This document shows positions 1-64,000 of a stretch of DNA of 64,000 nucleotides, piece by piece. The position numbers and the translations under genes are program-made. Positions within the stretch are counted from its first letter, which is position 1; every line of letters starts with the position of its first letter. Where the stretch lies: the NCBI GenBank assembly GCA_938036315.1, contig CALHPK010000002.1, forward strand, positions 97,225 to 161,224. Direction: 5' to 3'. The notes beneath the pieces were generated by a model. The model was not told the origin of the DNA and made no database searches. It was given only the letters and a program-made list of their open reading frames with translations. This stretch comes from an uncultured bacterium (GTDB lineage Bacteria > Calescibacteriota > Calescibacteriia > Calescibacteriales > Calescibacteriaceae).

Positions 1-1059
1 CTCAAGTAGAGAAATTGAGGCTTCGTTTATTTTGTATATGTCAGTAAGTTTTATTTTTCCTTCAATGAACATCTTAACTGCTACATCATTTGAGGATACG
101 AAAATACAAGGGAATGGATCGCCTAGCTTAGCACATCTCCAGCCAAGCAGAAGCGACGGAAACTTATCGAAATCTGGATCAAAGAAACTCAAGGTCTTAC
201 TCCACACAGTAGGTATTTCAAATGGAGCATCCTCAACTTCTGGATAAAGCATTGCGTACATAATCGGTATCCTCATATCTGGGTAATAGCAATTCATAAT
301 TGTTGCTCCATCCTTTAATTCTACCGCTGCGTGGACTATTGCTTCAGGATGGATTTTTACAAAAATGTTATCTGGATCTAGAGAAAAAAGATAATGTGCT
401 TCTATCACTTCAAAAGCTTTGTTAGTAAGAAGCGCGCTGTCGATTGTTATTTTCGCACCCATTTTCCAGACTGGATGTTTGAGAGCATCTTCCAAGGTTG
501 CTTTCTCCATAGCCTCCTTTGATGAGCTGAAAAAGGGACCACCAGACGCAGTTATATAGACCCTCCTTACCAGATTCCTATATGGCTCAAGAATCCTCCA
601 AAGAGAGGAATGTTCGCTGTCAACAGGAATTATTCTTGCCTTAGTTCTTTCTGCAGTTGAAAATAGAAGTTTCCCACCGCACAAGATTGCTTCTTTTGAA
701 GCGACAGCTACTATCTTCCCATTCTCCACAGCTTTGAAAACTGGCTTTGTTGATTCAAAACCTGGAATCCCGACAACTATAAAGTCAACATCCTCAAGCT
801 CAGCCATCTGATCTGGAGGCACATATTCAAAATTAAATGAGTCAAGTTTTGATTCTAATTCTGTTCTTTTATCTTGAGATATCCACACATACTTTGGTTT
901 ATATTTTTTTATCTGCTGAGCAAGCTCCTCTGCATTTTTCTGGAGTGCTAAGGCAGTAACTTCAAATCTATCTCTGAACAAGTCAATGACCTGAAGGGAC
1001 TGTTTCCCGATTGAACCTGACGATCCTAAAATAGCGACTCGCTTTTTAGATATTCGCAT
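1..1059 (-). CDS. dxr: 1-deoxy-D-xylulose 5-phosphate reductoisomerase, cut by the window edge
   Basis: Converts DXP to 2-C-methyl-D-erythritol 4-phosphate with NADPH in the cytosolic MEP pathway of isoprenoid synthesis. Reading the minus strand from ATG at 1059 gives 353 open codons that run off base 1, so roughly the last 30-50 residues are missing. Seen: NADPH-binding GSSGSIG at residues 12-18, the PVDSEHS metal/substrate motif, the ASGGPF loop, HPVWKMG, and NKAFEVIEAH carrying the conserved Asn-Lys and Glu. These make the family assignment firm. The gene is divergent from the permease at 1274. uppS (54632), which uses the product pathway, is elsewhere in the window. Confidence 0.95.
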   Translation of the reverse strand, partial: MRISKKRVAILGSSGSIGKQSLQVIDLFRDRFEVTALALQKNAEELAQQIKKYKPKYVWISQDKRTELESKLDSFNFEYVPPDQMAELEDVDFIVVGIPGFESTKPVFKAVENGKIVAVASKEAILCGGKLLFSTAERTKARIIPVDSEHSSLWRILEPYRNLVRRVYITASGGPFFSSSKEAMEKATLEDALKHPVWKMGAKITIDSALLTNKAFEVIEAHYLFSLDPDNIFVKIHPEAIVHAAVELKDGATIMNCYYPDMRIPIMYAMLYPEVEDAPFEIPTVWSKTLSFFDPDFDKFPSLLLGWRCAKLGDPFPCIFVSSNDVAVKMFIEGKIKLTDIYKINEASISLLE

Positions 1060-1260
1060 ATGTAAAAATTATGAATTTACTTGATCCAAAGTAGGATGAC
1101 AGAAATGCAAACAGAATGTACTAATTTGGAATATGATAGAGCCTAACAAAATTTAGCTGATCTTTTTTAATTTTTGCAAAAAGAATAAAGGCCAAAGATG
1201 GGATTATTGGATATATCATTGGGGGGATATCTATTTTTATATTCTTCTTGAGGATATTTT

Positions 1261-1266
1261 TATATT
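1261..1266 (+). promoter_or_regulatory. candidate -10 element of a leaderless permease transcript
   Basis: TATATT lies 7 nt before the ATG at 1274, and no Shine-Dalgarno sequence is visible. If this is the -10 box, the transcript would begin at or next to the start codon. No convincing -35 was found. The surrounding bases are AT-rich, so chance occurrence is possible. A partly repeated block (GGATAT ... TTTTATATTCT) occurs at about 1225-1269. Confidence 0.3.
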
Positions 1267-1273
1267 CTGTATT

Positions 1274-2581
1274 ATGTTTCGTAAGCCAACACAAAAAGAG
1301 CTGATTTATCTTGGGATCATAATAATTTTTTACATAAGTGCTCTGATATATACTATTGTTAACGATCTTTCTATAAGCTCGCTATACAAATATGGTCTTT
1401 TACAACCCAAAGGTATAGCTGGAGAAGATGCAAGATTAATAGAAATAGACACTCCACTTTCATGGAACATTCCTCAGGTAATATGGTTTATTTTTCTAAA
1501 GGGATCAGCAGTTTTAGTTGAACTTTTCCAGTATTGGGTGATTGGGATACTTATTGCTGCAGGGCTTGTTGTCTTTGTACCGTGGGAGAGAGTGAGGGAG
1601 AAGATGGGCTACGGGGGATTATGGAGTATTTTTCTATCAAGTATTGCTGGTGCGGTTATTCCAATATGCTCTTGCGGAATAGTTCCTGTTCTTGTAGGTA
1701 TGATACAAGCGGGTATACCCTTGGGGCCAACGATGGCGTTTCTTATTGCAGCGCCCATGCTCAATATCCCTGCAGTTTTTATGACAGCTGGGGTCTTAGG
1801 ATGGAAATTAGCTATCGGAAGAATTGTTGGGACATTTTTCATTGCACTGGGAGTTGGAATTGTTTGCTCGTACTGGCAGAAAAAGGAAAGGATATTAAGA
1901 AGATTCGTAAAATTTTCGTTTACTCCTAATCTTTCGCCCGAGCTTCGGGAATTCGCTATCAAAGTAGCAATTGCCCTTTCTAAAGCTGATAAACTTCCAG
2001 CAGATAAGCTTGCTCCAGGGGAAGAGGACAAACTCTATCTTTTAGCTGAAGCAGGAGTACTCGACCGCAGTGATGATGGATTATGGTTCTTACCCCAAAC
2101 CTCGTCTGTAGAAGCAAATGTTGCAGAAGCATGCTTTATTCTTCCTACAGGTGAAATCTCATTAAATTTGAAGGGAAGGTTCACAAGACTATTTCAGATT
2201 GCATGGGATCTTTTTCTTCAGTTGAACTACTATCTGATTCTTGCGGTTATTATTGCTGGGGCTATCAAAGTAATCGTGCCAACTACTGTTGTTGTAAAGC
2301 TTGTTGGGGGAGAGAGTTTAAGCTCTGTATTGGTTAGCTCTTTAGTTGCGGTTCTGGCCTATGTCTGCACTTATGTTGAAGTACCAACTGCTCTAGCACT
2401 AATTCACAAAGGTATGGGAGGCGGTGCAACGCTAGCATACTTACTCGGTGGCCCCGGACTTTCTCTTCCATCTATAGCAATGCTTTCAGGAGTGTTTAAA
2501 CCAAAAGTATTAATGCTTTACATCAGCATAAGTTTCATCGGTTGTGTGCTTTCAGGATATATTTACAATTTGCTCTTGTAA
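1274..2581 (+). CDS. DUF318/ArsP-type permease
   Basis: Integral membrane permease of the DUF318 (YraQ/ArsP/SO_0444) family, whose studied members export organoarsenicals or soft metals. The 435-residue protein has about eight hydrophobic segments. The N-terminal half carries the family motif CSCG at residues 132-135 followed by VPVLVGMIQAG and a proline-rich AAPMLNIPA helix. The C-terminal half has a related segment, YVCTYVEVPTALALIHKG, consistent with an internal repeat. A hydrophilic loop at about residues 205-305 separates the halves. It is first in a same-strand run with two cysteine-rich small proteins, which suggests metal or metalloid handling. The substrate is inferred, not shown. 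The ATG start is chosen from frame and hydrophobic onset. Confidence 0.85.
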   Translation: MFRKPTQKELIYLGIIIIFYISALIYTIVNDLSISSLYKYGLLQPKGIAGEDARLIEIDTPLSWNIPQVIWFIFLKGSAVLVELFQYWVIGILIAAGLVVFVPWERVREKMGYGGLWSIFLSSIAGAVIPICSCGIVPVLVGMIQAGIPLGPTMAFLIAAPMLNIPAVFMTAGVLGWKLAIGRIVGTFFIALGVGIVCSYWQKKERILRRFVKFSFTPNLSPELREFAIKVAIALSKADKLPADKLAPGEEDKLYLLAEAGVLDRSDDGLWFLPQTSSVEANVAEACFILPTGEISLNLKGRFTRLFQIAWDLFLQLNYYLILAVIIAGAIKVIVPTTVVVKLVGGESLSSVLVSSLVAVLAYVCTYVEVPTALALIHKGMGGGATLAYLLGGPGLSLPSIAMLSGVFKPKVLMLYISISFIGCVLSGYIYNLLL

Positions 2582-2664
2582 TTGTAAATATCTGTATTTT
2601 TGCTCTCCAATTCTGATATTTATAAAAAATAAAAATATGTAAATGTAAAAAGTCCGTATAAATA

Positions 2665-2671
2665 AAGGAGG
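2665..2671 (+). promoter_or_regulatory. strong Shine-Dalgarno for the ArsD-like gene
   Basis: AAGGAGG lies 10 nt before the ATG at 2682. It is one of the few strong ribosome binding sites in the window and fixes this start. Confidence 0.8.
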
Positions 2672-2681
2672 GGTATAAATT

Positions 2682-3029
2682 ATGGGGATAGATAACAGAA
2701 CTATAAGGATTTTTATGCTTCCTCAACGATTCCCCTGCGGACCGCAGTCCTCTTGTTGTGGTCCCATAGGACAAACAGAAGAAGAAATACAAAGCCTCAA
2801 AGATGTTATTGAAAAGGAGCTGGATGCAAAAGTTGAAGTAATAGATGTAACAAAAGGTCAAGATATGAAGAATTATCTCCAAATTGTAAGGCTTGTTCGC
2901 TCAATGGGTTTCCAGATCTTACCGATTATCACTCTTAACGATGAAATTGTTTCTGTTGGGATGCCAGAACAACTACACCAAGCAATTTTAGCAATCAAGG
3001 AAAAAATGAGGAAAAAGGAGGTAATGTAA
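2682..3029 (+). CDS. ArsD-like thioredoxin-fold protein with CC motif
   Basis: Small cytosolic protein of 115 residues. The N-terminus holds a cysteine cluster after the first beta strand (Cys19, Cys25, Cys26 in an FPCGP...SCCGP context). The rest follows the ArsD/thioredoxin-like pattern: a strand with VEVIDV, a helix, then a cis-Pro-like QILPIITLNDEIVSVG segment. ArsD is a metallochaperone that passes As(III)/Sb(III) to an exporter through vicinal cysteines, and a similar role with the permease upstream is inferred. It sits 100 bp after the permease and directly before the FmdB gene. The homology is judged by pattern and should be tested by a profile search. Confidence 0.6.
   Translation: MGIDNRTIRIFMLPQRFPCGPQSSCCGPIGQTEEEIQSLKDVIEKELDAKVEVIDVTKGQDMKNYLQIVRLVRSMGFQILPIITLNDEIVSVGMPEQLHQAILAIKEKMRKKEVM
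3015..3022 (+). promoter_or_regulatory. Shine-Dalgarno for the FmdB-like gene
   Basis: AAGGAGGT lies 7 nt before the ATG at 3030 and overlaps the last codons of the ArsD-like gene. This indicates translation as part of one transcript. Confidence 0.75.
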
Positions 3030-3266
3030 ATGCCAATATATGAATATATTTGTGTGGAATGCGGTGAAAAAACAGAAATATGGGCAACTATATCTGAGAA
3101 AGAAAAGGGACTAAACATTGTTTGTCAGAAGTGTGGTAGCAAGAATATGGCACAGGTATTCAAGTTTGGGGGTATCTCCTGCGGTAGCAGTTCTAGAAGG
3201 GAAGGAAACGGCAATTCTTCACCGACTTGTTGTGGCTCGCAAGCTGGCCCTGGCTGTTGCGGATAA
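3030..3266 (+). CDS. FmdB-family zinc ribbon with C-terminal Cys pairs
   Basis: A 78-residue protein that begins MPIYEYIC, the hallmark of the FmdB/CxxC_CXXC_SSSS zinc-ribbon family. Zinc ligands are Cys8/Cys11 and Cys32/Cys35. The tail beyond the ribbon is unusual: Gly/Ser/Asn-rich with Cys51 and two vicinal pairs, Cys67-Cys68 and Cys76-Cys77, ending CCG. Such CC pairs are typical soft-metal or As(III) thiol ligands. Its ATG follows the TAA of the upstream gene with no gap, so the two are almost surely co-translated. The FmdB family has no firmly known biochemical role, and a metal-sensing or carrier role is inference from the operon. Confidence 0.75.
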   Translation: MPIYEYICVECGEKTEIWATISEKEKGLNIVCQKCGSKNMAQVFKFGGISCGSSSRREGNGNSSPTCCGSQAGPGCCG

Positions 3267-3280
3267 AAAGATAAAATCAA

Positions 3281-3985
3281 TCATTTTCTCAACTTCAATT
3301 TTAGCAAAATAGGAGGAGTTACAAGCGAGAGCCAGTCTCTAACCCTAATTTTTGTATAACCTAATTTATGATCCGGGTATATCTTTGATACTCCGACTTC
3401 GCACACCTTATACCTTTCCAATGCTCTATACAAAAGATAGATTTCAAGACCATATTTATCTAACCATTTCTGGTTTAAGCTGTCCCAAAGTTCTTTTATA
3501 ATCGAGGTTCTAATTGCGCGAAAACCATTAGCGGTATCTGTTAACTTTTTACCAGTTGTCACCCAAAATACAAAGGGATGTATCCATTTTGTTCCTATTA
3601 TTCTTAAAAAGGGAGTGTTTCCAAATCTCCCCAAAAACCTTGACCCCTGAACAAAATCACAACCTGAAAATATGGGCTCCAACAGAAGAGGAATCTCTGA
3701 AGGATCATCTTTATCATTTCCAGCCATAATAACTATGATATCAACTTTATCAATAAGATAGGAGAAACCATCTCTTATACTTGCTCCAACTCCCATCCTC
3801 CTTTCATGCCTTATCGTTTTAAAATTCTTCGATAGAAATTCATACGTACCATCATCTGAGCAATCATCTACAAACACTATCTCATCAAGGAAATCAACCT
3901 TCCTTATTTTCTCCGCCACGTTGAAAATCTTAGGGACCTCATTGAATGCCGGAATAACTATCCCAACTCTTTTCCCTTTATACAT
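3281..3985 (-). CDS. GT2 family glycosyltransferase (dolichyl-phosphate sugar synthase-like)
   Basis: Cytosolic-face GT-A glycosyltransferase of 234 residues. It starts with the family 2 strand VGIVIPAFNE and continues with EIVFVDDCSDDGTYEFL (nucleotide-sugar binding). The usual DADGQ-type metal site is replaced here by AGNDKDDPSEIP. The later GSRF and ANGFRAI segments resemble DPM1/DpgS-like enzymes that load sugar onto a polyprenyl phosphate. It converges with the FmdB gene 14 bp away. The acceptor and sugar cannot be read from the sequence. The altered metal motif still holds three aspartates, so activity is plausible. Confidence 0.85.
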   Translation of the reverse strand: MYKGKRVGIVIPAFNEVPKIFNVAEKIRKVDFLDEIVFVDDCSDDGTYEFLSKNFKTIRHERRMGVGASIRDGFSYLIDKVDIIVIMAGNDKDDPSEIPLLLEPIFSGCDFVQGSRFLGRFGNTPFLRIIGTKWIHPFVFWVTTGKKLTDTANGFRAIRTSIIKELWDSLNQKWLDKYGLEIYLLYRALERYKVCEVGVSKIYPDHKLGYTKIRVRDWLSLVTPPILLKLKLRK

Positions 3986-4309
3986 CCTTAATTTCTTTAT
4001 ATTAATTTCTCTGTATATTTTATTTATACTATAATTTTAATCTATATTGCGTTCTATCTTCATTTTACTATATCGTCACGTATATTTCATTTTATTTTAT
4101 TCTTTTACCTTTTCTTTTTCATTTTCATTTTCATTATGTTCTTGCAATAGGATGCCAAGGTAACACCAACAATCACTTGTTAAGCCTTAATGTAAAAGAT
4201 TTCTCCCAAGTGAAAGATTTCTCCCAAGTGAAAGTTTTCTCCCAAAACGCATAAGACAAAAGAAGTAGTAAAATAAGAAGGTAAAATATTTTCTCTTTAA
4301 ATTTTTTCA
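3986..4309. other. 324-bp divergent intergenic region
   Basis: This spacer lies between the divergent GT2 gene and guaB. It is very AT-rich, with a pyrimidine-rich stretch of CATTTT units at about 4105-4137 and the three-copy tandem repeat at 4195-4248. I see no RNA gene, riboswitch-like structure or convincing protein. It must contain the promoters for both flanking genes, but none could be assigned confidently. Confidence 0.6.
4195..4248. repeat. 18-bp tandem repeat, three copies
   Basis: Unit AAAGATTTCTCCCAAGTG at 4195-4212 and 4213-4230 (identical), followed by a diverged third copy at 4231-4248. It sits in the spacer upstream of guaB. The units are directly adjacent with no spacer, so this is not a CRISPR array. 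Confidence 0.9.
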
Positions 4310-5773
4310 ATGGAGAGCTTATTCCCTTTATACTTAACATTTGATGATATCCTGATAATGCCGAACTACTCCGAGGTGCTCCCGCATGAGGTAGATATTC
4401 AAACCAAACTCACCCGCAGAATAAGTATGAAAATCCCTATAATCTCAGCTGCAATGGATACCGTCACCGAAGCAGATATGGCTATAGAACTCGCTAAAAT
4501 GGGGGGAATAGGTATTATTCACAGAAACCTAACCATCCAGGAACAAGTGAGAGAAGTCGAAAAGGTCAAAAAATATAGTTCATGGATAATAACCTCTCCT
4601 GTATTTGTCGATGAAGAAACAACAGTTGGAGAAGCAATAGAGAAGATGAGAGAAAAGAATATATCAGGTCTTCCAGTCGTTAAAAATGGATACCTTGTCG
4701 GAATAGTCACAAGTAGAGATCTTAGATTTGAGTCTACCAAATCAAAAAAGATCAAAGAAGTAATGAAGCCAAAGGAAAAGCTTATAGTAGTAAAGGAGGA
4801 AGATAAGATATCTCCCGAGAAAGCAAAAGAGATAATGCATGAACACAAAATAGAAAAGCTCCCCATAGTAGATTCTGAGTTCAGATTAAAGGGGCTGATA
4901 ACTTTAAAAGATATAAGCAAATCCGAAGAAAATCCTAACGCCCTCAAAGATTCGTCAGGACACCTTGTAGTAGGGGCCGCAATCGGAACCGGTGAAAAAG
5001 AACTTGAAAGAGCAGAACAACTTATAAAAGCAGGTGTAGATGTGTTAGTCATTGATTCAGCACACGGACACTCCAGATGGGTGATAGAAACATTAAAAAA
5101 GATCAAAGAAAAATTTGATATTGATGTTATAGCAGGAAATGTAGCAACACAAGATGGAACAAAAGCTCTCCTGGAAGCAGGTGCCGATGCAATCAAAGTC
5201 GGAGTAGGACCAGGTTCAATATGCACAACAAGAATCGTCTCTGGAGTAGGTGTACCACAGATCTCGGCAATATTGGAATGTAGCAAATTAACCCAAAAAT
5301 ATGGAGTCCCATTAGTTGCAGATGGAGGGATAAGGTATCCTGGAGACATAGTGAAAGCATTGGTAGTTGGAGCAGATTCAGTTATGCTTGGAAATATGCT
5401 TGCCGGAACAGATGAAGCTCCCGGAGAAAAAGTCCTAAAAGATGGGCGCCCATACAAAGTATACAGAGGAATGGGCTCAGAAGATGCTATAAAAGATGGT
5501 ATGCAAAAGGGGGTAAGATCAAGATACCTCTCGCAAGATGATATACTCCCAGAAGGCGTTGTGGGACTTGTTCCATATAAAGGAACCGTCAGATTCATTA
5601 TTTCAAATCTAATGAAGTCACTACAGGTTGCTTTTGGTTACATAGGTGCCAAAAACATCAAAGAGGCAAGACAAAAAGCAAGAGTAATTAGGATTACAGA
5701 AGCAGGATACAAAGAATCACATGTTCACAGCGTACAAGTTCTCAAGGAAACCTTTCCATTCGTTGAAAAATAA
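4310..5773 (+). CDS. guaB: IMP dehydrogenase
   Basis: Oxidises IMP to XMP with NAD+, the committed step of guanine nucleotide synthesis in the cytosol. The 487-residue length is normal. The N-terminal part shows LTFDDILIMP; two CBS domains lie at about residues 95-205; the catalytic loop GPGSICTTR places the active-site cysteine at residue 305. The flap motif appears as YRGMGSEDA, and the distal EGVVG...YKGTV segment is intact. No Shine-Dalgarno is visible before the ATG. It converges on mutL with a 15-bp gap. purA and purQ are elsewhere in the window, so purine genes are dispersed here. Confidence 0.97.
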   Translation: MESLFPLYLTFDDILIMPNYSEVLPHEVDIQTKLTRRISMKIPIISAAMDTVTEADMAIELAKMGGIGIIHRNLTIQEQVREVEKVKKYSSWIITSPVFVDEETTVGEAIEKMREKNISGLPVVKNGYLVGIVTSRDLRFESTKSKKIKEVMKPKEKLIVVKEEDKISPEKAKEIMHEHKIEKLPIVDSEFRLKGLITLKDISKSEENPNALKDSSGHLVVGAAIGTGEKELERAEQLIKAGVDVLVIDSAHGHSRWVIETLKKIKEKFDIDVIAGNVATQDGTKALLEAGADAIKVGVGPGSICTTRIVSGVGVPQISAILECSKLTQKYGVPLVADGGIRYPGDIVKALVVGADSVMLGNMLAGTDEAPGEKVLKDGRPYKVYRGMGSEDAIKDGMQKGVRSRYLSQDDILPEGVVGLVPYKGTVRFIISNLMKSLQVAFGYIGAKNIKEARQKARVIRITEAGYKESHVHSVQVLKETFPFVEK

Positions 5774-5788
5774 CTCCCTTTTGTAAGG

Positions 5789-7492
5789 TTAGCACCTTCC
5801 GAATTTTTTTTGAATCTCATCAAAGTCAATCTTTATAACTGCTGGTCTACCGTGGGGACATCTTTGGTTTGGATCAAAATCTTCTAAGATTTTAGCAACA
5901 TCCCAAACGCTCAGATTATCTCCTTTGCGAATAACAGTTCTGCAAGCCAAACTTGCCAGAAAAGAATTGACTTTACTCTCAGTAAAACCGTCAGAAAATT
6001 CCTCAAAAAACTCTGCAAGTTCAACCCCTGCTAAGTAATAAGGTATAGAAAAGATCTTCAATTTTTCTCCATCAACATCAAATTCTATTCCATAAGACTT
6101 AAATTCATCCTTCTTTTCTATAATCTTCAGAAGAACTGTCTTAGGAACAGATAGCTCGTATGGGATAACAAACTTTAATTTCTGAACTTGAGATGAATCC
6201 TGTTTATTATTTTCAAATTTACTTTTGAGCTGACTGAAAAATTTCCCTTCATAATAAGCATGCAGATCAACTATATATATTTCTTCTTCCCACTCAACTA
6301 TTGCGAATATTCCTTTTACTACCTTAAGAACATTGGGTGAAGACCTAAGTAGTGTATTCATCACTCCCGGTGGATATTCCTGCTTTTTTTGCCGCTGAAC
6401 ATAATCTTGATCTTGAGATATCTCACCTGACTCAGTACTTTTGCTTTTGTACATCTCTGAGACTTTATTGTCTGAGTAATTTGAAAATTCACCCTGCCCT
6501 ACTTCTGTTTTTTCTCTTCTAAATCTATGTCTTATGGCCTCCTCTATAGCTGTCATTACAATTTCTCTTACTTGTGAAGGAGACCGCCATCTTATCTCTG
6601 TCTTTGTGGGATTGACATTTACATCGTAAAACTGGGGGGGACAATTTATAAAGATGATGAAATCGGAATTTCTAAGAAAGCCGAATTTCCCTATTGCCGA
6701 AAAAACTGTTTTATCTTTTATATATCTTCTATTTACGAACAGCCACTTACCAATTCCCACTTTTTCCCTCCAAATAATTCCTTCCAAGGTTATATTACCA
6801 ACATCAAACATAATTTCGAATCTATCTTTATCAACTGCGGTAGTGCCGAAGATTGACAGAAGTGTTTCAGATAGAGTTCTCCCAGCCTTGAGATTAAAGA
6901 GCACATCTCCTCCTTTTATGAATTTGAGATTTATCTCTGGAATTGCTAAAGCATATCTTGAGACGACATCGAGCACATAAGATAGTTCAACGTTATCGGA
7001 TGACAAAAATTTTTTCCTTGCCGGGGTATTGAAGAACAGATCCTTGACAAGGATAGAAGTTCCGGGTTCTATATATATTTCCTTTATTTCTTTTACCTTA
7101 CCTCCTTCTACGGAGACTTCTGTTCCGAGCTCATCTTCTTTTCTTTTAGTCCTGAGTATGACTCTTGAAACCGCTGCAATAGAGTGGAGGGCTTCACCTC
7201 TGAAACCAAAAGTCTTTACAGAATAAATATCTTGTTCTGTTGATATTTTACTTGTTGCGTATCTTTTAAATGAGTTCAAAGCATCAATTTTGCTCATCCC
7301 CTCACCGTCATCAACAACCAATATATTTTCCTTCCCATTATATATAATCTCTATTTTTTGCGCTCCGGCATCGAGCGAATTTTCCACAAGTTCTTTAATA
7401 ACTGATGCCGGTCTCTCAACGACCTCGCCAGCAGCAATAAGATTCGCCACCCTCTCAGGTAAGACTCTTATCTTTCCTTGGGAAGACATCAT
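5789..7492 (-). CDS. mutL: DNA mismatch repair protein MutL
   Basis: GHKL-type ATPase and matchmaker of mismatch repair, 567 residues. The N-terminal ATPase motifs are intact: IAAGEVVERP, the ELVENSLDAGA helix, DDGEGM and GFRGEAL. The C-terminal dimerisation/endonuclease region has DLHAYYE near residues 410-416 where nicking MutLs usually show DQHAxxE, and a later QRCPHGRP near residue 545. The retained His and CPHGR suggest metal binding, but the Gln and the second Glu of the first motif are changed. Two adjacent ATGs start the gene; the first is used here. No mutS lies in the window. Confidence 0.95.
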   Translation of the reverse strand: MMSSQGKIRVLPERVANLIAAGEVVERPASVIKELVENSLDAGAQKIEIIYNGKENILVVDDGEGMSKIDALNSFKRYATSKISTEQDIYSVKTFGFRGEALHSIAAVSRVILRTKRKEDELGTEVSVEGGKVKEIKEIYIEPGTSILVKDLFFNTPARKKFLSSDNVELSYVLDVVSRYALAIPEINLKFIKGGDVLFNLKAGRTLSETLLSIFGTTAVDKDRFEIMFDVGNITLEGIIWREKVGIGKWLFVNRRYIKDKTVFSAIGKFGFLRNSDFIIFINCPPQFYDVNVNPTKTEIRWRSPSQVREIVMTAIEEAIRHRFRREKTEVGQGEFSNYSDNKVSEMYKSKSTESGEISQDQDYVQRQKKQEYPPGVMNTLLRSSPNVLKVVKGIFAIVEWEEEIYIVDLHAYYEGKFFSQLKSKFENNKQDSSQVQKLKFVIPYELSVPKTVLLKIIEKKDEFKSYGIEFDVDGEKLKIFSIPYYLAGVELAEFFEEFSDGFTESKVNSFLASLACRTVIRKGDNLSVWDVAKILEDFDPNQRCPHGRPAVIKIDFDEIQKKFGRC

Positions 7493-7633
7493 TATTATAA
7501 AAATAATTAATCTCTAATAACCCACTCCATCAATATTACATCAGCTTACTTTATTAATATTACACTGATTCATTGGTAATACTAAAATTATACAAATTGT
7601 CAGGCTTGTATTGCTAGGCAATGTAAAATCAAA

Positions 7634-10600
7634 CTATGTAAAAAGTTCATTAAAAAGATTCCTAAATATCTGGATGTAGTCCTCTTGTCCGGCTTCAACT
7701 CTGTCCATCTTCTCTTCAAGTTCATTTGTGTACTGTTCGGAAGTGTATATAGAAAATTTTCGGTGATTTTTGAGATAATTGTATACCTCTTTACCGAGTT
7801 TTGTTACTATCAAATATCCATTCCTTTCTATGCAGTATCCTCTATCAAGAAGAGTTTTGATTATATATGCCCAGGTGGAAGGTCTTCCTATACCTTTTCT
7901 TTTCATCTCATCTATCAGGCTTCCCTGAGTATAAGGCGGGACCGGGGAATCGAAACTGAACTTAAAATCATAAGTTTCAACGACTATCTTTTTCTTCTCA
8001 AGTAATTCTTTTGTGAAGTTAGCTATCGGGAAAAACAAAACTTTATTCCATCCATCCTCTATAATTTTAAGATTGATCTCAGATTCTTTCTCTACAGACA
8101 TTTCTTCTCCATTTGCTTTCCAACTTGCAGAGACCAAAATTTTTCCTCTCAATACTTTCAGTGGTATCATTTGCGAAGCCATAAACCTTGTGAATATAAG
8201 TTCATAAAGCTTTATAGCTTTTTCAGAAATAGATATGTTCCCTACCTTTGCTGAGATCAAAACTTCATCTGGCGTCAGATTTGACGAAGGTCTTATACAT
8301 TCGTGAGCACCCTCACCCTCCCAAGCTCTCGGGACAAAAAATCTACTTCCAAAATTCTCAGAAATGAAGTCCCTGGCTAGTGAAATTCCGACGTCTGACA
8401 CATGATGAGAATCTGTTCTATGATATGTTATAAGACCTGCCTCAAACAAACTCTGCGCTAAATTCATAGTTTCTGGAGCTGAGAACTTCAGTTTCTGCGA
8501 TGCTTCCTTTAGCATCTCAGCAGTGTTAAAGGGAGCTGGGGGGTTAATCACTACCTCTTCTGTATCTTTGAGCTCAACTTTAATCAGAATCTTTGAGTTT
8601 TCTAATCTAATTTTTTCATCTTCTTCTTTTTTTCTTTTTCTTCCCTTCAATTTTTGTAAAGATTTACTTACTTTTCTGGCAAACTCTCTATCTTCAATTT
8701 TTATGATATCTGAGATACCATTAGCGGTTTTAAATTTTAACACACCTATTTTTTCTTTCATTTGATTTTCTCTCTCTATGAGCCATTTCAGAACTGGTGT
8801 CTGAACCCTACCTGCTGACAACCATATCTTGTCATAACTTTTCTGAAGATTTTCACTCATCACAAAACCAACCCATCTATCAGTTACTCTTCTTACAATC
8901 TGTGCCTTCACGAGTCCATAATTTATATCTCTTGGTTTCTCAAGAGCATTCAGGATAGCTTTTTTTGTGACCTCATGATATTCAACTCTTCTTATCTCTT
9001 TTTTGTATTTCGGGAGCATCAGATATATATCCCAAGCTATCTTTTCCCCCTCGCTGTCCGGGTCTGTAGCTATGAAAATGGAGTCAGCTTCCAGACAAAT
9101 TTTTTGTATTGCCTTTACAACTTTTGTCTTGTCATCATATTCTTCGGATTGGCAGTATGGGCATCTTTTTTCCTCAAAAAAATGCTCCCCGCATCTTCTA
9201 CACCTTTTTATAGGTGAGTAATAAGGGATGAAAAGCTCTTTCAGATCCTCATTAATAACTTCCACACCGTAGAAATTTTGTTTTTCATATCCTCTTTTTT
9301 GTGGAGAGAATGGCAGATCATATATATGTCCTCCTGATGCTATCAAAGTTATGTTCAGATCTCCTTTTGATACCTCCCAAGCTTCGGCAAAATTGCCATT
9401 TTCTCCGATGGGTACTTTCCTTTTCATCGGCTTACCTATTAGCTTGGCAATGGTTCCGGCTTTGTTTGGAGACTCAACAATAAACACTGCAGTTTTGGGC
9501 GGTTTTACAGCTTTCAGATCCGCACCAAGTGGATTTTCATGCAATTTCATAATGAGTCTTATCTTCTCCCTATCTCTATCCACCTCTTTTAGAATTTTCT
9601 CAAGCTCTACTTCTTCGAAATTCTTGAAATTAACATCAACGAGATCGATTTTAAGGCGCTTTTTAAGCTGTACGAAGGCTTTCTTATCATCCACTATGAG
9701 TATAGATAAACCTTTTGATAACCCTTCTATATACAATCTCGAGGTTCTTCCAGTTGCTTGAATGTAAGCCGATGAATCAGCAACTATTAACCTAAACTTG
9801 CCATCACCTCCAACCCTTAGGGGGACATCTTCTGACATTCTTATTTTCTGAAGGATCTGTGGGTTCGAGATGCTCTCTTCAATAAATTTCTTTATACTTT
9901 CAAATCTTTCTTTTATGGCGGGATATCTATCTATATCATCTTTACGCATACCGACGTATCTTCTCAATGATTCTATGAATGAATAGATTTTTCTTCCATT
10001 GCCTAAAACGGAACGAATCGAAAATAAAACCCCGAGCATTTTCGAGGGTTCGTCTATCTCTTGAATTGAAAAAATAAATCTTGGAACTCCAGCAAAGATG
10101 GCATATCTTACGGTATCAGGCATATCTATCCCTCTGCAAAGTGGATTCCTCAGCGATGAGATTCCTATAACTACCTGAATTTCTTCATCTCTAAATTTGC
10201 GCTGATTCTCATCCTTGAATTCTTCATACGTAACCGCGTTTATGTGTCTCCTCATTAGGAAAGATTTTAGTTCATCAACCGACTCCTTCCCATATTCAGA
10301 ATTGACAAAGACAAACCCGCCATTCCCACACATTGATACAACTTCAGCAACTTTCTTAAAAACTTTCTTTTTGACTCTTTTCAGATCCTCATCTTTAATT
10401 ATTTCTCCATCAATAATGGTATAAGTATCTTCTATATTTCTTATTGTTGATGTGAATGGAGAAATTTCAAAGCCAAAAAGTTCTCTGAAATATCTCACGG
10501 TATTTGCACGCGGTTTGGCTGTAGCAGATGATATTACAAGAACTCCCTTAATCTTCTTCCTTATCTCCGCAACTGATTTATTTACCTCTGAAAAAGCTTC

Positions 10601-11428
10601 AAATTTTTGAATCTGAGATTGTTCCCTGTTTCTCATTATCTCATACTTCCTCAGTATTGTAGATTTCAATTTTTCAACATCATCTTTTGAAAGCCCCATA
10701 AGCTTGAGAACTCTTTCGACATTCTTTGGCTGTTTGAGATAAGTATCAACATCATCAACAAATATAAAATCAAAATCTTTACCAATTATGATGTTTTCAT
10801 TCCTTGCAAGAAACATACTCGTCGTGATAAGTATGTCATAATCTCCACTCTGAACTTTATCCCTGATTTTTTTATCAGATTTTGAAACGAAAAGAACTTT
10901 TTTCTGCATTCCGAGCCTATCTATAATTTCTTCAATTCTTTTTACAAATAGCCCGGAAAGAAGCTTGGTAGGCATTATTATATAAGATTTCCCTTGTGTA
11001 AACAGAGACATAACTATTCCGAATGTCGTTTTTCCTATACCTGTTGGAGCTAGAGCAACAAACGACTGATTAGCAAAGGTTCTCTTTGCCCAATTCAATT
11101 GCAAAGACCAGGGTTCTGATCCGACAACATTTTTGAAGAAAGAGGAAAATTCTTCTGCTCTCCTCTCTATTTCGTAAATTTGCGAAAGATACTTTAATTT
11201 TCCATTACTCCGCAATACTTCTATGATATGAGGCAAAGATACATCCTGGGGAATCTCAGGTAAACACTCTGAGCAAGGAATACCCTTATCAAGCCTATCA
11301 GATGATATATCCCCTCCACAGTTTATACAACTTTTAAGGAAAATGGCAGGTATATTACTGCTTATCTCGGTAGCTTTTTGCATTCCTTCTTCTATTATAT
11401 TCATTTTATAGCGAACTGCCCTTATCAT
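7634..11428 (-). CDS. rgy: Reverse gyrase
   Basis: ATP-dependent topoisomerase that introduces positive supercoils, the marker protein of hyperthermophiles. In order: an N-terminal zinc finger (Cys34, 37, 52, 55); SF2 helicase-like domain with Walker A APTGIGKT at residues 128-135 and DDVD at 225-228 in place of DEAD; topoisomerase IA domain from about residue 645 with FIVESPNKAG; a second zinc finger CRRCG...CPYC; acidic Toprim motif ATDPDSEGE; and active-site tyrosine Tyr1002 in LITYHRTDS. At 1264 residues it is longer than the 1050-1110 residues usual for single-chain enzymes, with the surplus before the topoisomerase half. An alternative start is Met9. Confidence 0.97.
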   Translation of the reverse strand: MIRAVRYKMNIIEEGMQKATEISSNIPAIFLKSCINCGGDISSDRLDKGIPCSECLPEIPQDVSLPHIIEVLRSNGKLKYLSQIYEIERRAEEFSSFFKNVVGSEPWSLQLNWAKRTFANQSFVALAPTGIGKTTFGIVMSLFTQGKSYIIMPTKLLSGLFVKRIEEIIDRLGMQKKVLFVSKSDKKIRDKVQSGDYDILITTSMFLARNENIIIGKDFDFIFVDDVDTYLKQPKNVERVLKLMGLSKDDVEKLKSTILRKYEIMRNREQSQIQKFEAFSEVNKSVAEIRKKIKGVLVISSATAKPRANTVRYFRELFGFEISPFTSTIRNIEDTYTIIDGEIIKDEDLKRVKKKVFKKVAEVVSMCGNGGFVFVNSEYGKESVDELKSFLMRRHINAVTYEEFKDENQRKFRDEEIQVVIGISSLRNPLCRGIDMPDTVRYAIFAGVPRFIFSIQEIDEPSKMLGVLFSIRSVLGNGRKIYSFIESLRRYVGMRKDDIDRYPAIKERFESIKKFIEESISNPQILQKIRMSEDVPLRVGGDGKFRLIVADSSAYIQATGRTSRLYIEGLSKGLSILIVDDKKAFVQLKKRLKIDLVDVNFKNFEEVELEKILKEVDRDREKIRLIMKLHENPLGADLKAVKPPKTAVFIVESPNKAGTIAKLIGKPMKRKVPIGENGNFAEAWEVSKGDLNITLIASGGHIYDLPFSPQKRGYEKQNFYGVEVINEDLKELFIPYYSPIKRCRRCGEHFFEEKRCPYCQSEEYDDKTKVVKAIQKICLEADSIFIATDPDSEGEKIAWDIYLMLPKYKKEIRRVEYHEVTKKAILNALEKPRDINYGLVKAQIVRRVTDRWVGFVMSENLQKSYDKIWLSAGRVQTPVLKWLIERENQMKEKIGVLKFKTANGISDIIKIEDREFARKVSKSLQKLKGRKRKKEEDEKIRLENSKILIKVELKDTEEVVINPPAPFNTAEMLKEASQKLKFSAPETMNLAQSLFEAGLITYHRTDSHHVSDVGISLARDFISENFGSRFFVPRAWEGEGAHECIRPSSNLTPDEVLISAKVGNISISEKAIKLYELIFTRFMASQMIPLKVLRGKILVSASWKANGEEMSVEKESEINLKIIEDGWNKVLFFPIANFTKELLEKKKIVVETYDFKFSFDSPVPPYTQGSLIDEMKRKGIGRPSTWAYIIKTLLDRGYCIERNGYLIVTKLGKEVYNYLKNHRKFSIYTSEQYTNELEEKMDRVEAGQEDYIQIFRNLFNELFT

Positions 11429-11630
11429 TTACTATTATTTTAAAAAATTTCCCAGACTCTACATCTTTAGATTTTCCTTGCATATCCATATCTTTTTTTG
11501 ATGAGTGATAAAATATTTTATTTCACCTTGGAAATACCTATTTGTGTGATTACAAAAATTGTAGAAAGGGCGTCTTTGAATACGCACTTAACGACTTTTA
11601 GTTAGTAGACTATAACTGCAATTATCAAAT

Positions 11631-12512
11631 TTAATATCTTTTCTGAATTTCAAGGACAAGAAATGGGCTGAAGAATATTGTGGTTTTATCTTCAAAGAAG
11701 ATCTTCAAAGTTAAAGCCCATAACCGCCCTAAATAATATGCTAAATTTCCGTATCTTCCCTTTGCGACCATAAACTGCAAGTGCCCCAAAGGTGATAGAC
11801 TCCTTACTTTTACTTTGAAATCCCTTAAGTACTCTTTTACCTCAAAAAAATTTGGAAGCCAATCATAATACGGGAGATGTAATCTCATCTTTATTCTCGG
11901 CCAAAATATATTATCTCCATGCCAAAAATCTATGGGGAATATACCGTTGGGGAAGGAAAGGTAGATAATTCCTCCTTTTTTGAGGACTCTCAAGCTCTCT
12001 TCGATGTACATTTTCCTTATCTTCTTCCTTTCATCAATTTTATCATTCTCTCCTATGTGCTCAAGGACTCCGAAAGATATGATGACATCAAATGTCCGAT
12101 CTCCAAAAGGTAAAAAGCAACCATCTGCAAAGAAAAAGCGATTTTCATCATCAAAATATGAAGCTCTCTCAGGGTCTATGTCTATTCCGAAGGCATCATA
12201 TCCCAGTTTTAAAAATTCTTTCACAACCCTCCCTGTCCCACATCCTGAATCCAAGATTTTCAAAGGTTTTTCCCCAAAGTACTTTCTTATACGTGGTAAA
12301 TAAAAATTTTGTAATCTAAGAACCATTCCCCTTTCTTCCTGGGCAAAAAGCTCAGTTTGATTTGGAATCTTCAGCTCGATAACTTTTTTTGTAAAATTCC
12401 AAAATCTCCCGCTTTTAGGATAAGTTGATTTGCATGTTTTGCAATATGCTTTGCTTTCTGAAAAAATGAGTTCTCCTTTACACAGTGGGCAACGCAGTAT
12501 CGCTAAAGACAT
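11631..12512 (-). CDS. SAM-dependent methyltransferase with N-terminal zinc ribbon
   Basis: Class I methyltransferase of 293 residues. Residues 1-45 form a Trm112-like zinc ribbon (CPLCKGE...CKTCKSTYPKSG). The Rossmann domain follows with ILDSGCGTGR (motif I), an acidic FGIDIDPE strand end and FDVIISFGVLEHIG (motif IV), typical of Methyltransf_11. The C-terminal 90 residues are hydrophobic and aromatic. The substrate cannot be read; membership of the large family that modifies glycans, lipids or quinones is inferred. It stands alone on the minus strand with AT-rich spacers on both sides. Confidence 0.85.
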   Translation of the reverse strand: MSLAILRCPLCKGELIFSESKAYCKTCKSTYPKSGRFWNFTKKVIELKIPNQTELFAQEERGMVLRLQNFYLPRIRKYFGEKPLKILDSGCGTGRVVKEFLKLGYDAFGIDIDPERASYFDDENRFFFADGCFLPFGDRTFDVIISFGVLEHIGENDKIDERKKIRKMYIEESLRVLKKGGIIYLSFPNGIFPIDFWHGDNIFWPRIKMRLHLPYYDWLPNFFEVKEYLRDFKVKVRSLSPLGHLQFMVAKGRYGNLAYYLGRLWALTLKIFFEDKTTIFFSPFLVLEIQKRY

Positions 12513-12691
12513 CTTATCTTTTGAATTTTATTACCATTTTAGCAAATTTCCATAATTTGATGAATTTAGTATATCATGATTTGCCTGTGGCAATTGAGAC
12601 TCTCTTAATACTTTCTTATGGGGTATATATAATTTCCTCCCTCAACCAGATATGCTAAGATATTTTGGTAGCTGGTAGTAAGATAATTAGG

Positions 12692-12715
12692 TATGATTCA
12701 AGATATGATTCAAAA
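12692..12715. repeat. 12-bp tandem repeat, two copies
   Basis: TATGATTCAAGA at 12692-12703 and TATGATTCAAAA at 12704-12715, with one mismatch, in the spacer upstream of adk. Confidence 0.7.
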
Positions 12716-12841
12716 GATATCAAGATTATATGATAATCCACATCATACATTCTAAATTGTTGCGAAATTCAGAAAAGATAATAACAGTATTACCGTAATA
12801 GAAAGATCTTAAAGGTATAAAAATATAAAAGTATAGAATAT

Positions 12842-12849
12842 AAAGGAGG
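12842..12849 (+). promoter_or_regulatory. Shine-Dalgarno for adk
   Basis: AAAGGAGG ends 8 nt before the ATG at 12858. It is a strong site that fixes the adk start. Confidence 0.85.
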
Positions 12850-12857
12850 AATAAAAA

Positions 12858-13493
12858 ATGAAGGTAATAATACTCTTTGGACCCCCGGGCAGTGGGAAAG
12901 GTACTCAAGGTAAAATAGTGGCAGAAAAGCTCTCAATACCACACATTGCTACAGGCGATATTATGAGAGAAGCGATAACAAAAGGAACTGAACTCGGGAA
13001 GAAAGTAAAGGAATTCTTAGATAAGGGGGAACTTGTTCCGGACGACATAGTGATAGAAATTATAAGAGAAAGATTGAGTAGGAATGACACTAAAGCTGGA
13101 TTCATATTAGATGGATTCCCAAGAACTTATAACCAAGCCCAAGCTTTAGATAATCTATTCGAAAAATTGGGGATAAAGGACTACATAGTGGTGCATATTG
13201 ATGTGAGCGATGAAGAGATAATAAAGAGGATCTCAGGGAGACGTACCTGCGGAAGATGTGGTAGGGTCTATAACATATACTTCGAAAAGCCAAAATCGTG
13301 TGAATGTGGGGGGGAGCTGTATATGCGTGAAGATGATTCTCCAGAGAAAGTAAAAAGAAGATTGGAGGTGTACAAGGAAAGTACATATCCTGTTCTTGAA
13401 TACTATAAAGCTAAAAATAAGATAAAAAGCATAAATGGTGAAGCTGAGATATCAGAAGTTACCAAAAAAATCCTTGATCTTATACTTAGATAG
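12858..13493 (+). CDS. adk: Adenylate kinase with modified zinc LID
   Basis: Interconverts ATP + AMP and 2 ADP in the cytosol. The 211-residue protein has the P-loop GPPGSGKGTQ at residues 8-17, AMP-site TGDIMR at 32-37, DGFPRT at 85-90 and the long bacterial LID. The LID has Cys131, Cys134, Cys148 and Cys150: a CxxC-X13-CxC pattern in which the second pair is one residue shorter than the usual CxxC/D. Zinc binding is still plausible. Strong ribosome binding site. Its last 42 bp overlap the convergent UbiA-family gene. Confidence 0.97.
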   Translation: MKVIILFGPPGSGKGTQGKIVAEKLSIPHIATGDIMREAITKGTELGKKVKEFLDKGELVPDDIVIEIIRERLSRNDTKAGFILDGFPRTYNQAQALDNLFEKLGIKDYIVVHIDVSDEEIIKRISGRRTCGRCGRVYNIYFEKPKSCECGGELYMREDDSPEKVKRRLEVYKESTYPVLEYYKAKNKIKSINGEAEISEVTKKILDLILR

Positions 13494-14288
13494 AACAAGT
13501 TCTACAGCGAAAATCCCAAGAAAAGCTAATACTGATACGACTATTTGTCTATCAAGAAGAAGTTTTGATGGATCATGGTGCTCTTTTTCTTCTGATATAA
13601 TGTAATATCGCACTATCCCGAACATCACAGGGAATATCGATAATAAAAGCAATATGCTGTTTTTTTCGATTACTACATACATACTGTAGGAGATTATTGA
13701 TAGCGTTGCAGAAATAATGGAAGTGTGTTCGTATATTTTTGTGAATTTTACTTCAGCTTTTCTTTTTATAGATGATATAAACATAGCTATAAAGAAAGTT
13801 GAGATCAAAAGCCATGAGGAAGGTGAAATTCCCCCAGCGTGTCCACCGGCAAGAACCCTTATAACAAAACCAGCAGATACAATAAATAAGTCAAGCGGCT
13901 TCTGCTCCTTAAGAAAAACAGAATATATAAGGTTAAGGACAAAATAGAGTATAACAAAGGATATGACGCCTACCGATTTGGAAATAATGGATGACAGAAG
14001 AAGTAAGATAACCGAAAACAGTATAGCAGATCTTTTTGAAATCCTTCCTGATGCCACTGGCCTTGTCCTTTTTACAGGATGCATAGCATCTCTCTGAGAA
14101 TCTATAACATCATTCAGAGAGTACACTGATGATGAGATAAGCAAAAATGCCAGAAAAGAAATAGATACTTTAACTATTTTCTCTGATGGATAATCCCCAG
14201 AAAAAAATAGTGGAGCAAAAACAAAAATGTTCTTATGCCACTGATATGGTCTCAAAAGTGATATAAAATCTCTTATTTTCTCGATCAT
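13452..14288 (-). CDS. UbiA-family decaprenyl-phosphate phosphoribosyltransferase-like protein
   Basis: Integral membrane prenyltransferase-fold enzyme of 278 residues with about eight hydrophobic segments. It starts LLRPYQWHKN and has the Mg-binding motif N59-D60-xx-D63-xxx-D67 followed by RTRPVASG. This pairing is typical of the UbiA subgroup that transfers phosphoribose to polyprenyl phosphate (Rv3806c type, decaprenylphosphoryl-ribose synthesis) rather than prenylating quinones. The second aspartate motif is weak, as in that subgroup. No DprE-like epimerase is nearby. The 3' end overlaps adk by 42 bp in the opposite orientation. The family is certain; the substrate is inferred. Confidence 0.85.
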   Translation of the reverse strand: MIEKIRDFISLLRPYQWHKNIFVFAPLFFSGDYPSEKIVKVSISFLAFLLISSSVYSLNDVIDSQRDAMHPVKRTRPVASGRISKRSAILFSVILLLLSSIISKSVGVISFVILYFVLNLIYSVFLKEQKPLDLFIVSAGFVIRVLAGGHAGGISPSSWLLISTFFIAMFISSIKRKAEVKFTKIYEHTSIISATLSIISYSMYVVIEKNSILLLLSIFPVMFGIVRYYIISEEKEHHDPSKLLLDRQIVVSVLAFLGIFAVELVLSKYKIKDFFGNF

Positions 14289-14403
14289 AATTTTTTACCT
14301 TTACTTTAATTTGTCTCTTCTTCATCTTTTAGTCACTTTGTTTTTTACTTCATCTTTTAGAAAAATTCATTTAATTGGTTGAGTTTTTTTAATTTATTGT
14401 GAT

Positions 14404-14478
14404 CGGGGCGTGGCGCAGGGGTAGCGCATTGGCATGGGGGGCCAAAGGTCGCCGGTTCAAATCCGGTCGCCCCGACCA
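14404..14478 (+). tRNA. tRNA-Pro (anticodon GGG), CCA encoded
   Basis: A full cloverleaf can be drawn. Acceptor stem CGGGGCG/CGCCCCG (7 bp), T8, D stem GCGC/GCGC, anticodon stem TTGGC/GCCAA with loop ATGGGGG (anticodon GGG, G37), variable AGGTC, T stem GCCGG/CCGGT with loop TTCAAAT, discriminator A at 14475, and encoded CCA at 14476-14478. G37 and A73 fit proline identity. It is GC-rich against its surroundings. The thioredoxin ATG begins only 6 nt after the CCA, so the two are probably co-transcribed. Confidence 0.96.
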
Positions 14479-14484
14479 AAAAAA

Positions 14485-14808
14485 ATGCCTACTTACCTTG
14501 ATGAAAAAAACTTCAACAACGAAATAAACAGCGATAAACCAATCCTTGTTGATTTTTGGGCGGAATGGTGTGCACCATGCAGAGCTATAGCTCCAATTCT
14601 TGAAGAAATAGAAAAACAAAGAACTGACATAAAAATCGCAAAACTTAATGTCGATGAATACCCAGAACTTGCATCAAAATACAAAGTCTTCTCAATCCCA
14701 ACTTTACTTATATTCAAAAAAGGGAAAGAAATCGGTAGATTCGTCGGTGCCGCCCCAGGACACAAAATAAATCAGTTCATCGATGATACCCTAAAAAATA
14801 ACCAATAA
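14485..14808 (+). CDS. trxA: Thioredoxin
   Basis: A 107-residue cytosolic thioredoxin with active site WCAPC (Cys29, Cys32), the buried Asp in VDFWAEW, cis-Pro segment FSIPTLLIFKKG and C-terminal helix. Ala replaces the usual Gly in WCGPC, a known variant that may alter redox potential. An upstream in-frame ATG at 14434 lies inside the tRNA and is rejected. The chosen ATG follows the tRNA CCA after six A residues, leaving no room for a Shine-Dalgarno outside the tRNA. A SufB/D gene starts 9 nt after the stop, so these form one unit. Confidence 0.95.
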   Translation: MPTYLDEKNFNNEINSDKPILVDFWAEWCAPCRAIAPILEEIEKQRTDIKIAKLNVDEYPELASKYKVFSIPTLLIFKKGKEIGRFVGAAPGHKINQFIDDTLKNNQ

Positions 14809-14817
14809 GTAAAACTA

Positions 14818-15954
14818 GTGGAACTTATAAAAACAAGATACTCAAAAATAAAAATTGAAGATCAAACTAAAATATTGCTCGATAACCTATGGAATAGCAG
14901 ATCTATACAAGAACAAGAAAAAATAAAAATCCAAGAAGTAATAGATAAAACCGGACTAAATGCTGAATGTGATAGAATAGATGTAATATTGCTCCCAACA
15001 AAGAAAACCGTACTAATAAAAGAACCAGAAAAAGGCTACGTGGAATTCAAAGCAATAGAAGATAACAAAGCAAAAAATCACAATCTTAATACCGAAAGCC
15101 CACTAGATCTGATACTTTTCAAACTGACAACCTCACTTAGATTAAATATAAAAAAAAACAATTCTTTGATCCTTGTAATATTAGATGATAGCAGATCTGA
15201 TCAAATTGTAACAAGCAGTGTAGAAGTGAACATAAAAAGCGGAGTCAATGTAAGAGTTTTTGAAGTGTGGACAGGATCTACTCAAAACTATCTGCTAAAT
15301 TATCTAGGGTTTACTATATCTGAGGGAAGTTCTCTCAATTTCACTTTCGTAGACGATACCGAAAAAGCAAAGATAATCCAAAAGAAAAGATTCACATTAC
15401 TGAAAAATGCTAAATTTCACGGAGGAAATATCTGGCATGGGAGGTCAAAAAATCTTGTATTTGAAAATGTAGTTTTAGAAGGTGATGAAGCAGACGCTCA
15501 AGATTTTCACATCTGTGTTGGCAGGGATAAATCTCAACTCGAAGTAAATTATGAGATCTATCACATAGGAGAAAAAACGCGTGGACTTGTTATCACTAAA
15601 GGAATACTTTATAACTCCGCAGAGATAAATTTCTTAGCATACGCAAAAGTAGATAACAGAGCAAAAAATTCAGACTCGTATGTAGAAGGTAAGAGCCTGA
15701 TTATGTCTGAAGGTGCAAAAAGCTACATAGTCCCATCAATGGAAATCGCTACAAATATAGTTAAAGCAAAACATTCAGCATCAGTTAGCAGAATAGGAGA
15801 TAACGAACTATTTTATATAATGACCAGAGGCATTGAAGAAGGGGAAGCTAAAAAAATGATACTTGAAGGATTTATCTTAGACATTGCCTCCAAGTTCCCA
15901 TCTCCCATAGAAAGGATCATTCCCAAACTCCTCTACCCCCACCCATCTCCTTAG
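14818..15954 (+). CDS. SufB/SufD-family Fe-S assembly protein
   Basis: A 378-residue member of the SufBD family, which forms the scaffold with SufC ATPase for Fe-S cluster assembly. The C-terminal beta-helix region is characteristic: HIGEKTRGLVITKGI, RAKNSDSYVEGKSL, SYIVPSMEIATNIVKAKHSA and FYIMTRGIEEGEAKKMILEGF. The N-terminal half is divergent. The start is GTG, 9 nt after thioredoxin. No sufC or second suf gene is adjacent. I cannot decide between SufB and SufD by eye. The 3' end overlaps the convergent diguanylate cyclase by 38 bp. Confidence 0.88.
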   Translation: MELIKTRYSKIKIEDQTKILLDNLWNSRSIQEQEKIKIQEVIDKTGLNAECDRIDVILLPTKKTVLIKEPEKGYVEFKAIEDNKAKNHNLNTESPLDLILFKLTTSLRLNIKKNNSLILVILDDSRSDQIVTSSVEVNIKSGVNVRVFEVWTGSTQNYLLNYLGFTISEGSSLNFTFVDDTEKAKIIQKKRFTLLKNAKFHGGNIWHGRSKNLVFENVVLEGDEADAQDFHICVGRDKSQLEVNYEIYHIGEKTRGLVITKGILYNSAEINFLAYAKVDNRAKNSDSYVEGKSLIMSEGAKSYIVPSMEIATNIVKAKHSASVSRIGDNELFYIMTRGIEEGEAKKMILEGFILDIASKFPSPIERIIPKLLYPHPSP

Positions 15955-17260
15955 CCTTGAGTAATCTCTTATCTGCAAGCTTTACAACATCTTCAAATGA
16001 GTCCGAAGCTTCATCGACCGAAGCAAGTCCCCAGCTTACTGATACCTTCCCTCCAACTATATCCTTGACAGGAGAAAACTGCTCAAACTTATTTGCGATT
16101 CTCTTTGCAACATTAATAGCATCATCCTTCTTTATATTATCAAGAAGTAGAACAAATTCATCTCCACCGAACCTTGCAGCTATATCATACTTTCTTACCC
16201 ACTCTTTGATTAAATACCCTAAAGCTTTCAAAATTTCATCTCCCACAAAATGACCGTACATATCATTTATCTTTTTGAATTTATCTATATCAAATATTAC
16301 GATAGCATAGGTTTCACCAAGGCGCCTATATTTTGAAAAAGCTTGGTGCAATCTTTCAATAAAGTATCTTCTATTGTAGGTACTGGTAAGTGGGTCGGTG
16401 ACCGCAGCTACTTGTATCTCTTGCTCCCTATCTATGCGCGATAAAACAGCTTCCATAAACTTTGAAACAAGATAAGATAAAAGCTTGTATTCCGGCTGAA
16501 TATTATCTCCCTCAATAACAAGATATGCAGTTCTGGTACTATCAAAAACAAGAGGATATGACACATAACCTAAAACATTATCTTCAAATTTACCCTGAAC
16601 CACTATATTCCTCAAATAGACAGCGGAAATATCTCCACCTATTACAAAGTATTCTCTACCATCAATAGTGAAAGATTTACCCTCGGCTATCTCTTCATCA
16701 GCTGAGCTCTTTGGTATTATAGAATAAACCCTCGCATTCGGAATTACATAACATATAAAATTTCTCACCTCTGAAATAACCTTGAATTTGTCACTTTCTG
16801 CAGTAAGGTATCTTATGAAATCGGTAAAATCTATTAGCATCTTTTTTATAGACTCAACTTTCTCTTTCTCAGTCTTAAGAAAAGATGCCAGATCTCGCAT
16901 AATAGTAAAAACTTTCTTCAGATCAGGATCTTTATCGATAATTTCTGGCTGAGACTTAGCAATTTCTTTCAAAATTTCTGACTGCGGCACCGAAGCAATA
17001 CCGCTCACGATCTTTTTAAACTTTTCAAACGGAGAAGCTATAACCCTCCAGAAGATATACCCATAAAACAATAACATAGTAGTGATAACAACAAAAGAGA
17101 AAAGGTCAACTCCCCCGGTCAGGTGAAAAATTAAAAGCACAATAATGATGTTCAGTGTCGATATCGTGATAAGGAGGCGTTTTTCTATACCTAATCTTGA
17201 GGCGAAAAAAGAAATTGTTGAAAGAAAAACAGCAAGGGCTCCCTTTAAAAAAATCTCCAT
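15917..17260 (-). CDS. Membrane-anchored diguanylate cyclase (GGDEF)
   Basis: Makes cyclic di-GMP from two GTP at the inner membrane. In the 447 residues there are three hydrophobic helices within about residues 5-73, a linker with coiled-coil character, a GAF-like sensory region at about 150-280, and a GGDEF domain from about 285. The catalytic motif GGDEF is intact at residues 365-369. An inhibitory-site RxxD (Arg356-Asp359) lies at the canonical spacing, so feedback inhibition by product is expected. No EAL domain is present. The signal sensed is unknown. It overlaps the sufB/D 3' end by 38 bp. Confidence 0.95.
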   Translation of the reverse strand: MEIFLKGALAVFLSTISFFASRLGIEKRLLITISTLNIIIVLLIFHLTGGVDLFSFVVITTMLLFYGYIFWRVIASPFEKFKKIVSGIASVPQSEILKEIAKSQPEIIDKDPDLKKVFTIMRDLASFLKTEKEKVESIKKMLIDFTDFIRYLTAESDKFKVISEVRNFICYVIPNARVYSIIPKSSADEEIAEGKSFTIDGREYFVIGGDISAVYLRNIVVQGKFEDNVLGYVSYPLVFDSTRTAYLVIEGDNIQPEYKLLSYLVSKFMEAVLSRIDREQEIQVAAVTDPLTSTYNRRYFIERLHQAFSKYRRLGETYAIVIFDIDKFKKINDMYGHFVGDEILKALGYLIKEWVRKYDIAARFGGDEFVLLLDNIKKDDAINVAKRIANKFEQFSPVKDIVGGKVSVSWGLASVDEASDSFEDVVKLADKRLLKAKEMGGGRGVWE

Positions 17261-17509
17261 CTTCTCTCCTCCTTCAATTAGCCTTTTTATTATTTATTAT
17301 TTTATACCAATGTTTTATGCGAGATTTTTATAGCTCCAAAGTCCTTTATCTTTTTATTATCCTGATTATATATTTAAATTCACTATAAATAAAAATCACT
17401 GTAAGTAAACATTTCTTAGGTCAGGATAGTAGGAAATTTGCAGCGGTAAGAAATTTGCAAAAGTTGTCCAGTGAAATCGAAATAATTTTAAGGTAGGCAT
17501 AAGAAATCA

Positions 17510-18328
17510 TCAAAAAGGAATTCTCGGTGGTTCTGTCCCTGGGACACAGGCATACTGTGAGAAATCGGTTATGCCCTCTTCCCTTAGCACATCTTCATCA
17601 ATCAACGCTTTACCAGTTCTATACGTGGGTGGTTTAGAGATTATGGCAATTAAAGCATCAGAGAGTATATCTGGTTTCCTCCACATAGTTGGATCTCCTA
17701 ATTTAAAGTTTATTGTTGCCTGACTTTCTATTGCAGTAGCTGGCCATAGAGAGTTTACAGCTATGTTATAATTCTCTACCTCTTTGGCAAGCCCCATTGT
17801 TAGCATGGTCATACCAAACTTTGATATAAGGTAGGCCACCTTCCCCGGAAGAACTTCTAAGTTTATTTGCGGAGACATATTTACAATATGTCCCCATCTT
17901 TGATTGATCATGTATGGAAGAACGTAATATGAAGCTATAAAAGAAGCTCTGACATTAACCTGCATAACTAGATCAAATTTCTTTGGTGGAGTATCGACAA
18001 CCGGTTGCCACCATAAAGCTCCAGCATTGTTTACCAAGATATGAACAGTCCCAAAAGCTTTAACAGTTTCATCAACCATATTTTTTATCTGATCTTCATA
18101 GCGGACATCAACTTTAACCGGTATTGCCTCCCCTCCAAACCTCTTTATTTCTTCGACTGTCTCATATATGGAACCGGGTAGCTTTTCTGAGCTAGATTCA
18201 CTCTTTGCAGCAACGCACACTTTCACTCCTCTTCTGGCAAGATCGATTGCTATTTTTTTACCTATTCCCCGTGAAGCTCCCGTAATAATTGCGACTTTCC
18301 CTTCAAGCTTATCAATTTCCTTTATCAT
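17510..18328 (-). CDS. Short-chain dehydrogenase/reductase (HSDL2-like)
   Basis: NAD(P)-dependent oxidoreductase of 272 residues. The cofactor motif TGASRGIG is at residues 16-23, the NNAG strand is present, and the catalytic Tyr and Lys sit in YLISK. The insert and the NSLWPATAIESQAT segment resemble the HSDL2-like branch of classical SDRs. The physiological substrate cannot be told. It lies 86 bp downstream of the NuoG-like gene on the same strand and may be co-transcribed. Confidence 0.85.
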   Translation of the reverse strand: MIKEIDKLEGKVAIITGASRGIGKKIAIDLARRGVKVCVAAKSESSSEKLPGSIYETVEEIKRFGGEAIPVKVDVRYEDQIKNMVDETVKAFGTVHILVNNAGALWWQPVVDTPPKKFDLVMQVNVRASFIASYYVLPYMINQRWGHIVNMSPQINLEVLPGKVAYLISKFGMTMLTMGLAKEVENYNIAVNSLWPATAIESQATINFKLGDPTMWRKPDILSDALIAIISKPPTYRTGKALIDEDVLREEGITDFSQYACVPGTEPPRIPF

Positions 18329-18399
18329 AGCAGTAATAAGATAGATATCTTAAGAAATTGAAATATTCTTTCAAGATAATACATAGTAGTTCCAAATTT

Positions 18400-18419
18400 T
18401 CTAGCTGACTCAAGCTAGA
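18400..18419. other. inverted repeat over the NuoG-like stop codon
   Basis: TCTAGCT and AGCTAGA, separated by 6 nt, form a perfect 7-bp stem that includes the stop codon of the NuoG-like gene. No T-run follows on the minus strand, so it is at best a weak terminator or a 3'-end stabilising hairpin. Confidence 0.35.
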
Positions 18420-19905
18420 TCAAACTGTCGCAAAGCTGTATTTCATATGGGATTCTCTCACACGCCGGGTTAATCTTTTTAGGATTCCCCTCAAATGTGT
18501 AATGTCCAGACTTTTCATATGGCAAAGTCGCTGGAATAAAAACCCCCACAAAATCATCTCTTTCAAGTCTAAGATCTATAATAACAATGAAGTCACCTCG
18601 CAAATCCTTTTGAGAAATAGAACCCTTATTAGCTCCCATACCATAGTATATTAAAGCTGAATATTGACCACTTTTTATTTTAGATATGACTTCGTCTTTT
18701 ACTCCGCCAAGAATATTGCATCCGCCGATATAGTTTGGAGCCTTTCTCCTTTTGATAAGGATATCATCCTCCTCCCCTTCTAATGGCGGTAAAAGGGTTA
18801 TATCTGCATCCACTTTTTCGGCAAGTTCCTTGAATTTTGTCATTTCCTCGTTTGTCGCATATGGGGTTACAAGAATTGCTTTTTTATCATAGCTGAGGAA
18901 AGTTCTGGCGACTTTCTTTGTATCTTCCCAGCTTATCTCCTCCTTAATACCACCGCGAACCGAAAGAGGGTTAGTGTCTTTTGGAAAGAAAAAGTTTCTC
19001 CACTCCCATCTTCCAATATCACACATAATAAGATCTTGTGTGTAAAGTTTATCATATGAATGTGCTCCTATATCTTCTATACCGATGATCTCGGAATATG
19101 CAGGCTGGATCAGATTTTTATTTTGTGAATAAAGTGATTCCTCCGCCTTATCAAGCATATTGTCAAATGTCTTAACTCTGACAATTTTATTCTCCCATGC
19201 TTCAACTACAACTCTGCATCCCCTCTCACACATCGGGCAATGAGTAAGTGTCCTCTGAACACGCCAAGCACGCGGGAGATACGAACTTGCTTCATCTACC
19301 AAAGCGCCGACAGGACAGAGGTCTATTATATTCCCAGAATACTTGGAACCATCTGCAAATTTTTCAGGAAATATTGTAAGGTCTGACAAGAATCCGCGCT
19401 GCGTAACACTTAGTCCACCTGTCTTAGTAAAATCTCGAAGGAATCTTACGCATCTTGTACACAAAACGCATCTTTCTTTGAAAAGAATTATCTTTTCTGA
19501 GACCCTAATCCATCCCTTTAATCTTCTTTTCCCATCGTATCTTTTCCGCTCAGGTCCCCATATGTAGGTGAAATTCTGTAGATCACACTCTCCAGATCTC
19601 GGACACACAGGGCAATCCACAGGGTGATGCTGGAGCAAGAACTCCAAAGCCAAATTTCTGAGCTTTTTAACCTTTTCGTCTTTAGTGTCAACAACCATAT
19701 CTTTATCTACTGTGACTGTGCAAGCAGTGGTTGGGCGTGGAACTCCCTCGATTTTTACAAAACACATCCTGCACTGTGCTACGACTTTCAAAAGAGGATG
19801 ATAGCAGTAGTGCGGGATGTAAACCCCAGCTTTCAAAGCCGCAATTATGAGATTTGTCCCTTTCTCAACTTCAACTTCTTTGCCATCTATTCTGAGAACC
19901 GGCAT
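18415..19905 (-). CDS. NuoG-like iron-sulfur protein (short)
   Basis: Fe-S subunit related to NuoG of complex I and to [FeFe]-hydrogenase electron-entry domains. From ATG at 19905: a plant-type [2Fe-2S] domain (HYCYHP...CRMCFV...CTV), the His-Cys [4Fe-4S] site (HHPVDCPVC...GECDLQ), a further cluster site (CVLCTRC...CPVGAL), and a CPMCERGC cluster leading into a molybdopterin-oxidoreductase-like domain that ends early. About 496 residues against 700-900 for full NuoG, so the C-terminal domain is shortened. No other nuo gene is adjacent. A TTG start at 19950 would add 15 residues without family similarity. Confidence 0.88.
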   Translation of the reverse strand: MPVLRIDGKEVEVEKGTNLIIAALKAGVYIPHYCYHPLLKVVAQCRMCFVKIEGVPRPTTACTVTVDKDMVVDTKDEKVKKLRNLALEFLLQHHPVDCPVCPRSGECDLQNFTYIWGPERKRYDGKRRLKGWIRVSEKIILFKERCVLCTRCVRFLRDFTKTGGLSVTQRGFLSDLTIFPEKFADGSKYSGNIIDLCPVGALVDEASSYLPRAWRVQRTLTHCPMCERGCRVVVEAWENKIVRVKTFDNMLDKAEESLYSQNKNLIQPAYSEIIGIEDIGAHSYDKLYTQDLIMCDIGRWEWRNFFFPKDTNPLSVRGGIKEEISWEDTKKVARTFLSYDKKAILVTPYATNEEMTKFKELAEKVDADITLLPPLEGEEDDILIKRRKAPNYIGGCNILGGVKDEVISKIKSGQYSALIYYGMGANKGSISQKDLRGDFIVIIDLRLERDDFVGVFIPATLPYEKSGHYTFEGNPKKINPACERIPYEIQLCDSLI

Positions 19906-20007
19906 ACATAAAATTTTGAAATCAACAGAACTCTTTTCCAAATTCCCCAAATTCTTTCAAATCTCAATTGCAATGTAAGGAAATTTTTCTGATTTGCAAA
20001 CTAAATT

Positions 20008-21468
20008 CTACGAAAAAACTTTCTCAGCTTTGCGTGGAAAATATCTTGACATTCTGAATATATTTCTCACCCCAACAGCTGACAAAGTAACAACAATAGG
20101 ATCAACTGTAAAAAACCTCCTTGGTTGAGCTGATTCAAAAGTAGTTACCAAAAATGTACCGTACACTATTGTAAATATTGCAAAGAAGGTTTCTGCAATC
20201 TTCTCTTTCCTGAAAATGGAGAGTATAGCAAAAACCAGCGAAAATATCCTTATCAACCAAGCTGTTCCATAGAACAACCACCATCCGAAGCTGAGGAGTT
20301 TAAGCCTTTTTTCTTTAACCTCTTCAAATACTTCTTTCACCTTCCCCTGAAGAAGCTTCGGGACAATTGATAATGTTAATTCTTCGCTTGAAGGACTTAT
20401 ATTCCCCGTGATTGTGAAATACAGGTGAGCTATTCCAAAAGGAGGAGAAGATCTGAAAACCCCGGCTATATGAATTTCAAAAGGATACTTCCAAAAATTC
20501 TTTATTATCTCCCTTCTACATATTTTGCCAACCTGAAGTTCCTTTGTTAAATTCATAGGATAATTATTAACTTCCTCTTGCGACGAGAATTTTACCCCCC
20601 ATTTGAACTCCTCTGACGCCATATTATAGAGTTCTAAATCTTTATAACTACCTAACCACATTCCCTTCTTCATCTTTTGATACACTTCGCACAAAAACAC
20701 AAAGTCCCCGGGTCTGAAAATAAAAAGATTCCATATCATATAGTTTCTTATAAACCATGGTAAAATGCTTAGTGAGAAAGCGAGTCCAGTATAAATAGCA
20801 AGTTTTAGATTTTGTGATGTTGACTTTGAAATTCTCCATAAAACTGCAAAATACAAAATTGGGAAAACCATTCCAAATAAATACCAAATTGGATGAAGCA
20901 GAGCGAGAATTCCCACCACAAGACCAGAAAGAAATGCATTTTTAAACTTTGGAGCTGACAAAGCCAACACGAAAAGAATAAGAAGTAGGAAACCCTGAAG
21001 AGGTTCTGTCATCATAGCTTGTGCATGCAGAATAGGTATAGGAGAAATCGCATAAATCAGAGAAGGTACAAGAGAAAAGTTTCCAGTAAGCCCCAAAAGC
21101 TTAGATAGCTTATACATAACAAAAATCTTCGAAGCATCAATTATATTCTGACTGAAAATCACAAGCTCGGGTCTTTCTCCAAAGATAGCGTAGTGGACAG
21201 CAATAAACAAAGGATACACGGGAGGTCGATAAATTTCCGGATCTGCAGAGGGAACACACTTTTGAGGGAAATTCTTTGGAAACTCCCTTGGACAGTCATT
21301 AATATATTTCCCTTTCTGGATAAGGTTTATTGCTGGAAATTCATAAGTATATGAATCTATAGTATAAAAAGCTCGGGAGGGATCGGGTTTTATAAACTTG
21401 TACCAGAAACCAAGCCTTAAAACCAGTGCGCTACAGAATATTAAAAACAATTTTATCACATCTTTCAT
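20008..21468 (-). CDS. ArnT/GT39-like membrane glycosyltransferase
   Basis: A 486-residue polytopic inner-membrane protein with about ten hydrophobic segments. The first extracytoplasmic loop has acidic residues in a family-typical place (SYTYEFPAINLIQKG, RPPVYPLFIA), as in the PMT_2/GT83 (ArnT) and GT39 families. These use polyprenyl-phosphate-linked sugars to modify lipids or proteins in the periplasm. It begins 7 bp after the WlbB-like acyltransferase gene, so it is the third gene of a sugar-modification operon. Donor and acceptor are unknown. Confidence 0.75.
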   Translation of the reverse strand: MKDVIKLFLIFCSALVLRLGFWYKFIKPDPSRAFYTIDSYTYEFPAINLIQKGKYINDCPREFPKNFPQKCVPSADPEIYRPPVYPLFIAVHYAIFGERPELVIFSQNIIDASKIFVMYKLSKLLGLTGNFSLVPSLIYAISPIPILHAQAMMTEPLQGFLLLILFVLALSAPKFKNAFLSGLVVGILALLHPIWYLFGMVFPILYFAVLWRISKSTSQNLKLAIYTGLAFSLSILPWFIRNYMIWNLFIFRPGDFVFLCEVYQKMKKGMWLGSYKDLELYNMASEEFKWGVKFSSQEEVNNYPMNLTKELQVGKICRREIIKNFWKYPFEIHIAGVFRSSPPFGIAHLYFTITGNISPSSEELTLSIVPKLLQGKVKEVFEEVKEKRLKLLSFGWWLFYGTAWLIRIFSLVFAILSIFRKEKIAETFFAIFTIVYGTFLVTTFESAQPRRFFTVDPIVVTLSAVGVRNIFRMSRYFPRKAEKVFS

Positions 21469-21475
21469 ATGTTGC

Positions 21476-22048
21476 TCACGTGAGAGGAGGTCCTCCTACG
21501 AACTCTACCCTCTTTGTTTTTCTATTTATGTTATATTTTCTTCCACATCTTCTGCATTCGGATTTTTTAAGTGGGAGTCCGCAGGCGCATACATATCCTA
21601 CGATTTTCCCTGGGTTTCCAGCCACAATAGAAAAATCCGGCACTGACTTTGTAACTACTGCCCCTGCAGCTACCATGGCATATCTGCCTATTTCAACTCC
21701 GCAAAGTATAATGGCTCCAGCTCCCACCGTAGCATATCTCCTCACTACAGTTTGCTTAAGCTCCCAATTCTCATTTCTGCTCCTTGGATATTTATCATTT
21801 GTGAAAACAGCATTCGGTCCCACGAAAACAAAATCTTCAAGGTATATTCCATCCCACAAAGCTACCTGATTTTTTATCGTACAAAAATCCCCAATCACTA
21901 CTTTACTTTCTATATAGCAGTGTTCCCCTATGTTACAATACTTTCCTATTCTTGCCCCTTTCATAACATGAGTCCAAGCCCAGATTCTTGTTCCCTCCCC
22001 TATATCTTCACTTTCGACTATTGCAAGTGGATGCTTAAAAAATCTCAT
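21476..22048 (-). CDS. Hexapeptide-repeat N-acetyltransferase (WlbB/WbpD-like)
   Basis: Left-handed beta-helix acyltransferase of about 190 residues, built from repeats such as IGEGTRIWAWTHVMKGARIG and VVIGDFC. The VGAGAIILCGVEIGRYAMVAAGAVVTKSV and GNPGKIVGYVC segments are typical of enzymes that N-acetylate UDP-3-amino sugars. A C-terminal zinc-ribbon-like tail (CACG...CRRCG) is also seen in the WlbB/WbpD group. Met at 22048 is preferred; the longer form from 22102 adds residues outside the fold. It lies between a WlbA-like dehydrogenase and a membrane glycosyltransferase, which supports a role in making an acetamido sugar of the cell surface. Confidence 0.85.
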   Translation of the reverse strand: MRFFKHPLAIVESEDIGEGTRIWAWTHVMKGARIGKYCNIGEHCYIESKVVIGDFCTIKNQVALWDGIYLEDFVFVGPNAVFTNDKYPRSRNENWELKQTVVRRYATVGAGAIILCGVEIGRYAMVAAGAVVTKSVPDFSIVAGNPGKIVGYVCACGLPLKKSECRRCGRKYNINRKTKRVEFVGGPPLT

Positions 22049-22165
22049 AATTAATTTATAATTCCAGAGCTTCTGATGAATTGGTTGAACTATCATTCTC
22101 AATTACTATCTTATCAACTATATATTTCGGGAACTTCTCTAATATTTCCTCTGCAATATGTCCTT

Positions 22166-22193
22166 CCATTATATACAGGCCATTATGTACAGG
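22166..22193. repeat. 14-bp tandem repeat, two copies
   Basis: CCATTATATACAGG at 22166-22179 and CCATTATGTACAGG at 22180-22193, with one mismatch, in the spacer between the WlbB-like and WlbA-like genes. Confidence 0.8.
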
Positions 22194-22244
22194 TACTACA
22201 CAACTAATATTTTTGTTCTTATACTTACTTTTATTTACTTTGCA

Positions 22245-23237
22245 TTACATCTTATTCAGCAAAATTTTGTCACATTCTTCTAAAATTTTTATTATCTCAA
22301 GTGCGAAAAATTCATCTGATTCGAATTTAGTTCCTTGACTCAAGGCTTTTACGACTTCGTCCACCTCAATAGATAAACTCTCGACATTTTCAACTTTCAA
22401 GATTCTTATGTCTCCGGAAACATATGTTGGGAAAAATGGATTTTCATCTTTTTTATATTTCTCTTTCTCTTCATAGTATATAATCCTTAGCTTTTCAACT
22501 GGGTTAACATCGTCCCATATAATCATCTTATCCTCTCCACCTATTACCATTTTTCTTATTTTCAATGGGGAAAACCAATTCACGTATATATGTCCTATTA
22601 TTGAATCATCCGCCAGAAAAGAGATATGAGCCATATCATTTTTTGTTTTCCCGTAAAGTTTTGTAGCTAAAACATCCAAAATTTTTATTCTGTATCCGAA
22701 GTAAAGTAAAATTGAAAAATCATGAACTGCTAAATCCCATATGACGTCCACGCCTTCGCGGTAAGGAGCTCTAACCCTTTCGCTATCAAAATATATCAAT
22801 TTGCCAAAATCGTTGCTACTTATTATCTCTTTTATCTTTCTTGTGACTGGATTGAATACAAATGTGTGATCCACAAATATTTTAAGGTTTTTCTTTTTTG
22901 AGATTTCTATAAGTTCTTCACATTCTTTTGATGAAGTAGTTAGAGGCTTTGCAGCAAGCACATTTTTTGAATTCAAAATGGCCTTCTTGATTATCTCATA
23001 ATGAGTTTCTGGAGGCGTTGCTACCACAACGATATCTAGATCCTCTCTGAATAGTTCCTCGTAGTTCTTTGTAGCCCTTCTAATATAAGGGTACTTCCTC
23101 ATATATATTCCAAGTTTTGTTTCATCTAAATCACATATATAGTCAACAGATACTTGCGGATGATTGTAAAAATTCCTGAGAAGATTAGGTCCCCAGTAGC
23201 CGAGCCCAATTATACCTACCTTGATTTTCTTCTCCAT
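22245..23237 (-). CDS. Gfo/Idh/MocA oxidoreductase (WlbA-like)
   Basis: NAD-dependent sugar dehydrogenase of 330 residues. The N-terminal Rossmann fold has VGIIGLGYWGPNLLRNF, then VVATPPETHY and the AKPLTTS motif where most members have EKP. The C-terminal sheet domain includes DVIWDLAVHDFSIL, with the His-Asp pair typical of the family. With the adjacent hexapeptide transferase, the best guess is UDP-N-acetylglucosaminuronate 3-dehydrogenase of the WlbA/WlbC/WlbB route to 2,3-diacetamido sugars. The aminotransferase (WlbC) is not in the window. First gene of the operon running to 20008. Confidence 0.85.
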   Translation of the reverse strand: MEKKIKVGIIGLGYWGPNLLRNFYNHPQVSVDYICDLDETKLGIYMRKYPYIRRATKNYEELFREDLDIVVVATPPETHYEIIKKAILNSKNVLAAKPLTTSSKECEELIEISKKKNLKIFVDHTFVFNPVTRKIKEIISSNDFGKLIYFDSERVRAPYREGVDVIWDLAVHDFSILLYFGYRIKILDVLATKLYGKTKNDMAHISFLADDSIIGHIYVNWFSPLKIRKMVIGGEDKMIIWDDVNPVEKLRIIYYEEKEKYKKDENPFFPTYVSGDIRILKVENVESLSIEVDEVVKALSQGTKFESDEFFALEIIKILEECDKILLNKM

Positions 23238-23342
23238 AAATTATCTGTCCTCCACCATAATTTACGGTTATGTATATATATAATATAGCAAATTTGGGTC
23301 AAAATCTTTTCCTGATACATACAACATCTCAGTTAAATATAT

Positions 23343-23383
23343 GTTTTCTTATAACTGTTTTCTTATAACTATTTTTTATAACT
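23343..23383. repeat. 14-bp tandem repeat, three copies
   Basis: GTTTTCTTATAACT at 23343-23356 and 23357-23370 (identical), then a diverged 13-bp copy at 23371-23383. It lies in the divergent spacer upstream of the HerA-like gene. Confidence 0.88.
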
Positions 23384-23446
23384 ATAGCTATAAGGCTCTT
23401 GTGAAAATGCTCAAGAATTTCAACTCAAATCAAGGTTTGGCGTTAT

Positions 23447-23452
23447 TATAAT
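23447..23452 (+). promoter_or_regulatory. candidate -10 box of a leaderless herA-like transcript
   Basis: A consensus TATAAT ends 6 nt before the ATG at 23459, and no Shine-Dalgarno is present. This spacing would place transcription start at the A of ATG. No clear -35 was found. Confidence 0.4.
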
Positions 23453-23458
23453 TTTAGT

Positions 23459-25297
23459 ATGGAAGGGCTGGATGAAAGAATAGGAGTGGTTCTCGGAACA
23501 AAAGCTGCAAGCCCAGTGGAATTTTTCGTAGCAGTGGACAGAAATGCAATCCTTCAACTTGATGACGCAGTTTATGTCAGGTCTAAACTTCCTGATGGTA
23601 ACAATCTATATTTTTACGGCATAGTTTCACAAGTTGAAAAAGCGTATGACGGTTTAACTTTTGACTCTGATATGTACTATCTTGAACACATACCTGTTGA
23701 GACAAAATATATAGCAAAAGTCAGAACAACAACAATAGAACCCGAAAAATGGATCCCACCAACACCTGGCGACCCGGTTTATATTGCAAAAGGAGAAAAA
23801 TTTGAAAAAGCAATAGGAGCTGAGAAGATGGAAAGAAAGATTTTTGCAGGATTCTCACTCACAGGAAACGAAAAAATTTACATAGACCTTGATTTTATAG
23901 ATGGGACCAAAGGAGCCCACGTAAATATATCTGGAGTTTCCGGTGTTGCGACAAAAACAACTTATGGAGTATTTCTGATCCAGCAAATAATGTCTCAATA
24001 TTGGCAAATGAGGGATGAACATTATGCAGTGGTGGTTTTTAATGTCAAAGGAGAAGATCTGCTGTTTTTGGATAAAGCTAACAAAAGAGTATCTGAGGAA
24101 ACACTCAATATCTGGGAAAGTATCCTCCCTGGAGTTAAGGAAAATCATAGTCGAGGAAAAGGTTTAATTTACTCAGATCCCAAAATATGTGTTCCCCCCA
24201 CAGCAGATCTGAAACCAAATACATCCCAAAGGGCGCTTGAAGAAACTTTCATCTTCGGCATAAACATTTATGAATTTGCAAAATATGGAATCTTAAGATT
24301 CATAGTATCTGAAAGCGATTCTGACCAGATCAAAGATTTAGCCGAGGAATTAGCAGGAATTCTCTACAAACTTGCTGATAAAACCAAAAAGGATGAAGGA
24401 AAGAACAAAAAAGAAGAAGAAATAAACTACATCAGTATAGTAAGGGGAAATGAAAAGAAAAAGATAGAAAGATTGAAATCTGAAAATGAAGATTATACTC
24501 TTGAAAAATTCATCGAAGAAATTTTAGACGGAGAGTTCAAAACTGGAGATAACCAGATAAATCAACTAGTAGTAACAAATAAAATAATAAAAGAATCGGC
24601 TCCAGGTACGAAGAAAGCATTCTTGAGGAGGTTCAGGTCTGCTATGCGCGAACTTAATCATATTGTAAGGACAGAGTTCACTAAAAGCACAAGTTCCTTA
24701 AAAAGTATCACCTTTAATGATATAGCTAATATCAAAAAGGGCGAAGTTATGGTTGTAGATATTGGAAAAATGAGCGATGAAGCTCAAAGAATAATTGTAG
24801 GTTCGCTTTTAAGTAGAATCTTTGAAATACACGCCGAAGGCGGAGTGAAGAGAAAATTATTAATTATGCTTGATGAGCTGTCAAAATATGCCCCCCGAGA
24901 AGGTTCCTCTCCTATAAAATCAGTCCTTGAGGATATAGCCGAAAGAGGAAGGAGTTTAGGTATAATTCTTATCGGAGCTGAGCAGAGCGCAAAAACTGTT
25001 TCAAGAAAAATAATTCTCAACTCATCAGTAAAAGTTGTAGGAAGAATGTCACCAGAAGAGCTTGAGAGTTCTGAGTACGGATTCTTATCTAATGAGATGA
25101 AGTTGAGACTTCTTTCTGCTCAGCCAGGAAAACTCATAATATATCAGCCCGGGGTCTTTACCCCACTACCTATCACATTTCCTTACCCCTTCTGGGCAAC
25201 AAGAAAAGACGAAGTGTTAATACCCCAGGGAGCAAATGGAGGCAAAAGATCATTAAGTGAGATAGATGAAAACCTCATAGCGGAGGGAACAATATAA
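23459..25297 (+). CDS. HerA/DUF87-like ATPase with atypical P-loop
   Basis: RecA-fold ATPase of the HerA/FtsK superfamily, 612 residues. An N-terminal HAS-barrel-like beta domain (residues 1-100) precedes the ATPase core. The P-loop region reads G159-VSGVA-T-K166-T, with the GK replaced by ATK, so it departs from GxTGxGK(S/T). Walker B is KLLIMLDELSKYAP, followed by DIAERGRSLGIILIGAEQS and the distal LIYQPGVF segment usual in HerA proteins. A charged lysine-rich insert lies at about residues 310-350. Archaeal HerA acts with NurA in DNA end processing; no NurA-like gene is adjacent. It overlaps the next gene by 1 bp (TAATG). Confidence 0.85.
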   Translation: MEGLDERIGVVLGTKAASPVEFFVAVDRNAILQLDDAVYVRSKLPDGNNLYFYGIVSQVEKAYDGLTFDSDMYYLEHIPVETKYIAKVRTTTIEPEKWIPPTPGDPVYIAKGEKFEKAIGAEKMERKIFAGFSLTGNEKIYIDLDFIDGTKGAHVNISGVSGVATKTTYGVFLIQQIMSQYWQMRDEHYAVVVFNVKGEDLLFLDKANKRVSEETLNIWESILPGVKENHSRGKGLIYSDPKICVPPTADLKPNTSQRALEETFIFGINIYEFAKYGILRFIVSESDSDQIKDLAEELAGILYKLADKTKKDEGKNKKEEEINYISIVRGNEKKKIERLKSENEDYTLEKFIEEILDGEFKTGDNQINQLVVTNKIIKESAPGTKKAFLRRFRSAMRELNHIVRTEFTKSTSSLKSITFNDIANIKKGEVMVVDIGKMSDEAQRIIVGSLLSRIFEIHAEGGVKRKLLIMLDELSKYAPREGSSPIKSVLEDIAERGRSLGIILIGAEQSAKTVSRKIILNSSVKVVGRMSPEELESSEYGFLSNEMKLRLLSAQPGKLIIYQPGVFTPLPITFPYPFWATRKDEVLIPQGANGGKRSLSEIDENLIAEGTI

Positions 25298-26076
25298 TGC
25301 TATCGGTAGCAATAATATCACATAACAGCGAAAGATTAATATCAAAATGTATAAAAAGTGTCATAGATATCTCAGATGATATAGTGGTTGTGGATTCATT
25401 CTCAGAAGATAGAACTCCACAAATTGCTGAATCGCTCGGTGCAAGAGTTATAAAAAGAGAATTCAGAGATTTTTATGAACAGAAAAACTTCGCAGTATCA
25501 CTATGCAAAAACGAATGGGTTCTATCTCTTGATTCTGACGAGATAGTATCAGAAGAACTAAGAAACGAAATAGCAAAAAAAATCGATTTCAAAAATATAA
25601 AGTATAGTGGATTCCTAATCAGAAGAAGAAATATATATCTTGGAAAGACGGTTCATGTCTGGTCAAACTATGTTCCGAGATTGTTCAGAAAATCAAGAGC
25701 AATGTGGAAAGGCGAAATTGTGCATGAGAGCGTTGAAATCCAGGGAAAAATCGGTAAACTAAAAGGTGATATAATCCACTATACTTATTCATCATGTAAG
25801 GAGCATTTTGCAAAAACATTAAACTTCGGAGAAAAAAGCGCAATCAAAAAGTATCTTCAAGGAGAAAGAGGATACAGAATCAAGCTTCTGATAACTCCAT
25901 TTTGGGAATTTTTCAAACACTTCATACTAAAAATGGGGTTTACTGATGGAACAAGAGGACTCATAATATCTTATTCAGCAATGATCGATAGAATCATAAG
26001 ATACTCACTTCTTTGGGAAAAAAATGAAATCAGAAACTACGAATACGAAGAAGATCCACAGATACAGCTAAAATAA
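25297..26076 (+). CDS. GT2 glycosyltransferase (WaaE/KdtX-like)
   Basis: A 259-residue GT-A enzyme: LSVAIISHNSE, DIVVVDSFSEDRT, the KNFAVSLCKNEWVLSLDSDE metal-binding DSDE, and later RLFRK and HYTYSS segments. This is the layout of the WaaE/LgtF family that adds a sugar to the lipopolysaccharide inner core. Translation is coupled to the HerA-like gene through a TAATG overlap, which is an odd pairing of a DNA-motor-like ATPase with a surface-glycan enzyme. The acceptor is inferred. The GT2-methyltransferase fusion at 26970 lies downstream on the same strand. Confidence 0.88.
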   Translation: MLSVAIISHNSERLISKCIKSVIDISDDIVVVDSFSEDRTPQIAESLGARVIKREFRDFYEQKNFAVSLCKNEWVLSLDSDEIVSEELRNEIAKKIDFKNIKYSGFLIRRRNIYLGKTVHVWSNYVPRLFRKSRAMWKGEIVHESVEIQGKIGKLKGDIIHYTYSSCKEHFAKTLNFGEKSAIKKYLQGERGYRIKLLITPFWEFFKHFILKMGFTDGTRGLIISYSAMIDRIIRYSLLWEKNEIRNYEYEEDPQIQLK

Positions 26077-26347
26077 CTCTATATTACCAAAATAAATGAT
26101 AACTCATAAAATAAAAATGAATACACATCAATCAATCAGTAAAGAACACTACCGTCATATGATCTGAAATGTTAATAATCATTAATTAATAGCAATATTA
26201 TTGCTTAACACAATACCATTACTTAATAAAAATACCATTTCCAATATATCATTACTATAACTATAAAAGTTATAAACAGACAGAGAATAAAAAAATTGAT
26301 AAATATGATCACAGAATAGAAAAGTTAAGAATTGATTTATAGTAATT

Positions 26348-26893
26348 ATGAAAAAGAAGACCAACAGCAAGAAAAGGAAAGATGAAAAGAATGGCAAGGA
26401 AAGAATAGTAGAAATAGAGACAAAAAAACCAGTTACTGCAGTATCTTATGATAGAAATCAGGCAAAAATAACAATAATAGGAGTTCCAGATAGACCGGGA
26501 ATTGCTAAAGCAATATTCAAGCCTCTGGGGGATGCGGGGATAAGTGTTGATATGATAGTTCAGAATGTCTCTCAAGATGGACTTACAGATATAACATTCA
26601 CGGTAAAAAGAGCAGAGTTGAAAAAATCCTTAGAAGTTGTATCACAAGTTGCTAAAAGTATGGGATTCAAATCAGTTACATTCGATGACAAAATAGCAAA
26701 AGTCTCAATAGTGGGTACAGGAATGAGAGATAGACCAGGAATAGCGGCACGCATGTTTGAGATACTCGCTGATGCCGGAATAAACATAGAGATGATATCT
26801 ACCTCAGAGATAAAAATCTCATGCGTCATAAAGGAAAAATTTGTCGAACTTGCGGTAAGAGAACTACACGAAGGCTTTGGACTCGATAAATAG
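26348..26893 (+). CDS. Stand-alone aspartate kinase regulatory (tandem ACT) domain
   Basis: A 181-residue protein matching only the C-terminal regulatory part of aspartokinase. A lysine-rich head (residues 1-30) is followed by two ACT domains. The first runs [25 protein letters not shown] through [12 protein letters not shown] and TDITFTV. The second is [23 protein letters not shown], then [16 protein letters not shown] and [13 protein letters not shown]. No kinase catalytic domain precedes it; upstream is 271 bp of AT-rich spacer after a glycosyltransferase. It may be a separately encoded beta-type subunit that binds Lys/Thr and joins a catalytic subunit encoded elsewhere, or a gene relic. 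The reading frame is intact, favouring function. Confidence 0.9.
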
Positions 26894-26969
26894 TAATTAA
26901 ATAGTCGAAACAAATTCAATCTCTGATCAACACTAAATAAATATTAAAACAAAAATTAAAATTTATGTA

Positions 26970-28343
26970 ATGATTTCAATTGTATGTGTCTATAATAATA
27001 AAGACATACTTGAAAGATATTTATTGAAAAGTCTCAGAACTCAAACAGTTCAATATGAATTCATAGGGCTAAACAATGAAAAAGGTGTATACAGATCTGC
27101 TGCAGAAGCCTTGAATGAAGGGGGCTCCAGGGCAAAAGGTAAATACATAATGTTTGTTCATCAAGATGTTGAACTAAGCTCGGAAAACTGGCTAGCGGAA
27201 GCAGAAAATATTTTAGATAAGCTCGAAAACTTAGGCATAGCAGGAGTGGCAGGAAAAGCAGATAGCAGAGGTGTAGTAACAAATATAACACATGGTATAC
27301 CACCCAGACCAGCCGGCACTATAATGATCAATTCTCCGTATGAAGTTCAAACTGTCGATGAATGCTTAGCTATTATCCCTAAAGCTGTTTTTAGTACTCT
27401 GAAATTTGATGAAAACACCTGCGACGGGTGGCACCTTTATACTGTTGACTATTCCCTAAGTGTCAGGAAATTGGGACTAAAAGCTTACTGCCTACCACTA
27501 CCATGCTACCATGTAGGAGGCCAAACTACTATTGGAAAAATTCCTCAAGATTATTATTTAACCTTGAAGAAAATTTGTGAAAAACACAAAGATTACCCTG
27601 TAATCCACACTACAAACGGTGACTGGACCCCGAATCCTCTGAACAAAAAAAGCAACTTTTACTATGAGTCAGCAAGGAAAGACGTTATTGATTTTATCTT
27701 TCGTCATAATCTTCCGCACGAAAGAATTTTAGAAATCGGATGTGCCAAAGGACTTACCGGCAGAATTATCAGAAAACTCGGTAAAACCTCAGAATACATC
27801 GGAATAGAAATATCGGAGGAAGCAACATCAGAGGCTAAAAAACACATTGATAAAGTAATCGTAGGAGATATAGAAAAAATCAATTTAGAAGATTACGGAA
27901 TAAAGAAGGATTCGATTGATCTGATTCTCTGCCTTGATGTACTTGAACATCTTTATAATCCCTGGAAGGTGCTTTCTGATTTGCAGGAGTACCTAAGATA
28001 TGGTGGATATCTTGTTGCCTCAATTCCAAACGTACAAAACATCAGTATTATAAACAGTCTGGTAAACGGAAGATGGAGCTATGAAGAAGCAGGTTTGCTT
28101 GACTCAACTCACATCAGATTCTTCACCCTACACGAAATAATCAATATGTTCTCAATCTCTGGTCTCTCTCCAGAAATAGTTGAGTATATCCTAAATCCAC
28201 CACTTGATTTAAACACTCTGAAAGATACAGATAACATTATTAGTCTTGAAAAGGTCATCTTACGAGGACTCTCTAAAGCGGAGGTTATCAAATTATTTGC
28301 ATATCAATATCTTGTGGCAGGCAAAAAGCCTTCAAGAAAGTAA
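26970..28343 (+). CDS. Fusion: GT2-like glycosyltransferase + SAM methyltransferase
   Basis: A 457-residue two-domain protein. Residues 1-210 form a GT-A-like domain with SIVCVYNNKDILERYLLKSL, a FVHQDVEL metal site and a late HVGGQTT. Residues 225-455 form a Methyltransf_23-type domain: ILEIGCAKGLTG (motif I), IGIEISEEA, and DLILCLDVLEHLYNPW, then SIPNVQNIS and RFFTLHE. Such fusions occur in loci building methylated surface glycans. One polypeptide could add and then O-methylate a sugar, or methylate a nearby residue. It is preceded by the ACT protein at 77 bp. Domains are clear; the substrates are unknown. Confidence 0.88.
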   Translation: MISIVCVYNNKDILERYLLKSLRTQTVQYEFIGLNNEKGVYRSAAEALNEGGSRAKGKYIMFVHQDVELSSENWLAEAENILDKLENLGIAGVAGKADSRGVVTNITHGIPPRPAGTIMINSPYEVQTVDECLAIIPKAVFSTLKFDENTCDGWHLYTVDYSLSVRKLGLKAYCLPLPCYHVGGQTTIGKIPQDYYLTLKKICEKHKDYPVIHTTNGDWTPNPLNKKSNFYYESARKDVIDFIFRHNLPHERILEIGCAKGLTGRIIRKLGKTSEYIGIEISEEATSEAKKHIDKVIVGDIEKINLEDYGIKKDSIDLILCLDVLEHLYNPWKVLSDLQEYLRYGGYLVASIPNVQNISIINSLVNGRWSYEEAGLLDSTHIRFFTLHEIINMFSISGLSPEIVEYILNPPLDLNTLKDTDNIISLEKVILRGLSKAEVIKLFAYQYLVAGKKPSRK

Positions 28344-28449
28344 CACCAACTGACATTTCCAAAAAAATTTGCTTTTTCTTACATTAAATGAATCTACATT
28401 ACCATAAGAAAAGTATTTCGATAAAAATATCAATTTGATAAAAGATATC

Positions 28450-28456
28450 AGGAGGT
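28450..28456 (+). promoter_or_regulatory. Shine-Dalgarno for hppA
   Basis: AGGAGGT ends 10 nt before the ATG at 28467. It is a strong site that supports this start. Confidence 0.8.
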
Positions 28457-28466
28457 TATACAAGAT

Positions 28467-30626
28467 ATGCAACTAGAAAGCGTTCTTTTAACTTTGGTAA
28501 TAGGCATATCCATAATAGGAGTCATCTCAGCTTACTATTTTGCGAGATGGGTTCTAAAATACGATACAGGTACCCCTGAAATGAGAGCTATATCAGATGC
28601 CATAAAAGAAGGTGCAGAAGCATTCTTGAATAGGCAATACAGAACCATAATATCAATATCCCTTCCCCTGGCAGTTGCTATATTTCTTGGCTATGGACTT
28701 ATAAGAGAACATAAACCATTTGATCCGGTATCGTCCTCCCTTGAGCTTGCCATATGGATCACGCTATCTTTTATCCTTGGAGCTGCTTCATCTCTGATTG
28801 CTGGATATGTTGGCATGTGGGTAAGTATAAGGAGCAACATAAGAACCGCATCTGCGGCCAGGAATAAAAGCTTAATAGATGCGGTGAGAATTGCTCTTCG
28901 AGGTGGAGCGGTATCAGGAATAATGATAGTATCAATGAGTCTTCTTGGAATCTCTGCTCTTTATCTTACTATGAGATTTTTCTCGACAGCCGAAATAATA
29001 AAGATTCCTTTTCTGATTGTAGGGTATGGATTTGGAGCTTCACTTGTAGCACTTTTTGCACAGCTTGGAGGAGGAATCTACACAAAAGCAGCTGATGTTG
29101 GAGCAGACCTTGTTGGGAAAGTGGAAGCTGGAATTCCTGAAGACGATCCACGGAATCCGGCGGTCATAGCAGATCAGGTTGGAGATAATGTTGGAGATTG
29201 TGCAGGACGTGGAGCAGATCTATTTGAGTCCACAGCAGCAGAAAATATAGGAGCTATGATTCTCGGTGCAACAATGGCTTCAAGAATACCAGATGCAAAA
29301 CCAGAGTGGATAATCGGAGTTATGATGTTTCCTCTTGTTGCCCGTGCTTTCGGGATAATCTCTTCTATAATTGGGATTGCACTTGTAAAACCCAAGAGCA
29401 ATGAGGAAGACCCAGAAAAAGCTCTTAACAGGGGATATTATGTTTCGGTCATATTTGCAATGGTGGGATTTGCAATCGCCTCAAGATGGCTACTGCACCA
29501 CCCTGACTCTCCTGTCGCATGGATATACTTTTTCTTGTGCGGAGTTATCGGAGTGCTAACATCTGTTGCCTTTGTTTTCATAACTTACTACTATACAGAG
29601 TATAAGTATCGCCCTGTCAGAGAAATAGCAATATCAAGCCAAACTGGACCAGCCACTAACATAATAACAGGCCTTTCAGTTGGACTTGAAAACACAGCTT
29701 TGCCCGCAGTAGTAATATCAGTAGCTATAGTTATATCTTACTACCTTGGAAGAGCATCTGGTTTCCCTGAGGCCGGGCTTTTCGGAACTGCGGTTGCTAC
29801 CATGGGGATGCTCTCAACAGCTGCTTTCATTCTTGCCATGGATACATTCGGTCCCATAACTGATAATGCTGGTGGAATAGTAGAAATGAGTGGTCAACCT
29901 ATGGATGTCAGAAAGATCACAGATAGATTAGACGCTCTTGGGAACACTACAAAAGCTCTCACAAAAGGTTATGCAATCGGCTCAGCAGGACTTGCCGCGT
30001 TTCTCCTTTTCAGTGCATACATTGACGAAGTCAGAAACTATGGAGTCCCACTTGAATCTGTTGACATCGCCAAACCAGAAGTCTTTATCGGGGGGTTTTT
30101 AGGAGGAATGCTTGTATTCCTGTTCTCTGCCCTTGCAATAAGAGCGGTTGGGAAATCAGCATATTACGTAATAAATGAAGTTAGACGCCAGTTCAAAGAA
30201 AAACCCGGAATACTTAAGGGAACAGATAAACCCGAATATGGTACCTGCGTTGATATAGTAACCAGAGGTGCACTCAAAGAAATGATACTCCCCGGCATAC
30301 TACCTGTTATAACCCCAGCTGCTGTCGGATTGATATTCAAATCCGTCGGACTTGGAGCTGAAACTGTTGCTGCTTTCTTGATGATAGGAACTGCTGTCGG
30401 AATCTTACTCGCTACTGTCTTCAATAACGGTGGTGGAGCATGGGATAATGCTAAAAAGTTTATAGAGGCTGGGAATTTCGGTGGTAAAGGTTCTGAAGCT
30501 CACAAAGCCGCAGTTGTTGGGGATACTGTAGGCGATCCTCTCAAAGATACAGCCGGTCCATCAATCCATGTGCTCGTAAAGCTTCTCTCAACCGTTAATC
30601 TTGTGCTTGCTCCACTGTTCATTTAG
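28467..30626 (+). CDS. hppA: Membrane H+-translocating pyrophosphatase, K+-independent type
   Basis: Couples pyrophosphate hydrolysis to cation export across the inner membrane. The 719-residue protein has about 15-16 hydrophobic segments. The catalytic signature GIYTKAADVGADLVGKVE with DDPRNPAVIADQVGDNVGD is intact, as are the distal GGAWDNAKK and GDTVGDPLKDTAGPS motifs. In GNTTKALTKG, Lys496 stands where K+-dependent enzymes have Ala (Ala460 of the Carboxydothermus enzyme); Lys there marks the K+-independent class, whose known members pump H+. It ends 18 bp from convergent recO. Confidence 0.97.
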   Translation: MQLESVLLTLVIGISIIGVISAYYFARWVLKYDTGTPEMRAISDAIKEGAEAFLNRQYRTIISISLPLAVAIFLGYGLIREHKPFDPVSSSLELAIWITLSFILGAASSLIAGYVGMWVSIRSNIRTASAARNKSLIDAVRIALRGGAVSGIMIVSMSLLGISALYLTMRFFSTAEIIKIPFLIVGYGFGASLVALFAQLGGGIYTKAADVGADLVGKVEAGIPEDDPRNPAVIADQVGDNVGDCAGRGADLFESTAAENIGAMILGATMASRIPDAKPEWIIGVMMFPLVARAFGIISSIIGIALVKPKSNEEDPEKALNRGYYVSVIFAMVGFAIASRWLLHHPDSPVAWIYFFLCGVIGVLTSVAFVFITYYYTEYKYRPVREIAISSQTGPATNIITGLSVGLENTALPAVVISVAIVISYYLGRASGFPEAGLFGTAVATMGMLSTAAFILAMDTFGPITDNAGGIVEMSGQPMDVRKITDRLDALGNTTKALTKGYAIGSAGLAAFLLFSAYIDEVRNYGVPLESVDIAKPEVFIGGFLGGMLVFLFSALAIRAVGKSAYYVINEVRRQFKEKPGILKGTDKPEYGTCVDIVTRGALKEMILPGILPVITPAAVGLIFKSVGLGAETVAAFLMIGTAVGILLATVFNNGGGAWDNAKKFIEAGNFGGKGSEAHKAAVVGDTVGDPLKDTAGPSIHVLVKLLSTVNLVLAPLFI

Positions 30627-30644
30627 ATAGATACAACAAAATGC

Positions 30645-31208
30645 TCATGTATAGGTAGGATTATTTAGTTCCTCTACCCTATCCAAAAGTCCAAAGAATT
30701 TCAGTTCAGTTCCATACAAATCTTGACACACCTTTATCAAATCTAATTTTGACTTTATAGTCATCCTTCCATATCCTTCACAATCTAAGAACTCAGCCGA
30801 AAACTTCAGCAAGATATCCATGATGTTGCCTTTTTCAAAATTTTCAATAAGATAAAGATTTCTCTCGGCTACCTGGAAGCTATCCGGTGATGCCCAGAAA
30901 GCTCTGCAAAATTCTAATACAAACCAAGAAGAAAAGATCCTCACAATATCTGATTTTATCTTCGGAAAAGTTTCAATCACATCAACTTTCTCGAGGATAA
31001 TTTTTGACCCAAAAAAAATTTTCCTTAGATATACGTCTAATATCGAAGGTGGTTCGAGCAAATTCAAGAATCTTTTCAAACTCTTTCTCCCGTGCTTTGC
31101 AACTGACCAGAAAATCCCAGACTGTTTACCCAAAAGACACACTAAAACATCATCTTCTCCGATGTACCTTCTTGAAAGAACTATAGCCCTTTCTGACAGA
31201 ATCTCCAT
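30645..31208 (-). CDS. recO: DNA repair protein RecO, zinc-finger-less
   Basis: RecO helps RecR load RecA onto SSB-coated single-strand DNA. From the ATG at 31208 the protein is 187 residues. The N-terminal OB fold shows ERAIVLSRRYIGEDD, then SGIFWSVAKHGRKS with the basic turn. The C-terminal helical domain is shorter than the roughly 240-residue norm and lacks the four-cysteine zinc finger many RecO proteins carry. The longer start at 31229 adds seven residues with no support. It converges on hppA. The assignment rests on the OB-fold pattern and helical domain. Confidence 0.82.
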   Translation of the reverse strand: MEILSERAIVLSRRYIGEDDVLVCLLGKQSGIFWSVAKHGRKSLKRFLNLLEPPSILDVYLRKIFFGSKIILEKVDVIETFPKIKSDIVRIFSSWFVLEFCRAFWASPDSFQVAERNLYLIENFEKGNIMDILLKFSAEFLDCEGYGRMTIKSKLDLIKVCQDLYGTELKFFGLLDRVEELNNPTYT

Positions 31209-31282
31209 CACGATTAATTTAGCAAACAAAATAGAATGAAAAACAAAAAAATATTATTATTTTTATTTAGTTTTTATATATA

Positions 31283-33568
31283 ATGATTTCGGTTTGGATA
31301 TGGGTTGGATTATCTCTTATTATCTACGGTGGGACGGTAACTGTTGCCGGAGTAATCTATGAACCCAAAATATTCCAAATCAATCCAGCAATAGTATGGG
31401 GACCTCTTATGATGCTTGCTGGGATCATATTTATACTGATAGGGAGAAGATTTTCCGGCAATCATAGAAGATTTTCTGGCAATCATAAGGGAGATAAGAA
31501 ATATCTGATCATAGTACTTTTCATCTTTGGATATCTATCAACTGCACGAGCTCAACAATGGGAGTTTGATTATCCTAATCCATCAATAGAAGGAACTTCA
31601 GGACTTTTCAGAATTGTATCCCCCAGAAGTTTGGGCTGGAGGAATTTTTCAATCGGGGCATTCTTAGGGTTCTATGACACCCCAAACAATTCGGTTATCT
31701 TGATAAGCAGAAACTACTTTATCATAAAAGATAAGTTCCAGGAAATTAATTTTTCGAATTTTAACTCGACAGCATTTTACGGGTATATATTCCTAAGTTT
31801 TGGAGGACCGTCAGCAGATATAGGCGGAAAGGTGTCCAGTGATATATCTTTAGTATACAGAAATATTTCTACTTTGATCAAGTATCAAAGGATAGGGGGG
31901 GACTTCAACCAAGATAATGCTCAAGCTTTTGGAGATTTTATAATAACGCCTAAATTCTCTTATACATTGGCCAGTAAGGAAGCAAGCTTTGCTCTGTGGA
32001 GTAAGGTATTTTTACTCTCTGCATATAGATATCCATCAATTGCAGCTGTATCGATCGCCCCCGGAATATCTGCCCTTTATGACTTTGATGAGAATCCTTA
32101 CTTCAGAAGCCAAGTCTGGAAAGATATAGATCTTCTGAATCCCAAAGTTTATATCTCTGCATCCATAAACTTTGATAATTCCAAAAGTATTTTAGGATCA
32201 CTACTAGATAAGATTCCTGCTTTTATCCAAACTTCATTGCTTATTGAGCCTTATAATCATATTGATATTGGAGTGGGAATTGAAGCTGGAGATTCCAAAA
32301 GAGGAATAGGTAAATATCTATCTGGATTTATTGAGTACTCCTTCATACAGTATTTCCCTCCTCCCCCTCAGTCTTCGTTTGCTGATATGCAAAACTACAT
32401 ATCAGTAGGTGCAAGAATAAAGCCCATCCCATTATTTTCACAAATCATAAAAGGAATTCCTCAGGAAATTCAAAATGCACAACTTTTCATAGGTGGCGAC
32501 TTCAATTTATCTCGTGTTTACGAAGGAGAGATTGCTTTGGGTCCAACTGTTTACTTAAGAAATGCTCCAGCCTGGAGAATTTTCTTTGGAGTTAATATAT
32601 TCTGGAATCCTTGGGAGAAAGTTTTTTTTGGAGAAGGGGGGAGAATAAAATTTGTTATAAAGGATGCCGAAACAGGTTCTCCGCTCGGAGATGTGATAAT
32701 ATCTTTTCCAGATCTTGGATTATCAAACTTAGCATCTGATCCATCAACCGGAGAGGCAACTTCCTACGATCTACCACCGGGAGAAGTTGGAGTACAGTTT
32801 AGAAAAGCCGGATATGAAGTAGCTGTAAGGAAAGTCCAAGTTGAAAAAGGTATATTAAAAGAGATCGAAGTAGAGATGGTAAAAGAAAAAGCAGTTTCAT
32901 CTGTATTCGGTACTGTCAGATCTCCTACTGGAGCTCCTGTTACTGCTAGAATAGAAGTTGAAGGTGCAAATATTCCGCCTTTATTCTCCGATCCAATAGA
33001 GGGTAAATATGAATTGGGTATTCCTGCAGGTACATATAAACTAAATTTCTCAGCAGAAGGATATAACCCAACTAAAATTAATCTGAAACTATCGCCGGGA
33101 GAAAAAAAGAGACTCGATGTTATTCTGGAACAAGTCACTGTAGAAAAAAGAGAAATAGGTGGAGCTAGGGGGGAAACTTTACTGAAGGAGGAACAAAAAA
33201 AATTTATATATGAGAAACAAACGAAAAGATTACTCCTCTCTGAAAAAATACTTTTTGAACCTGAGAAAGAAAAAATATTGCCGTACTCGCAAGATACACT
33301 GAAGGAGTTAGCGGAATACATAAATAGAGAATTCAAGGGCAAGAAGATAAGAATAGAAGTTCATACATTCAGAACCAAAAATCCGGCTTACGATAAAGAA
33401 CTTAGCGAGAGGAGAGCGGAAGAAATAGTGAATATTTTAACTAAGTTTGGAATCCCAAGAGAGTATCTGATACCAGTTGGTAAGGGGTCAGAATTTCCTA
33501 TCATTCCAGCAGATACACCCGAAGCAAGAGGTGAAAACGAAAGAGTTGAGTTCTTCATAGCTGAATAG
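31283..33568 (+). CDS. Composite surface protein: 2-TM head, carboxypeptidase-regulatory-like repeats, OmpA-like C-terminus
   Basis: A 761-residue protein. Residues 1-55 form two hydrophobic helices, then a 7-residue duplication (RRFSGNH twice), then a signal-peptide-like stretch, IIVLFIFGYLSTARAQQ, at about residues 72-88. Residues 90-440 look beta-rich and outer-membrane-like. Residues 445-630 hold two CarboxypepD_reg/PEGA-like beta sandwiches. Residues 650-761 resemble the OmpA peptidoglycan-binding domain (LSERRAEEIVNIL...KFGIPREYL). The GHTD motif reads VHTFR, so the diaminopimelate-binding Asp is lost while the later Arg remains. Secreted or outer-membrane location is inferred. No ATG, GTG or TTG lies between the second helix and the signal-like segment. 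Confidence 0.75.
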   Translation: MISVWIWVGLSLIIYGGTVTVAGVIYEPKIFQINPAIVWGPLMMLAGIIFILIGRRFSGNHRRFSGNHKGDKKYLIIVLFIFGYLSTARAQQWEFDYPNPSIEGTSGLFRIVSPRSLGWRNFSIGAFLGFYDTPNNSVILISRNYFIIKDKFQEINFSNFNSTAFYGYIFLSFGGPSADIGGKVSSDISLVYRNISTLIKYQRIGGDFNQDNAQAFGDFIITPKFSYTLASKEASFALWSKVFLLSAYRYPSIAAVSIAPGISALYDFDENPYFRSQVWKDIDLLNPKVYISASINFDNSKSILGSLLDKIPAFIQTSLLIEPYNHIDIGVGIEAGDSKRGIGKYLSGFIEYSFIQYFPPPPQSSFADMQNYISVGARIKPIPLFSQIIKGIPQEIQNAQLFIGGDFNLSRVYEGEIALGPTVYLRNAPAWRIFFGVNIFWNPWEKVFFGEGGRIKFVIKDAETGSPLGDVIISFPDLGLSNLASDPSTGEATSYDLPPGEVGVQFRKAGYEVAVRKVQVEKGILKEIEVEMVKEKAVSSVFGTVRSPTGAPVTARIEVEGANIPPLFSDPIEGKYELGIPAGTYKLNFSAEGYNPTKINLKLSPGEKKRLDVILEQVTVEKREIGGARGETLLKEEQKKFIYEKQTKRLLLSEKILFEPEKEKILPYSQDTLKELAEYINREFKGKKIRIEVHTFRTKNPAYDKELSERRAEEIVNILTKFGIPREYLIPVGKGSEFPIIPADTPEARGENERVEFFIAE
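31445..31486 (+). repeat. 21-bp in-frame tandem repeat inside the OmpA-like gene
   Basis: AGAAGATTTTCCGGCAATCAT at 31445-31465 and again at 31466-31486 with one base change. It encodes RRFSGNH twice, just before the internal signal-like segment. Confidence 0.9.
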
Positions 33569-33575
33569 GTAGTCC

Positions 33576-33611
33576 GTCAAGAATTTTTCACAAGTCAAGA
33601 ACTTCTCACAA
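33576..33611. repeat. 18-bp tandem repeat over the gcvT stop codon
   Basis: GTCAAGAATTTTTCACAA at 33576-33593 and GTCAAGAACTTCTCACAA at 33594-33611. The second copy holds the last codons and TGA stop of gcvT (minus strand). Because 18 is a multiple of 3, the other copy supplies a second in-frame stop downstream. Confidence 0.85.
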
Positions 33612-34641
33612 AAGGTAAGGACACAACAGTCCCATAAATTACCTTGCCACGAGTTTCGGCTTTTACAACCTCTTGTTCTGCAATATTCTGTTTGAACCTA
33701 ACCAGGGCGATAGGTTTTCTCAAAATTGCGGAAAAAACCGCAGATGTTACGAATCCTTCGGGATAAACCCTATCTCCGTGCTGTGGTATTGGTAAGGATT
33801 CAAAGATTACTCCTTTTAGGAAGGATGGATTATTCCTGAACTTCTCTTTCAAGACAGCAATTCTCTCAAATTCACTGTCTACAAACCTTTCAAGATGTGA
33901 GCCAAATGGAGTATCTGATTCTTTAAGATCAAGTCCATACAGAATAAGCCCGGCCTCGAGCCGAAGTATATCTCGAGCTGCGAGTCCAGCTGGGGGGATA
34001 CCAGCTTTCATCAATGCATCCCAAATCTTCTGAGCAAACCCAGCAGGGACAATAATCTCAAATCCATCTTCTCCTGTATACCCAGTGCGTGAAATAAAAA
34101 TCTCGCCATTGTCAGTAAAGGAAAACCTTGATGCAGGAATATTTATATTAACCCCTAAGTTATCAAAAAACTCTGAAATCTTTAAGGCTGATTTCGGTCC
34201 CTGCACAGCTACAAAAACTGACTCATCAGAAATATCAATAACCTCCACTTTCAGTCTCAAGTTTCTGATTTCATCTTCAAGAAGTTTTATATCCTCATCT
34301 TTTCTTGCAGAGTTGAAGATTGCTATAAACTCCTGTGAGTTTTTCTTGAAAATTACTGTGTCATCTATAGTTCTGCCATCACTGGATACCAAAAAGCCGT
34401 AAAGACCTTTTCCATCTTTTCTGAGAACTCTGGAGAATACTTTTGCAAGAAGAATTTCTGAATCTGGTCCAGAAATTTTGACTCTTCCCATATGAGTTAT
34501 ATCAAAAAATGAACAATCTTTTCTGACATTTTTTGCCTCCTGTATAGCTGAGCCGAAGTGAAGTGGGAGGCGCCACCCTGCAAACTCCGTAAAAAAAGCT
34601 CCTACTTTGCTCTCAAGTTCAAAAAATGGAGTTACCCTCAT
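33595..34641 (-). CDS. gcvT: Glycine cleavage system T protein (aminomethyltransferase)
   Basis: Transfers the methylene group from aminomethyl-lipoyl H protein to tetrahydrofolate, releasing ammonia. The 348-residue length is near normal. Family motifs: FDITHMGRVKISGPD, TIDDTVIF, SRTGYTGEDGFEI, ARDILRLEAGLILYG and SHLERFVD. It is the last gene of a tight minus-strand run pdo-purQ-gcvT, 12 nt after purQ. gcvH (57501) and lipA (44911) are in the window but unlinked; P protein is not seen. Its 3' end lies in an 18-bp tandem repeat. Confidence 0.95.
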   Translation of the reverse strand: MRVTPFFELESKVGAFFTEFAGWRLPLHFGSAIQEAKNVRKDCSFFDITHMGRVKISGPDSEILLAKVFSRVLRKDGKGLYGFLVSSDGRTIDDTVIFKKNSQEFIAIFNSARKDEDIKLLEDEIRNLRLKVEVIDISDESVFVAVQGPKSALKISEFFDNLGVNINIPASRFSFTDNGEIFISRTGYTGEDGFEIIVPAGFAQKIWDALMKAGIPPAGLAARDILRLEAGLILYGLDLKESDTPFGSHLERFVDSEFERIAVLKEKFRNNPSFLKGVIFESLPIPQHGDRVYPEGFVTSAVFSAILRKPIALVRFKQNIAEQEVVKAETRGKVIYGTVVSLPFVRSS

Positions 34642-34653
34642 TTAATCTACTCT

Positions 34654-35304
34654 TTATGAATAAGTCAACCATTTCTTAAGAGAAAGGAAAAATTTGAGTC
34701 CAGCTGTATTTCCACAGTATATTGATCTTTCAGGATGAGGCATCAGTCCCACAACATTACCCCTTGGAGAAGAGATACCAGCGATATCATATATAGAACC
34801 GTTTGGATTCACACTGTATGTAAAAACTATATTTGGCTTCTTTTCAGAGTAAAAATTTCCATATTTGTGAGCTATCATCATTTTAAGAACCTCTCCTTTC
34901 TCCATGGCACAAGTAAAAGGAGTATTTATATCTTCTACTTTAATCTCAAGCCATTTACATATGAACTTTGTACCTTTGTTCATTAGGAATGTTCCTGTAA
35001 GTATTCCGGATTCACAAAGTATCTGAAAACCGTTACATATTCCAAGAATTGGGAAATCTTTTTCTGAAAGTTCTTTGAGTTCATCAAACACCGGAGATAG
35101 TGCGGCCATTTTTCCAGCAATAAGATAGTCCCCATACGAAAACCCACCTGGTATCACAACTGCCTGAAACTTATTTTTTATCTTAGTTTGGGGATTTTCT
35201 CCCCAGATGAAAACAGCTTGAAGTCCGGCAAGTTCGATAGCCTTTTTGGTCTCTATATAACAATTCGTCCCAGGGAAAACTATAACCGCAACTTTAATAA
35301 CCAT
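34654..35304 (-). CDS. purQ: FGAM synthase glutaminase subunit PurQ
   Basis: Class I glutamine amidotransferase that supplies ammonia to PurL/PurS in purine synthesis. In 216 residues: FPGTNCYIETKKA at the N-terminus, PGGFSYGDYL, the nucleophile elbow GICNGFQ with Cys90, and PHPERS carrying the catalytic His and Glu. The 216-residue size fits the small PurQ of PurSLQ systems, so separate purL and purS genes are expected elsewhere. The gap is 3 nt to pdo upstream and 12 nt to gcvT downstream, indicating one transcript. Confidence 0.95.
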   Translation of the reverse strand: MVIKVAVIVFPGTNCYIETKKAIELAGLQAVFIWGENPQTKIKNKFQAVVIPGGFSYGDYLIAGKMAALSPVFDELKELSEKDFPILGICNGFQILCESGILTGTFLMNKGTKFICKWLEIKVEDINTPFTCAMEKGEVLKMMIAHKYGNFYSEKKPNIVFTYSVNPNGSIYDIAGISSPRGNVVGLMPHPERSIYCGNTAGLKFFLSLKKWLTYS

Positions 35305-35307
35305 AAT

Positions 35308-35943
35308 TCATAAGGAAGCGGCTCTCAAAAGCTCATTTATAAAATGGCTTTCTGAAACTGCCCCCTCTATTTCTATCTGATCATTAATTATCGTTTTCGG
35401 AACTGCAAATACTGAGTAAGCACTGGCTATCTCTGGGAACTCTGATGCCTCTATCACCTCTGCGGTGATATTTTCTGAAACCATAGCAGCTGAATGTGCA
35501 TATTTTGCCATTCTGGGACAATACGGACATGTTGGGGTTACAAAGACTTTTATGTTGATCGGTTTCTGCAGATTAGATATCTTCTGAACTGATTCAGGTG
35601 AAAGGAAAGATTCCGCTCTTGAAAACTCTATTAGATCCTCTACAATAACTGCAAATTCATAACCGGCAGGGATACCATAGTACCTTATTCTATCATTTCC
35701 AATCATTATGAGGGGGACTCTATCTACTTTATATTTTTCAGAGTCTTGCTTATCCACAATTGCGTTTTTTATAGTAAGTTTTATTTTATCTGAAGTTTCT
35801 GAAAGTTCCTTAAGAAGATTTTCGGTCTCGATACAGTAGTCACAATCTAATGTTCGTGTAAACATGATTAAATCAACAGAGTTTACTAATTCCTTCTCAA
35901 ACCTCTCCTGAAGATATTTTTTATCTTTTTCATTAAGAAACAT
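35308..35943 (-). CDS. pdo: Glutaredoxin-like protein disulfide oxidoreductase (two CxxC)
   Basis: A 211-residue protein of two fused thioredoxin folds, each with an active site: CDYC (Cys34, Cys37) and CPYC (Cys139, Cys142). Each fold has its cis-Pro segment (RVPLIM and AVPKTI). This matches the Pdo family of Pyrococcus, Sulfolobus and thermophilic bacteria, which makes and rearranges cytosolic disulfides and is linked to protein stability at high temperature. It has a strong Shine-Dalgarno and leads the pdo-purQ-gcvT run. Together with reverse gyrase it supports a thermophilic host. Confidence 0.92.
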   Translation of the reverse strand: MFLNEKDKKYLQERFEKELVNSVDLIMFTRTLDCDYCIETENLLKELSETSDKIKLTIKNAIVDKQDSEKYKVDRVPLIMIGNDRIRYYGIPAGYEFAVIVEDLIEFSRAESFLSPESVQKISNLQKPINIKVFVTPTCPYCPRMAKYAHSAAMVSENITAEVIEASEFPEIASAYSVFAVPKTIINDQIEIEGAVSESHFINELLRAASL

Positions 35944-35948
35944 TTTTA

Positions 35949-35955
35949 ACCTCCT
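35949..35955 (-). promoter_or_regulatory. Shine-Dalgarno for pdo
   Basis: AGGAGGT on the minus strand ends 5 nt before the pdo ATG at 35943. Confidence 0.8.
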
Positions 35956-36141
35956 TTTTTTGCTACTTTACATTATAGTCATACTCGCGATGTGATAGAA
36001 CAATTACTGTAATTTTTCTTCTGACGCTGTGTATCATCTAGCATCTTAGATCTTATTCACAGGAGCGACTTTCACCTGACCTGATAGAACTGGTTCAGCA
36101 ATACAGCAGTAGTATCTATTAATATAGGCAGTAGCATTCAT

Positions 36142-36195
36142 ATTAAAGAAGTAGTGAAATTCCGTCTGATTAAAAAAGTAGTAAAATTCCGCCTG
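36142..36195. repeat. 27-bp tandem repeat over the 3' end of the Fn3/barrel gene
   Basis: Two adjacent 27-bp units, 36142-36168 and 36169-36195, differing at three positions. The second holds the final codons and stop of the gene at 36170. The first repeats that coding end in frame with its own stop. The repeat unit begins ATTAAAGAAGTAGTGAAATT. Confidence 0.9.
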
Positions 36196-37798
36196 ATATA
36201 TAAGTTGATGAGAAATCAAAATATTTCGATCTTTTGAGCTCAAAATCTTTTTTTCGTACAAAATTTGCTACGCAATTGGTGAGCTTTACAAAAAGATAGG
36301 ATTTCTCAATGCCATACTCTGCTCTTGCTACAGCAGAAGATCTTTTATCAAATTCATTAAGCAATAGATTTCCAGAAAGTGAGATAGCTCCTCCGAAAAC
36401 TCCACCAAAGACCCCTTTCCCAACAGTATAACTTTCGAAGAAAAAAACTCCTCCCAAAAGTACTTCGACCGATGGAACAAAAATTTGGTAATCTACAAAT
36501 TCACCAAATAAATTTACTCCTCCCCACAAAGGGAAAAATAAAAGGTTCGAATGTGATTCGGCAGTTATTTTGAGATTTCCTTGATCATCGAAAATTAGTC
36601 TTTTACCTTGAAGATAAGAAAGATTTGCTCTGCCAATTATAAAGACTGGGAAGTTACCCTTTATTAATCTAATAAGAACTTTGCCAAACTCTGCGTCTCC
36701 AAAAAATGTTGTTCTACCATATATAAGCTGGAAAGTATTTAACCCCTGAAAACTCCCAGCTTTGGTGAAATGAGCCCCCCCAACCCCAAGAGAAAAAAGA
36801 TAATTGGATTTATCCTCAGAATCATTATCATTGTATATCATCTGAGCATAAGCCTGTGATACCGGAGCTATTAATTCGGAAAATTTTACATCTTTTAGAA
36901 AGTATATGAAACGCTCAATAAACCTTGAAAAAGTGTAATATAGAGAAACAATGTTCTGTCCATATGGCACATACCTTTTTATAAGATCTCTGATTTTTCT
37001 CAGATCGTTTGTAACTTTAGAATTTTTTCCAAATATATGTGATATGATACAGCCAATTTTCTCGTCTTCCGGCCCATATTTTGAGAACTCGAAGGTTCTT
37101 GCAGGAACAACATAAAATCTGTCAGAAGGAGAAGATTTTTTTCCGCCTTTATCAACTGCAACTATGTACCCACAATACTTAACTCCATTTTGAACTGGTT
37201 CCTCGCCCAGTCTTGAAATTTCTATCATATTCGCCTGAGTCTCAAAAACATAAAAAGAGCACAAATCCGGGAAACCCACATATACCAAAAAACTAGTAAT
37301 ATCTCTATCATAGTGTTTTCCCCATTGAACAATAAAAGACTTATCCTTCCCGATCGCAGATACATCACTTGGTGATTTCGGATAGTCATCATATATGACA
37401 CGGCACGAAAAAGAATCTACTGTGGTATAGCCTGAAGTTCCAGTAGAAGATAATTCAAATGATAAAGAAACATCTCCATCTGATATGAAAAAGTTATTTA
37501 AGGAGACAGAAATGCTTTGTAATCCATCTTGTCCTGTTTTCTCGATAATATAAACTTTTTTAAAGCTGTCATCAAATGCAACCCTGATAGTGTATCCGGT
37601 ACAACCTGAGCAGAAAAAAGTTACTTGCAAATTGTAGTTCCGTTCCTCGGTTTCATCTTGCTTTATTAATCCGACTTGAGTTATCCGAGAACAAAAATTT
37701 TCTTCACAGCTTCTACATTCTATTGTTTGAGCTTTTAGCGTGGGAAAATATACAAAAATGCCAACAGCTCCTATAAGCTGAAAGAAACGTGGGAACAT
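36170..37798 (-). CDS. Secreted fibronectin-III-like / beta-barrel protein, function unknown
   Basis: A 542-residue exported protein. An N-terminal signal peptide (FFQLIGAVGIFVYFPTLKA) is followed by a cysteine-rich beta region (CRSCEENFC, CSGC). A fibronectin-III-like domain spans about 140-230 (SPSDVSAIGKDKSFIVQWGK...SFLVYVGF). The rest to the C-terminus has alternating hydrophobic/polar strands ending in GGILLLF; a terminal Phe is typical of outer-membrane barrels. I recognise no named family. It is last in the cluster small HMA-like protein, pseudopilin, 396-residue secreted protein, and this barrel. A surface or secretion role is inferred from exported neighbours. Confidence 0.65.
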   Translation of the reverse strand: MFPRFFQLIGAVGIFVYFPTLKAQTIECRSCEENFCSRITQVGLIKQDETEERNYNLQVTFFCSGCTGYTIRVAFDDSFKKVYIIEKTGQDGLQSISVSLNNFFISDGDVSLSFELSSTGTSGYTTVDSFSCRVIYDDYPKSPSDVSAIGKDKSFIVQWGKHYDRDITSFLVYVGFPDLCSFYVFETQANMIEISRLGEEPVQNGVKYCGYIVAVDKGGKKSSPSDRFYVVPARTFEFSKYGPEDEKIGCIISHIFGKNSKVTNDLRKIRDLIKRYVPYGQNIVSLYYTFSRFIERFIYFLKDVKFSELIAPVSQAYAQMIYNDNDSEDKSNYLFSLGVGGAHFTKAGSFQGLNTFQLIYGRTTFFGDAEFGKVLIRLIKGNFPVFIIGRANLSYLQGKRLIFDDQGNLKITAESHSNLLFFPLWGGVNLFGEFVDYQIFVPSVEVLLGGVFFFESYTVGKGVFGGVFGGAISLSGNLLLNEFDKRSSAVARAEYGIEKSYLFVKLTNCVANFVRKKDFELKRSKYFDFSSTYISGGILLLF

Positions 37799-37813
37799 AA
37801 GTCAATAAGAATT

Positions 37814-39004
37814 TTAGAAAATTTTAATGATATTTCTGGCAAGAGGGTCATTTACTACCTTTTTGGCTTTCTCAATATCTCCAGGGGGCATAAAGAAACC
37901 GTATAATGCGAATCTATGTTCTCCACGGGGGAGCTTTAATATATCCAGTGTTATTCCCACTTTGAGTACTTCACTTGAATTTCTAAAGTATAAATATCTT
38001 GATATGGGGATTGGGGTGAGTTCCTTTATAAAATATGCAGCCTTATAGATATCTGCTTCTATGTAGCCCCACATATGTCCATCTTCTTGAAGTTTTTCAG
38101 TTCCATCTAATTCTACATTGTGTTCTCGGGATATGAATTTTTTAGCTTTTAGAAACTTAAGGTATATATCTGCATAAGCCTGCCGTGATATATAACTGAG
38201 GTTAAAAGGGATGGGGACTGCATTTTCAACATACATAAAACCTTTGTATATATACGACGTTATATTCGCTCCGGGAATTTTTATTCCAAATCCAATATCT
38301 GCATAAGGTCTTATAGATCTTATAGCTCTAACACTCCCAGATTTTACAAATATAGTTTTTGCTGATATATCCTCGTGAGTCTTCTCGATTTTTATAAGAT
38401 TGAAAAGTTCAACCGAAATCCTTGCCTCTAACCCTAAAAAGACTTCAACAAAATTTCCTGATTGATCCTTAGCGCTTATGCTCCTTACAACAGGTTTGGA
38501 ATTATCAAAAACCGCATACCTTATATCTTCTTGGGCTACTACCAAATAATTACCCTTATCGAATACTTTTATATTCTCCCCCGGAATTTTTCCCTCAAAG
38601 TATTTCCCGATCTTCTCCCCTGTAGAATCCCTCAGTATACCAATGTAACAAAATTTTTTATCTTCAGAATCATAAAGTTCGATCTCGAATATACTCGAAA
38701 ATATACCCTTTAACTCGTTAATCCTTTTACTCTCGAGCTTTCCTGAGCAATATCTTGCTGGGAAAACTAATTCATCATATCCATCAAATATTCCGTCCCC
38801 CCTTGTGTAACTTTTGAGTTTATCTTTCCCCTCAATTTTGAGTTCATCTATCTGATGTGGTAATATGGAACCATCGGATGAGAAAACGACAATTTTATCC
38901 GCTGGGACACTGATACCAAGCTCACCGGCTGATATAACTGGATAATCAAAAAATCTTGATTCCCACATACTAAAAAATACTAAAGTAAAAAAGGTACAAA
39001 TCAT
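37814..39004 (-). CDS. Exported protein of unknown function
   Basis: A 396-residue protein with an N-terminal hydrophobic signal (ICTFFTLVFFSMW) and no further membrane span. It contains an RGDGIFDGYDELVF stretch reminiscent of calcium-binding D-x-D/N-G loops, and many beta strands, for example ANITSYIYKGFMYVENAVPIP. No family is recognised. It lies 15 bp before the Fn3/barrel gene and 24 bp after the pseudopilin gene, so these are likely co-transcribed. A structural or assembly role for an envelope or secretion apparatus is the simplest inference. Confidence 0.6.
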   Translation of the reverse strand: MICTFFTLVFFSMWESRFFDYPVISAGELGISVPADKIVVFSSDGSILPHQIDELKIEGKDKLKSYTRGDGIFDGYDELVFPARYCSGKLESKRINELKGIFSSIFEIELYDSEDKKFCYIGILRDSTGEKIGKYFEGKIPGENIKVFDKGNYLVVAQEDIRYAVFDNSKPVVRSISAKDQSGNFVEVFLGLEARISVELFNLIKIEKTHEDISAKTIFVKSGSVRAIRSIRPYADIGFGIKIPGANITSYIYKGFMYVENAVPIPFNLSYISRQAYADIYLKFLKAKKFISREHNVELDGTEKLQEDGHMWGYIEADIYKAAYFIKELTPIPISRYLYFRNSSEVLKVGITLDILKLPRGEHRFALYGFFMPPGDIEKAKKVVNDPLARNIIKIF

Positions 39005-39028
39005 AAAGATAAATTAATAAAATTTGAA

Positions 39029-39700
39029 TCACTTTTGAATTGTCGGCGGTTTTATTATAGTTCCAACCCCTCCCAAGATCTCCTCAGATTTCGGTTCAAC
39101 AAAAAATCTTAATTCCCTTTCACCTTGCCCATATTTGAAAACCAGACTTATCTCAAGAAATTTTGGTATCATTCCTACTCCACTCCATCTCTCATGCCAC
39201 ATCCCGTCAGCAAAAACCCTCACATTAAATTCTTTGATACCGTCAAGAATCTGGAGAGAATATCCCCCATGCTCAATATTAAGATTTTTATTTACTCTCT
39301 TGATCATCCGGCAGGTATTGCCCGCAACTCCATCTCCACTCTCCTCCATTTCGAAAAAATACTCTATCTCCCTTACGTCTCCACCATAGTACGTTACGAA
39401 CATTAATCTGTCAAATGGTCTTCCAAAAAAACCCTGTTCCTCAAGTATAAATCTACATTTGGGACAAGCAATTAAACTCTCGATTTCCTTTCTTAATTCA
39501 TTGATCACAAAAAGTACTGAAACTTCTCTTTCGGAATTTTTTTCTATGGTCTCTCTTGTCCTTATTGTTCCCAGCACAATTCCAAAAAGGACTACAAGTC
39601 CAATGGAAACTACAAGAATTGAAACAATAAGCTCAATAAGGGTGAATGAACGAAAAGCACCGAAAAGCCTACGGAATACCTTATTCTGTACAAGTTGCAC
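39029..39700 (-). CDS. Type IV pilin-like pseudopilin
   Basis: A 223-residue protein with a class III signal. A basic 18-residue leader ends in FRS, then FTLIELIVSILVVSIGLVVLF, the hydrophobic N-terminal helix of pilins and type II secretion pseudopilins, with Glu at +5. The residue before the cleavage site is Ser rather than the near-invariant Gly. A CPKC pair occurs at about residues 98-101. The size resembles GspJ/minor pseudopilins. The start is GTG and overlaps the upstream small gene by 20 bp. No GspE/F or prepilin peptidase genes are in the window. Confidence 0.82.
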   Translation of the reverse strand: MQLVQNKVFRRLFGAFRSFTLIELIVSILVVSIGLVVLFGIVLGTIRTRETIEKNSEREVSVLFVINELRKEIESLIACPKCRFILEEQGFFGRPFDRLMFVTYYGGDVREIEYFFEMEESGDGVAGNTCRMIKRVNKNLNIEHGGYSLQILDGIKEFNVRVFADGMWHERWSGVGMIPKFLEISLVFKYGQGERELRFFVEPKSEEILGGVGTIIKPPTIQK

Positions 39701-39968
39701 TAGTAAAAATTATTAATGAGTTGCGATCTTTGAAAGAAAATAAGAAAGAAAGTAAAGTTCCAACTTTGCTGTCCGCCTTGACTTCCACAACACCGCCTAC
39801 CTTCTTAACTTCTGATTCCACTTTGTGAGCTAATTTTCCGCTCAGCCCCTTAACCTTTATAACTTTCTCCTCCTCCGCAACCTGACAAGAAGCGGAGAAT
39901 TTGATTGCCAGAATGAAAAGAAAATATAAAGAAAATATACTATGAATATGATAGATACACATTGCCAT
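39681..39968 (-). CDS. Small exported protein with Cys-less HMA-like fold (tentative)
   Basis: A 95-residue protein. A hydrophobic signal-like segment (about residues 10-28, ending FSASC, a possible lipobox) is followed by EKVIKVKGLSGKLAHKVESEVKKVGGVVEVKAD. That segment fits the beta-alpha-beta pattern of heavy-metal-associated domains, with the CxxC replaced by Ser-Gly-Lys. The start overlaps the divergent tatD 5' end by up to 27 bp and the 3' end overlaps the pseudopilin gene by 20 bp. This is unusual but the composition looks coding. It may belong to the pseudopilin cluster. Confidence 0.45.
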   Translation of the reverse strand: MAMCIYHIHSIFSLYFLFILAIKFSASCQVAEEEKVIKVKGLSGKLAHKVESEVKKVGGVVEVKADSKVGTLLSFLFSFKDRNSLIIFTSATCTE

Positions 39969-40742
39969 CTAGATCTTCTGAGCTGGAGTGACATGGAAGA
40001 AACTATCAAAGATAGTTCATTAGAGTACCTTGTAACAGTGGGATATGATAGAGTGTCTATAGAAAAATCCCTCAAAATAGCAAATGAATATGAACATATC
40101 TACTGTGCTTTGGGTTTCCATCCTCACTATGCAGACAGAGTAAGTGAAGAAGACCTTTTGTGGCTGAAAGATATTACCAGAAATAAAAAAGTAAAAGCCA
40201 TCGGAGAAATAGGACTAGACTTTTTCAAAAATTACTCAGATAGAAAGAATCAAGAAAAGATTTTCAGAGAGCAGATAAATATTGCAAAAGAACTCAATCT
40301 CCCTATAGTTATACATAGCAGGAATGCAGAAGATAAGATAATTGAAGTTTTGAAAGAGGAGAAGGCATATGAGATCGGCGGTGTAATGCATTGCTTCAGC
40401 GGAAGCTACGAGTTTATGAAAAAATGCGTAGATCTTGGCTTCTACATTTCTTTCTCGGGTATAATAACTTACAAAAATGCAAATGACTTACGCAATGTTG
40501 TAAAAAAAACTCCTATCACGAATATTCTTCTTGAAACAGATAGTCCATTCTTAACTCCGCAAAAATTCAGAGGTAAACCTAACAAACCGTCCTACATATG
40601 GAACATTGCTGAGGCAATAGCAGAGCTTATCTCAAATTACTCCCTTGAAGATATAGATAAATTGACATCCAAAAACGCGAAACTAGCATTTAACCTTAGC
40701 ACTACATCTGAAATTCAGTCACATAGACCAGACCAAAATTAA
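39942..40742 (+). CDS. tatD: TatD-family metal-dependent deoxyribonuclease
   Basis: TIM-barrel amidohydrolase-like nuclease of 266 residues. Metal ligands are visible: the HCHLD motif (His7, His9), IGEIGLDFF, LPIVIHSRNA, GGVMHCFSG and the late LLETDSPFL Asp. TatD enzymes have 3'-5' exonuclease and apurinic-site activity on DNA. First gene of the tatD-era-hisF run, 10 bp before era. An alternative start is Met3 at 39948. Its 5' end overlaps the small divergent gene. Confidence 0.95.
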   Translation: MNMIDTHCHLDLLSWSDMEETIKDSSLEYLVTVGYDRVSIEKSLKIANEYEHIYCALGFHPHYADRVSEEDLLWLKDITRNKKVKAIGEIGLDFFKNYSDRKNQEKIFREQINIAKELNLPIVIHSRNAEDKIIEVLKEEKAYEIGGVMHCFSGSYEFMKKCVDLGFYISFSGIITYKNANDLRNVVKKTPITNILLETDSPFLTPQKFRGKPNKPSYIWNIAEAIAELISNYSLEDIDKLTSKNAKLAFNLSTTSEIQSHRPDQN

Positions 40743-40752
40743 AGTAATTAAA

Positions 40753-41685
40753 ATGACTGTGACAAATAAAAGTGACTTGAAAATCAAAACAGGATATATA
40801 AGCTGTGTAGGAAGACCGAATGTAGGAAAATCTACTCTGATAAATAAGCTCACTGGAACTAAAATATCAGCAGTATCACCAAAGCCACAAACAACCCGAC
40901 GAAATGTAATCGGTGTGAAATTTGAAGAAGACCTTCGCGCTCAGCTTATATTCATAGATACTCCGGGGATCCACAAACCTAAAAATGAATTTGGAGAGGA
41001 GATGGTAAAACAAGCGATAGAATCAATAAAATATTCCAATATTGTTTATCATCTGATTGATTCATCTGAAGGCATAGTCGGCGAAGATATAGATGTAGCT
41101 GAAAACCTCAGATCAATAATCAGTGAGAACAAACTCAGTATCTCTATCTTTTGTCTGTTGACTAAGATAGATCTGATAAAGAAAGAAAAGCTACTTCCTA
41201 TGATGGAGGAAGTCGGAAAGTGGAATTTATATCAAGAGGTAATTCCAATTTCTGCATTGAAAGGAATCGGGTTAGATGATCTTATCAAAACAACCATAAA
41301 ATACCTTAAGGAAGAAGAAATCTCAGAAGTGATAACGTCTCCTGTGCAACCCTTCAAACTCATAGTCCAAGAAATAATTATGGAAAAAATTTATAACCAA
41401 ATTCATATGGAAGTTCCCTATTGTACAGCAGTGGATATTGAAGAAATCACTGAAAGAGAAAATGGGGTCTTGTACATAAAGGGGACTATATATGTTGAGA
41501 AACCTAATCAGAAAAAGATTGTTATAGGTAAAGACGGAGCGAAGATAAAGCAAATAGGAACACTTGCCAGAGAAGAGCTTGAACTTATCACAGGGAAAAA
41601 GGTTTTTTTGGATCTTTGGGTGAAGGTAAAGGAGGACTGGCGGAAAAATATACACTTTGTAAAGAAGATATACTTCCTGAAGTGA
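40753..41685 (+). CDS. era: GTPase Era
   Basis: Essential GTPase that binds 16S rRNA and assists 30S assembly. In 310 residues: G1 GRPNVGKST at residues 20-28, Thr of G2 in [13 protein letters not shown] (G3), TKIDLI (G4), and a C-terminal KH domain with [18 protein letters not shown]. The length is normal. It is preceded by tatD (10 bp) and followed by hisF (4 bp). No Shine-Dalgarno is obvious, so translation coupling is likely. Confidence 0.97.
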
Positions 41686-41689
41686 TCCG

Positions 41690-42454
41690 ATGAAGAAAGA
41701 TATAACCACTGTGAGAATAATTCCCTGCCTTGATATAAAGAATGGGAGGGTTGTCAAAGGTATAAATTTTGTAGAGCTTAAGGATGCCGGAGACCCTTAT
41801 GAGATATCAAAAATATATAGCAAGGAAGGGGCGGATGAGATCTGTATACTTGATATATCTGCAAGCGAAGAAGGAAGAAAGGCATCTGTTGATATGATCT
41901 CTAAAATAGCTGAGGGAGTGTTTGTTCCTATCACTGTTGGCGGAGGTGTCAGATCTCCAGAAAATATGCGAGAATATCTGAAAAGTGGAGCAGATAAAGT
42001 ATCAATAAACACTGGAGCAGTTGAAAATCCAAGTCTTATCAGAGAGTGCGCAAGAATATTTGGGTCGCAATGTGTGGTCGTAGCTATAGATGCCAAAAGA
42101 GTAGATGGAAAGTTCGAAGTTTTTATTTACTCAGGTAAAAAACGTACAGGAATCAATGTGATGGACTGGATTCAAAAAGTCGTGGAACTTGGAGCAGGAG
42201 AAATTCTCCTTACATCAATCGATGCCGATGGAACACAGCAGGGATATGATTTGGAACTGATAAATCTTGTGGCCGAAAATGTTGACGTTCCGGTGATAGC
42301 CTCAGGAGGAGCCGGTAAACCTGAACATTTCGTAGAAGCAGTAAGAGCCGGAGCCTCTGCAGTACTTGCCGCATCTGTATTCCACTTTGGCAAAATAAGA
42401 ATAAAAGAGCTTAAAGAATACTTAAGAAAAAACAATATAAAAATTAGAACTTAA
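41690..42454 (+). CDS. hisF: Imidazole glycerol phosphate synthase cyclase subunit
   Basis: Forms imidazole glycerol phosphate and AICAR from PRFAR with ammonia from HisH, in histidine synthesis. A 254-residue beta/alpha barrel: [16 protein letters not shown] with the catalytic Asp15, [10 protein letters not shown] phosphate loop, VVAIDAKRV with the second catalytic Asp, [12 protein letters not shown] and VIASGGAG. The length is standard. It starts 4 bp after era. No other his gene is in the window, so the histidine pathway is scattered. Confidence 0.97.
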
Positions 42455-42505
42455 TCACCAATCGAAACACATATTAATTGATCCCACCAGAGATGCATCG
42501 GTCAA

Positions 42506-42805
42506 TCATATCACAAAAAAATCATATTCTCCATCATACTTGATAAAATCCTCAAATTTCATATAGCGTACCTCCCCACCCATCAGTGGAATTGAATCAA
42601 TAAATTCCTCAACTTCTCTTCTCATACTATCATTCATACTTTTAATTAATTTTTCTGATTTCTCACTCAGACATAAAATTACTTTATGACCCCTCAGAGT
42701 TATACCCAAGGCCATTCTTATGCTCTCAAAAACCCTCTTTTCGTCGTCTCCTTCGTCAATAAAAATTCGTACAATCTTTTTATCCTCGTTCTGTGGTTTA
42801 TCCAT
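42506..42805 (-). CDS. DsrE-like small protein
   Basis: A 99-residue soluble protein: an N-terminal strand KIVRIFIDEGDD, the helix RVFESIRMALGITLRGHKVILCLSE, and a C-terminal GEVRYMKFEDFI. The AL-x-LRGHKV step into a buried strand is typical of DsrE/TusD-like sulfur-relay folds. Only one cysteine is present, in the third strand, and the usual active Cys loop is not evident, so sulfur carriage is uncertain. It lies 19 bp downstream of the aldo/keto reductase on the same strand. Confidence 0.5.
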   Translation of the reverse strand: MDKPQNEDKKIVRIFIDEGDDEKRVFESIRMALGITLRGHKVILCLSEKSEKLIKSMNDSMRREVEEFIDSIPLMGGEVRYMKFEDFIKYDGEYDFFVI

Positions 42806-42824
42806 TTTTTATTTTGCTCAATGC

Positions 42825-43655
42825 TTACCTATTTTTACCAGATTTATCACTAAAAAGTTTCTTCATAATATCTTTATCTTCCTCTTCAATTACGAAATTC
42901 ACAGCTTCTATATTTTCTCTAAGATGATCCAGATTCTCAGTTTTGAATATTACAAAAATTTTTTTCGTTCGCACAAGGAAATTCAGTATAAGTTGAAATG
43001 GAGTTTTTCCATACTTATGAGCTATAAGCTCGAGCGTATTCCACTGTTTAGAACCATAAGGAATCCTCCCGACCCAAAAAGGCGAATATCCAGAAACAGT
43101 TATACTATACCTTTCACATAGTGGTAAGAGCTTGTCTTCAACATACCAATAATTTGAGAGATTATACTCAACTTGGTTGTTGCAGATCTGATATTTTTTG
43201 AGAAGATCGCCAAATCTTTCAAGCTCGTCTAACTCGAAGTTACTTACCCCTGCAAACCTTATCAATCCATCTTCTTGAAGCTTTTTGAATGCCGAAAAAG
43301 TTTCGTCCAAAGGGTGATCTCCCGAGAACCAATGCAAAAGATACAAATCTATGTAATCTGTCTTTAGTCTTTTGAGTGATCTCTTACAAGCTGAAATTGT
43401 TCCAGAAAAAGATGAATTAGATGGCAGAACTTTACTTGTTATGAAAACACTTTCACGAGGAATACCCTTTAGAGCTGAGGAGATTACTTCTTCAGCCCCG
43501 CTGTACATTTCAGCAGTATCTATATGATTTACTCCGAGTTCTAAAGAAGCTCGGATCACTCTAATCATATTCTCACTATTCCGTATCTGCCATGTCCCAA
43601 TGGCAAAAATAGGGACTTGTATTCCTGTTTTTCCTATTTCTACTTTAGGTATCAT
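42825..43655 (-). CDS. Aldo/keto reductase
   Basis: NADPH-dependent carbonyl reductase of the AKR superfamily, 276-residue TIM barrel. The tetrad is visible: Asp and Tyr in HIDTAEMYSG, Lys in FITSKV, His in DLYLLHWF. Later motifs GVSNF, NQVEYNL and the cofactor segment FLVRTKKIFVIFKTENLDHLREN follow the family, although the usual IPG at the cofactor loop is altered to VIF. The substrate is unknown. It lies 20 bp upstream of the DsrE-like gene. Confidence 0.9.
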   Translation of the reverse strand: MIPKVEIGKTGIQVPIFAIGTWQIRNSENMIRVIRASLELGVNHIDTAEMYSGAEEVISSALKGIPRESVFITSKVLPSNSSFSGTISACKRSLKRLKTDYIDLYLLHWFSGDHPLDETFSAFKKLQEDGLIRFAGVSNFELDELERFGDLLKKYQICNNQVEYNLSNYWYVEDKLLPLCERYSITVSGYSPFWVGRIPYGSKQWNTLELIAHKYGKTPFQLILNFLVRTKKIFVIFKTENLDHLRENIEAVNFVIEEEDKDIMKKLFSDKSGKNR

Positions 43656-43722
43656 AATTATAACTTAGAAATCTATAATTTAAAGGGCTCAGAAGCACAG
43701 TTTATAGATTTAGATTTAAGAT

Positions 43723-44049
43723 TCACCGCTTTCTATTGCCTTTTGAATTGAACTTCTTGAAAATTGGGATTTCGACTCCTTGAACAACAACATCTTTTAC
43801 CACCTCTTTACCTATAACATCATTTGCAGATTTTATTATTCTACTTTTATTGCACTCTACAAAGAATCTCAAAGTAGAATCATAAGAAACTATACGTAAT
43901 ACCCCGTTTCTGAGCTTGATAGAGGTTGGCAATCTCCTTCCTCCTATCTTTTTCCAATTTTTCATCAGTATGAATTCGCACCAGATTTCTTCATCATAAT
44001 CTTTGAGAAAGTTCATCAAAGCTAAATCTAAATCCAAAGCCCCTTTCAT
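43723..44049 (-). CDS. DciA-like (DUF721) protein
   Basis: Small basic protein of 108 residues with the DUF721/DciA pattern: an N-terminal helix, W-K-x-I-G-G-R-x-L-P-T, LRNGVLRIVSYDSTLRFFVE, then NDVIGKEVVKDVVV. DciA is the ancestral helicase loader or operator that helps DnaB onto DNA in bacteria lacking DnaC/DnaI. The ATG lies 1 nt after the TAA of the ThiS-like gene, so translation is coupled. A GTG three codons earlier would overlap that gene. The assignment is by pattern. Confidence 0.7.
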   Translation of the reverse strand: MKGALDLDLALMNFLKDYDEEIWCEFILMKNWKKIGGRRLPTSIKLRNGVLRIVSYDSTLRFFVECNKSRIIKSANDVIGKEVVKDVVVQGVEIPIFKKFNSKGNRKR

Positions 44050-44050
44050 C

Positions 44051-44296
44051 TTATACACCCCCAGATATTGCAGGTATTACCTTTATTTCATCTTTTGGAG
44101 AGATTTCTTCATCTTCTGTTGTTACTTCACCATTTTTGACAACAATACAGGTATCAGGCGTAAGCGATAGCGCTTTTATCACATCTTTTACCCGCATACC
44201 CTTTTTGTATGGGATTTGCTTTTGCCTACTCATAAACTTGACCTCTATCACATCTTCGTCTTTTTCCCTAAACTCTTTTCCAATATCATTCATCAT
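44051..44296 (-). CDS. ThiS/MoaD-like sulfur carrier ending GGV
   Basis: An 81-residue beta-grasp protein from Met at 44296: VIEVKFMSRQKQIPYKKGMRVKDVIKALSL, TCIVVKNGEV, then DEEISPKDEIKVIPAISGGV. ThiS, MoaD and TtuB carry sulfur as a C-terminal Gly-Gly thiocarboxylate. Here one Val follows the di-glycine, so activation would need its removal, or the protein is not a carrier. The longer form from 44335 adds 13 residues lacking family likeness. It is directly upstream of the DciA-like gene and in the same run as a DsrE-like protein. Confidence 0.82.
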   Translation of the reverse strand: MMNDIGKEFREKDEDVIEVKFMSRQKQIPYKKGMRVKDVIKALSLTPDTCIVVKNGEVTTEDEEISPKDEIKVIPAISGGV

Positions 44297-44377
44297 TAAA
44301 AATTTTAGATAACTACCCTTTCCTAAGAAAATCACAAAAATTTTTTTCTAACCTTTAATAGTTATCTTGATTATTTT

Positions 44378-44914
44378 ATGAAACTTGACAAAATAAAAGA
44401 TATTCGGCAAAAATTGATTGGAATATTTTCAAGGGTCTTCGCTGATGTTTTAGTAGAAGTTGCTCCATTTACATTATTTTTAGAGATTGCAAAAAAGAAA
44501 TTCCCACTTATTGCTGTGGATGGAATAATAGAATACAAAAACGGAATTATTTTGGTAGAAAGGAGATATAAACCTATTGGGCTTGCTATTCCTGGTGGTT
44601 TTATTGAAAGTGGTGAAGAGGTAGAGAAAGCATTAAAAAGAGAACTCAAAGAAGAAACCAACCTTGAGGTACAAATCCAAGGACTTGTTGGAGTATATTC
44701 ACATCCCCAACGAGATCCACGTGCTCATGTTATAACTTTGGTATTTGCATGCAAAGCAGATGACAATCAAGAATTGAGATCAGGAGATGATGCGAAAGAA
44801 GCCAAGATTTTCAAATTAGATGAGATACCTTTTGAGAAAATTGTCTTTGACCATGGGCAAATAATAAAAGATTATATAGAGTGGAAAAGAAGTAATAGAA
44901 TCTTTATAAGATGA
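44378..44914 (+). CDS. Nudix hydrolase
   Basis: Pyrophosphohydrolase of 178 residues. The Nudix box lies at residues 73-95 (GGFIESGEEVEKALKREL, then KEETN) with the metal-binding Glu cluster intact and Gly replaced by Asn at the final position. A roughly 45-residue N-terminal extension precedes the domain. The GHPxxDPR-like SHPQRDPRAH segment is as in ADP-ribose pyrophosphatases and related ADP-sugar hydrolases. The exact substrate is uncertain. The stop overlaps the lipA start by 4 bp (ATGA), so the two are co-translated. Confidence 0.88.
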   Translation: MKLDKIKDIRQKLIGIFSRVFADVLVEVAPFTLFLEIAKKKFPLIAVDGIIEYKNGIILVERRYKPIGLAIPGGFIESGEEVEKALKRELKEETNLEVQIQGLVGVYSHPQRDPRAHVITLVFACKADDNQELRSGDDAKEAKIFKLDEIPFEKIVFDHGQIIKDYIEWKRSNRIFIR

Positions 44915-45780
44915 CTATTCAGAGTAAAGTTTTTCATTACTTTCCTAAATCTAAAGGGAAACCAAAGGTAAAGCTTTCAGATACTCACAAGATCAAAGAA
45001 GTTTTGAGGAAATACAAGCTGAACTCTGTTTGTGAAGAATCTTATTGTCCGAACATTTCGGAGTGTTTTGGGATTGAAAAGACTGTGACCTTTTTGCTTT
45101 TAGGTAATTTATGCACAAGGCACTGTTCATATTGCGGAATAAAAATCTCTAAAAAGCCCCCACTACCAGATCCAGCAGAACCCAGAAATCTTAGAATGGC
45201 TATAGAAGAACTCGGGATAAAATACGCAGTCCTGACCTCCGTCAATCGCGATGACATCGAAGATGGCGGAGCCTCGCACCTTGCAGAATGCATAAAATCA
45301 ATCAAGGACATATGCAAAGTTGAAATTCTATCCCCTGATTTCAAATATGACCTGAGAAACCTTGATATACTCCTTGAAGCAAAACCGGATGTGTTTGCAC
45401 ATAATATAGAAACCGTTGAAAGATTGTATCCCAAAGCAAGACCGAAGGGAGACTATGGAAAATCTCTATATATCCTAAAATATGCCTCGCAGAAAAATTT
45501 TATAACAAAAACTTCTTTAATTGTAGGACTTGGAGAAACATATCCAGAAGTAGAAAGAACAATATATGAAATAAGAGAAACAGGATGTAATATAATTACA
45601 GTTGGTCAGTATTTTCAGCCCTCACTCAAGTCGAATATAAATTCCTATCCTGTAGATTCGGAAATATGGTACAAGATAGAAGAACTTTGTAATAAACTTG
45701 GTTTTGATGCATACTTTATAGGTCCTCAAGTTAGAAGTTCTTATCTCGCTGACAAAATTCTAAAAAGTTTAAAGATATAA
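44911..45780 (+). CDS. lipA: Lipoyl synthase
   Basis: Radical SAM enzyme that inserts two sulfurs into octanoyl groups on lipoyl domains such as GcvH. In 289 residues: the auxiliary [4Fe-4S] cluster ligands Cys41, Cys46 and Cys52, and the radical SAM CxxxCxxC at Cys68, Cys72 and Cys75. The NRDDIEDGGA and VGLGE segments and the terminal arginine-serine RSSY are present. It is coupled to the Nudix gene by ATGA. The 3' end lies in a 14-bp tandem repeat. Its targets here include the H protein at 57501. Confidence 0.97.
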   Translation: MTIQSKVFHYFPKSKGKPKVKLSDTHKIKEVLRKYKLNSVCEESYCPNISECFGIEKTVTFLLLGNLCTRHCSYCGIKISKKPPLPDPAEPRNLRMAIEELGIKYAVLTSVNRDDIEDGGASHLAECIKSIKDICKVEILSPDFKYDLRNLDILLEAKPDVFAHNIETVERLYPKARPKGDYGKSLYILKYASQKNFITKTSLIVGLGETYPEVERTIYEIRETGCNIITVGQYFQPSLKSNINSYPVDSEIWYKIEELCNKLGFDAYFIGPQVRSSYLADKILKSLKI

Positions 45781-45798
45781 ATATAAAGATATAAATAT
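45771..45798. repeat. 14-bp tandem repeat over the lipA stop codon
   Basis: AAAGATATAAATAT at 45771-45784 and exactly repeated at 45785-45798. The first copy contains the lipA TAA (45778-45780). Confidence 0.85.
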
Positions 45799-45816
45799 AG
45801 AAATTAGTAATTAAAA

Positions 45817-47235
45817 ATGATAGCTATACTAGGGGCTGAATCTGATTCAGGGAAAACCCAGATAGTTGCAGGTCTTTCGTATATATTTCAGGAGCATAAT
45901 CCATTACCCTTTAAAGCGCAGAATATGAGCCTTAACTCCTATGTTGGGGTAGATGATGGAGAGATGGCTTTCGCCCAATCATGGCAAGCTATAGCAGGTG
46001 GCTCTCTGCCGTACTCCTACATGAATCCCGTACTACTCAAACCTATAGCCCCCGGCAAAACAGAAATCATCCTTTTCGGAAAAAGCATAGGCACAGCAGA
46101 ACCTAAAGAATACTGGAAGAACTACAAAAAGAAACTAAAAGAGATAGTTTTTGATTTCTTTTCAGAGCTCACAAAAAAACACAGGATAATTTTCGTTGAA
46201 GGAGCCGGAAGTTGTAGCGAAATAAATCTCAAGAGAGAGGATTTTGCTAATCTCGAACTTTGTAGAAGATTCAAAATCCCTTTCATCTTGGTCGTAGATA
46301 TAGACCGTGGAGGAGCATTTGCAAAAATAGTTGGCACATATGAGCTTATGGGACCAAAAGAGAAAGATCTATTTTATGGAATTATTATCAATAAAATGTC
46401 TGGAGATAAATCGTTGCTCTCTGATGGAATAAAATTCATAGAAAAAAAGACCAAGAAAAAAGTCATAGGGGTGATCAATTTCATAGATGATTTGAATTTA
46501 CCCGAAGAAGATTCTATGATGTTTCACAGAAAAGCTATGAGGAAGGCAAGAAAATTAGAAAAAAAAACGCATAAAAAGATCCTCGTGAAGGTTATAAAGA
46601 CACCGTATATTTCGAATTTTTTTGATTTATATCCACTTACACTTGATGAAAATTTTGATCTATCATGGGCTTACTCATGCTCAGAGCTTGATGGAGCTGA
46701 TATCATAGTTCTGGCAGGATCAAGAAACGTATTTACAGATCTAAAATTTATAAAAGATCAAGGATTTGATGAAAAGATAAGATCCGAAGTGAAAAAAGGC
46801 AAATTTGTTATAGCAATATGCGGAGGCTATGAAATGTTGTTCGAAAAAATAAGAGACAAATGGAGAATAGAAAGCAGAAACAGTAGAGAGATAGAAGGAT
46901 TAGGATTTGTAAAAGGTGATGTAAATTTTAGAAAAGAAAAGATAGTCGGTTGGGAAACATTAAACGTAACAACAGATTGGTTCTGTGGGAAAATAAATGG
47001 CTTCAATATAAGGCATGGCGATAACGAAATAAAATATTTCTCCAATGAAAATATTTTTGGATGTTTCCTTCATAATATCTTCTGGAACGATGATTTTATA
47101 AGTGCTTTGGTAAAAAAATTCGGACTAAAAAATAAAGGGAACATACAGCTGAAGCTTAAAAATGAGTTGAAAAAGTGGGCAAATCATCTGGAAAAACAAG
47201 TAGATCTTGACTATATCAAAAGCATAATTTTGTAA
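45817..47235 (+). CDS. cobQ: Cobyric acid synthase-like amidotransferase
   Basis: Amidates four side chains of the adenosylcobyrinic ring using glutamine and ATP in B12 synthesis. In 472 residues: the N-terminal dethiobiotin-synthase-like domain with AESDSGKTQIVAG P-loop, FKAQNMSLNS, MNPVLLKP and the VEGAGSCSEINL strand. The C-terminal class I glutaminase-like domain has nucleophile Cys335 in AICGGYEML and His419 in FGCFLHNIF, both as in CobQ/CbiP. The sequence is divergent and lysine-rich. No other cobalamin gene or B12 riboswitch is nearby. Confidence 0.9.
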   Translation: MIAILGAESDSGKTQIVAGLSYIFQEHNPLPFKAQNMSLNSYVGVDDGEMAFAQSWQAIAGGSLPYSYMNPVLLKPIAPGKTEIILFGKSIGTAEPKEYWKNYKKKLKEIVFDFFSELTKKHRIIFVEGAGSCSEINLKREDFANLELCRRFKIPFILVVDIDRGGAFAKIVGTYELMGPKEKDLFYGIIINKMSGDKSLLSDGIKFIEKKTKKKVIGVINFIDDLNLPEEDSMMFHRKAMRKARKLEKKTHKKILVKVIKTPYISNFFDLYPLTLDENFDLSWAYSCSELDGADIIVLAGSRNVFTDLKFIKDQGFDEKIRSEVKKGKFVIAICGGYEMLFEKIRDKWRIESRNSREIEGLGFVKGDVNFRKEKIVGWETLNVTTDWFCGKINGFNIRHGDNEIKYFSNENIFGCFLHNIFWNDDFISALVKKFGLKNKGNIQLKLKNELKKWANHLEKQVDLDYIKSIIL

Positions 47236-47304
47236 AGTATCTATCCCCGGTCAGTGAACACCACTGATTATTTTATAGCAAATATTGTGTCCATAAAGAA
47301 GATC

Positions 47305-47346
47305 AGATCGTAAAATATTTACTGAAGATCGTAAAAAATTTACTGA
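47305..47346. repeat. 21-bp tandem repeat, two copies plus partial third
   Basis: AGATCGTAAAATATTTACTGA at 47305-47325 and a one-mismatch copy at 47326-47346. A degenerate partial copy follows to about 47359. It lies in the convergent spacer between cobQ and bamA. Confidence 0.88.
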
Positions 47347-47455
47347 CTAAATTTACTGGCTAAAACCAATTTTGCAAGTGTAGAACAAAAGTGTTATCCC
47401 TTACATCCAGCAATAGCGAAATTTATAAAAATATAATATATAGTAGATAAAACGA

Positions 47456-50254
47456 TTAGAACCATGTTTTTTTCGCCCCAACCGTAAAATGAATCATAAA
47501 TATATTTTTCTCTACACCGTAACCAAGGTCTGCTCTTATATCTCCAAAAGATGTTATAAACATCATGCCGGCTCCCACTCCTTTGAAAGGATAAGGAGAT
47601 TCACCATCTTGGAAGACGCTCCCAATATCAAAAAATAAATAAGGTCTTATAAAGCCTATCTTCACAAGATATAACTCATTCACAACCAAAAAATAGTTTT
47701 CGGATTTATCTCTAAATTCAGCTGATGTCTTGGTGTCATAAAGCTTTTGAGAATATATGGATATTTCTTGATATCCTCTCGGACCACCTATCCCACCGAG
47801 AAAAAATCTTCTTTCAATTGGCACGTAAAACATATCTTTTGTGAAGATTCTCCCACCAGTAGCAAATATTCCGATACCACCAAAATCATAAAGGAGTGAA
47901 TATCTTCCTCCAACTTCAATCTTTTGCGATAGGATTTTTGAAAAAATAGATTCCAATTTTAAACCAACCCCAAAGGATGGTTTTGAAATCGAAAAAACCG
48001 AGGAGACGGAATAAATCTGGTTCAAACTACCAACCTCAGGACTGGTTTCAAATTTATAAGTTATGAGCTCCCTCGATTCAAAGGTTGAAAGTATCGAAAG
48101 ATTCATAGCTCCAAAGCTTCGTGAGGAACTTAACCCAACATACAAAGGTTTCGCAATAGAGTAAATGAACGTACTGATATATAAAGGAGAGAAGAATACA
48201 GAAGAATCAAACCCTGCTATGAATTTTCTTCTGGATAACTCTAAAAGAAAGTTCAGGAATGTTACCCCATAATCTCTACCAAATGGGAATGCCCAGTAAC
48301 CTAGCGAAAAGTTTGAGCGAAAATCAGCACCATAGAAAAATATGTTCCTACTCAAAAACCCAACTTTACCACGAACCCCCTCAACTGAGGAAAGCCCTAA
48401 AGAGAGTTCTACTTCATTTCTCTTGCCGTCCTGAGAATTTACAAGTACATAATACAATCTCTCAGAGTTTCCAGCAATATTTCCAGAAGTATAACCTATG
48501 TTGACCGAGTCAAAATATTGAGTCCTTTTCAATGAATCTAGTCCTTCATCTACCAGATTTTCTGTAAAGATAATTCCTTCCTTTATGCCAGATATATCTT
48601 TGATGAATTTTTGATTTGTTTTGGAGTTTATAAATACGTAGCCCACACGTCCCTTCTTTTCATAACCGTGATAAACAAAATAAATTTTTACTAATCTTTT
48701 TGATTCTCTCTCTTGTTGCTCAATTATATCGAACTTGCTGAATCCCTGAGAAATAAGATAATCTTGGATTTTAGACTTTATAGAAATCACTTTATCTGCA
48801 TCATAAAATGTTGGAAGCGGAGGAAGAATATCTTTCACTTTATCTGAAATCTCGGTTGGGAAGTTAATAAGCAATATATCAGATATAACAAGTCTATTGC
48901 CTTCATCAACAAAAACATCAATTTGTATATTTTTATGTTCTTTTCTTTTCTCAACTTTCTGTATCTTAAATTCTTCGAAGCCGAGCTGAGAAGCAATTCT
49001 TGGGATATCCGATATAAGGGAATCTAGTTTTCTCTCGTCATATATACCCTGGCGTAATCCAAACAGGTTCAGGATACTTTTTGTTTTTATGCCAAGTCTA
49101 TCTTTAATATCTTTTTCACTAAGATACTTCAACCCGTGTATTTTGAACTTTGTTAGATAAAACGCCGGGGACGGCTTCACAGTTATTCCGACTACTTTCA
49201 AATTTGGTTGTACTTCGATTTCCTCGATCTTTATATCTTTCGGATCTCTAATAGATAAATTAAAGTTTTTCAGAGCATCTTCTATGTATGCCACGATTGA
49301 GGCTGGAGCGAATCTCCCAACAAGCTTTTCCATCATATCATCTCGCAAATCCTTAAGGTTTATACCAAACTCCTCATAACCCTCAATATATAAAAACACC
49401 ACTGTTTTTTTACCTTTATTTATACTTACCTTGAGAATTCCAGAATCAAACTCCGTAACTACCTTAGCTTCAACATATCCATACAGAGAAAGTGTCGCCA
49501 ATATATCTTCTTCTATGTCATACAGAAGACTTGGAGTGAAATAATTTTTGACATAATCTTTTTTGATTGAATTTAAATCTTTGAGCAGATCTGGATCTTC
49601 ATCTTGAGCCAATCCTTCAAGAACAATATCTGAAACAATCTGATTATATCCTCTGATATTAAGAACTAATTTTGATTCGCCGGGTATTGATTTATCAAGT
49701 CTGACTTCGCACTCTGGAGAAAACACTCCATTGTTCAAAAGTATTCCTAAACATGTCTTTTGTATATCTTCATATGAAGAAAATGTTCTTTCTTTTTCAA
49801 AATATATCCTAATATTTTTTGCAACAGATGGAATTATTCTTTCATCACTTATAATATGAATCTTACCGACTGTGATATAGGGGCTTATATAAATTTCGAA
49901 TGCGCCATCATTTATCCTAATATTGAAATCTTGGATGATTTTTGAAGTAATATATAGTTTTACTATGTTGTTGATTTCGTAGATTGATAAACATCCAAGA
50001 TCACATAGCTGAGAGAATAATCCGTAACTTTTTACCTTACTTTCATTTTTTCCTATTGGACATATTATCTGTTCCCACTTTTGGTTATTTTTCTTACGTA
50101 CATCAAGTTCTGTATCCACAACATCTGCAATGGTTATTTTTCTTACTCTAAAACAATTTTCTTCTGAGGCAAACGAAGTAAATACAGGAGTGACAGAGAG
50201 AACAACACCAAGAATCAAAACGAATTTAGAGGAATAGGGAAAGAAATTTTTCAT
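47456..50254 (-). CDS. bamA: Outer-membrane assembly factor BamA/Omp85
   Basis: Folds and inserts beta-barrel proteins into the outer membrane. From Met at 50254: a signal peptide (FVLILGVVLSVTPVFTSFA), several POTRA-like repeats (for example KFKIHGLKYLSEKDIKDRLG and VSDIVLEGLAQ), then a 16-strand-type barrel with the conserved L6 motif GGIGGPRGYQE and a C-terminal aromatic strand ending KKTWF. At about 930 residues it is longer than usual BamA (about 800), so it may have an extra POTRA. TamA is a less likely alternative. The start overlaps the purA 3' end by 29 bp. Confidence 0.9.
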   Translation of the reverse strand: MKNFFPYSSKFVLILGVVLSVTPVFTSFASEENCFRVRKITIADVVDTELDVRKKNNQKWEQIICPIGKNESKVKSYGLFSQLCDLGCLSIYEINNIVKLYITSKIIQDFNIRINDGAFEIYISPYITVGKIHIISDERIIPSVAKNIRIYFEKERTFSSYEDIQKTCLGILLNNGVFSPECEVRLDKSIPGESKLVLNIRGYNQIVSDIVLEGLAQDEDPDLLKDLNSIKKDYVKNYFTPSLLYDIEEDILATLSLYGYVEAKVVTEFDSGILKVSINKGKKTVVFLYIEGYEEFGINLKDLRDDMMEKLVGRFAPASIVAYIEDALKNFNLSIRDPKDIKIEEIEVQPNLKVVGITVKPSPAFYLTKFKIHGLKYLSEKDIKDRLGIKTKSILNLFGLRQGIYDERKLDSLISDIPRIASQLGFEEFKIQKVEKRKEHKNIQIDVFVDEGNRLVISDILLINFPTEISDKVKDILPPLPTFYDADKVISIKSKIQDYLISQGFSKFDIIEQQERESKRLVKIYFVYHGYEKKGRVGYVFINSKTNQKFIKDISGIKEGIIFTENLVDEGLDSLKRTQYFDSVNIGYTSGNIAGNSERLYYVLVNSQDGKRNEVELSLGLSSVEGVRGKVGFLSRNIFFYGADFRSNFSLGYWAFPFGRDYGVTFLNFLLELSRRKFIAGFDSSVFFSPLYISTFIYSIAKPLYVGLSSSRSFGAMNLSILSTFESRELITYKFETSPEVGSLNQIYSVSSVFSISKPSFGVGLKLESIFSKILSQKIEVGGRYSLLYDFGGIGIFATGGRIFTKDMFYVPIERRFFLGGIGGPRGYQEISIYSQKLYDTKTSAEFRDKSENYFLVVNELYLVKIGFIRPYLFFDIGSVFQDGESPYPFKGVGAGMMFITSFGDIRADLGYGVEKNIFMIHFTVGAKKTWF

Positions 50255-51467
50255 CGATCTTAACATCACTTCTATCAGAGCCATAAGATAAGATTACAAC
50301 TTCTGTTTGCAGTTCTTCTTGGATCAAATCTTTAATTTTGATAGGCTGAATTTCCTTCAAAATCGGATTTACTTTATATAGATCACAAGAGGAATCAAAT
50401 TCCATCAGTTCCTTTCCATCAATAGTATACTTCTGTACATAGAAGGATTTTCCGAATTTTTCAAGAACATCAACTTTTGTCAGGGCAATAAAATCAATGG
50501 CACCTATGTTTTTGGAATACTTAAGAAGAGGGAGATCAATCCAGCCGACTCTTCTTGGTCTTCCGGTTGTAGCGCCGTATTCTCCTCCAAGTTCTCTGAG
50601 TTTTGAAGATATCGATTGATCTTTTATTTCAGATGGGAAAGGTCCACCACCGACTCTTGTTGCATAAGCTTTTGTGACACCTAAAATAACATCTATATCA
50701 CGCGGACTTAGTCCTGTTCCGCAGATAGCTCCGCCTGGAGTTGTATTTGTTGATGTAACAAAAGGGTATGTTCCGAAATCCAAATCAAGAAGAATTCCTT
50801 GCGCTCCCTCTAGCAATATCTTTTTCCCATCGGATATAGCTTTTTTGAGAAGAAGTTGAGTATCCACCAGGTAATCTTTAACAAAGTCTCCAAATCTCGC
50901 AAGCTTATCATATATTTGTTCTTCGTCGAGATTTATATCTGAATCTTTTCCGATAGCACTTTTCACATATTCCAGTCTCTCTTTTATTTTTATTTTGAGA
51001 TCTGAAGAGAATATATCTTTGATTCTTATGCCTTTTCTTAGGACTTTGAAATCAACAGCTGGACCGACCCCCATTTTTGTAGTCCCTATTTCCCCCTTTT
51101 TGTCAATGATCTCATCGAGGATTTTGTGAAACGGTAATATTATATGAGATAGATAAGATATGAAAAGTCTTCCCTTGTAATCTATTCCGCAAGTCTTGAG
51201 GGTTTCAAGCTCTTTTTTGAGCACATCTGGATCTACAAAAACACCATTTGATATGACCGCTGAACAGTTTTCTCTCAAGATTCCTGTTGGTATTGTATGT
51301 AGGACTATTTTCTTACCATCGAATACGACGGTATGTCCAGCATTAGGTCCCCCTTGAAATCTTACAGCTATGTCAAAGTAAGCCGAAAGGCAATCTACTA
51401 CTTTACCCTTTCCCTCATCACCCCACTGACTTCCAAGAATTAAAAGAACCTGCGCCTTTTTAGTCAT
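50226..51467 (-). CDS. purA: Adenylosuccinate synthetase
   Basis: First dedicated step to AMP: IMP + Asp + GTP to adenylosuccinate. From Met at 51467 about 413 residues, with QWGDEGKGKVVD (P-loop and catalytic Asp), GPNAGHT, TTKMGVGPA, the active loop TTPGGAICGTG, and TGRPRRVGW near the C-terminal half. It ends with YGSDRSD followed by a short lysine/leucine tail that overlaps the start of bamA. Second gene of a gltX-icd-purA-bamA same-strand series. Confidence 0.97.
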   Translation of the reverse strand: MTKKAQVLLILGSQWGDEGKGKVVDCLSAYFDIAVRFQGGPNAGHTVVFDGKKIVLHTIPTGILRENCSAVISNGVFVDPDVLKKELETLKTCGIDYKGRLFISYLSHIILPFHKILDEIIDKKGEIGTTKMGVGPAVDFKVLRKGIRIKDIFSSDLKIKIKERLEYVKSAIGKDSDINLDEEQIYDKLARFGDFVKDYLVDTQLLLKKAISDGKKILLEGAQGILLDLDFGTYPFVTSTNTTPGGAICGTGLSPRDIDVILGVTKAYATRVGGGPFPSEIKDQSISSKLRELGGEYGATTGRPRRVGWIDLPLLKYSKNIGAIDFIALTKVDVLEKFGKSFYVQKYTIDGKELMEFDSSCDLYKVNPILKEIQPIKIKDLIQEELQTEVVILSYGSDRSDVKIDEKFLSLFL

Positions 51468-51503
51468 AAACTCAACCAAACAATCAAATCATACTAATTC
51501 TGA

Positions 51504-51529
51504 ACTACTTATCTATACTACTTATCCAT
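51504..51529. repeat. 13-bp tandem repeat, two copies
   Basis: ACTACTTATCTAT at 51504-51516 and ACTACTTATCCAT at 51517-51529, with one mismatch, in the icd-purA spacer. Confidence 0.75.
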
Positions 51530-51571
51530 ATCCAGCTTCCGCACATAGATAAATTAATTTATAAATTCTAT

Positions 51572-51629
51572 CAGATTATAATTTCGAAAGCTTATCTAAA
51601 CAGATTATAATTTCAAAAGCTTACTAAAA
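51572..51629. repeat. 29-bp tandem repeat, two copies
   Basis: Two adjacent units beginning CAGATTATAATTTC at 51572-51600 and 51601-51629, with a few differences (GAAAGCTTATC versus AAAAGCTTACT). They lie in the icd-purA spacer just downstream of the icd stop. Confidence 0.88.
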
Positions 51630-51644
51630 AGGGAGTTTCTGAAC

Positions 51645-52844
51645 TCACATATTATCAACTATAGCCTTTGCAAATTCTGAGCATTTCACTTCCTTAGCTC
51701 CTTCGATCTGACGCGCCAGATCGTAAGTAAATATTTTTTTCAAAAATGTCTCTTTAAGTGCGGACTCAATAAGCGTGGCTACTTCATTCCAGCCTATGTA
51801 TTCAAACATCATAACACCTGAAAGGATCAGTGAAGTGGGATTAACCTTGTCAAGACCTGCATATTTGGGAGCAGTCCCATGGGTAGCTTCAAAGATAGCA
51901 TAAAAGTCTCCTATATTAGCACCTGGAGCAACTCCGAGTCCTCCCACTAGTCCAGCAAGAGCATCAGAAATATAGTCTCCATTAAGATTCGGAGAGATGA
52001 TTATATCATACTCATCTGAGCGTGTGAGAATTTGCTGAAACATATTATCAGCGATTCTATCTTTGATCACTATTTTGCTATCTTGAGATTTTCCTTCTGC
52101 CAATTCTGCTTCTGTTATAATTTTGTCACCGAATTCCTCCTTTGCGGTTTTATAGCACCATTCCCGGAAAGCCCCTTCAGTAAACTTCATTATATTTCCT
52201 TTATGCATAATAGTTATACTCTTTCTATTTTTTGCTATTGCATAGTTGATTGCTTTTCTCATAAGCCTGCGAGTTGCAAACTCAGAAATCGGCTTCAAAC
52301 CTATACCACTGTCTTCCCTTAAGGAGATCTTGAATTCTTCTTTGAGAAACTCTCTTACTCTTCGAGCCTCCGGTGAGTCATACTTCCATTCAATACCGGC
52401 ATATACATCTTCCGTGTTTTCTCTAAAAACAACGGCATCAACCTTCTCAGGATGCTTCAGAGGAGATGGAACACCACTATAATATTTCACAGGTCTCACA
52501 CAAGCATAAAGATCAAATATCTGGCGTAGAGCAACGTTGAGCGAACGAATACCACCGCCAACGGGTGTTGTGAGGGGACCTTTTATTGCGACTATATGTT
52601 CTTTTATGGTTTGCAGAGTTTCTTCTGGAAGCCAGCTTCCAGTTCTCTTGTACGCGCTCTCTCCAGCTAGAGCTTCAATCCAGTTTACTTTTCTTCTTCC
52701 ACCATATGCTTTCTTCACAGCAGCTTCAAAAACCAACTTAGCTGCTCGGGAAATATCTGGTCCAGTCCCATCACCTTCTATAAAAGGAATATCAACCTCA
52801 TCAGGTACCTTAAGTTTACCATCTTCTATTTTTATCTTTGCCAT
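51645..52844 (-). CDS. icd: NADP-type isocitrate dehydrogenase
   Basis: Oxidative decarboxylation of isocitrate to 2-oxoglutarate, or the reverse in a reductive TCA cycle. In 399 residues: [10 protein letters not shown] near the N-terminus, [52 protein letters not shown], and the C-terminal [25 protein letters not shown]. The Lys-Tyr pair region resembles bacterial NADP enzymes. It sits 77 bp after gltX and 165 bp before purA. The direction of the cycle cannot be told from this window. Confidence 0.95.
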
Positions 52845-52921
52845 AGCATAATAGAATATACATCAGATTGTAAAAATTAGATAATACTAAAAATTTTGCT
52901 GAAAAAAGACCTCACGAGAAC

Positions 52922-54313
52922 TTAAATTCTCTGAATAACCTTTTCTATTCTTTTTACAGTTTCATCAATCCCCAAAACTCTGATTACCTCATACAAAGGT
53001 GGACTAACAAGCTTACCATACAAAGCTAAACGTAAAACCTGTGCCACGAAGACTTTCTTAACATTATATTTTTGTGAGAGCTCCGATAAAATCTTATCAA
53101 ACTCCAATCTTGAATTCTCCCCGTCTGATAATGTTGCGAGTTTTTCTTTTAATTCTTCTAAAATATACTTGCCAGTTTCATTGAAAAATTCTTTTACTCC
53201 CTCTTCGTCATAAGTTTCGACTGAAAGTAGAGGTTTTATCATATTAGCCATCTCAAGTAAGGAATTAACTCTGACTTTCACAGCTGGCAAGATTTGTTTG
53301 ATCTTCTCGGCAGTAGTATCTGAAAAATCTAAAAACTCAGAAAGTCTCTGGATCAGGATATCATCTGGCAAGATTTTTATCCACTCTGAATTCAGCCAGT
53401 ATAATTTTTTGAAATTGTAACGTGCGGGGGTTCTGTTTACCTCTGAAATGTCAAAAAGCTGAATTAGCTCATCCATAGAGAAAATTTCTTTATCTTTATA
53501 AGCCCATCCAAGTCGTGCCAGATGATTTGTAACAGCTTCGGTCAAAAATCCGTCCTTTTTAAGGTCAAGAATGTATATTGAATTTATACTTTCAACCCTT
53601 TTTGAGAGCTTTCCCTCACCCTCATCTGGTAAAATCAGCGGTAAATGAGCAAACTGGGGAATGTGTCCCAATATCCTAAAAAGTAGAATTTGCTTTGGAG
53701 TATTGGATATATGATCTGCACCCCTTATAACGTGAGTAATCTTAAAATCAACATCATCAACTACTGATGCAAGATTATAAGTAGGTAGACCGTTAGATCT
53801 CAATAAAGTAAAATCTTCTATTTCCTCAGAATTTACAGAGATTTTTTTCATCACAAGATCTTCAAATTCTACTGTGAAGATATCATCTGGAACCTTAAAT
53901 CTTACAGCGAAGGGTTTATCCTTTGGAAAATCCTTTCTTGATCTACATGTCCCAGGATATCTAGGATTCATTTTTTTTCTCAGAGCTTCTTGTCTGTACC
54001 TTTCGAGCTCCTCTGGAGAACAGTAACATCTGTATGCAAAACCATTTTCAATAAGCCAGTCGGTAACCTCTTTGTATCTTGCTATTCTGTCAGATTGCCT
54101 GAAAATCTCATCGTATTTTATGCCTAAAAAATTGAGTCCTGCCTTTATTTCTTCCTCATATTCAATCTTTGATCTTTCTTTATCTGTATCATCTATTCGT
54201 AATATGAATTTACCGTTGTTTTTCTTTGCCCAAAGGTATGAAAATAATGCTGTTCGCGCTACCCCTACATGAAACCTGCCAGTTGGAGACGGAGCAAATC
54301 TCGTAATAACCAT
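52922..54313 (-). CDS. gltX: Glutamyl-tRNA synthetase
   Basis: Class I synthetase charging tRNA-Glu (possibly also tRNA-Gln). In 463 residues: FAPSPTGRFHVG contains the HIGH-equivalent, RIDDTDKERSK follows, and GEGKLSKR is the KMSKS-equivalent. The C-terminal alpha-helical anticodon-binding domain is present to residue 463. The start is ATG at 54313 with no clear ribosome binding site. First gene of the gltX-icd-purA-bamA series. Whether it is discriminating cannot be decided by eye. Confidence 0.97.
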   Translation of the reverse strand: MVITRFAPSPTGRFHVGVARTALFSYLWAKKNNGKFILRIDDTDKERSKIEYEEEIKAGLNFLGIKYDEIFRQSDRIARYKEVTDWLIENGFAYRCYCSPEELERYRQEALRKKMNPRYPGTCRSRKDFPKDKPFAVRFKVPDDIFTVEFEDLVMKKISVNSEEIEDFTLLRSNGLPTYNLASVVDDVDFKITHVIRGADHISNTPKQILLFRILGHIPQFAHLPLILPDEGEGKLSKRVESINSIYILDLKKDGFLTEAVTNHLARLGWAYKDKEIFSMDELIQLFDISEVNRTPARYNFKKLYWLNSEWIKILPDDILIQRLSEFLDFSDTTAEKIKQILPAVKVRVNSLLEMANMIKPLLSVETYDEEGVKEFFNETGKYILEELKEKLATLSDGENSRLEFDKILSELSQKYNVKKVFVAQVLRLALYGKLVSPPLYEVIRVLGIDETVKRIEKVIQRI

Positions 54314-54361
54314 GGTACCAGAAAAATAAAATTAGTAACACTATCTTTACCAATTTTCATT

Positions 54362-54399
54362 GTTGCAAAATAATATCTAAGTTGCAAAATAATAACTAG
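54362..54399. repeat. 19-bp tandem repeat, two copies
   Basis: GTTGCAAAATAATATCTAA at 54362-54380 and GTTGCAAAATAATAACTAG at 54381-54399, with two mismatches, in the gltX-uppS spacer. Confidence 0.85.
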
Positions 54400-54413
54400 C
54401 AATCACAGATCAG

Positions 54414-54457
54414 AATGGGAAAACCCTAAAAAACTAATGGGAAAATCTTAAAAAGCT
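54414..54457. repeat. 22-bp tandem repeat, two copies
   Basis: Two 22-bp units beginning AATGGGAAAA at 54414-54435 and 54436-54457. They differ at four positions. They lie 14 bp from the preceding 19-bp repeat. Confidence 0.85.
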
Positions 54458-54631
54458 AAAAGGAATTTAATTTTGTTCTCTTGAGAAAACTTTTCCTTTA
54501 AAATCTCCAACCTTTCAAGGGTTTTTAGAATATTCTCATGAATAAATCCATCTCAAAATTATTTTCTAAAGGAGATAACTAAAATTATAAAATACAATTT
54601 CTGTGAATAATAGATAAAGTAAAGAGAGAAT

Positions 54632-55426
54632 ATGGCAGAAAGACGCAATCTACTTGAAACTCTGGATAAGAAGAAAATTCCATATCATGTTGCGATAATA
54701 ATGGATGGAAACGGAAGATGGGCACAAAAAAGAGGACTCCCCAGAATAGAAGGACACAAACAAGGAGCAAAATCTGTTGATTCTGTCACAACAACAGCAA
54801 GAAAAATAGGGATAAAGTATCTCACACTCTACGCATTTTCAAAGGACAATTGGAAAAGACCAAAAGATGAAATCTTAGCTCTTTTTGACCTCCTTAGACA
54901 CTACCTTTCAAAGAAAAAAGATAAAATGAAAAAAAATCAGATAAAATTTAATGTAGTCGGAGATATAGAAGATTTACCACAAGATATAGTGGGAAAAATA
55001 AACGAAGTCAAAGCTTATACATCAGATTGCAATGGTATGGTTCTAACCCTTGCTTTAAGCTACTCTGGAAAATCCGAAATAGTAAAAGCCTGTAAGAAAA
55101 TATTGAAAATGTACAAGGATGGGAAGATTACCGAGGAAGAAATAGATAATAACCTTTTTTCCGATATGATTGGGCTTCCAGATGTTGACTTACTTATAAG
55201 AACTTCTGGGGAAATGAGAGTTTCTGACTTCCTGCTGTGGAATATTGCATATGCAGAAGTATACATCACGAAAAAACTGTGGCCAGATTTCAGAGGGAAA
55301 GATCTAATAAAAGCTATGAAAGAATTTCAGAAGAGGGAAAGAAGATTCGGCCTAACGCAAGAACAGATAATGACTATGAAACAGGATATGAAAGAAAATA
55401 CGGAAAAGACTATTGATTGCCCATAG
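54632..55426 (+). CDS. uppS: Isoprenyl diphosphate synthase (undecaprenyl-type, cis)
   Basis: Cis-prenyltransferase that builds the polyprenyl diphosphate carrier for peptidoglycan and surface glycans. In 264 residues: HVAIIMDGNGRWA with the catalytic Asp25, GHKQGAKSV, TLYAFSKDNWKRP, and the C-terminal DLLIRTSGEMRVSDFLLWNIAYAEVYI. The usual ExR region is retained. It is divergent from gltX and convergent with meaB (13 bp). Its C5 substrate derives from the pathway containing dxr at the left edge. Product length is not determinable here. Confidence 0.95.
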   Translation: MAERRNLLETLDKKKIPYHVAIIMDGNGRWAQKRGLPRIEGHKQGAKSVDSVTTTARKIGIKYLTLYAFSKDNWKRPKDEILALFDLLRHYLSKKKDKMKKNQIKFNVVGDIEDLPQDIVGKINEVKAYTSDCNGMVLTLALSYSGKSEIVKACKKILKMYKDGKITEEEIDNNLFSDMIGLPDVDLLIRTSGEMRVSDFLLWNIAYAEVYITKKLWPDFRGKDLIKAMKEFQKRERRFGLTQEQIMTMKQDMKENTEKTIDCP

Positions 55427-55439
55427 TTGAGCTATATCT

Positions 55440-56402
55440 TCACATCACAAATTTTTCAAGGAGCTCAATAGCAGCGGAATATGGATCTTTCTTTCTTGCA
55501 AGGATATCAGAAAGATTCCTCTTAAAATCCTCTGTTTCTTTTATACGCTTTACAAATCCACGAGATAAGGCGCTTACAAAATCTCTTTCCATCCTCTTTT
55601 CCCTTTTCTTCAAGGTTATTCCCTTCTCATCTATGTATTTTTTATGCTTTTCTAAAAGTTCTATGAGTTCTGGTATACCTACACCGTCTTTTGCGATTGC
55701 TTTGATAACTGGTGGCTTCCATTCCTCAGGAGATCCCTCCATAAGATTTAAATACACTGTGTGAGATAAATCTATTGAACTTTTTATTTCGTTGTACAAT
55801 TTATCTGCAGATGGCCTATCGGATTTATTAAGAACAATAATGTCGGCGATTTCTAAAATCCCCCCTTTCATAAACTGTATTTCATCACCACTTTCTGGAG
55901 AAACGACAAGTATTACGGTATCAGCGATATTGTAAATTTCGGTCTCGCCCTGCCCTGTGCCGGTGGTTTCCACTATTATTCTTTTCATTCCGAAAATGAT
56001 ATAAAGATTCACAATATCGCTCGTATTCAATGATATCCCTCCGACCTCTCCCCGAGTTCCCACACTTCTTATGAAAGTTCCCTCTCTTTCTCTGACCCCC
56101 TGCATTCTTATTCTATCCCCAAGAACAGCTCCCTCACTCTTTACAGATGAAGGATCGCAAAGCAAAACCCCACAATCTACATGTTGAATAAGCTGTGATA
56201 TTATTGTACTTTTTCCTATACCCGGAGAACCAGTTATACCTATTATATGTACTGAGGTGTCAAGCAGATTTCTTCCGGTCTTTTCAGACAATGCCGAAAT
56301 AAGAAGGTAAGCCTTCTCTGGGAATCTCTCAACAAAGCTTATAGCCTGAGATAGAGCGAGTTTATCTCTCTTCAAGAAACCCTCTATTATTCCATTAAAC
56401 AT
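55440..56402 (-). CDS. meaB: MeaB/ArgK-type G3E GTPase
   Basis: P-loop GTPase that protects and gates B12-dependent methylmalonyl-CoA mutase. In 320 residues: Walker A GITGSPGIGKST with GSPGIGKST at residues 58-66, LCDPSSVKSEGAVLGDRIRM, SVGTRGEVGGIS, VETTGTGQGETEI and guanine-specificity NKSD. The C-terminal helical dimerisation arm is present. The mutase is not in the window. Cobyric acid synthase at 45817 is consistent with B12 use. The alternative, a related acyl-CoA mutase chaperone, has the same fold. Confidence 0.93.
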   Translation of the reverse strand: MFNGIIEGFLKRDKLALSQAISFVERFPEKAYLLISALSEKTGRNLLDTSVHIIGITGSPGIGKSTIISQLIQHVDCGVLLCDPSSVKSEGAVLGDRIRMQGVREREGTFIRSVGTRGEVGGISLNTSDIVNLYIIFGMKRIIVETTGTGQGETEIYNIADTVILVVSPESGDEIQFMKGGILEIADIIVLNKSDRPSADKLYNEIKSSIDLSHTVYLNLMEGSPEEWKPPVIKAIAKDGVGIPELIELLEKHKKYIDEKGITLKKREKRMERDFVSALSRGFVKRIKETEDFKRNLSDILARKKDPYSAAIELLEKFVM

Positions 56403-56713
56403 TATAGCAACTCAAATAATAAACCCAAAATTTCAGAACGAATAAATAAAAAAATGATATTTTCAAAAGTAGAATATACACTCTTGTGTGAGCATAAGCA
56501 TTTTTCAATTTTTATTCTTGAGACATTAACAAAAAGAAATTTTTATTCTTGAGACATTAACAAAAAAATATACTGCATTGGGGGTTAGAAGCTGAGGGTC
56601 AGGGAAGGAGTTATTAATCTATTAATCCATACTTCCTTTCAGGAATAATGGTAAACCTGGGACTCTTCCCAAATTTATAGATCTCATCTACAAGATTTCA
56701 CAAAATGCCAATC
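56403..56713. other. 311-bp intergenic region
   Basis: Spacer between rsmE and meaB, both on the minus strand. AT-rich, with a large 31-bp tandem duplication at 56507-56568 and a locally GC-richer piece at about 56577-56615. I see no tRNA, terminator hairpin or coding signal in it. The meaB promoter is expected at the right part. Confidence 0.55.
56507..56568. repeat. 31-bp tandem repeat, two copies
   Basis: Two units beginning AATTTTTATTCTTGAGACAT at 56507-56537 and 56538-56568, nearly identical. It is the longest tandem duplication seen in the window. Confidence 0.9.
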
Positions 56714-57424
56714 TCACCGGACATTTAAGAAAAAATCTAAGATTGAAGCAATGTAAATAGGAAACATCTCAGCAGTAATTATTAGATCTCCAGCTGAATA
56801 ATCTGAAAATCCGACACCTCTGAGAAAGTCAATTTCCGAATCATCGAAACCTCCCTCCGGCCCCACAATGAATAAAATGCTTCCTTTTTTTATCTCTTGT
56901 TTTATTTTTAATAAAACTTCAGGAGTTAGAAGGTTTGTAGATTTTTCCCAAAAAACCATCTTCACATCAAAGTTATGTGGATTCAATTTGCTTATGTGGG
57001 TGATCTCGTCTATTGCTGGAGGTGGAGCTCCTGAAATCTTAGCAAACTCAATCGATAATCTTTCTAACCTCCTACGAAATTTCTCCTTCTTCTCCATTTT
57101 TAGTTTTACCTCAACTCTTCTACTTATAAGCGGTATTATTCTTTGAACTCCCAAAAGTGACAAAAATTTCACCGCTGTTTCGTTATGCTGTTTCTTGAGC
57201 AGAGAAATCCCAACAGTAATCTTCCAGTCCTTTTCATATCTTTCTATAACCTGCTGTATTTTTCCGACCTTTGACGTGGGCTCAATGACTTCAACAATGG
57301 CAAATCTCCCATCTGGGAGAAGAGCTTTGACAAATTCTCCTTCTTTCAATCTTAAGACTTCAGCATGGTGAGGATCTAAAATCACATTTTCTCCATCAAC
57401 TGAAATAGCCCTTAGCTTCTTCAT
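56714..57424 (-). CDS. rsmE: 16S rRNA (uracil-1498-N3)-methyltransferase
   Basis: SPOUT-class methyltransferase acting on 16S rRNA in the small subunit. From Met at 57424 about 236 residues. An N-terminal PUA-like domain (ILDPHHAEVLRLKEGE) is followed by the SPOUT domain with SLLGVQRIIPLISRR, RLSIEFAKISGAPPPA and the knot motif FIVGPEGGFDDSEIDFL. The C-terminal LIITAEMFPIYIASILDFF is usual (family RAETA is replaced by ITAEM). The longer start at 57454 adds ten residues without support. Divergent from gcvH. Confidence 0.93.
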   Translation of the reverse strand: MKKLRAISVDGENVILDPHHAEVLRLKEGEFVKALLPDGRFAIVEVIEPTSKVGKIQQVIERYEKDWKITVGISLLKKQHNETAVKFLSLLGVQRIIPLISRRVEVKLKMEKKEKFRRRLERLSIEFAKISGAPPPAIDEITHISKLNPHNFDVKMVFWEKSTNLLTPEVLLKIKQEIKKGSILFIVGPEGGFDDSEIDFLRGVGFSDYSAGDLIITAEMFPIYIASILDFFLNVR

Positions 57425-57500
57425 AAATAATATTTCATAAATTATCCCAAACAAATCTGATAAATTTGATTTTTTTTTAGTATAGATAAAACATCTGAGT

Positions 57501-57905
57501 ATGAAAAAATATGAAGTTCCCGATAATCTCTTATATACTAAGGAGCATGAATGGATAAAGGTGGATGGAGATAAGGCGATCTGTGGAATAACCGACTATG
57601 CCCAAAAGAGCTTATCTGACATTGTCTTTGTCGAAACACCAGAAATCGGGAGAGAAATCAAAAAGAATGAGGTAGTCTGCACAATTGAATCTGTAAAGTC
57701 TGTATCAGATGTGTACTCACCTACATCTGGGAAAATAGTAGATGCAAATGAAAGACTTAAAAACGAACCAGATCTTATAAATAAATCTCCGTATGAAGAC
57801 GGATGGATATTCAAACTCGAGCTTGCAGATAAAAGCGAACTTGAAGATCTTATTAAACCAGAAGAGTACAGAGAACTTATCAGAAAAATAGAAGAGGGAA
57901 GATAA
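57501..57905 (+). CDS. gcvH: Glycine cleavage system H protein
   Basis: Lipoyl carrier that shuttles the aminomethyl group between P, T and L proteins. In 134 residues: YTKEHEWIKVDGDKAICGITDYAQ, then ESVKSVSDVYSP with the lipoylated Lys66, and the C-terminal NKSPYEDGWIFKLE. Lipoyl synthase (44911) and gcvT (33595) are encoded elsewhere in the window. The galU start follows 2 bp after its stop, so the two are probably on one mRNA although functionally unrelated. Confidence 0.97.
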   Translation: MKKYEVPDNLLYTKEHEWIKVDGDKAICGITDYAQKSLSDIVFVETPEIGREIKKNEVVCTIESVKSVSDVYSPTSGKIVDANERLKNEPDLINKSPYEDGWIFKLELADKSELEDLIKPEEYRELIRKIEEGR

Positions 57906-57907
57906 AT

Positions 57908-58750
57908 ATGGTTGAGGTAGCTTTAATCCCAGCGGCAGGGTTTGGAACACGTGTACTTCCCGCATCAAAAGCGATACCAAAAGAACTCTTCCCAATATAC
58001 AACAAACCAGCAATTCACCTTGTAATCCAGGAGTGTCTACTATCAGGAATAAAAGAGGTAATCCTTGTACTTTCAAGAAGAAAATTAGATATACTGAAAT
58101 ATTTCGATGAAGATAGAGAACTTGAGGATTTCCTGAAAGAAAGAGGTAAAAAAGAACTTCTTAGAAGCTTAGAAGTTTTTAAGCAGATAAAGATAGATTA
58201 CGTAATTCAGGAGAAGCAGAAAGGTCTGGGAGATGCTGTTTTACACGGTGAAAGTAAAATAGGCAGTAGACCATTTGCAGTCATACTCCCTGACGATCTT
58301 TTTATAACCAAAGAAGGTTTCTCAGCTACAAAAGAGCTCATCAGAATCTTTGAAGAGAAAAAGCCAGAAGGCGGGATCATACTACTGAAAAAAGTTCCCA
58401 AAAAAGATGTGTCAAAGTATGGGGTGGTAATTCCTGACGAAATCAAAGGCAAATATGTGTGGCTCTCAGGAGTTGTGGAAAAACCAGAACCGGAGAGCGC
58501 TCCATCGCAGTTAGCAGTCGTTGGTAGATACGTGTTCTCACCAAAAATATTCGAGTGGTTAAAAACAGAACCAGAAGATAAAACCGGGGAAATACAGCTT
58601 GCTGGGGCAATTGGAAGGTTTTCAAGTGAGATCAAAAGAGCGGTTCTTGGTATCCTCCTCCCAGGTAGATGGTTAGATATAGGCTCTCCTGAAGGGTACA
58701 TCAAAGCTGTGAACTTTTTTGCAAGGAACAGAAAGTTCTTAGATTGTTGA
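57908..58750 (+). CDS. galU: UTP-glucose-1-phosphate uridylyltransferase
   Basis: Makes UDP-glucose for surface glycans. In 280 residues: the nucleotidyltransferase start AAGFGTRVLPASKAIPKELFP, IQEKQKGLGDAVLH, VILPDDLF with the metal Asp, VEKPEPESAPS, and the late GEIQLAGAIG. A GAGGGA element precedes the ATG. It is 5 bp from the convergent aminotransferase gene. UDP-glucose could feed the UDP-sugar and glycosyltransferase genes at 20-28 kb. Confidence 0.95.
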   Translation: MVEVALIPAAGFGTRVLPASKAIPKELFPIYNKPAIHLVIQECLLSGIKEVILVLSRRKLDILKYFDEDRELEDFLKERGKKELLRSLEVFKQIKIDYVIQEKQKGLGDAVLHGESKIGSRPFAVILPDDLFITKEGFSATKELIRIFEEKKPEGGIILLKKVPKKDVSKYGVVIPDEIKGKYVWLSGVVEKPEPESAPSQLAVVGRYVFSPKIFEWLKTEPEDKTGEIQLAGAIGRFSSEIKRAVLGILLPGRWLDIGSPEGYIKAVNFFARNRKFLDC

Positions 58751-58755
58751 CAGGA

Positions 58756-59853
58756 TCAGTTAGCAGAAGCTTTTGATTTGAACTCTTCAACAGCTTGCTT
58801 GAGGACATTTCCAACATAAATCATATCCCCTTCGGTATAGTATCCCATATGAGCTATTCTTATAATTTTCCCTTTGAGTTCGCCCTGCCCTCCTGCCACC
58901 CATGCTCCAAGTTCTCTCATTCTTTTTCTTATCTTCTCTGCATCATCTATCTCTATGGTAGTAAGACCGGGAGCCGGCTTTTTGGCAAAGATTTTAAGTC
59001 CTAAAACTTCGACCATATTTCTCAAAATCCCGGCAAGTCTTTTGTGCCTTTCAAAAACGTTTTGCAATCCTTCTTCATCTATTATCATCCTGAGAGATTC
59101 TCTTAGCCCCTTTATCAGAGAAATTGCTGGAGTCCAAGCTGTTTCACCCTCCTGCTGAGCTTTCATCTCTCTTTTTACACTGAAATAAAACTTGGGAAGA
59201 TCTGACTTTTCCATAAACTTCAAAGCTCTCTGAGAGGCTGAAAGCATAGAAAGTCCCGGCGGGAGCATAAGAGCCTTCTGAGACCCTGTGATAAGAACAT
59301 CTATGCCCCAGTTATCCATTTCTATATTGAAAACGCCAACTGCGGTGATTCCATCCACTATATACAAGATATCATCTCCCCTTTCTTCTCTTATAACTTC
59401 TCCAACTTCTTTTACAGGGTGCTGAACTCCAGTCGAGGTTTCACACCCCTGAATAAAAACCCCTTTTATCTTCCCATCTTTTTGGAGAGCTTTCCTTACG
59501 TCACTTGGGTCTACTGCGTATCCATATGGGATCTTTATCTCTTCAACTTCAAGAGAATATGCTCTACATATCTGGCTCCATCTTTCACCAAATTTTCCGG
59601 CATTTATTACCAACGCCTTATCGCCTCTACAGAAAAAATTTGAGACAGCGGATTCCATAGCCCCAGTTCCGGAAGACGCAAATACTATTACATCTTGATT
59701 TGTAGCAAAAAGTTTCTTGAGTTTTTCCCTTACTTCAAAAAATATCTCTCGAAAATCTTGACTTCTATGATGAATTATGGGTTCTGAAATAGCCTTAAGA
59801 ACTCTTGATGGAACTTCGGCTGGACCCGGAGTGAAAAGCAGAAACTTTTGCAT
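58756..59853 (-). CDS. Class V aminotransferase (alanine/serine-glyoxylate type)
   Basis: PLP-dependent aminotransferase of 365 residues. It begins FLLFTPGPAEVPSRVL, typical of the SGAT/AGAT subgroup, with SSGTGAMESAVSNFF, YIVDGITAVGVF carrying the cofactor Asp, and the Schiff-base Lys193 in TGSQKALMLPPG. In autotrophs and thermophiles this subgroup links serine, glyoxylate and glycine, which would fit the glycine cleavage genes. Soluble-hydrogenase small-subunit mis-annotations belong to the same family. The exact amino donor is uncertain. Confidence 0.9.
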   Translation of the reverse strand: MQKFLLFTPGPAEVPSRVLKAISEPIIHHRSQDFREIFFEVREKLKKLFATNQDVIVFASSGTGAMESAVSNFFCRGDKALVINAGKFGERWSQICRAYSLEVEEIKIPYGYAVDPSDVRKALQKDGKIKGVFIQGCETSTGVQHPVKEVGEVIREERGDDILYIVDGITAVGVFNIEMDNWGIDVLITGSQKALMLPPGLSMLSASQRALKFMEKSDLPKFYFSVKREMKAQQEGETAWTPAISLIKGLRESLRMIIDEEGLQNVFERHKRLAGILRNMVEVLGLKIFAKKPAPGLTTIEIDDAEKIRKRMRELGAWVAGGQGELKGKIIRIAHMGYYTEGDMIYVGNVLKQAVEEFKSKASAN

Positions 59854-59904
59854 ATACAGAATTTTTCATACTATACCTATTCTCTTACAATTTACAGAAA
59901 AATT

Positions 59905-62307
59905 TCAGATGGAAATAACCTCTTTTTCTACAGTGTAGCATTCTATGACGTCGTTCTCTTGAATATCCTTTATGCCATCTATGATAACTCCACATTCATC
60001 ACCTTGATCAATTTCTTCGACCGCATCTTTAAATTTCCTCAAGGAGCTAATTTTTCCCTCTCCGATAATCTGACCATCCCTTTTTACCTTGGCATAAAGC
60101 CCAAGTTTGATTTTCCCATTTTCCACAATACACCCAAGAGCCTTCCCAGCTGATACCTTGAAGATTTTGAGAACTTTTGCTCTACCGACAACAATTTCTT
60201 TCTCCTTTGGCTTAAGTTTCCCGGCTAGGGCTTGCTTTATGTCGTCTATAATTTCGTATATGATTTTGTAATTTCTGACCTGAACTCCGAGCATCTTTGC
60301 AAGGTTAACCGCTTGCTTTTCTACGCTAACATTAAATCCTATTACAATCCCCCCTGACGCAGCAGCTAAGTTAATATCGGAAGGAGAAATGACTCCTATA
60401 CCCTTATAGATGACTCTGATCTCCACTTGCGGGTGTTTTATTTGTTCTATTTCTTTCTCGATAGCGTCAAGAGCCCCCTTTGATACTGCTTTTATAACAA
60501 CTGGAAGGATTACTTTATCTTCTCCGGCTTGGGCAATTTTTTTGTATATCTCCTCAAGAGAGACGGTAGATCTTTTTATCTCTTTTCTTCTTCTCTCCTC
60601 GACTATCTTCTGGGCTACTTGTTCGTCTTTTACAACATAGAGTTTATCACCTGCTACGGGGGTTTCAACTCCTCCTATAACAATTCTGGCTGGATATCCA
60701 GGAGCAACTTCCTTTAAAATTCTGCCTTTGTCTGAAAAAATATTTCTAACTTTTCCTGCAACTAAACCGGCTACAAAAACATCGCCCCTCTTCAGAGTTC
60801 CTCTCTGGACTATGACTGTTGCTACAACTCCGAGCCCTTTATCTATACCTGACTCTATTACTAGCCCCTCAGCAGACCTATCTGGATTAGCTCTTAGATT
60901 GAGGAGTTCCGCTTGAAGCAGGATCTTCTCGAGAAGGTCACCTATTCCTACTCTCATCTTAGCGGAAACCTGAGAAAAGAGAGTATCACCCCCCCAATCA
61001 TCTGGAATCAATCCAAGTTCTGAAAGTTGCTTTTTTACAAGGGCTACATTCGCACCAGGTTTATCGATCTTGTTTACTGCGACTACTATTGGGACATTTG
61101 CGGAGCGAGCATGAACAATAGCCTCTTCTGTCTGCGGTTTTATGCCTTCATCCGCGGCAACTACCAAAACAGCTATATCTGCAACCTTCGCTCCTCGAGC
61201 TCTCATCTCAGTAAAAGCTTCGTGCCCAGGAGTATCTATAAAAGTTATAACTTTTCCATCAACCTCAACAGTGTAAGCCCCAATACTTTGGGTTATCCCT
61301 CCGACCTCTCTTTCAGCTACGTTAGTCTCCCTTATCGCATCAAGAAGAGTCGTTTTGCCATGATCTACATGCCCCATCACAACAACAACCGGCGGTCTAG
61401 GTTTCAACTTATCCTCTGGATCAGGAGATAAATCAAAAAACTGAGTTTCATCGAATTCTTCTACCTCAACCTCTATACCGTAATCCGCACAAATGATACT
61501 AGCCTCTTCAGCAGATACCGTTTGATTTATTGTTACATCTTTGCCAAGTTGAAAGAATTTAGATATTATATCCGCTACTCTTATTCCAGATAATTTTGAA
61601 AGATCTGCCACCCGAATCTCTGCCGGGATTTTTATCTTCTTCGGATACTGCGCAACCCTTACAGGTTCATCCTTTGTATCCTTATCTCTAAAAGTTTTTT
61701 TCCTTTTCAGTTTGAAGAATTTCCTTGATCTAAATGGACTGATATCTTCCCTACCAAAATAAAATTCTATATCTCCGTAATTTTCAGGCTCCCCTTTTTT
61801 ATCTTCTTCCTTTTCTGCTACTTCTTCGTATTCAGTCCTCTCCTCTTGGGCTTTCTTGGCTGGAATTTCAGTCTCTACCTCTTTCTTTTCTTCTTTTTTG
61901 ATTTCAAAGGTTTGCTTCTGCTCTGATGATTCTCCACTTTCTGCCAATTCCGCTGTCTCTTTCCTAATCTTAAGAACTTGCTCCTGTCTTTCCTTACGCC
62001 CTGTGTCTAAAGGTTGTCCTGTCTGAGTTTGAGTAATTGTAGCTTTTTCAATCTTTATCTCGCCTTTTGGCTTGAATGGACGACCCCTCAGATCTTTCGG
62101 CTTGAATCTCCTTATAGCTTCTGATGCCCCTATCTTTCCCTCTGCTCCTTCAGATTGTCTTTCCCTCTGAACAGGTTTTTTATGTTCCTCTTCCTTTTTC
62201 TTATACTCCTCTTCCTTTTTTTGTACCTCTTCTGACTTTTCTTGTTCTACCTTCTTTCTCAGAATATAAACTGGTTGAGTTGCTGATGATTTTTCTTTTC
62301 CTTTCAT
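59905..62307 (-). CDS. infB: Translation initiation factor IF-2
   Basis: GTPase that brings fMet-tRNA to the 30S subunit. From Met at 62307 about 800 residues. A highly charged Lys/Glu/Gln-rich N-terminal region spans about residues 1-200, then an IF2_N-like helix ([16 protein letters not shown]). The G domain has [16 protein letters not shown] (G1), DTPGHEAF (G3), NKID (G4), followed by domains II-IV ([15 protein letters not shown] to [10 protein letters not shown]). The start at 62412 adds 35 residues without IF-2 likeness. No nusA or rbfA flanks it; upstream are a methyltransferase and a DUF454 protein. Confidence 0.97.
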
Positions 62308-62434
62308 AATTTTGCCAAATCGATAACATCTAAAAAAGTTCAAATTAAGAACTGCTCTTTCAAATAAGCTTTTTTCTGTTTTTTCCCTGTAACTGACCTT
62401 TTGACTTAACAAGGATGGAAAAGTAGACTTGGAA

Positions 62435-63139
62435 TTACTTTACTGCCAGAATAATCTCAGAAGGGAGAAGCATCTGCTGAATACATTCGTAGGAAACCAC
62501 ACTCAGACCATGCGATTCTACCAGCTCTTTCATTTTAACCCCTCTGCATCCGCCAAGCATCTTAGGCGATAGTTGATAAAGTAGGTTGTAGATCTTGGTT
62601 AGTGGTGTTTTCTGGTCTGCCATATTTACCAGAACCAATCTTCCACCCTTCTTCAGAACTCTTGTAAATTCAGAAAGGATTCTATCCATTTCACCAAAAG
62701 GGATCAGATCAAACATATAAGTGTTTATAATTAAATCGAAGGTCTCATCAGGATATGGTATACTGAAAGCGCTGGCAACCCTTAGATCGTAATTTGCGAA
62801 GTTCAACTTACTCAAACGTTTTCTTGCTTTACTAAGCATACCCTCGGAGATGTCAATACCCACGTTCATTCCATCTGGATTTCTCTTGACGATCTTGTAG
62901 AATGTGAGCCCAGTACCAACTGCAACTTCAAGAATCTTTTCACCATTTTTGATTTTAGCCAACTCAATTGCTCGATTTCGTGCTCGTGATTCAACAAAAA
63001 TTCCCCAGAGATCATAGATTTTTGAGAGCCTGTCATAAACCTTCCGCACTTCTTCCTGAGTCAAACTCGCATCAAGAGGTTTCATTTCTCTGCCACACAC
63101 CAATGGCAAAATTCTTGTCACAAGTTGCTTAAAAGCCAT
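62435..63139 (-). CDS. SAM-dependent methyltransferase (UbiE-like)
   Basis: Class I methyltransferase of about 234 residues. Domains: an N-terminal helical lead (VYDRLSKIYDLWG), motif I ILEVAVGTGLTFY, post I NVGIDISEGML, FDLIINTYMFDLIPFG (motif IV) and LKKGGRLVLVNMAD. It resembles UbiE and phospholipid N-methyltransferases acting at membranes; the substrate is inferred. Met at 63139 is chosen; the longer start would overlap the upstream DUF454 gene by 20 bp. infB lies downstream on the same strand. Confidence 0.85.
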   Translation of the reverse strand: MAFKQLVTRILPLVCGREMKPLDASLTQEEVRKVYDRLSKIYDLWGIFVESRARNRAIELAKIKNGEKILEVAVGTGLTFYKIVKRNPDGMNVGIDISEGMLSKARKRLSKLNFANYDLRVASAFSIPYPDETFDLIINTYMFDLIPFGEMDRILSEFTRVLKKGGRLVLVNMADQKTPLTKIYNLLYQLSPKMLGGCRGVKMKELVESHGLSVVSYECIQQMLLPSEIILAVK

Positions 63140-63149
63140 AAGTTCTCGG

Positions 63150-63656
63150 TTAAGTAGTATCATTGACAATTGATTCTCCTTTCGACTTCACCTTGTAACC
63201 TAGTATTTCAGCGGTATTTTTCACCTTTAAAATCCAAATACTCAATGAAATAGGGAAAACAAAAACTAAAAAAGAAAGGAAATATTTAGGGTTATTTAGC
63301 ATTCTTTCCTTCATAATTAAATAATTTGCTAAAGATGTGATCAAAAACGGACTCCATACCCCAGCAATAATAAGCATCTTAGTTCTCATACTTAAGCTCT
63401 TTTTGATCTTATCCTCAAGGCGAAAAATCTTAAGGAAAATAAAAAGAGAGGGGAAAGCCCTAAACAAAAAACCGACCCCAAATAGAATAAAGTAAATTCC
63501 CGGTAAAACAGGAAGAAATACTCCCAATACACCTAATAAGCAGAAAAATATCCCGAAAGAAGTAAAAAGGACCTTTTTTAAGATCATCCTTTGAATATTT
63601 TTCACAAATGCTCTGTGAATAAAAATTTTTAAATAAGCATGAATTCCCCCAACCAT
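63150..63656 (-). CDS. DUF454/YbaN-like membrane protein
   Basis: A 168-residue inner-membrane protein. The core LFTSFGIFFCLLGVLGVFLPVLPGIYFILFG matches the DUF454 (YbaN) pattern GxxGxxLPxLPT, with Gly-Ile in place of the usual Thr-Thr after LP. It is followed by FRAFPSLFIFL and two further hydrophobic segments at about residues 88-108 and 120-140. The function of the family is unknown. It lies 10 bp upstream of the UbiE-like methyltransferase. Confidence 0.7.
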   Translation of the reverse strand: MVGGIHAYLKIFIHRAFVKNIQRMILKKVLFTSFGIFFCLLGVLGVFLPVLPGIYFILFGVGFLFRAFPSLFIFLKIFRLEDKIKKSLSMRTKMLIIAGVWSPFLITSLANYLIMKERMLNNPKYFLSFLVFVFPISLSIWILKVKNTAEILGYKVKSKGESIVNDTT

Positions 63657-63855
63657 TACAGAATCTTTAATTATAGTCTGTCAAAATTTCGGAATTACCA
63701 TAATTGATTGAACAAAAATAGCTCTCCACTAGTAGCTATCGGATTTGGGAGAGTTTTGAAATGCTCTACTATTAGCAGATCTGCAAAATTCCTTAGATGG
63801 CATCTTAAACTCTCCAGTAAAAATACTAAGTACGTTATATCTTTACGTTATAATC

Positions 63856-64000
63856 TTAAAGTATATTATACTTTTTCAGGACTGCTTCTATTCTGGGGTC
63901 GATTTTGGCTAACTCTATCAGAACATCTCTCATCGCCCTAAAGTTGATCCTCTTATCTATCTCCTCCAGTGCCTCTTCCTTCGCTCTCCTTATTATCGTC
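63856..64000 (-). CDS. 3' end of an unidentified gene, cut by the window edge
   Basis: Reading inward from the right edge on the minus strand gives 47 open codons to a TAA at 63856. The protein end is charged and helical (RRAKEEALEEIDKRINFRAM, then DVLIELAKIDPRIEAVL, finally KKYNIL). It is richer in G and C at silent positions than neighbouring genes (for example GCG AAG, CTG GAG GAG). The composition clearly looks coding. I do not recognise the family from this fragment. Confidence 0.55.
   Translation of the reverse strand, partial: TIIRRAKEEALEEIDKRINFRAMRDVLIELAKIDPRIEAVLKKYNIL

Follow-up and report, generated by a model that had tools for sequence, protein, structure and literature searches.

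ArsD is an arsenic metallochaperone that works with the ArsA ATPase and was first described as a regulator. The function of FmdB proteins has long been unclear, and they are annotated as putative regulators. C-terminal vicinal cysteine pairs are found in R773-type ArsD, and trivalent organoarsenicals, methylarsenite among them, are exported by the permease ArsP (PMC12607644). ArsP proteins share a conserved C(S/T)C motif, and LAV or TPF precedes the CSC in the two ArsP clusters (PMC4435449). The selenocysteine-assisted organometallic (SAO) system comprises the permease SaoE, the thioredoxin-like SaoT and SaoC, which has a Cys-Cys-COOH end (PMC13188914).

Within a 64,000-nucleotide stretch of bacterial DNA (the window), three adjacent genes encode a permease, a thioredoxin-fold protein, hereafter the CCGP protein, and an FmdB-type zinc ribbon (Table 1). 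A first-pass annotation had described them as a cysteine-rich trio with a CSCG permease, a C19/C25-C26 protein and a gapless FmdB gene, which the open reading frames and Pfam confirm. The permease and CCGP genes are separated by 100 bp, and the CCGP stop codon abuts the FmdB ATG (0 bp). AAGGAGG-type ribosome sites lie just 5´ of both small genes (2665-2673 and 3015-3021). The window's genome (G000; G and L numbers denote genomes and loci) contains one copy each of the CCGP and trio permease genes. Judged by sequence conservation, the CCGP protein is not the product of a chance reading frame: 16 relatives were found, and C25-C26-G-P is invariant in all Cys forms. The window also encodes a reverse gyrase of 1264 aa (7634-11428, minus strand), whose domains are a zinc finger, a helicase, a Toprim and a topoisomerase domain; its presence makes it very likely that the host is thermophilic.

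Table 1. Positions in the window of the trio, its sequence features and the flanking genes.
Feature	Position	Strand	Remarks
dxr	1-1059	-	flanks the trio; name read from the translation
ArsP_1/DUF318-type permease	1274..2581	+	435 aa; distinct subfamily with IPICSCG motif and cytosolic insert; PF03773 8e-62
CSCG motif, permease residues 132-135	1667..1678	+	from sequence; C(S/T)C motif of ArsP-type permeases
Permease insert, 100 residues between its two halves	1898..2197	+	residues 209-308 of the permease; insert residues 5-68 predicted winged helix
ArsD-like thioredoxin-fold protein (CCGP protein)	2682..3029	+	115 aa; C19 and vicinal C25-C26-G-P
C25-C26 codons of the CCGP gene	2754..2759	+	second codon is TGA (putative Sec) in nine relatives
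FmdB-type zinc ribbon with Cys-rich C-terminal tail TCCGSQAGPGCCG	3030..3266	+	78 aa; PF09723 1.2e-11, TIGR02605 1e-11
FmdB tail residues 67-78	3228..3263	+	C68, C76 and C77 invariant in seven homologues
Glycosyltransferase	3281-3985	-	flanks the trio on the other side; name read from the translation

The CCGP family has no match over cut-off in Pfam or NCBIfam 20.0. For the window protein the best Pfam match is ArsD (PF06953, 14.8 bits against a cut-off of 27), and the NCBIfam ArsD model (NF033727) gives 17.1 of 90 bits; the best-scoring relative, L003, reaches 26.0 of 27 and 24.1 of 90 bits with the two models. VcpD, an ArsD-related vicinal cysteine protein (NF047871), likewise scores 17.1 of 90 bits with the window protein and matches none of the scanned relatives. 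Sequence searches with the window protein returned no useful match in the PDB or in plasmids. At the profile level, hhalign aligns the CCGP family with six ArsD sequences at 97% probability (E 1.1e-10). The AlphaFold2 model, built from 14 sequences, is thioredoxin-like with a pLDDT of 84.6, and the top Foldseek matches are the ArsD structures 3MWH, 3KGK and 3KTB (probability 1.00, E ~2e-3). VIA-align gives ArsD a Z of 7.6 versus 8.5 for the best match, with many thioredoxin folds at similar Z; because it does not single out ArsD, the fold alone is not taken as proof.

In the alignment, C26-G-P of the CCGP protein matches C18-G of ArsD, which indicates that the vicinal pair has shifted from the start of the loop to its end. 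A tree of five ArsDs and 17 CCGP proteins separates the two groups with 100/100 support. Judged by profile and modelled fold, the 115-aa protein stands outside the ArsD family, as a remote sister to it; the ArsD-like character proposed in the first-pass annotation is thus borne out.

The relatives were collected in three steps. A scan of one genome per species yielded four, a profile built with these retrieved nine genes of the Sec type, spread over eight genomes from the class to which L003 belongs, and a wider profile applied to 386 genomes across the domain added three further Cys-type genes. With the window included, the family comprises 17 genes, eight of the Cys type and nine of the Sec type. 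Weak matches within far longer frames (L006 and L007) and a true ArsD (L023) were left out. The C19/C25-C26 motif noted at the outset holds in part: C25-C26-G-P is present in all Cys forms, whereas C19 is missing in L003 and several Sec forms; across the whole family only the C26 position, as Cys or Sec, is universal. The profile search found no CCGP gene in G001-G004, four genomes from the same taxonomic family as the window. Of 294 genomes searched in the phylum to which L005 belongs, 293 are likewise without it, the sole exception being the genome of L005 itself. This rare and patchy distribution, with four same-family genomes devoid of the gene, suggests horizontal spread.

The most surprising part of this putative ArsD-like carrier family is its predicted selenocysteine branch, which, like the permease insert described below, is absent from the first-pass annotation. 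The codon aligned with C26 is an in-frame TGA in all nine Sec-type genes and lies ~17-24 codons from the start of a 104-117-codon gene; with so early a TGA in so short a gene, these genes have probably been annotated wrongly in public genomes. SelB (340-363 bits) and tRNA-Sec (68-72 bits) are present in all eight Sec-type host genomes. Of the five Cys-type genomes compared, G000, G061, G062 and G063 have neither; G060, the genome of L002, has both, yet its CCGP gene keeps Cys. The Sec-type hosts appear to be Dehalococcoidia with a content that fits Dehalogenimonas, and published Dehalogenimonas genomes carry selCDAB (PMC13390414, PMC4918011).

A hairpin of the form CAATCGTC-NNN-GACGATTG is present in 9/9 Sec genes, with its loop starting 20 nt after the TGA. 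Of 103 gap-free codon columns, the only ones with an invariant third base are those of the start codon, the TGA and the six hairpin codons; no invariant third-base block occurs in the five Cys genes compared. The residues encoded at the hairpin are GQSSETI (once GQSSSTI) in Sec forms and GQ[T/S]EEEI in Cys forms. Folding z-scores of the individual Sec hairpins are unremarkable, the invariance of the hairpin sequence leaves no covariation on offer, and no SECIS family of Rfam matched the Sec-type genes. A pseudogene or a sequencing error as the source of the TGA was rejected on the grounds that the codon is shared among nine genes with an open frame on both sides and that the third bases of the hairpin codons are invariant. 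Third-base conservation, position and genome content together make up the case for Sec, from which the nine relatives are predicted to be Cys-Sec selenoproteins with a SECIS-like hairpin. All Sec genes fall into a single clade (100/100) that excludes the Cys genes, several inner forks being unsupported; rooting with ArsD makes Cys the apparently older state, and a single Cys-to-Sec change is likely. A 2026 review of prokaryotic selenoproteins makes no mention of ArsD; a prior description by Haft and co-workers (2023, 2025) is possible.

The trio recurs in unrelated lineages, contiguous, dispersed or rearranged in six relatives, which supports the first-pass annotation on this point. It is contiguous in the window, L002 and L044, whereas its parts are dispersed or rearranged in L003, L004 and L005; L046 has the order ArsR-permease-ArsM-CCGP-FmdB-ArsC, with arsM between the permease and CCGP genes and an ArsM that passes its NCBIfam cut-off. 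The Cys-type CCGP gene is accompanied by a trio-type permease in L002, L005, L044 and L046 and, in L004, by the broken remnants of one; the L003 permease is ordinary. The L004 permease (5235-5952) is split over several frames beside intact CCGP and FmdB genes, by decay or assembly error. Tailed FmdB accompanies seven of the eight Cys-type genes, the eighth (L045) being at a contig edge. Around the nine Sec-type genes, no FmdB gene was found up to 6 kb away.

Neighbours of the relatives include ArsR, ArsM, ArsC, ACR3, ArsD or ArsA, so the context points to arsenic and not to any soft metal, and the metalloid-efflux setting originally proposed is both upheld and sharpened. Curated models identify ArsM (291.9 bits, cut-off 263), ACR3 (464.7, cut-off 282.8), ArsA (799, cut-off 650) and ArsR-family regulators; the ArsC homologues fall under the TIGR02691 cut-off. 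ACR3, accompanied by ArsR, adjoins most Sec-type genes; at one such locus a true ArsD and ArsA come next. In total, 16/17 CCGP genes lie beside a metalloid-type gene (PF03773 permease, ACR3, ArsC or ArsM). The exception is L032 (5983-6333), a Sec-type gene without an ars neighbour and one of two Sec-type copies in G274. Other arrangements were also seen at these loci. In L046 (6152-6694), an ArsC-like protein carries a fused GDCCVxC domain (NF041374), which is annotated as a predicted (seleno)protein. The operon of the Sec-type gene in L027 encodes an ArsD (4790-5701, minus strand) fused behind a Cys-rich N-terminal domain of ~180 residues. In L028 (3799-4835), and also in L027, L029, L031, L033 and L034, an ArsP-like permease is apparently encoded by two half-length genes, which lie in ars operons, mostly beside ACR3.

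No ArsR, ArsM, ACR3 or ArsA gene is found beside the window's own trio, and ACR3, ArsB and ArsM have no match in G000 (a draft, 85% complete); we therefore infer the substrate in the window from the relatives. ACR3 and ArsB are also absent from G060, G558 and G628, so the trio permease may be the main exporter in these four genomes; for G000, the lack of all three genes fits this role.

The trio permease belongs to the ArsP_1 family (PF03773, 209.5 bits against 32.3), with CSC at residues 132-134, a motif invariant in nine aligned permeases. Its identity with the permeases of L002, L005, L044 and L046 is 56-78%, against 27-28% with the others aligned, and a single-sequence search of the PDB found no relative. 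SaoE scores 125.6 of 325 bits. All five trio permeases carry the 100-residue insert, which matches no Pfam family. Its model has a mean pLDDT of 65, with block values of about 75-89 in the folded part, and its top PDB matches are weak (best E 0.04) and mostly winged helices. The insert is thus weakly predicted to form a winged helix over ~64 residues and is a possible docking or sensing domain.

The third protein is an FmdB by both models (TIGR02605, 44.7 bits against 31.3; PF09723, Zn_ribbon_8, 44.9 against 34.4). Two vicinal Cys pairs had been noted in its tail; they are present in the window and L044 only, and the family feature is one Cys plus CCG (7/7), with C68, C76, C77 and G78 invariant and ends that read CCG or CCG plus one residue. 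The same annotation had held such a tail foreign to ordinary FmdB, and a CC pair is indeed absent from the tails of all 37 FmdB relatives from viral contigs, an imperfect control that, being of viral origin, may not represent cellular FmdBs. A plasmid control gave no match. Several of the fetched ArsD sequences also have CC tails, and by analogy the FmdB tail may stand in for the C-terminal Cys pairs of ArsD.

These observations suggest that the trio is probably an arsenic-efflux module with an ArsD-like carrier, a CSC permease and accessory thiols on FmdB. In the exposed loop of the CCGP protein, C25-C26, joined by C19 in some members, would bind a trivalent arsenical, As(III) or methylarsenite, and pass it to the CSC-motif permease, perhaps by docking on the winged-helix insert; the permease would then export it without an ArsA-type ATPase. 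The three thiols of the FmdB tail (C-x7-CC) could serve as a further ligand or transfer station, in the manner of the C-terminal Cys pairs of some ArsDs. In one clade, which has no FmdB partner, selenocysteine in place of the second Cys would provide a stronger soft ligand. Arsenic as the substrate is moderately well supported, mainly through the relatives. Methylarsenite would fit the ArsM gene in L046 and the two-thiol sites, and As(III) is equally possible.

A different role would be that of a redox partner, in which the Cys-Cys or Cys-Sec pair, fed by thioredoxin, either acts as the reductant of an arsenical or serves to regenerate the permease, ArsC or ArsM. Selenocysteine is commoner in redox catalysts than in carriers, and a Cys-to-Sec change usually marks such a catalyst. 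Together with L032, which has no ars neighbour, and the unspecific VIA-align result, this counts against the carrier model, as do the two-Cys members (L003, L017-L020), in which a three-thiol site like that of ArsD would need a ligand from a partner. The thioredoxin fold with its LPI loop and the CxxC thioredoxin-like or AhpD-like gene often found near CCGP genes also suit redox chemistry. However, the CCGP protein has no CxxC motif, its pair is vicinal as in metalloid-binding sites, its nearest kin ArsD is a carrier, and one operon places it beside both ArsD and ArsA; we therefore regard a redox role as unlikely, though worth keeping in view.

Export of another soft metal (Cu, Zn, Hg or Sb), as by SO_0444-type exporters and with an incidental ars context, would agree with the window trio, which has no ars neighbours, and with the closest NCBIfam equivalog of the permease, SO_0444 Cu/Zn efflux (NF033936). 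At 146.9 bits this match is only half of the 300-bit cut-off, and ArsM, ArsC, ACR3, ArsD and ArsA adjoin the relatives in several lineages, which makes such a substrate improbable. The first-pass annotation had also included a sensor in the module, and a mainly regulatory CCGP protein, as ArsD was first described, with the insert or FmdB sharing in sensing, would recall the kinship with ArsD, the annotation of FmdB proteins and the predicted winged helix. The trio itself lends this no support: separate ArsR genes occur in L003, L005, L044 and L046 and none with the window trio, the CCGP protein has no DNA-binding region, and the evidence for the insert fold is weak. We consider a regulatory role very improbable.

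Returning to arsenic carriage and efflux, the fullest version is one that we hold tentatively, at slightly less than even confidence: the CCGP proteins would form an undescribed arsenic-carrier family, sister to ArsD, with a vicinal Cys-Cys or Cys-Sec pair and selenium acting directly as a ligand in arsenic trafficking, and in the Cys lineages would have as partners a dedicated winged-helix-insert permease and a thiol-tailed FmdB. If so, an ArsD sister beside a permease and without ArsA would add a route for handling arsenic, the Sec switch in one lineage would offer a test of Se-As bonding for metalloid trafficking versus redox catalysis, and some FmdB proteins would gain a testable role.

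Compared with the described systems, the trio permease shares with ArsP, SO_0444 and SaoE the PF03773 family, the CSC motif and the association with ars operons; it differs in the IPICSCG sequence before and at the CSC, which departs from both ArsP clusters, and in an extra N-terminal region and the winged-helix-like insert. The trio resembles the SAO system, by analogy, in its permease superfamily, a thioredoxin-like partner, a protein ending in Cys-Cys and the interchange of Cys and Sec (PMC13188914). Unlike SAO, the unit includes neither a MerB-like lyase nor an ABC transporter, and its proteins reach the cut-off of no Sao model, CCGP and FmdB giving no match to these models at E up to 10. 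The window FmdB has the N-terminal CxxC-CxxC ribbon of FmdB proteins (TIGR02605) over cut-off and is distinguished from the sampled viral-contig FmdBs by its conserved C-x7-CCG tail. The CCGP protein differs from ArsD in falling below all ArsD cut-offs, in usually having no ArsA, in the existence of Sec variants and in the metalloid site, which departs from C12-C13-x4-C18 of ArsD and reads (C)-x5-C-C-G-P. With ArsD (PF06953, NF033727; 3KGK, 3MWH) it shares a thioredoxin-like fold, an N-terminal Cys loop before the first helix, an LP loop (LPI in CCGP) and the ars-operon context.
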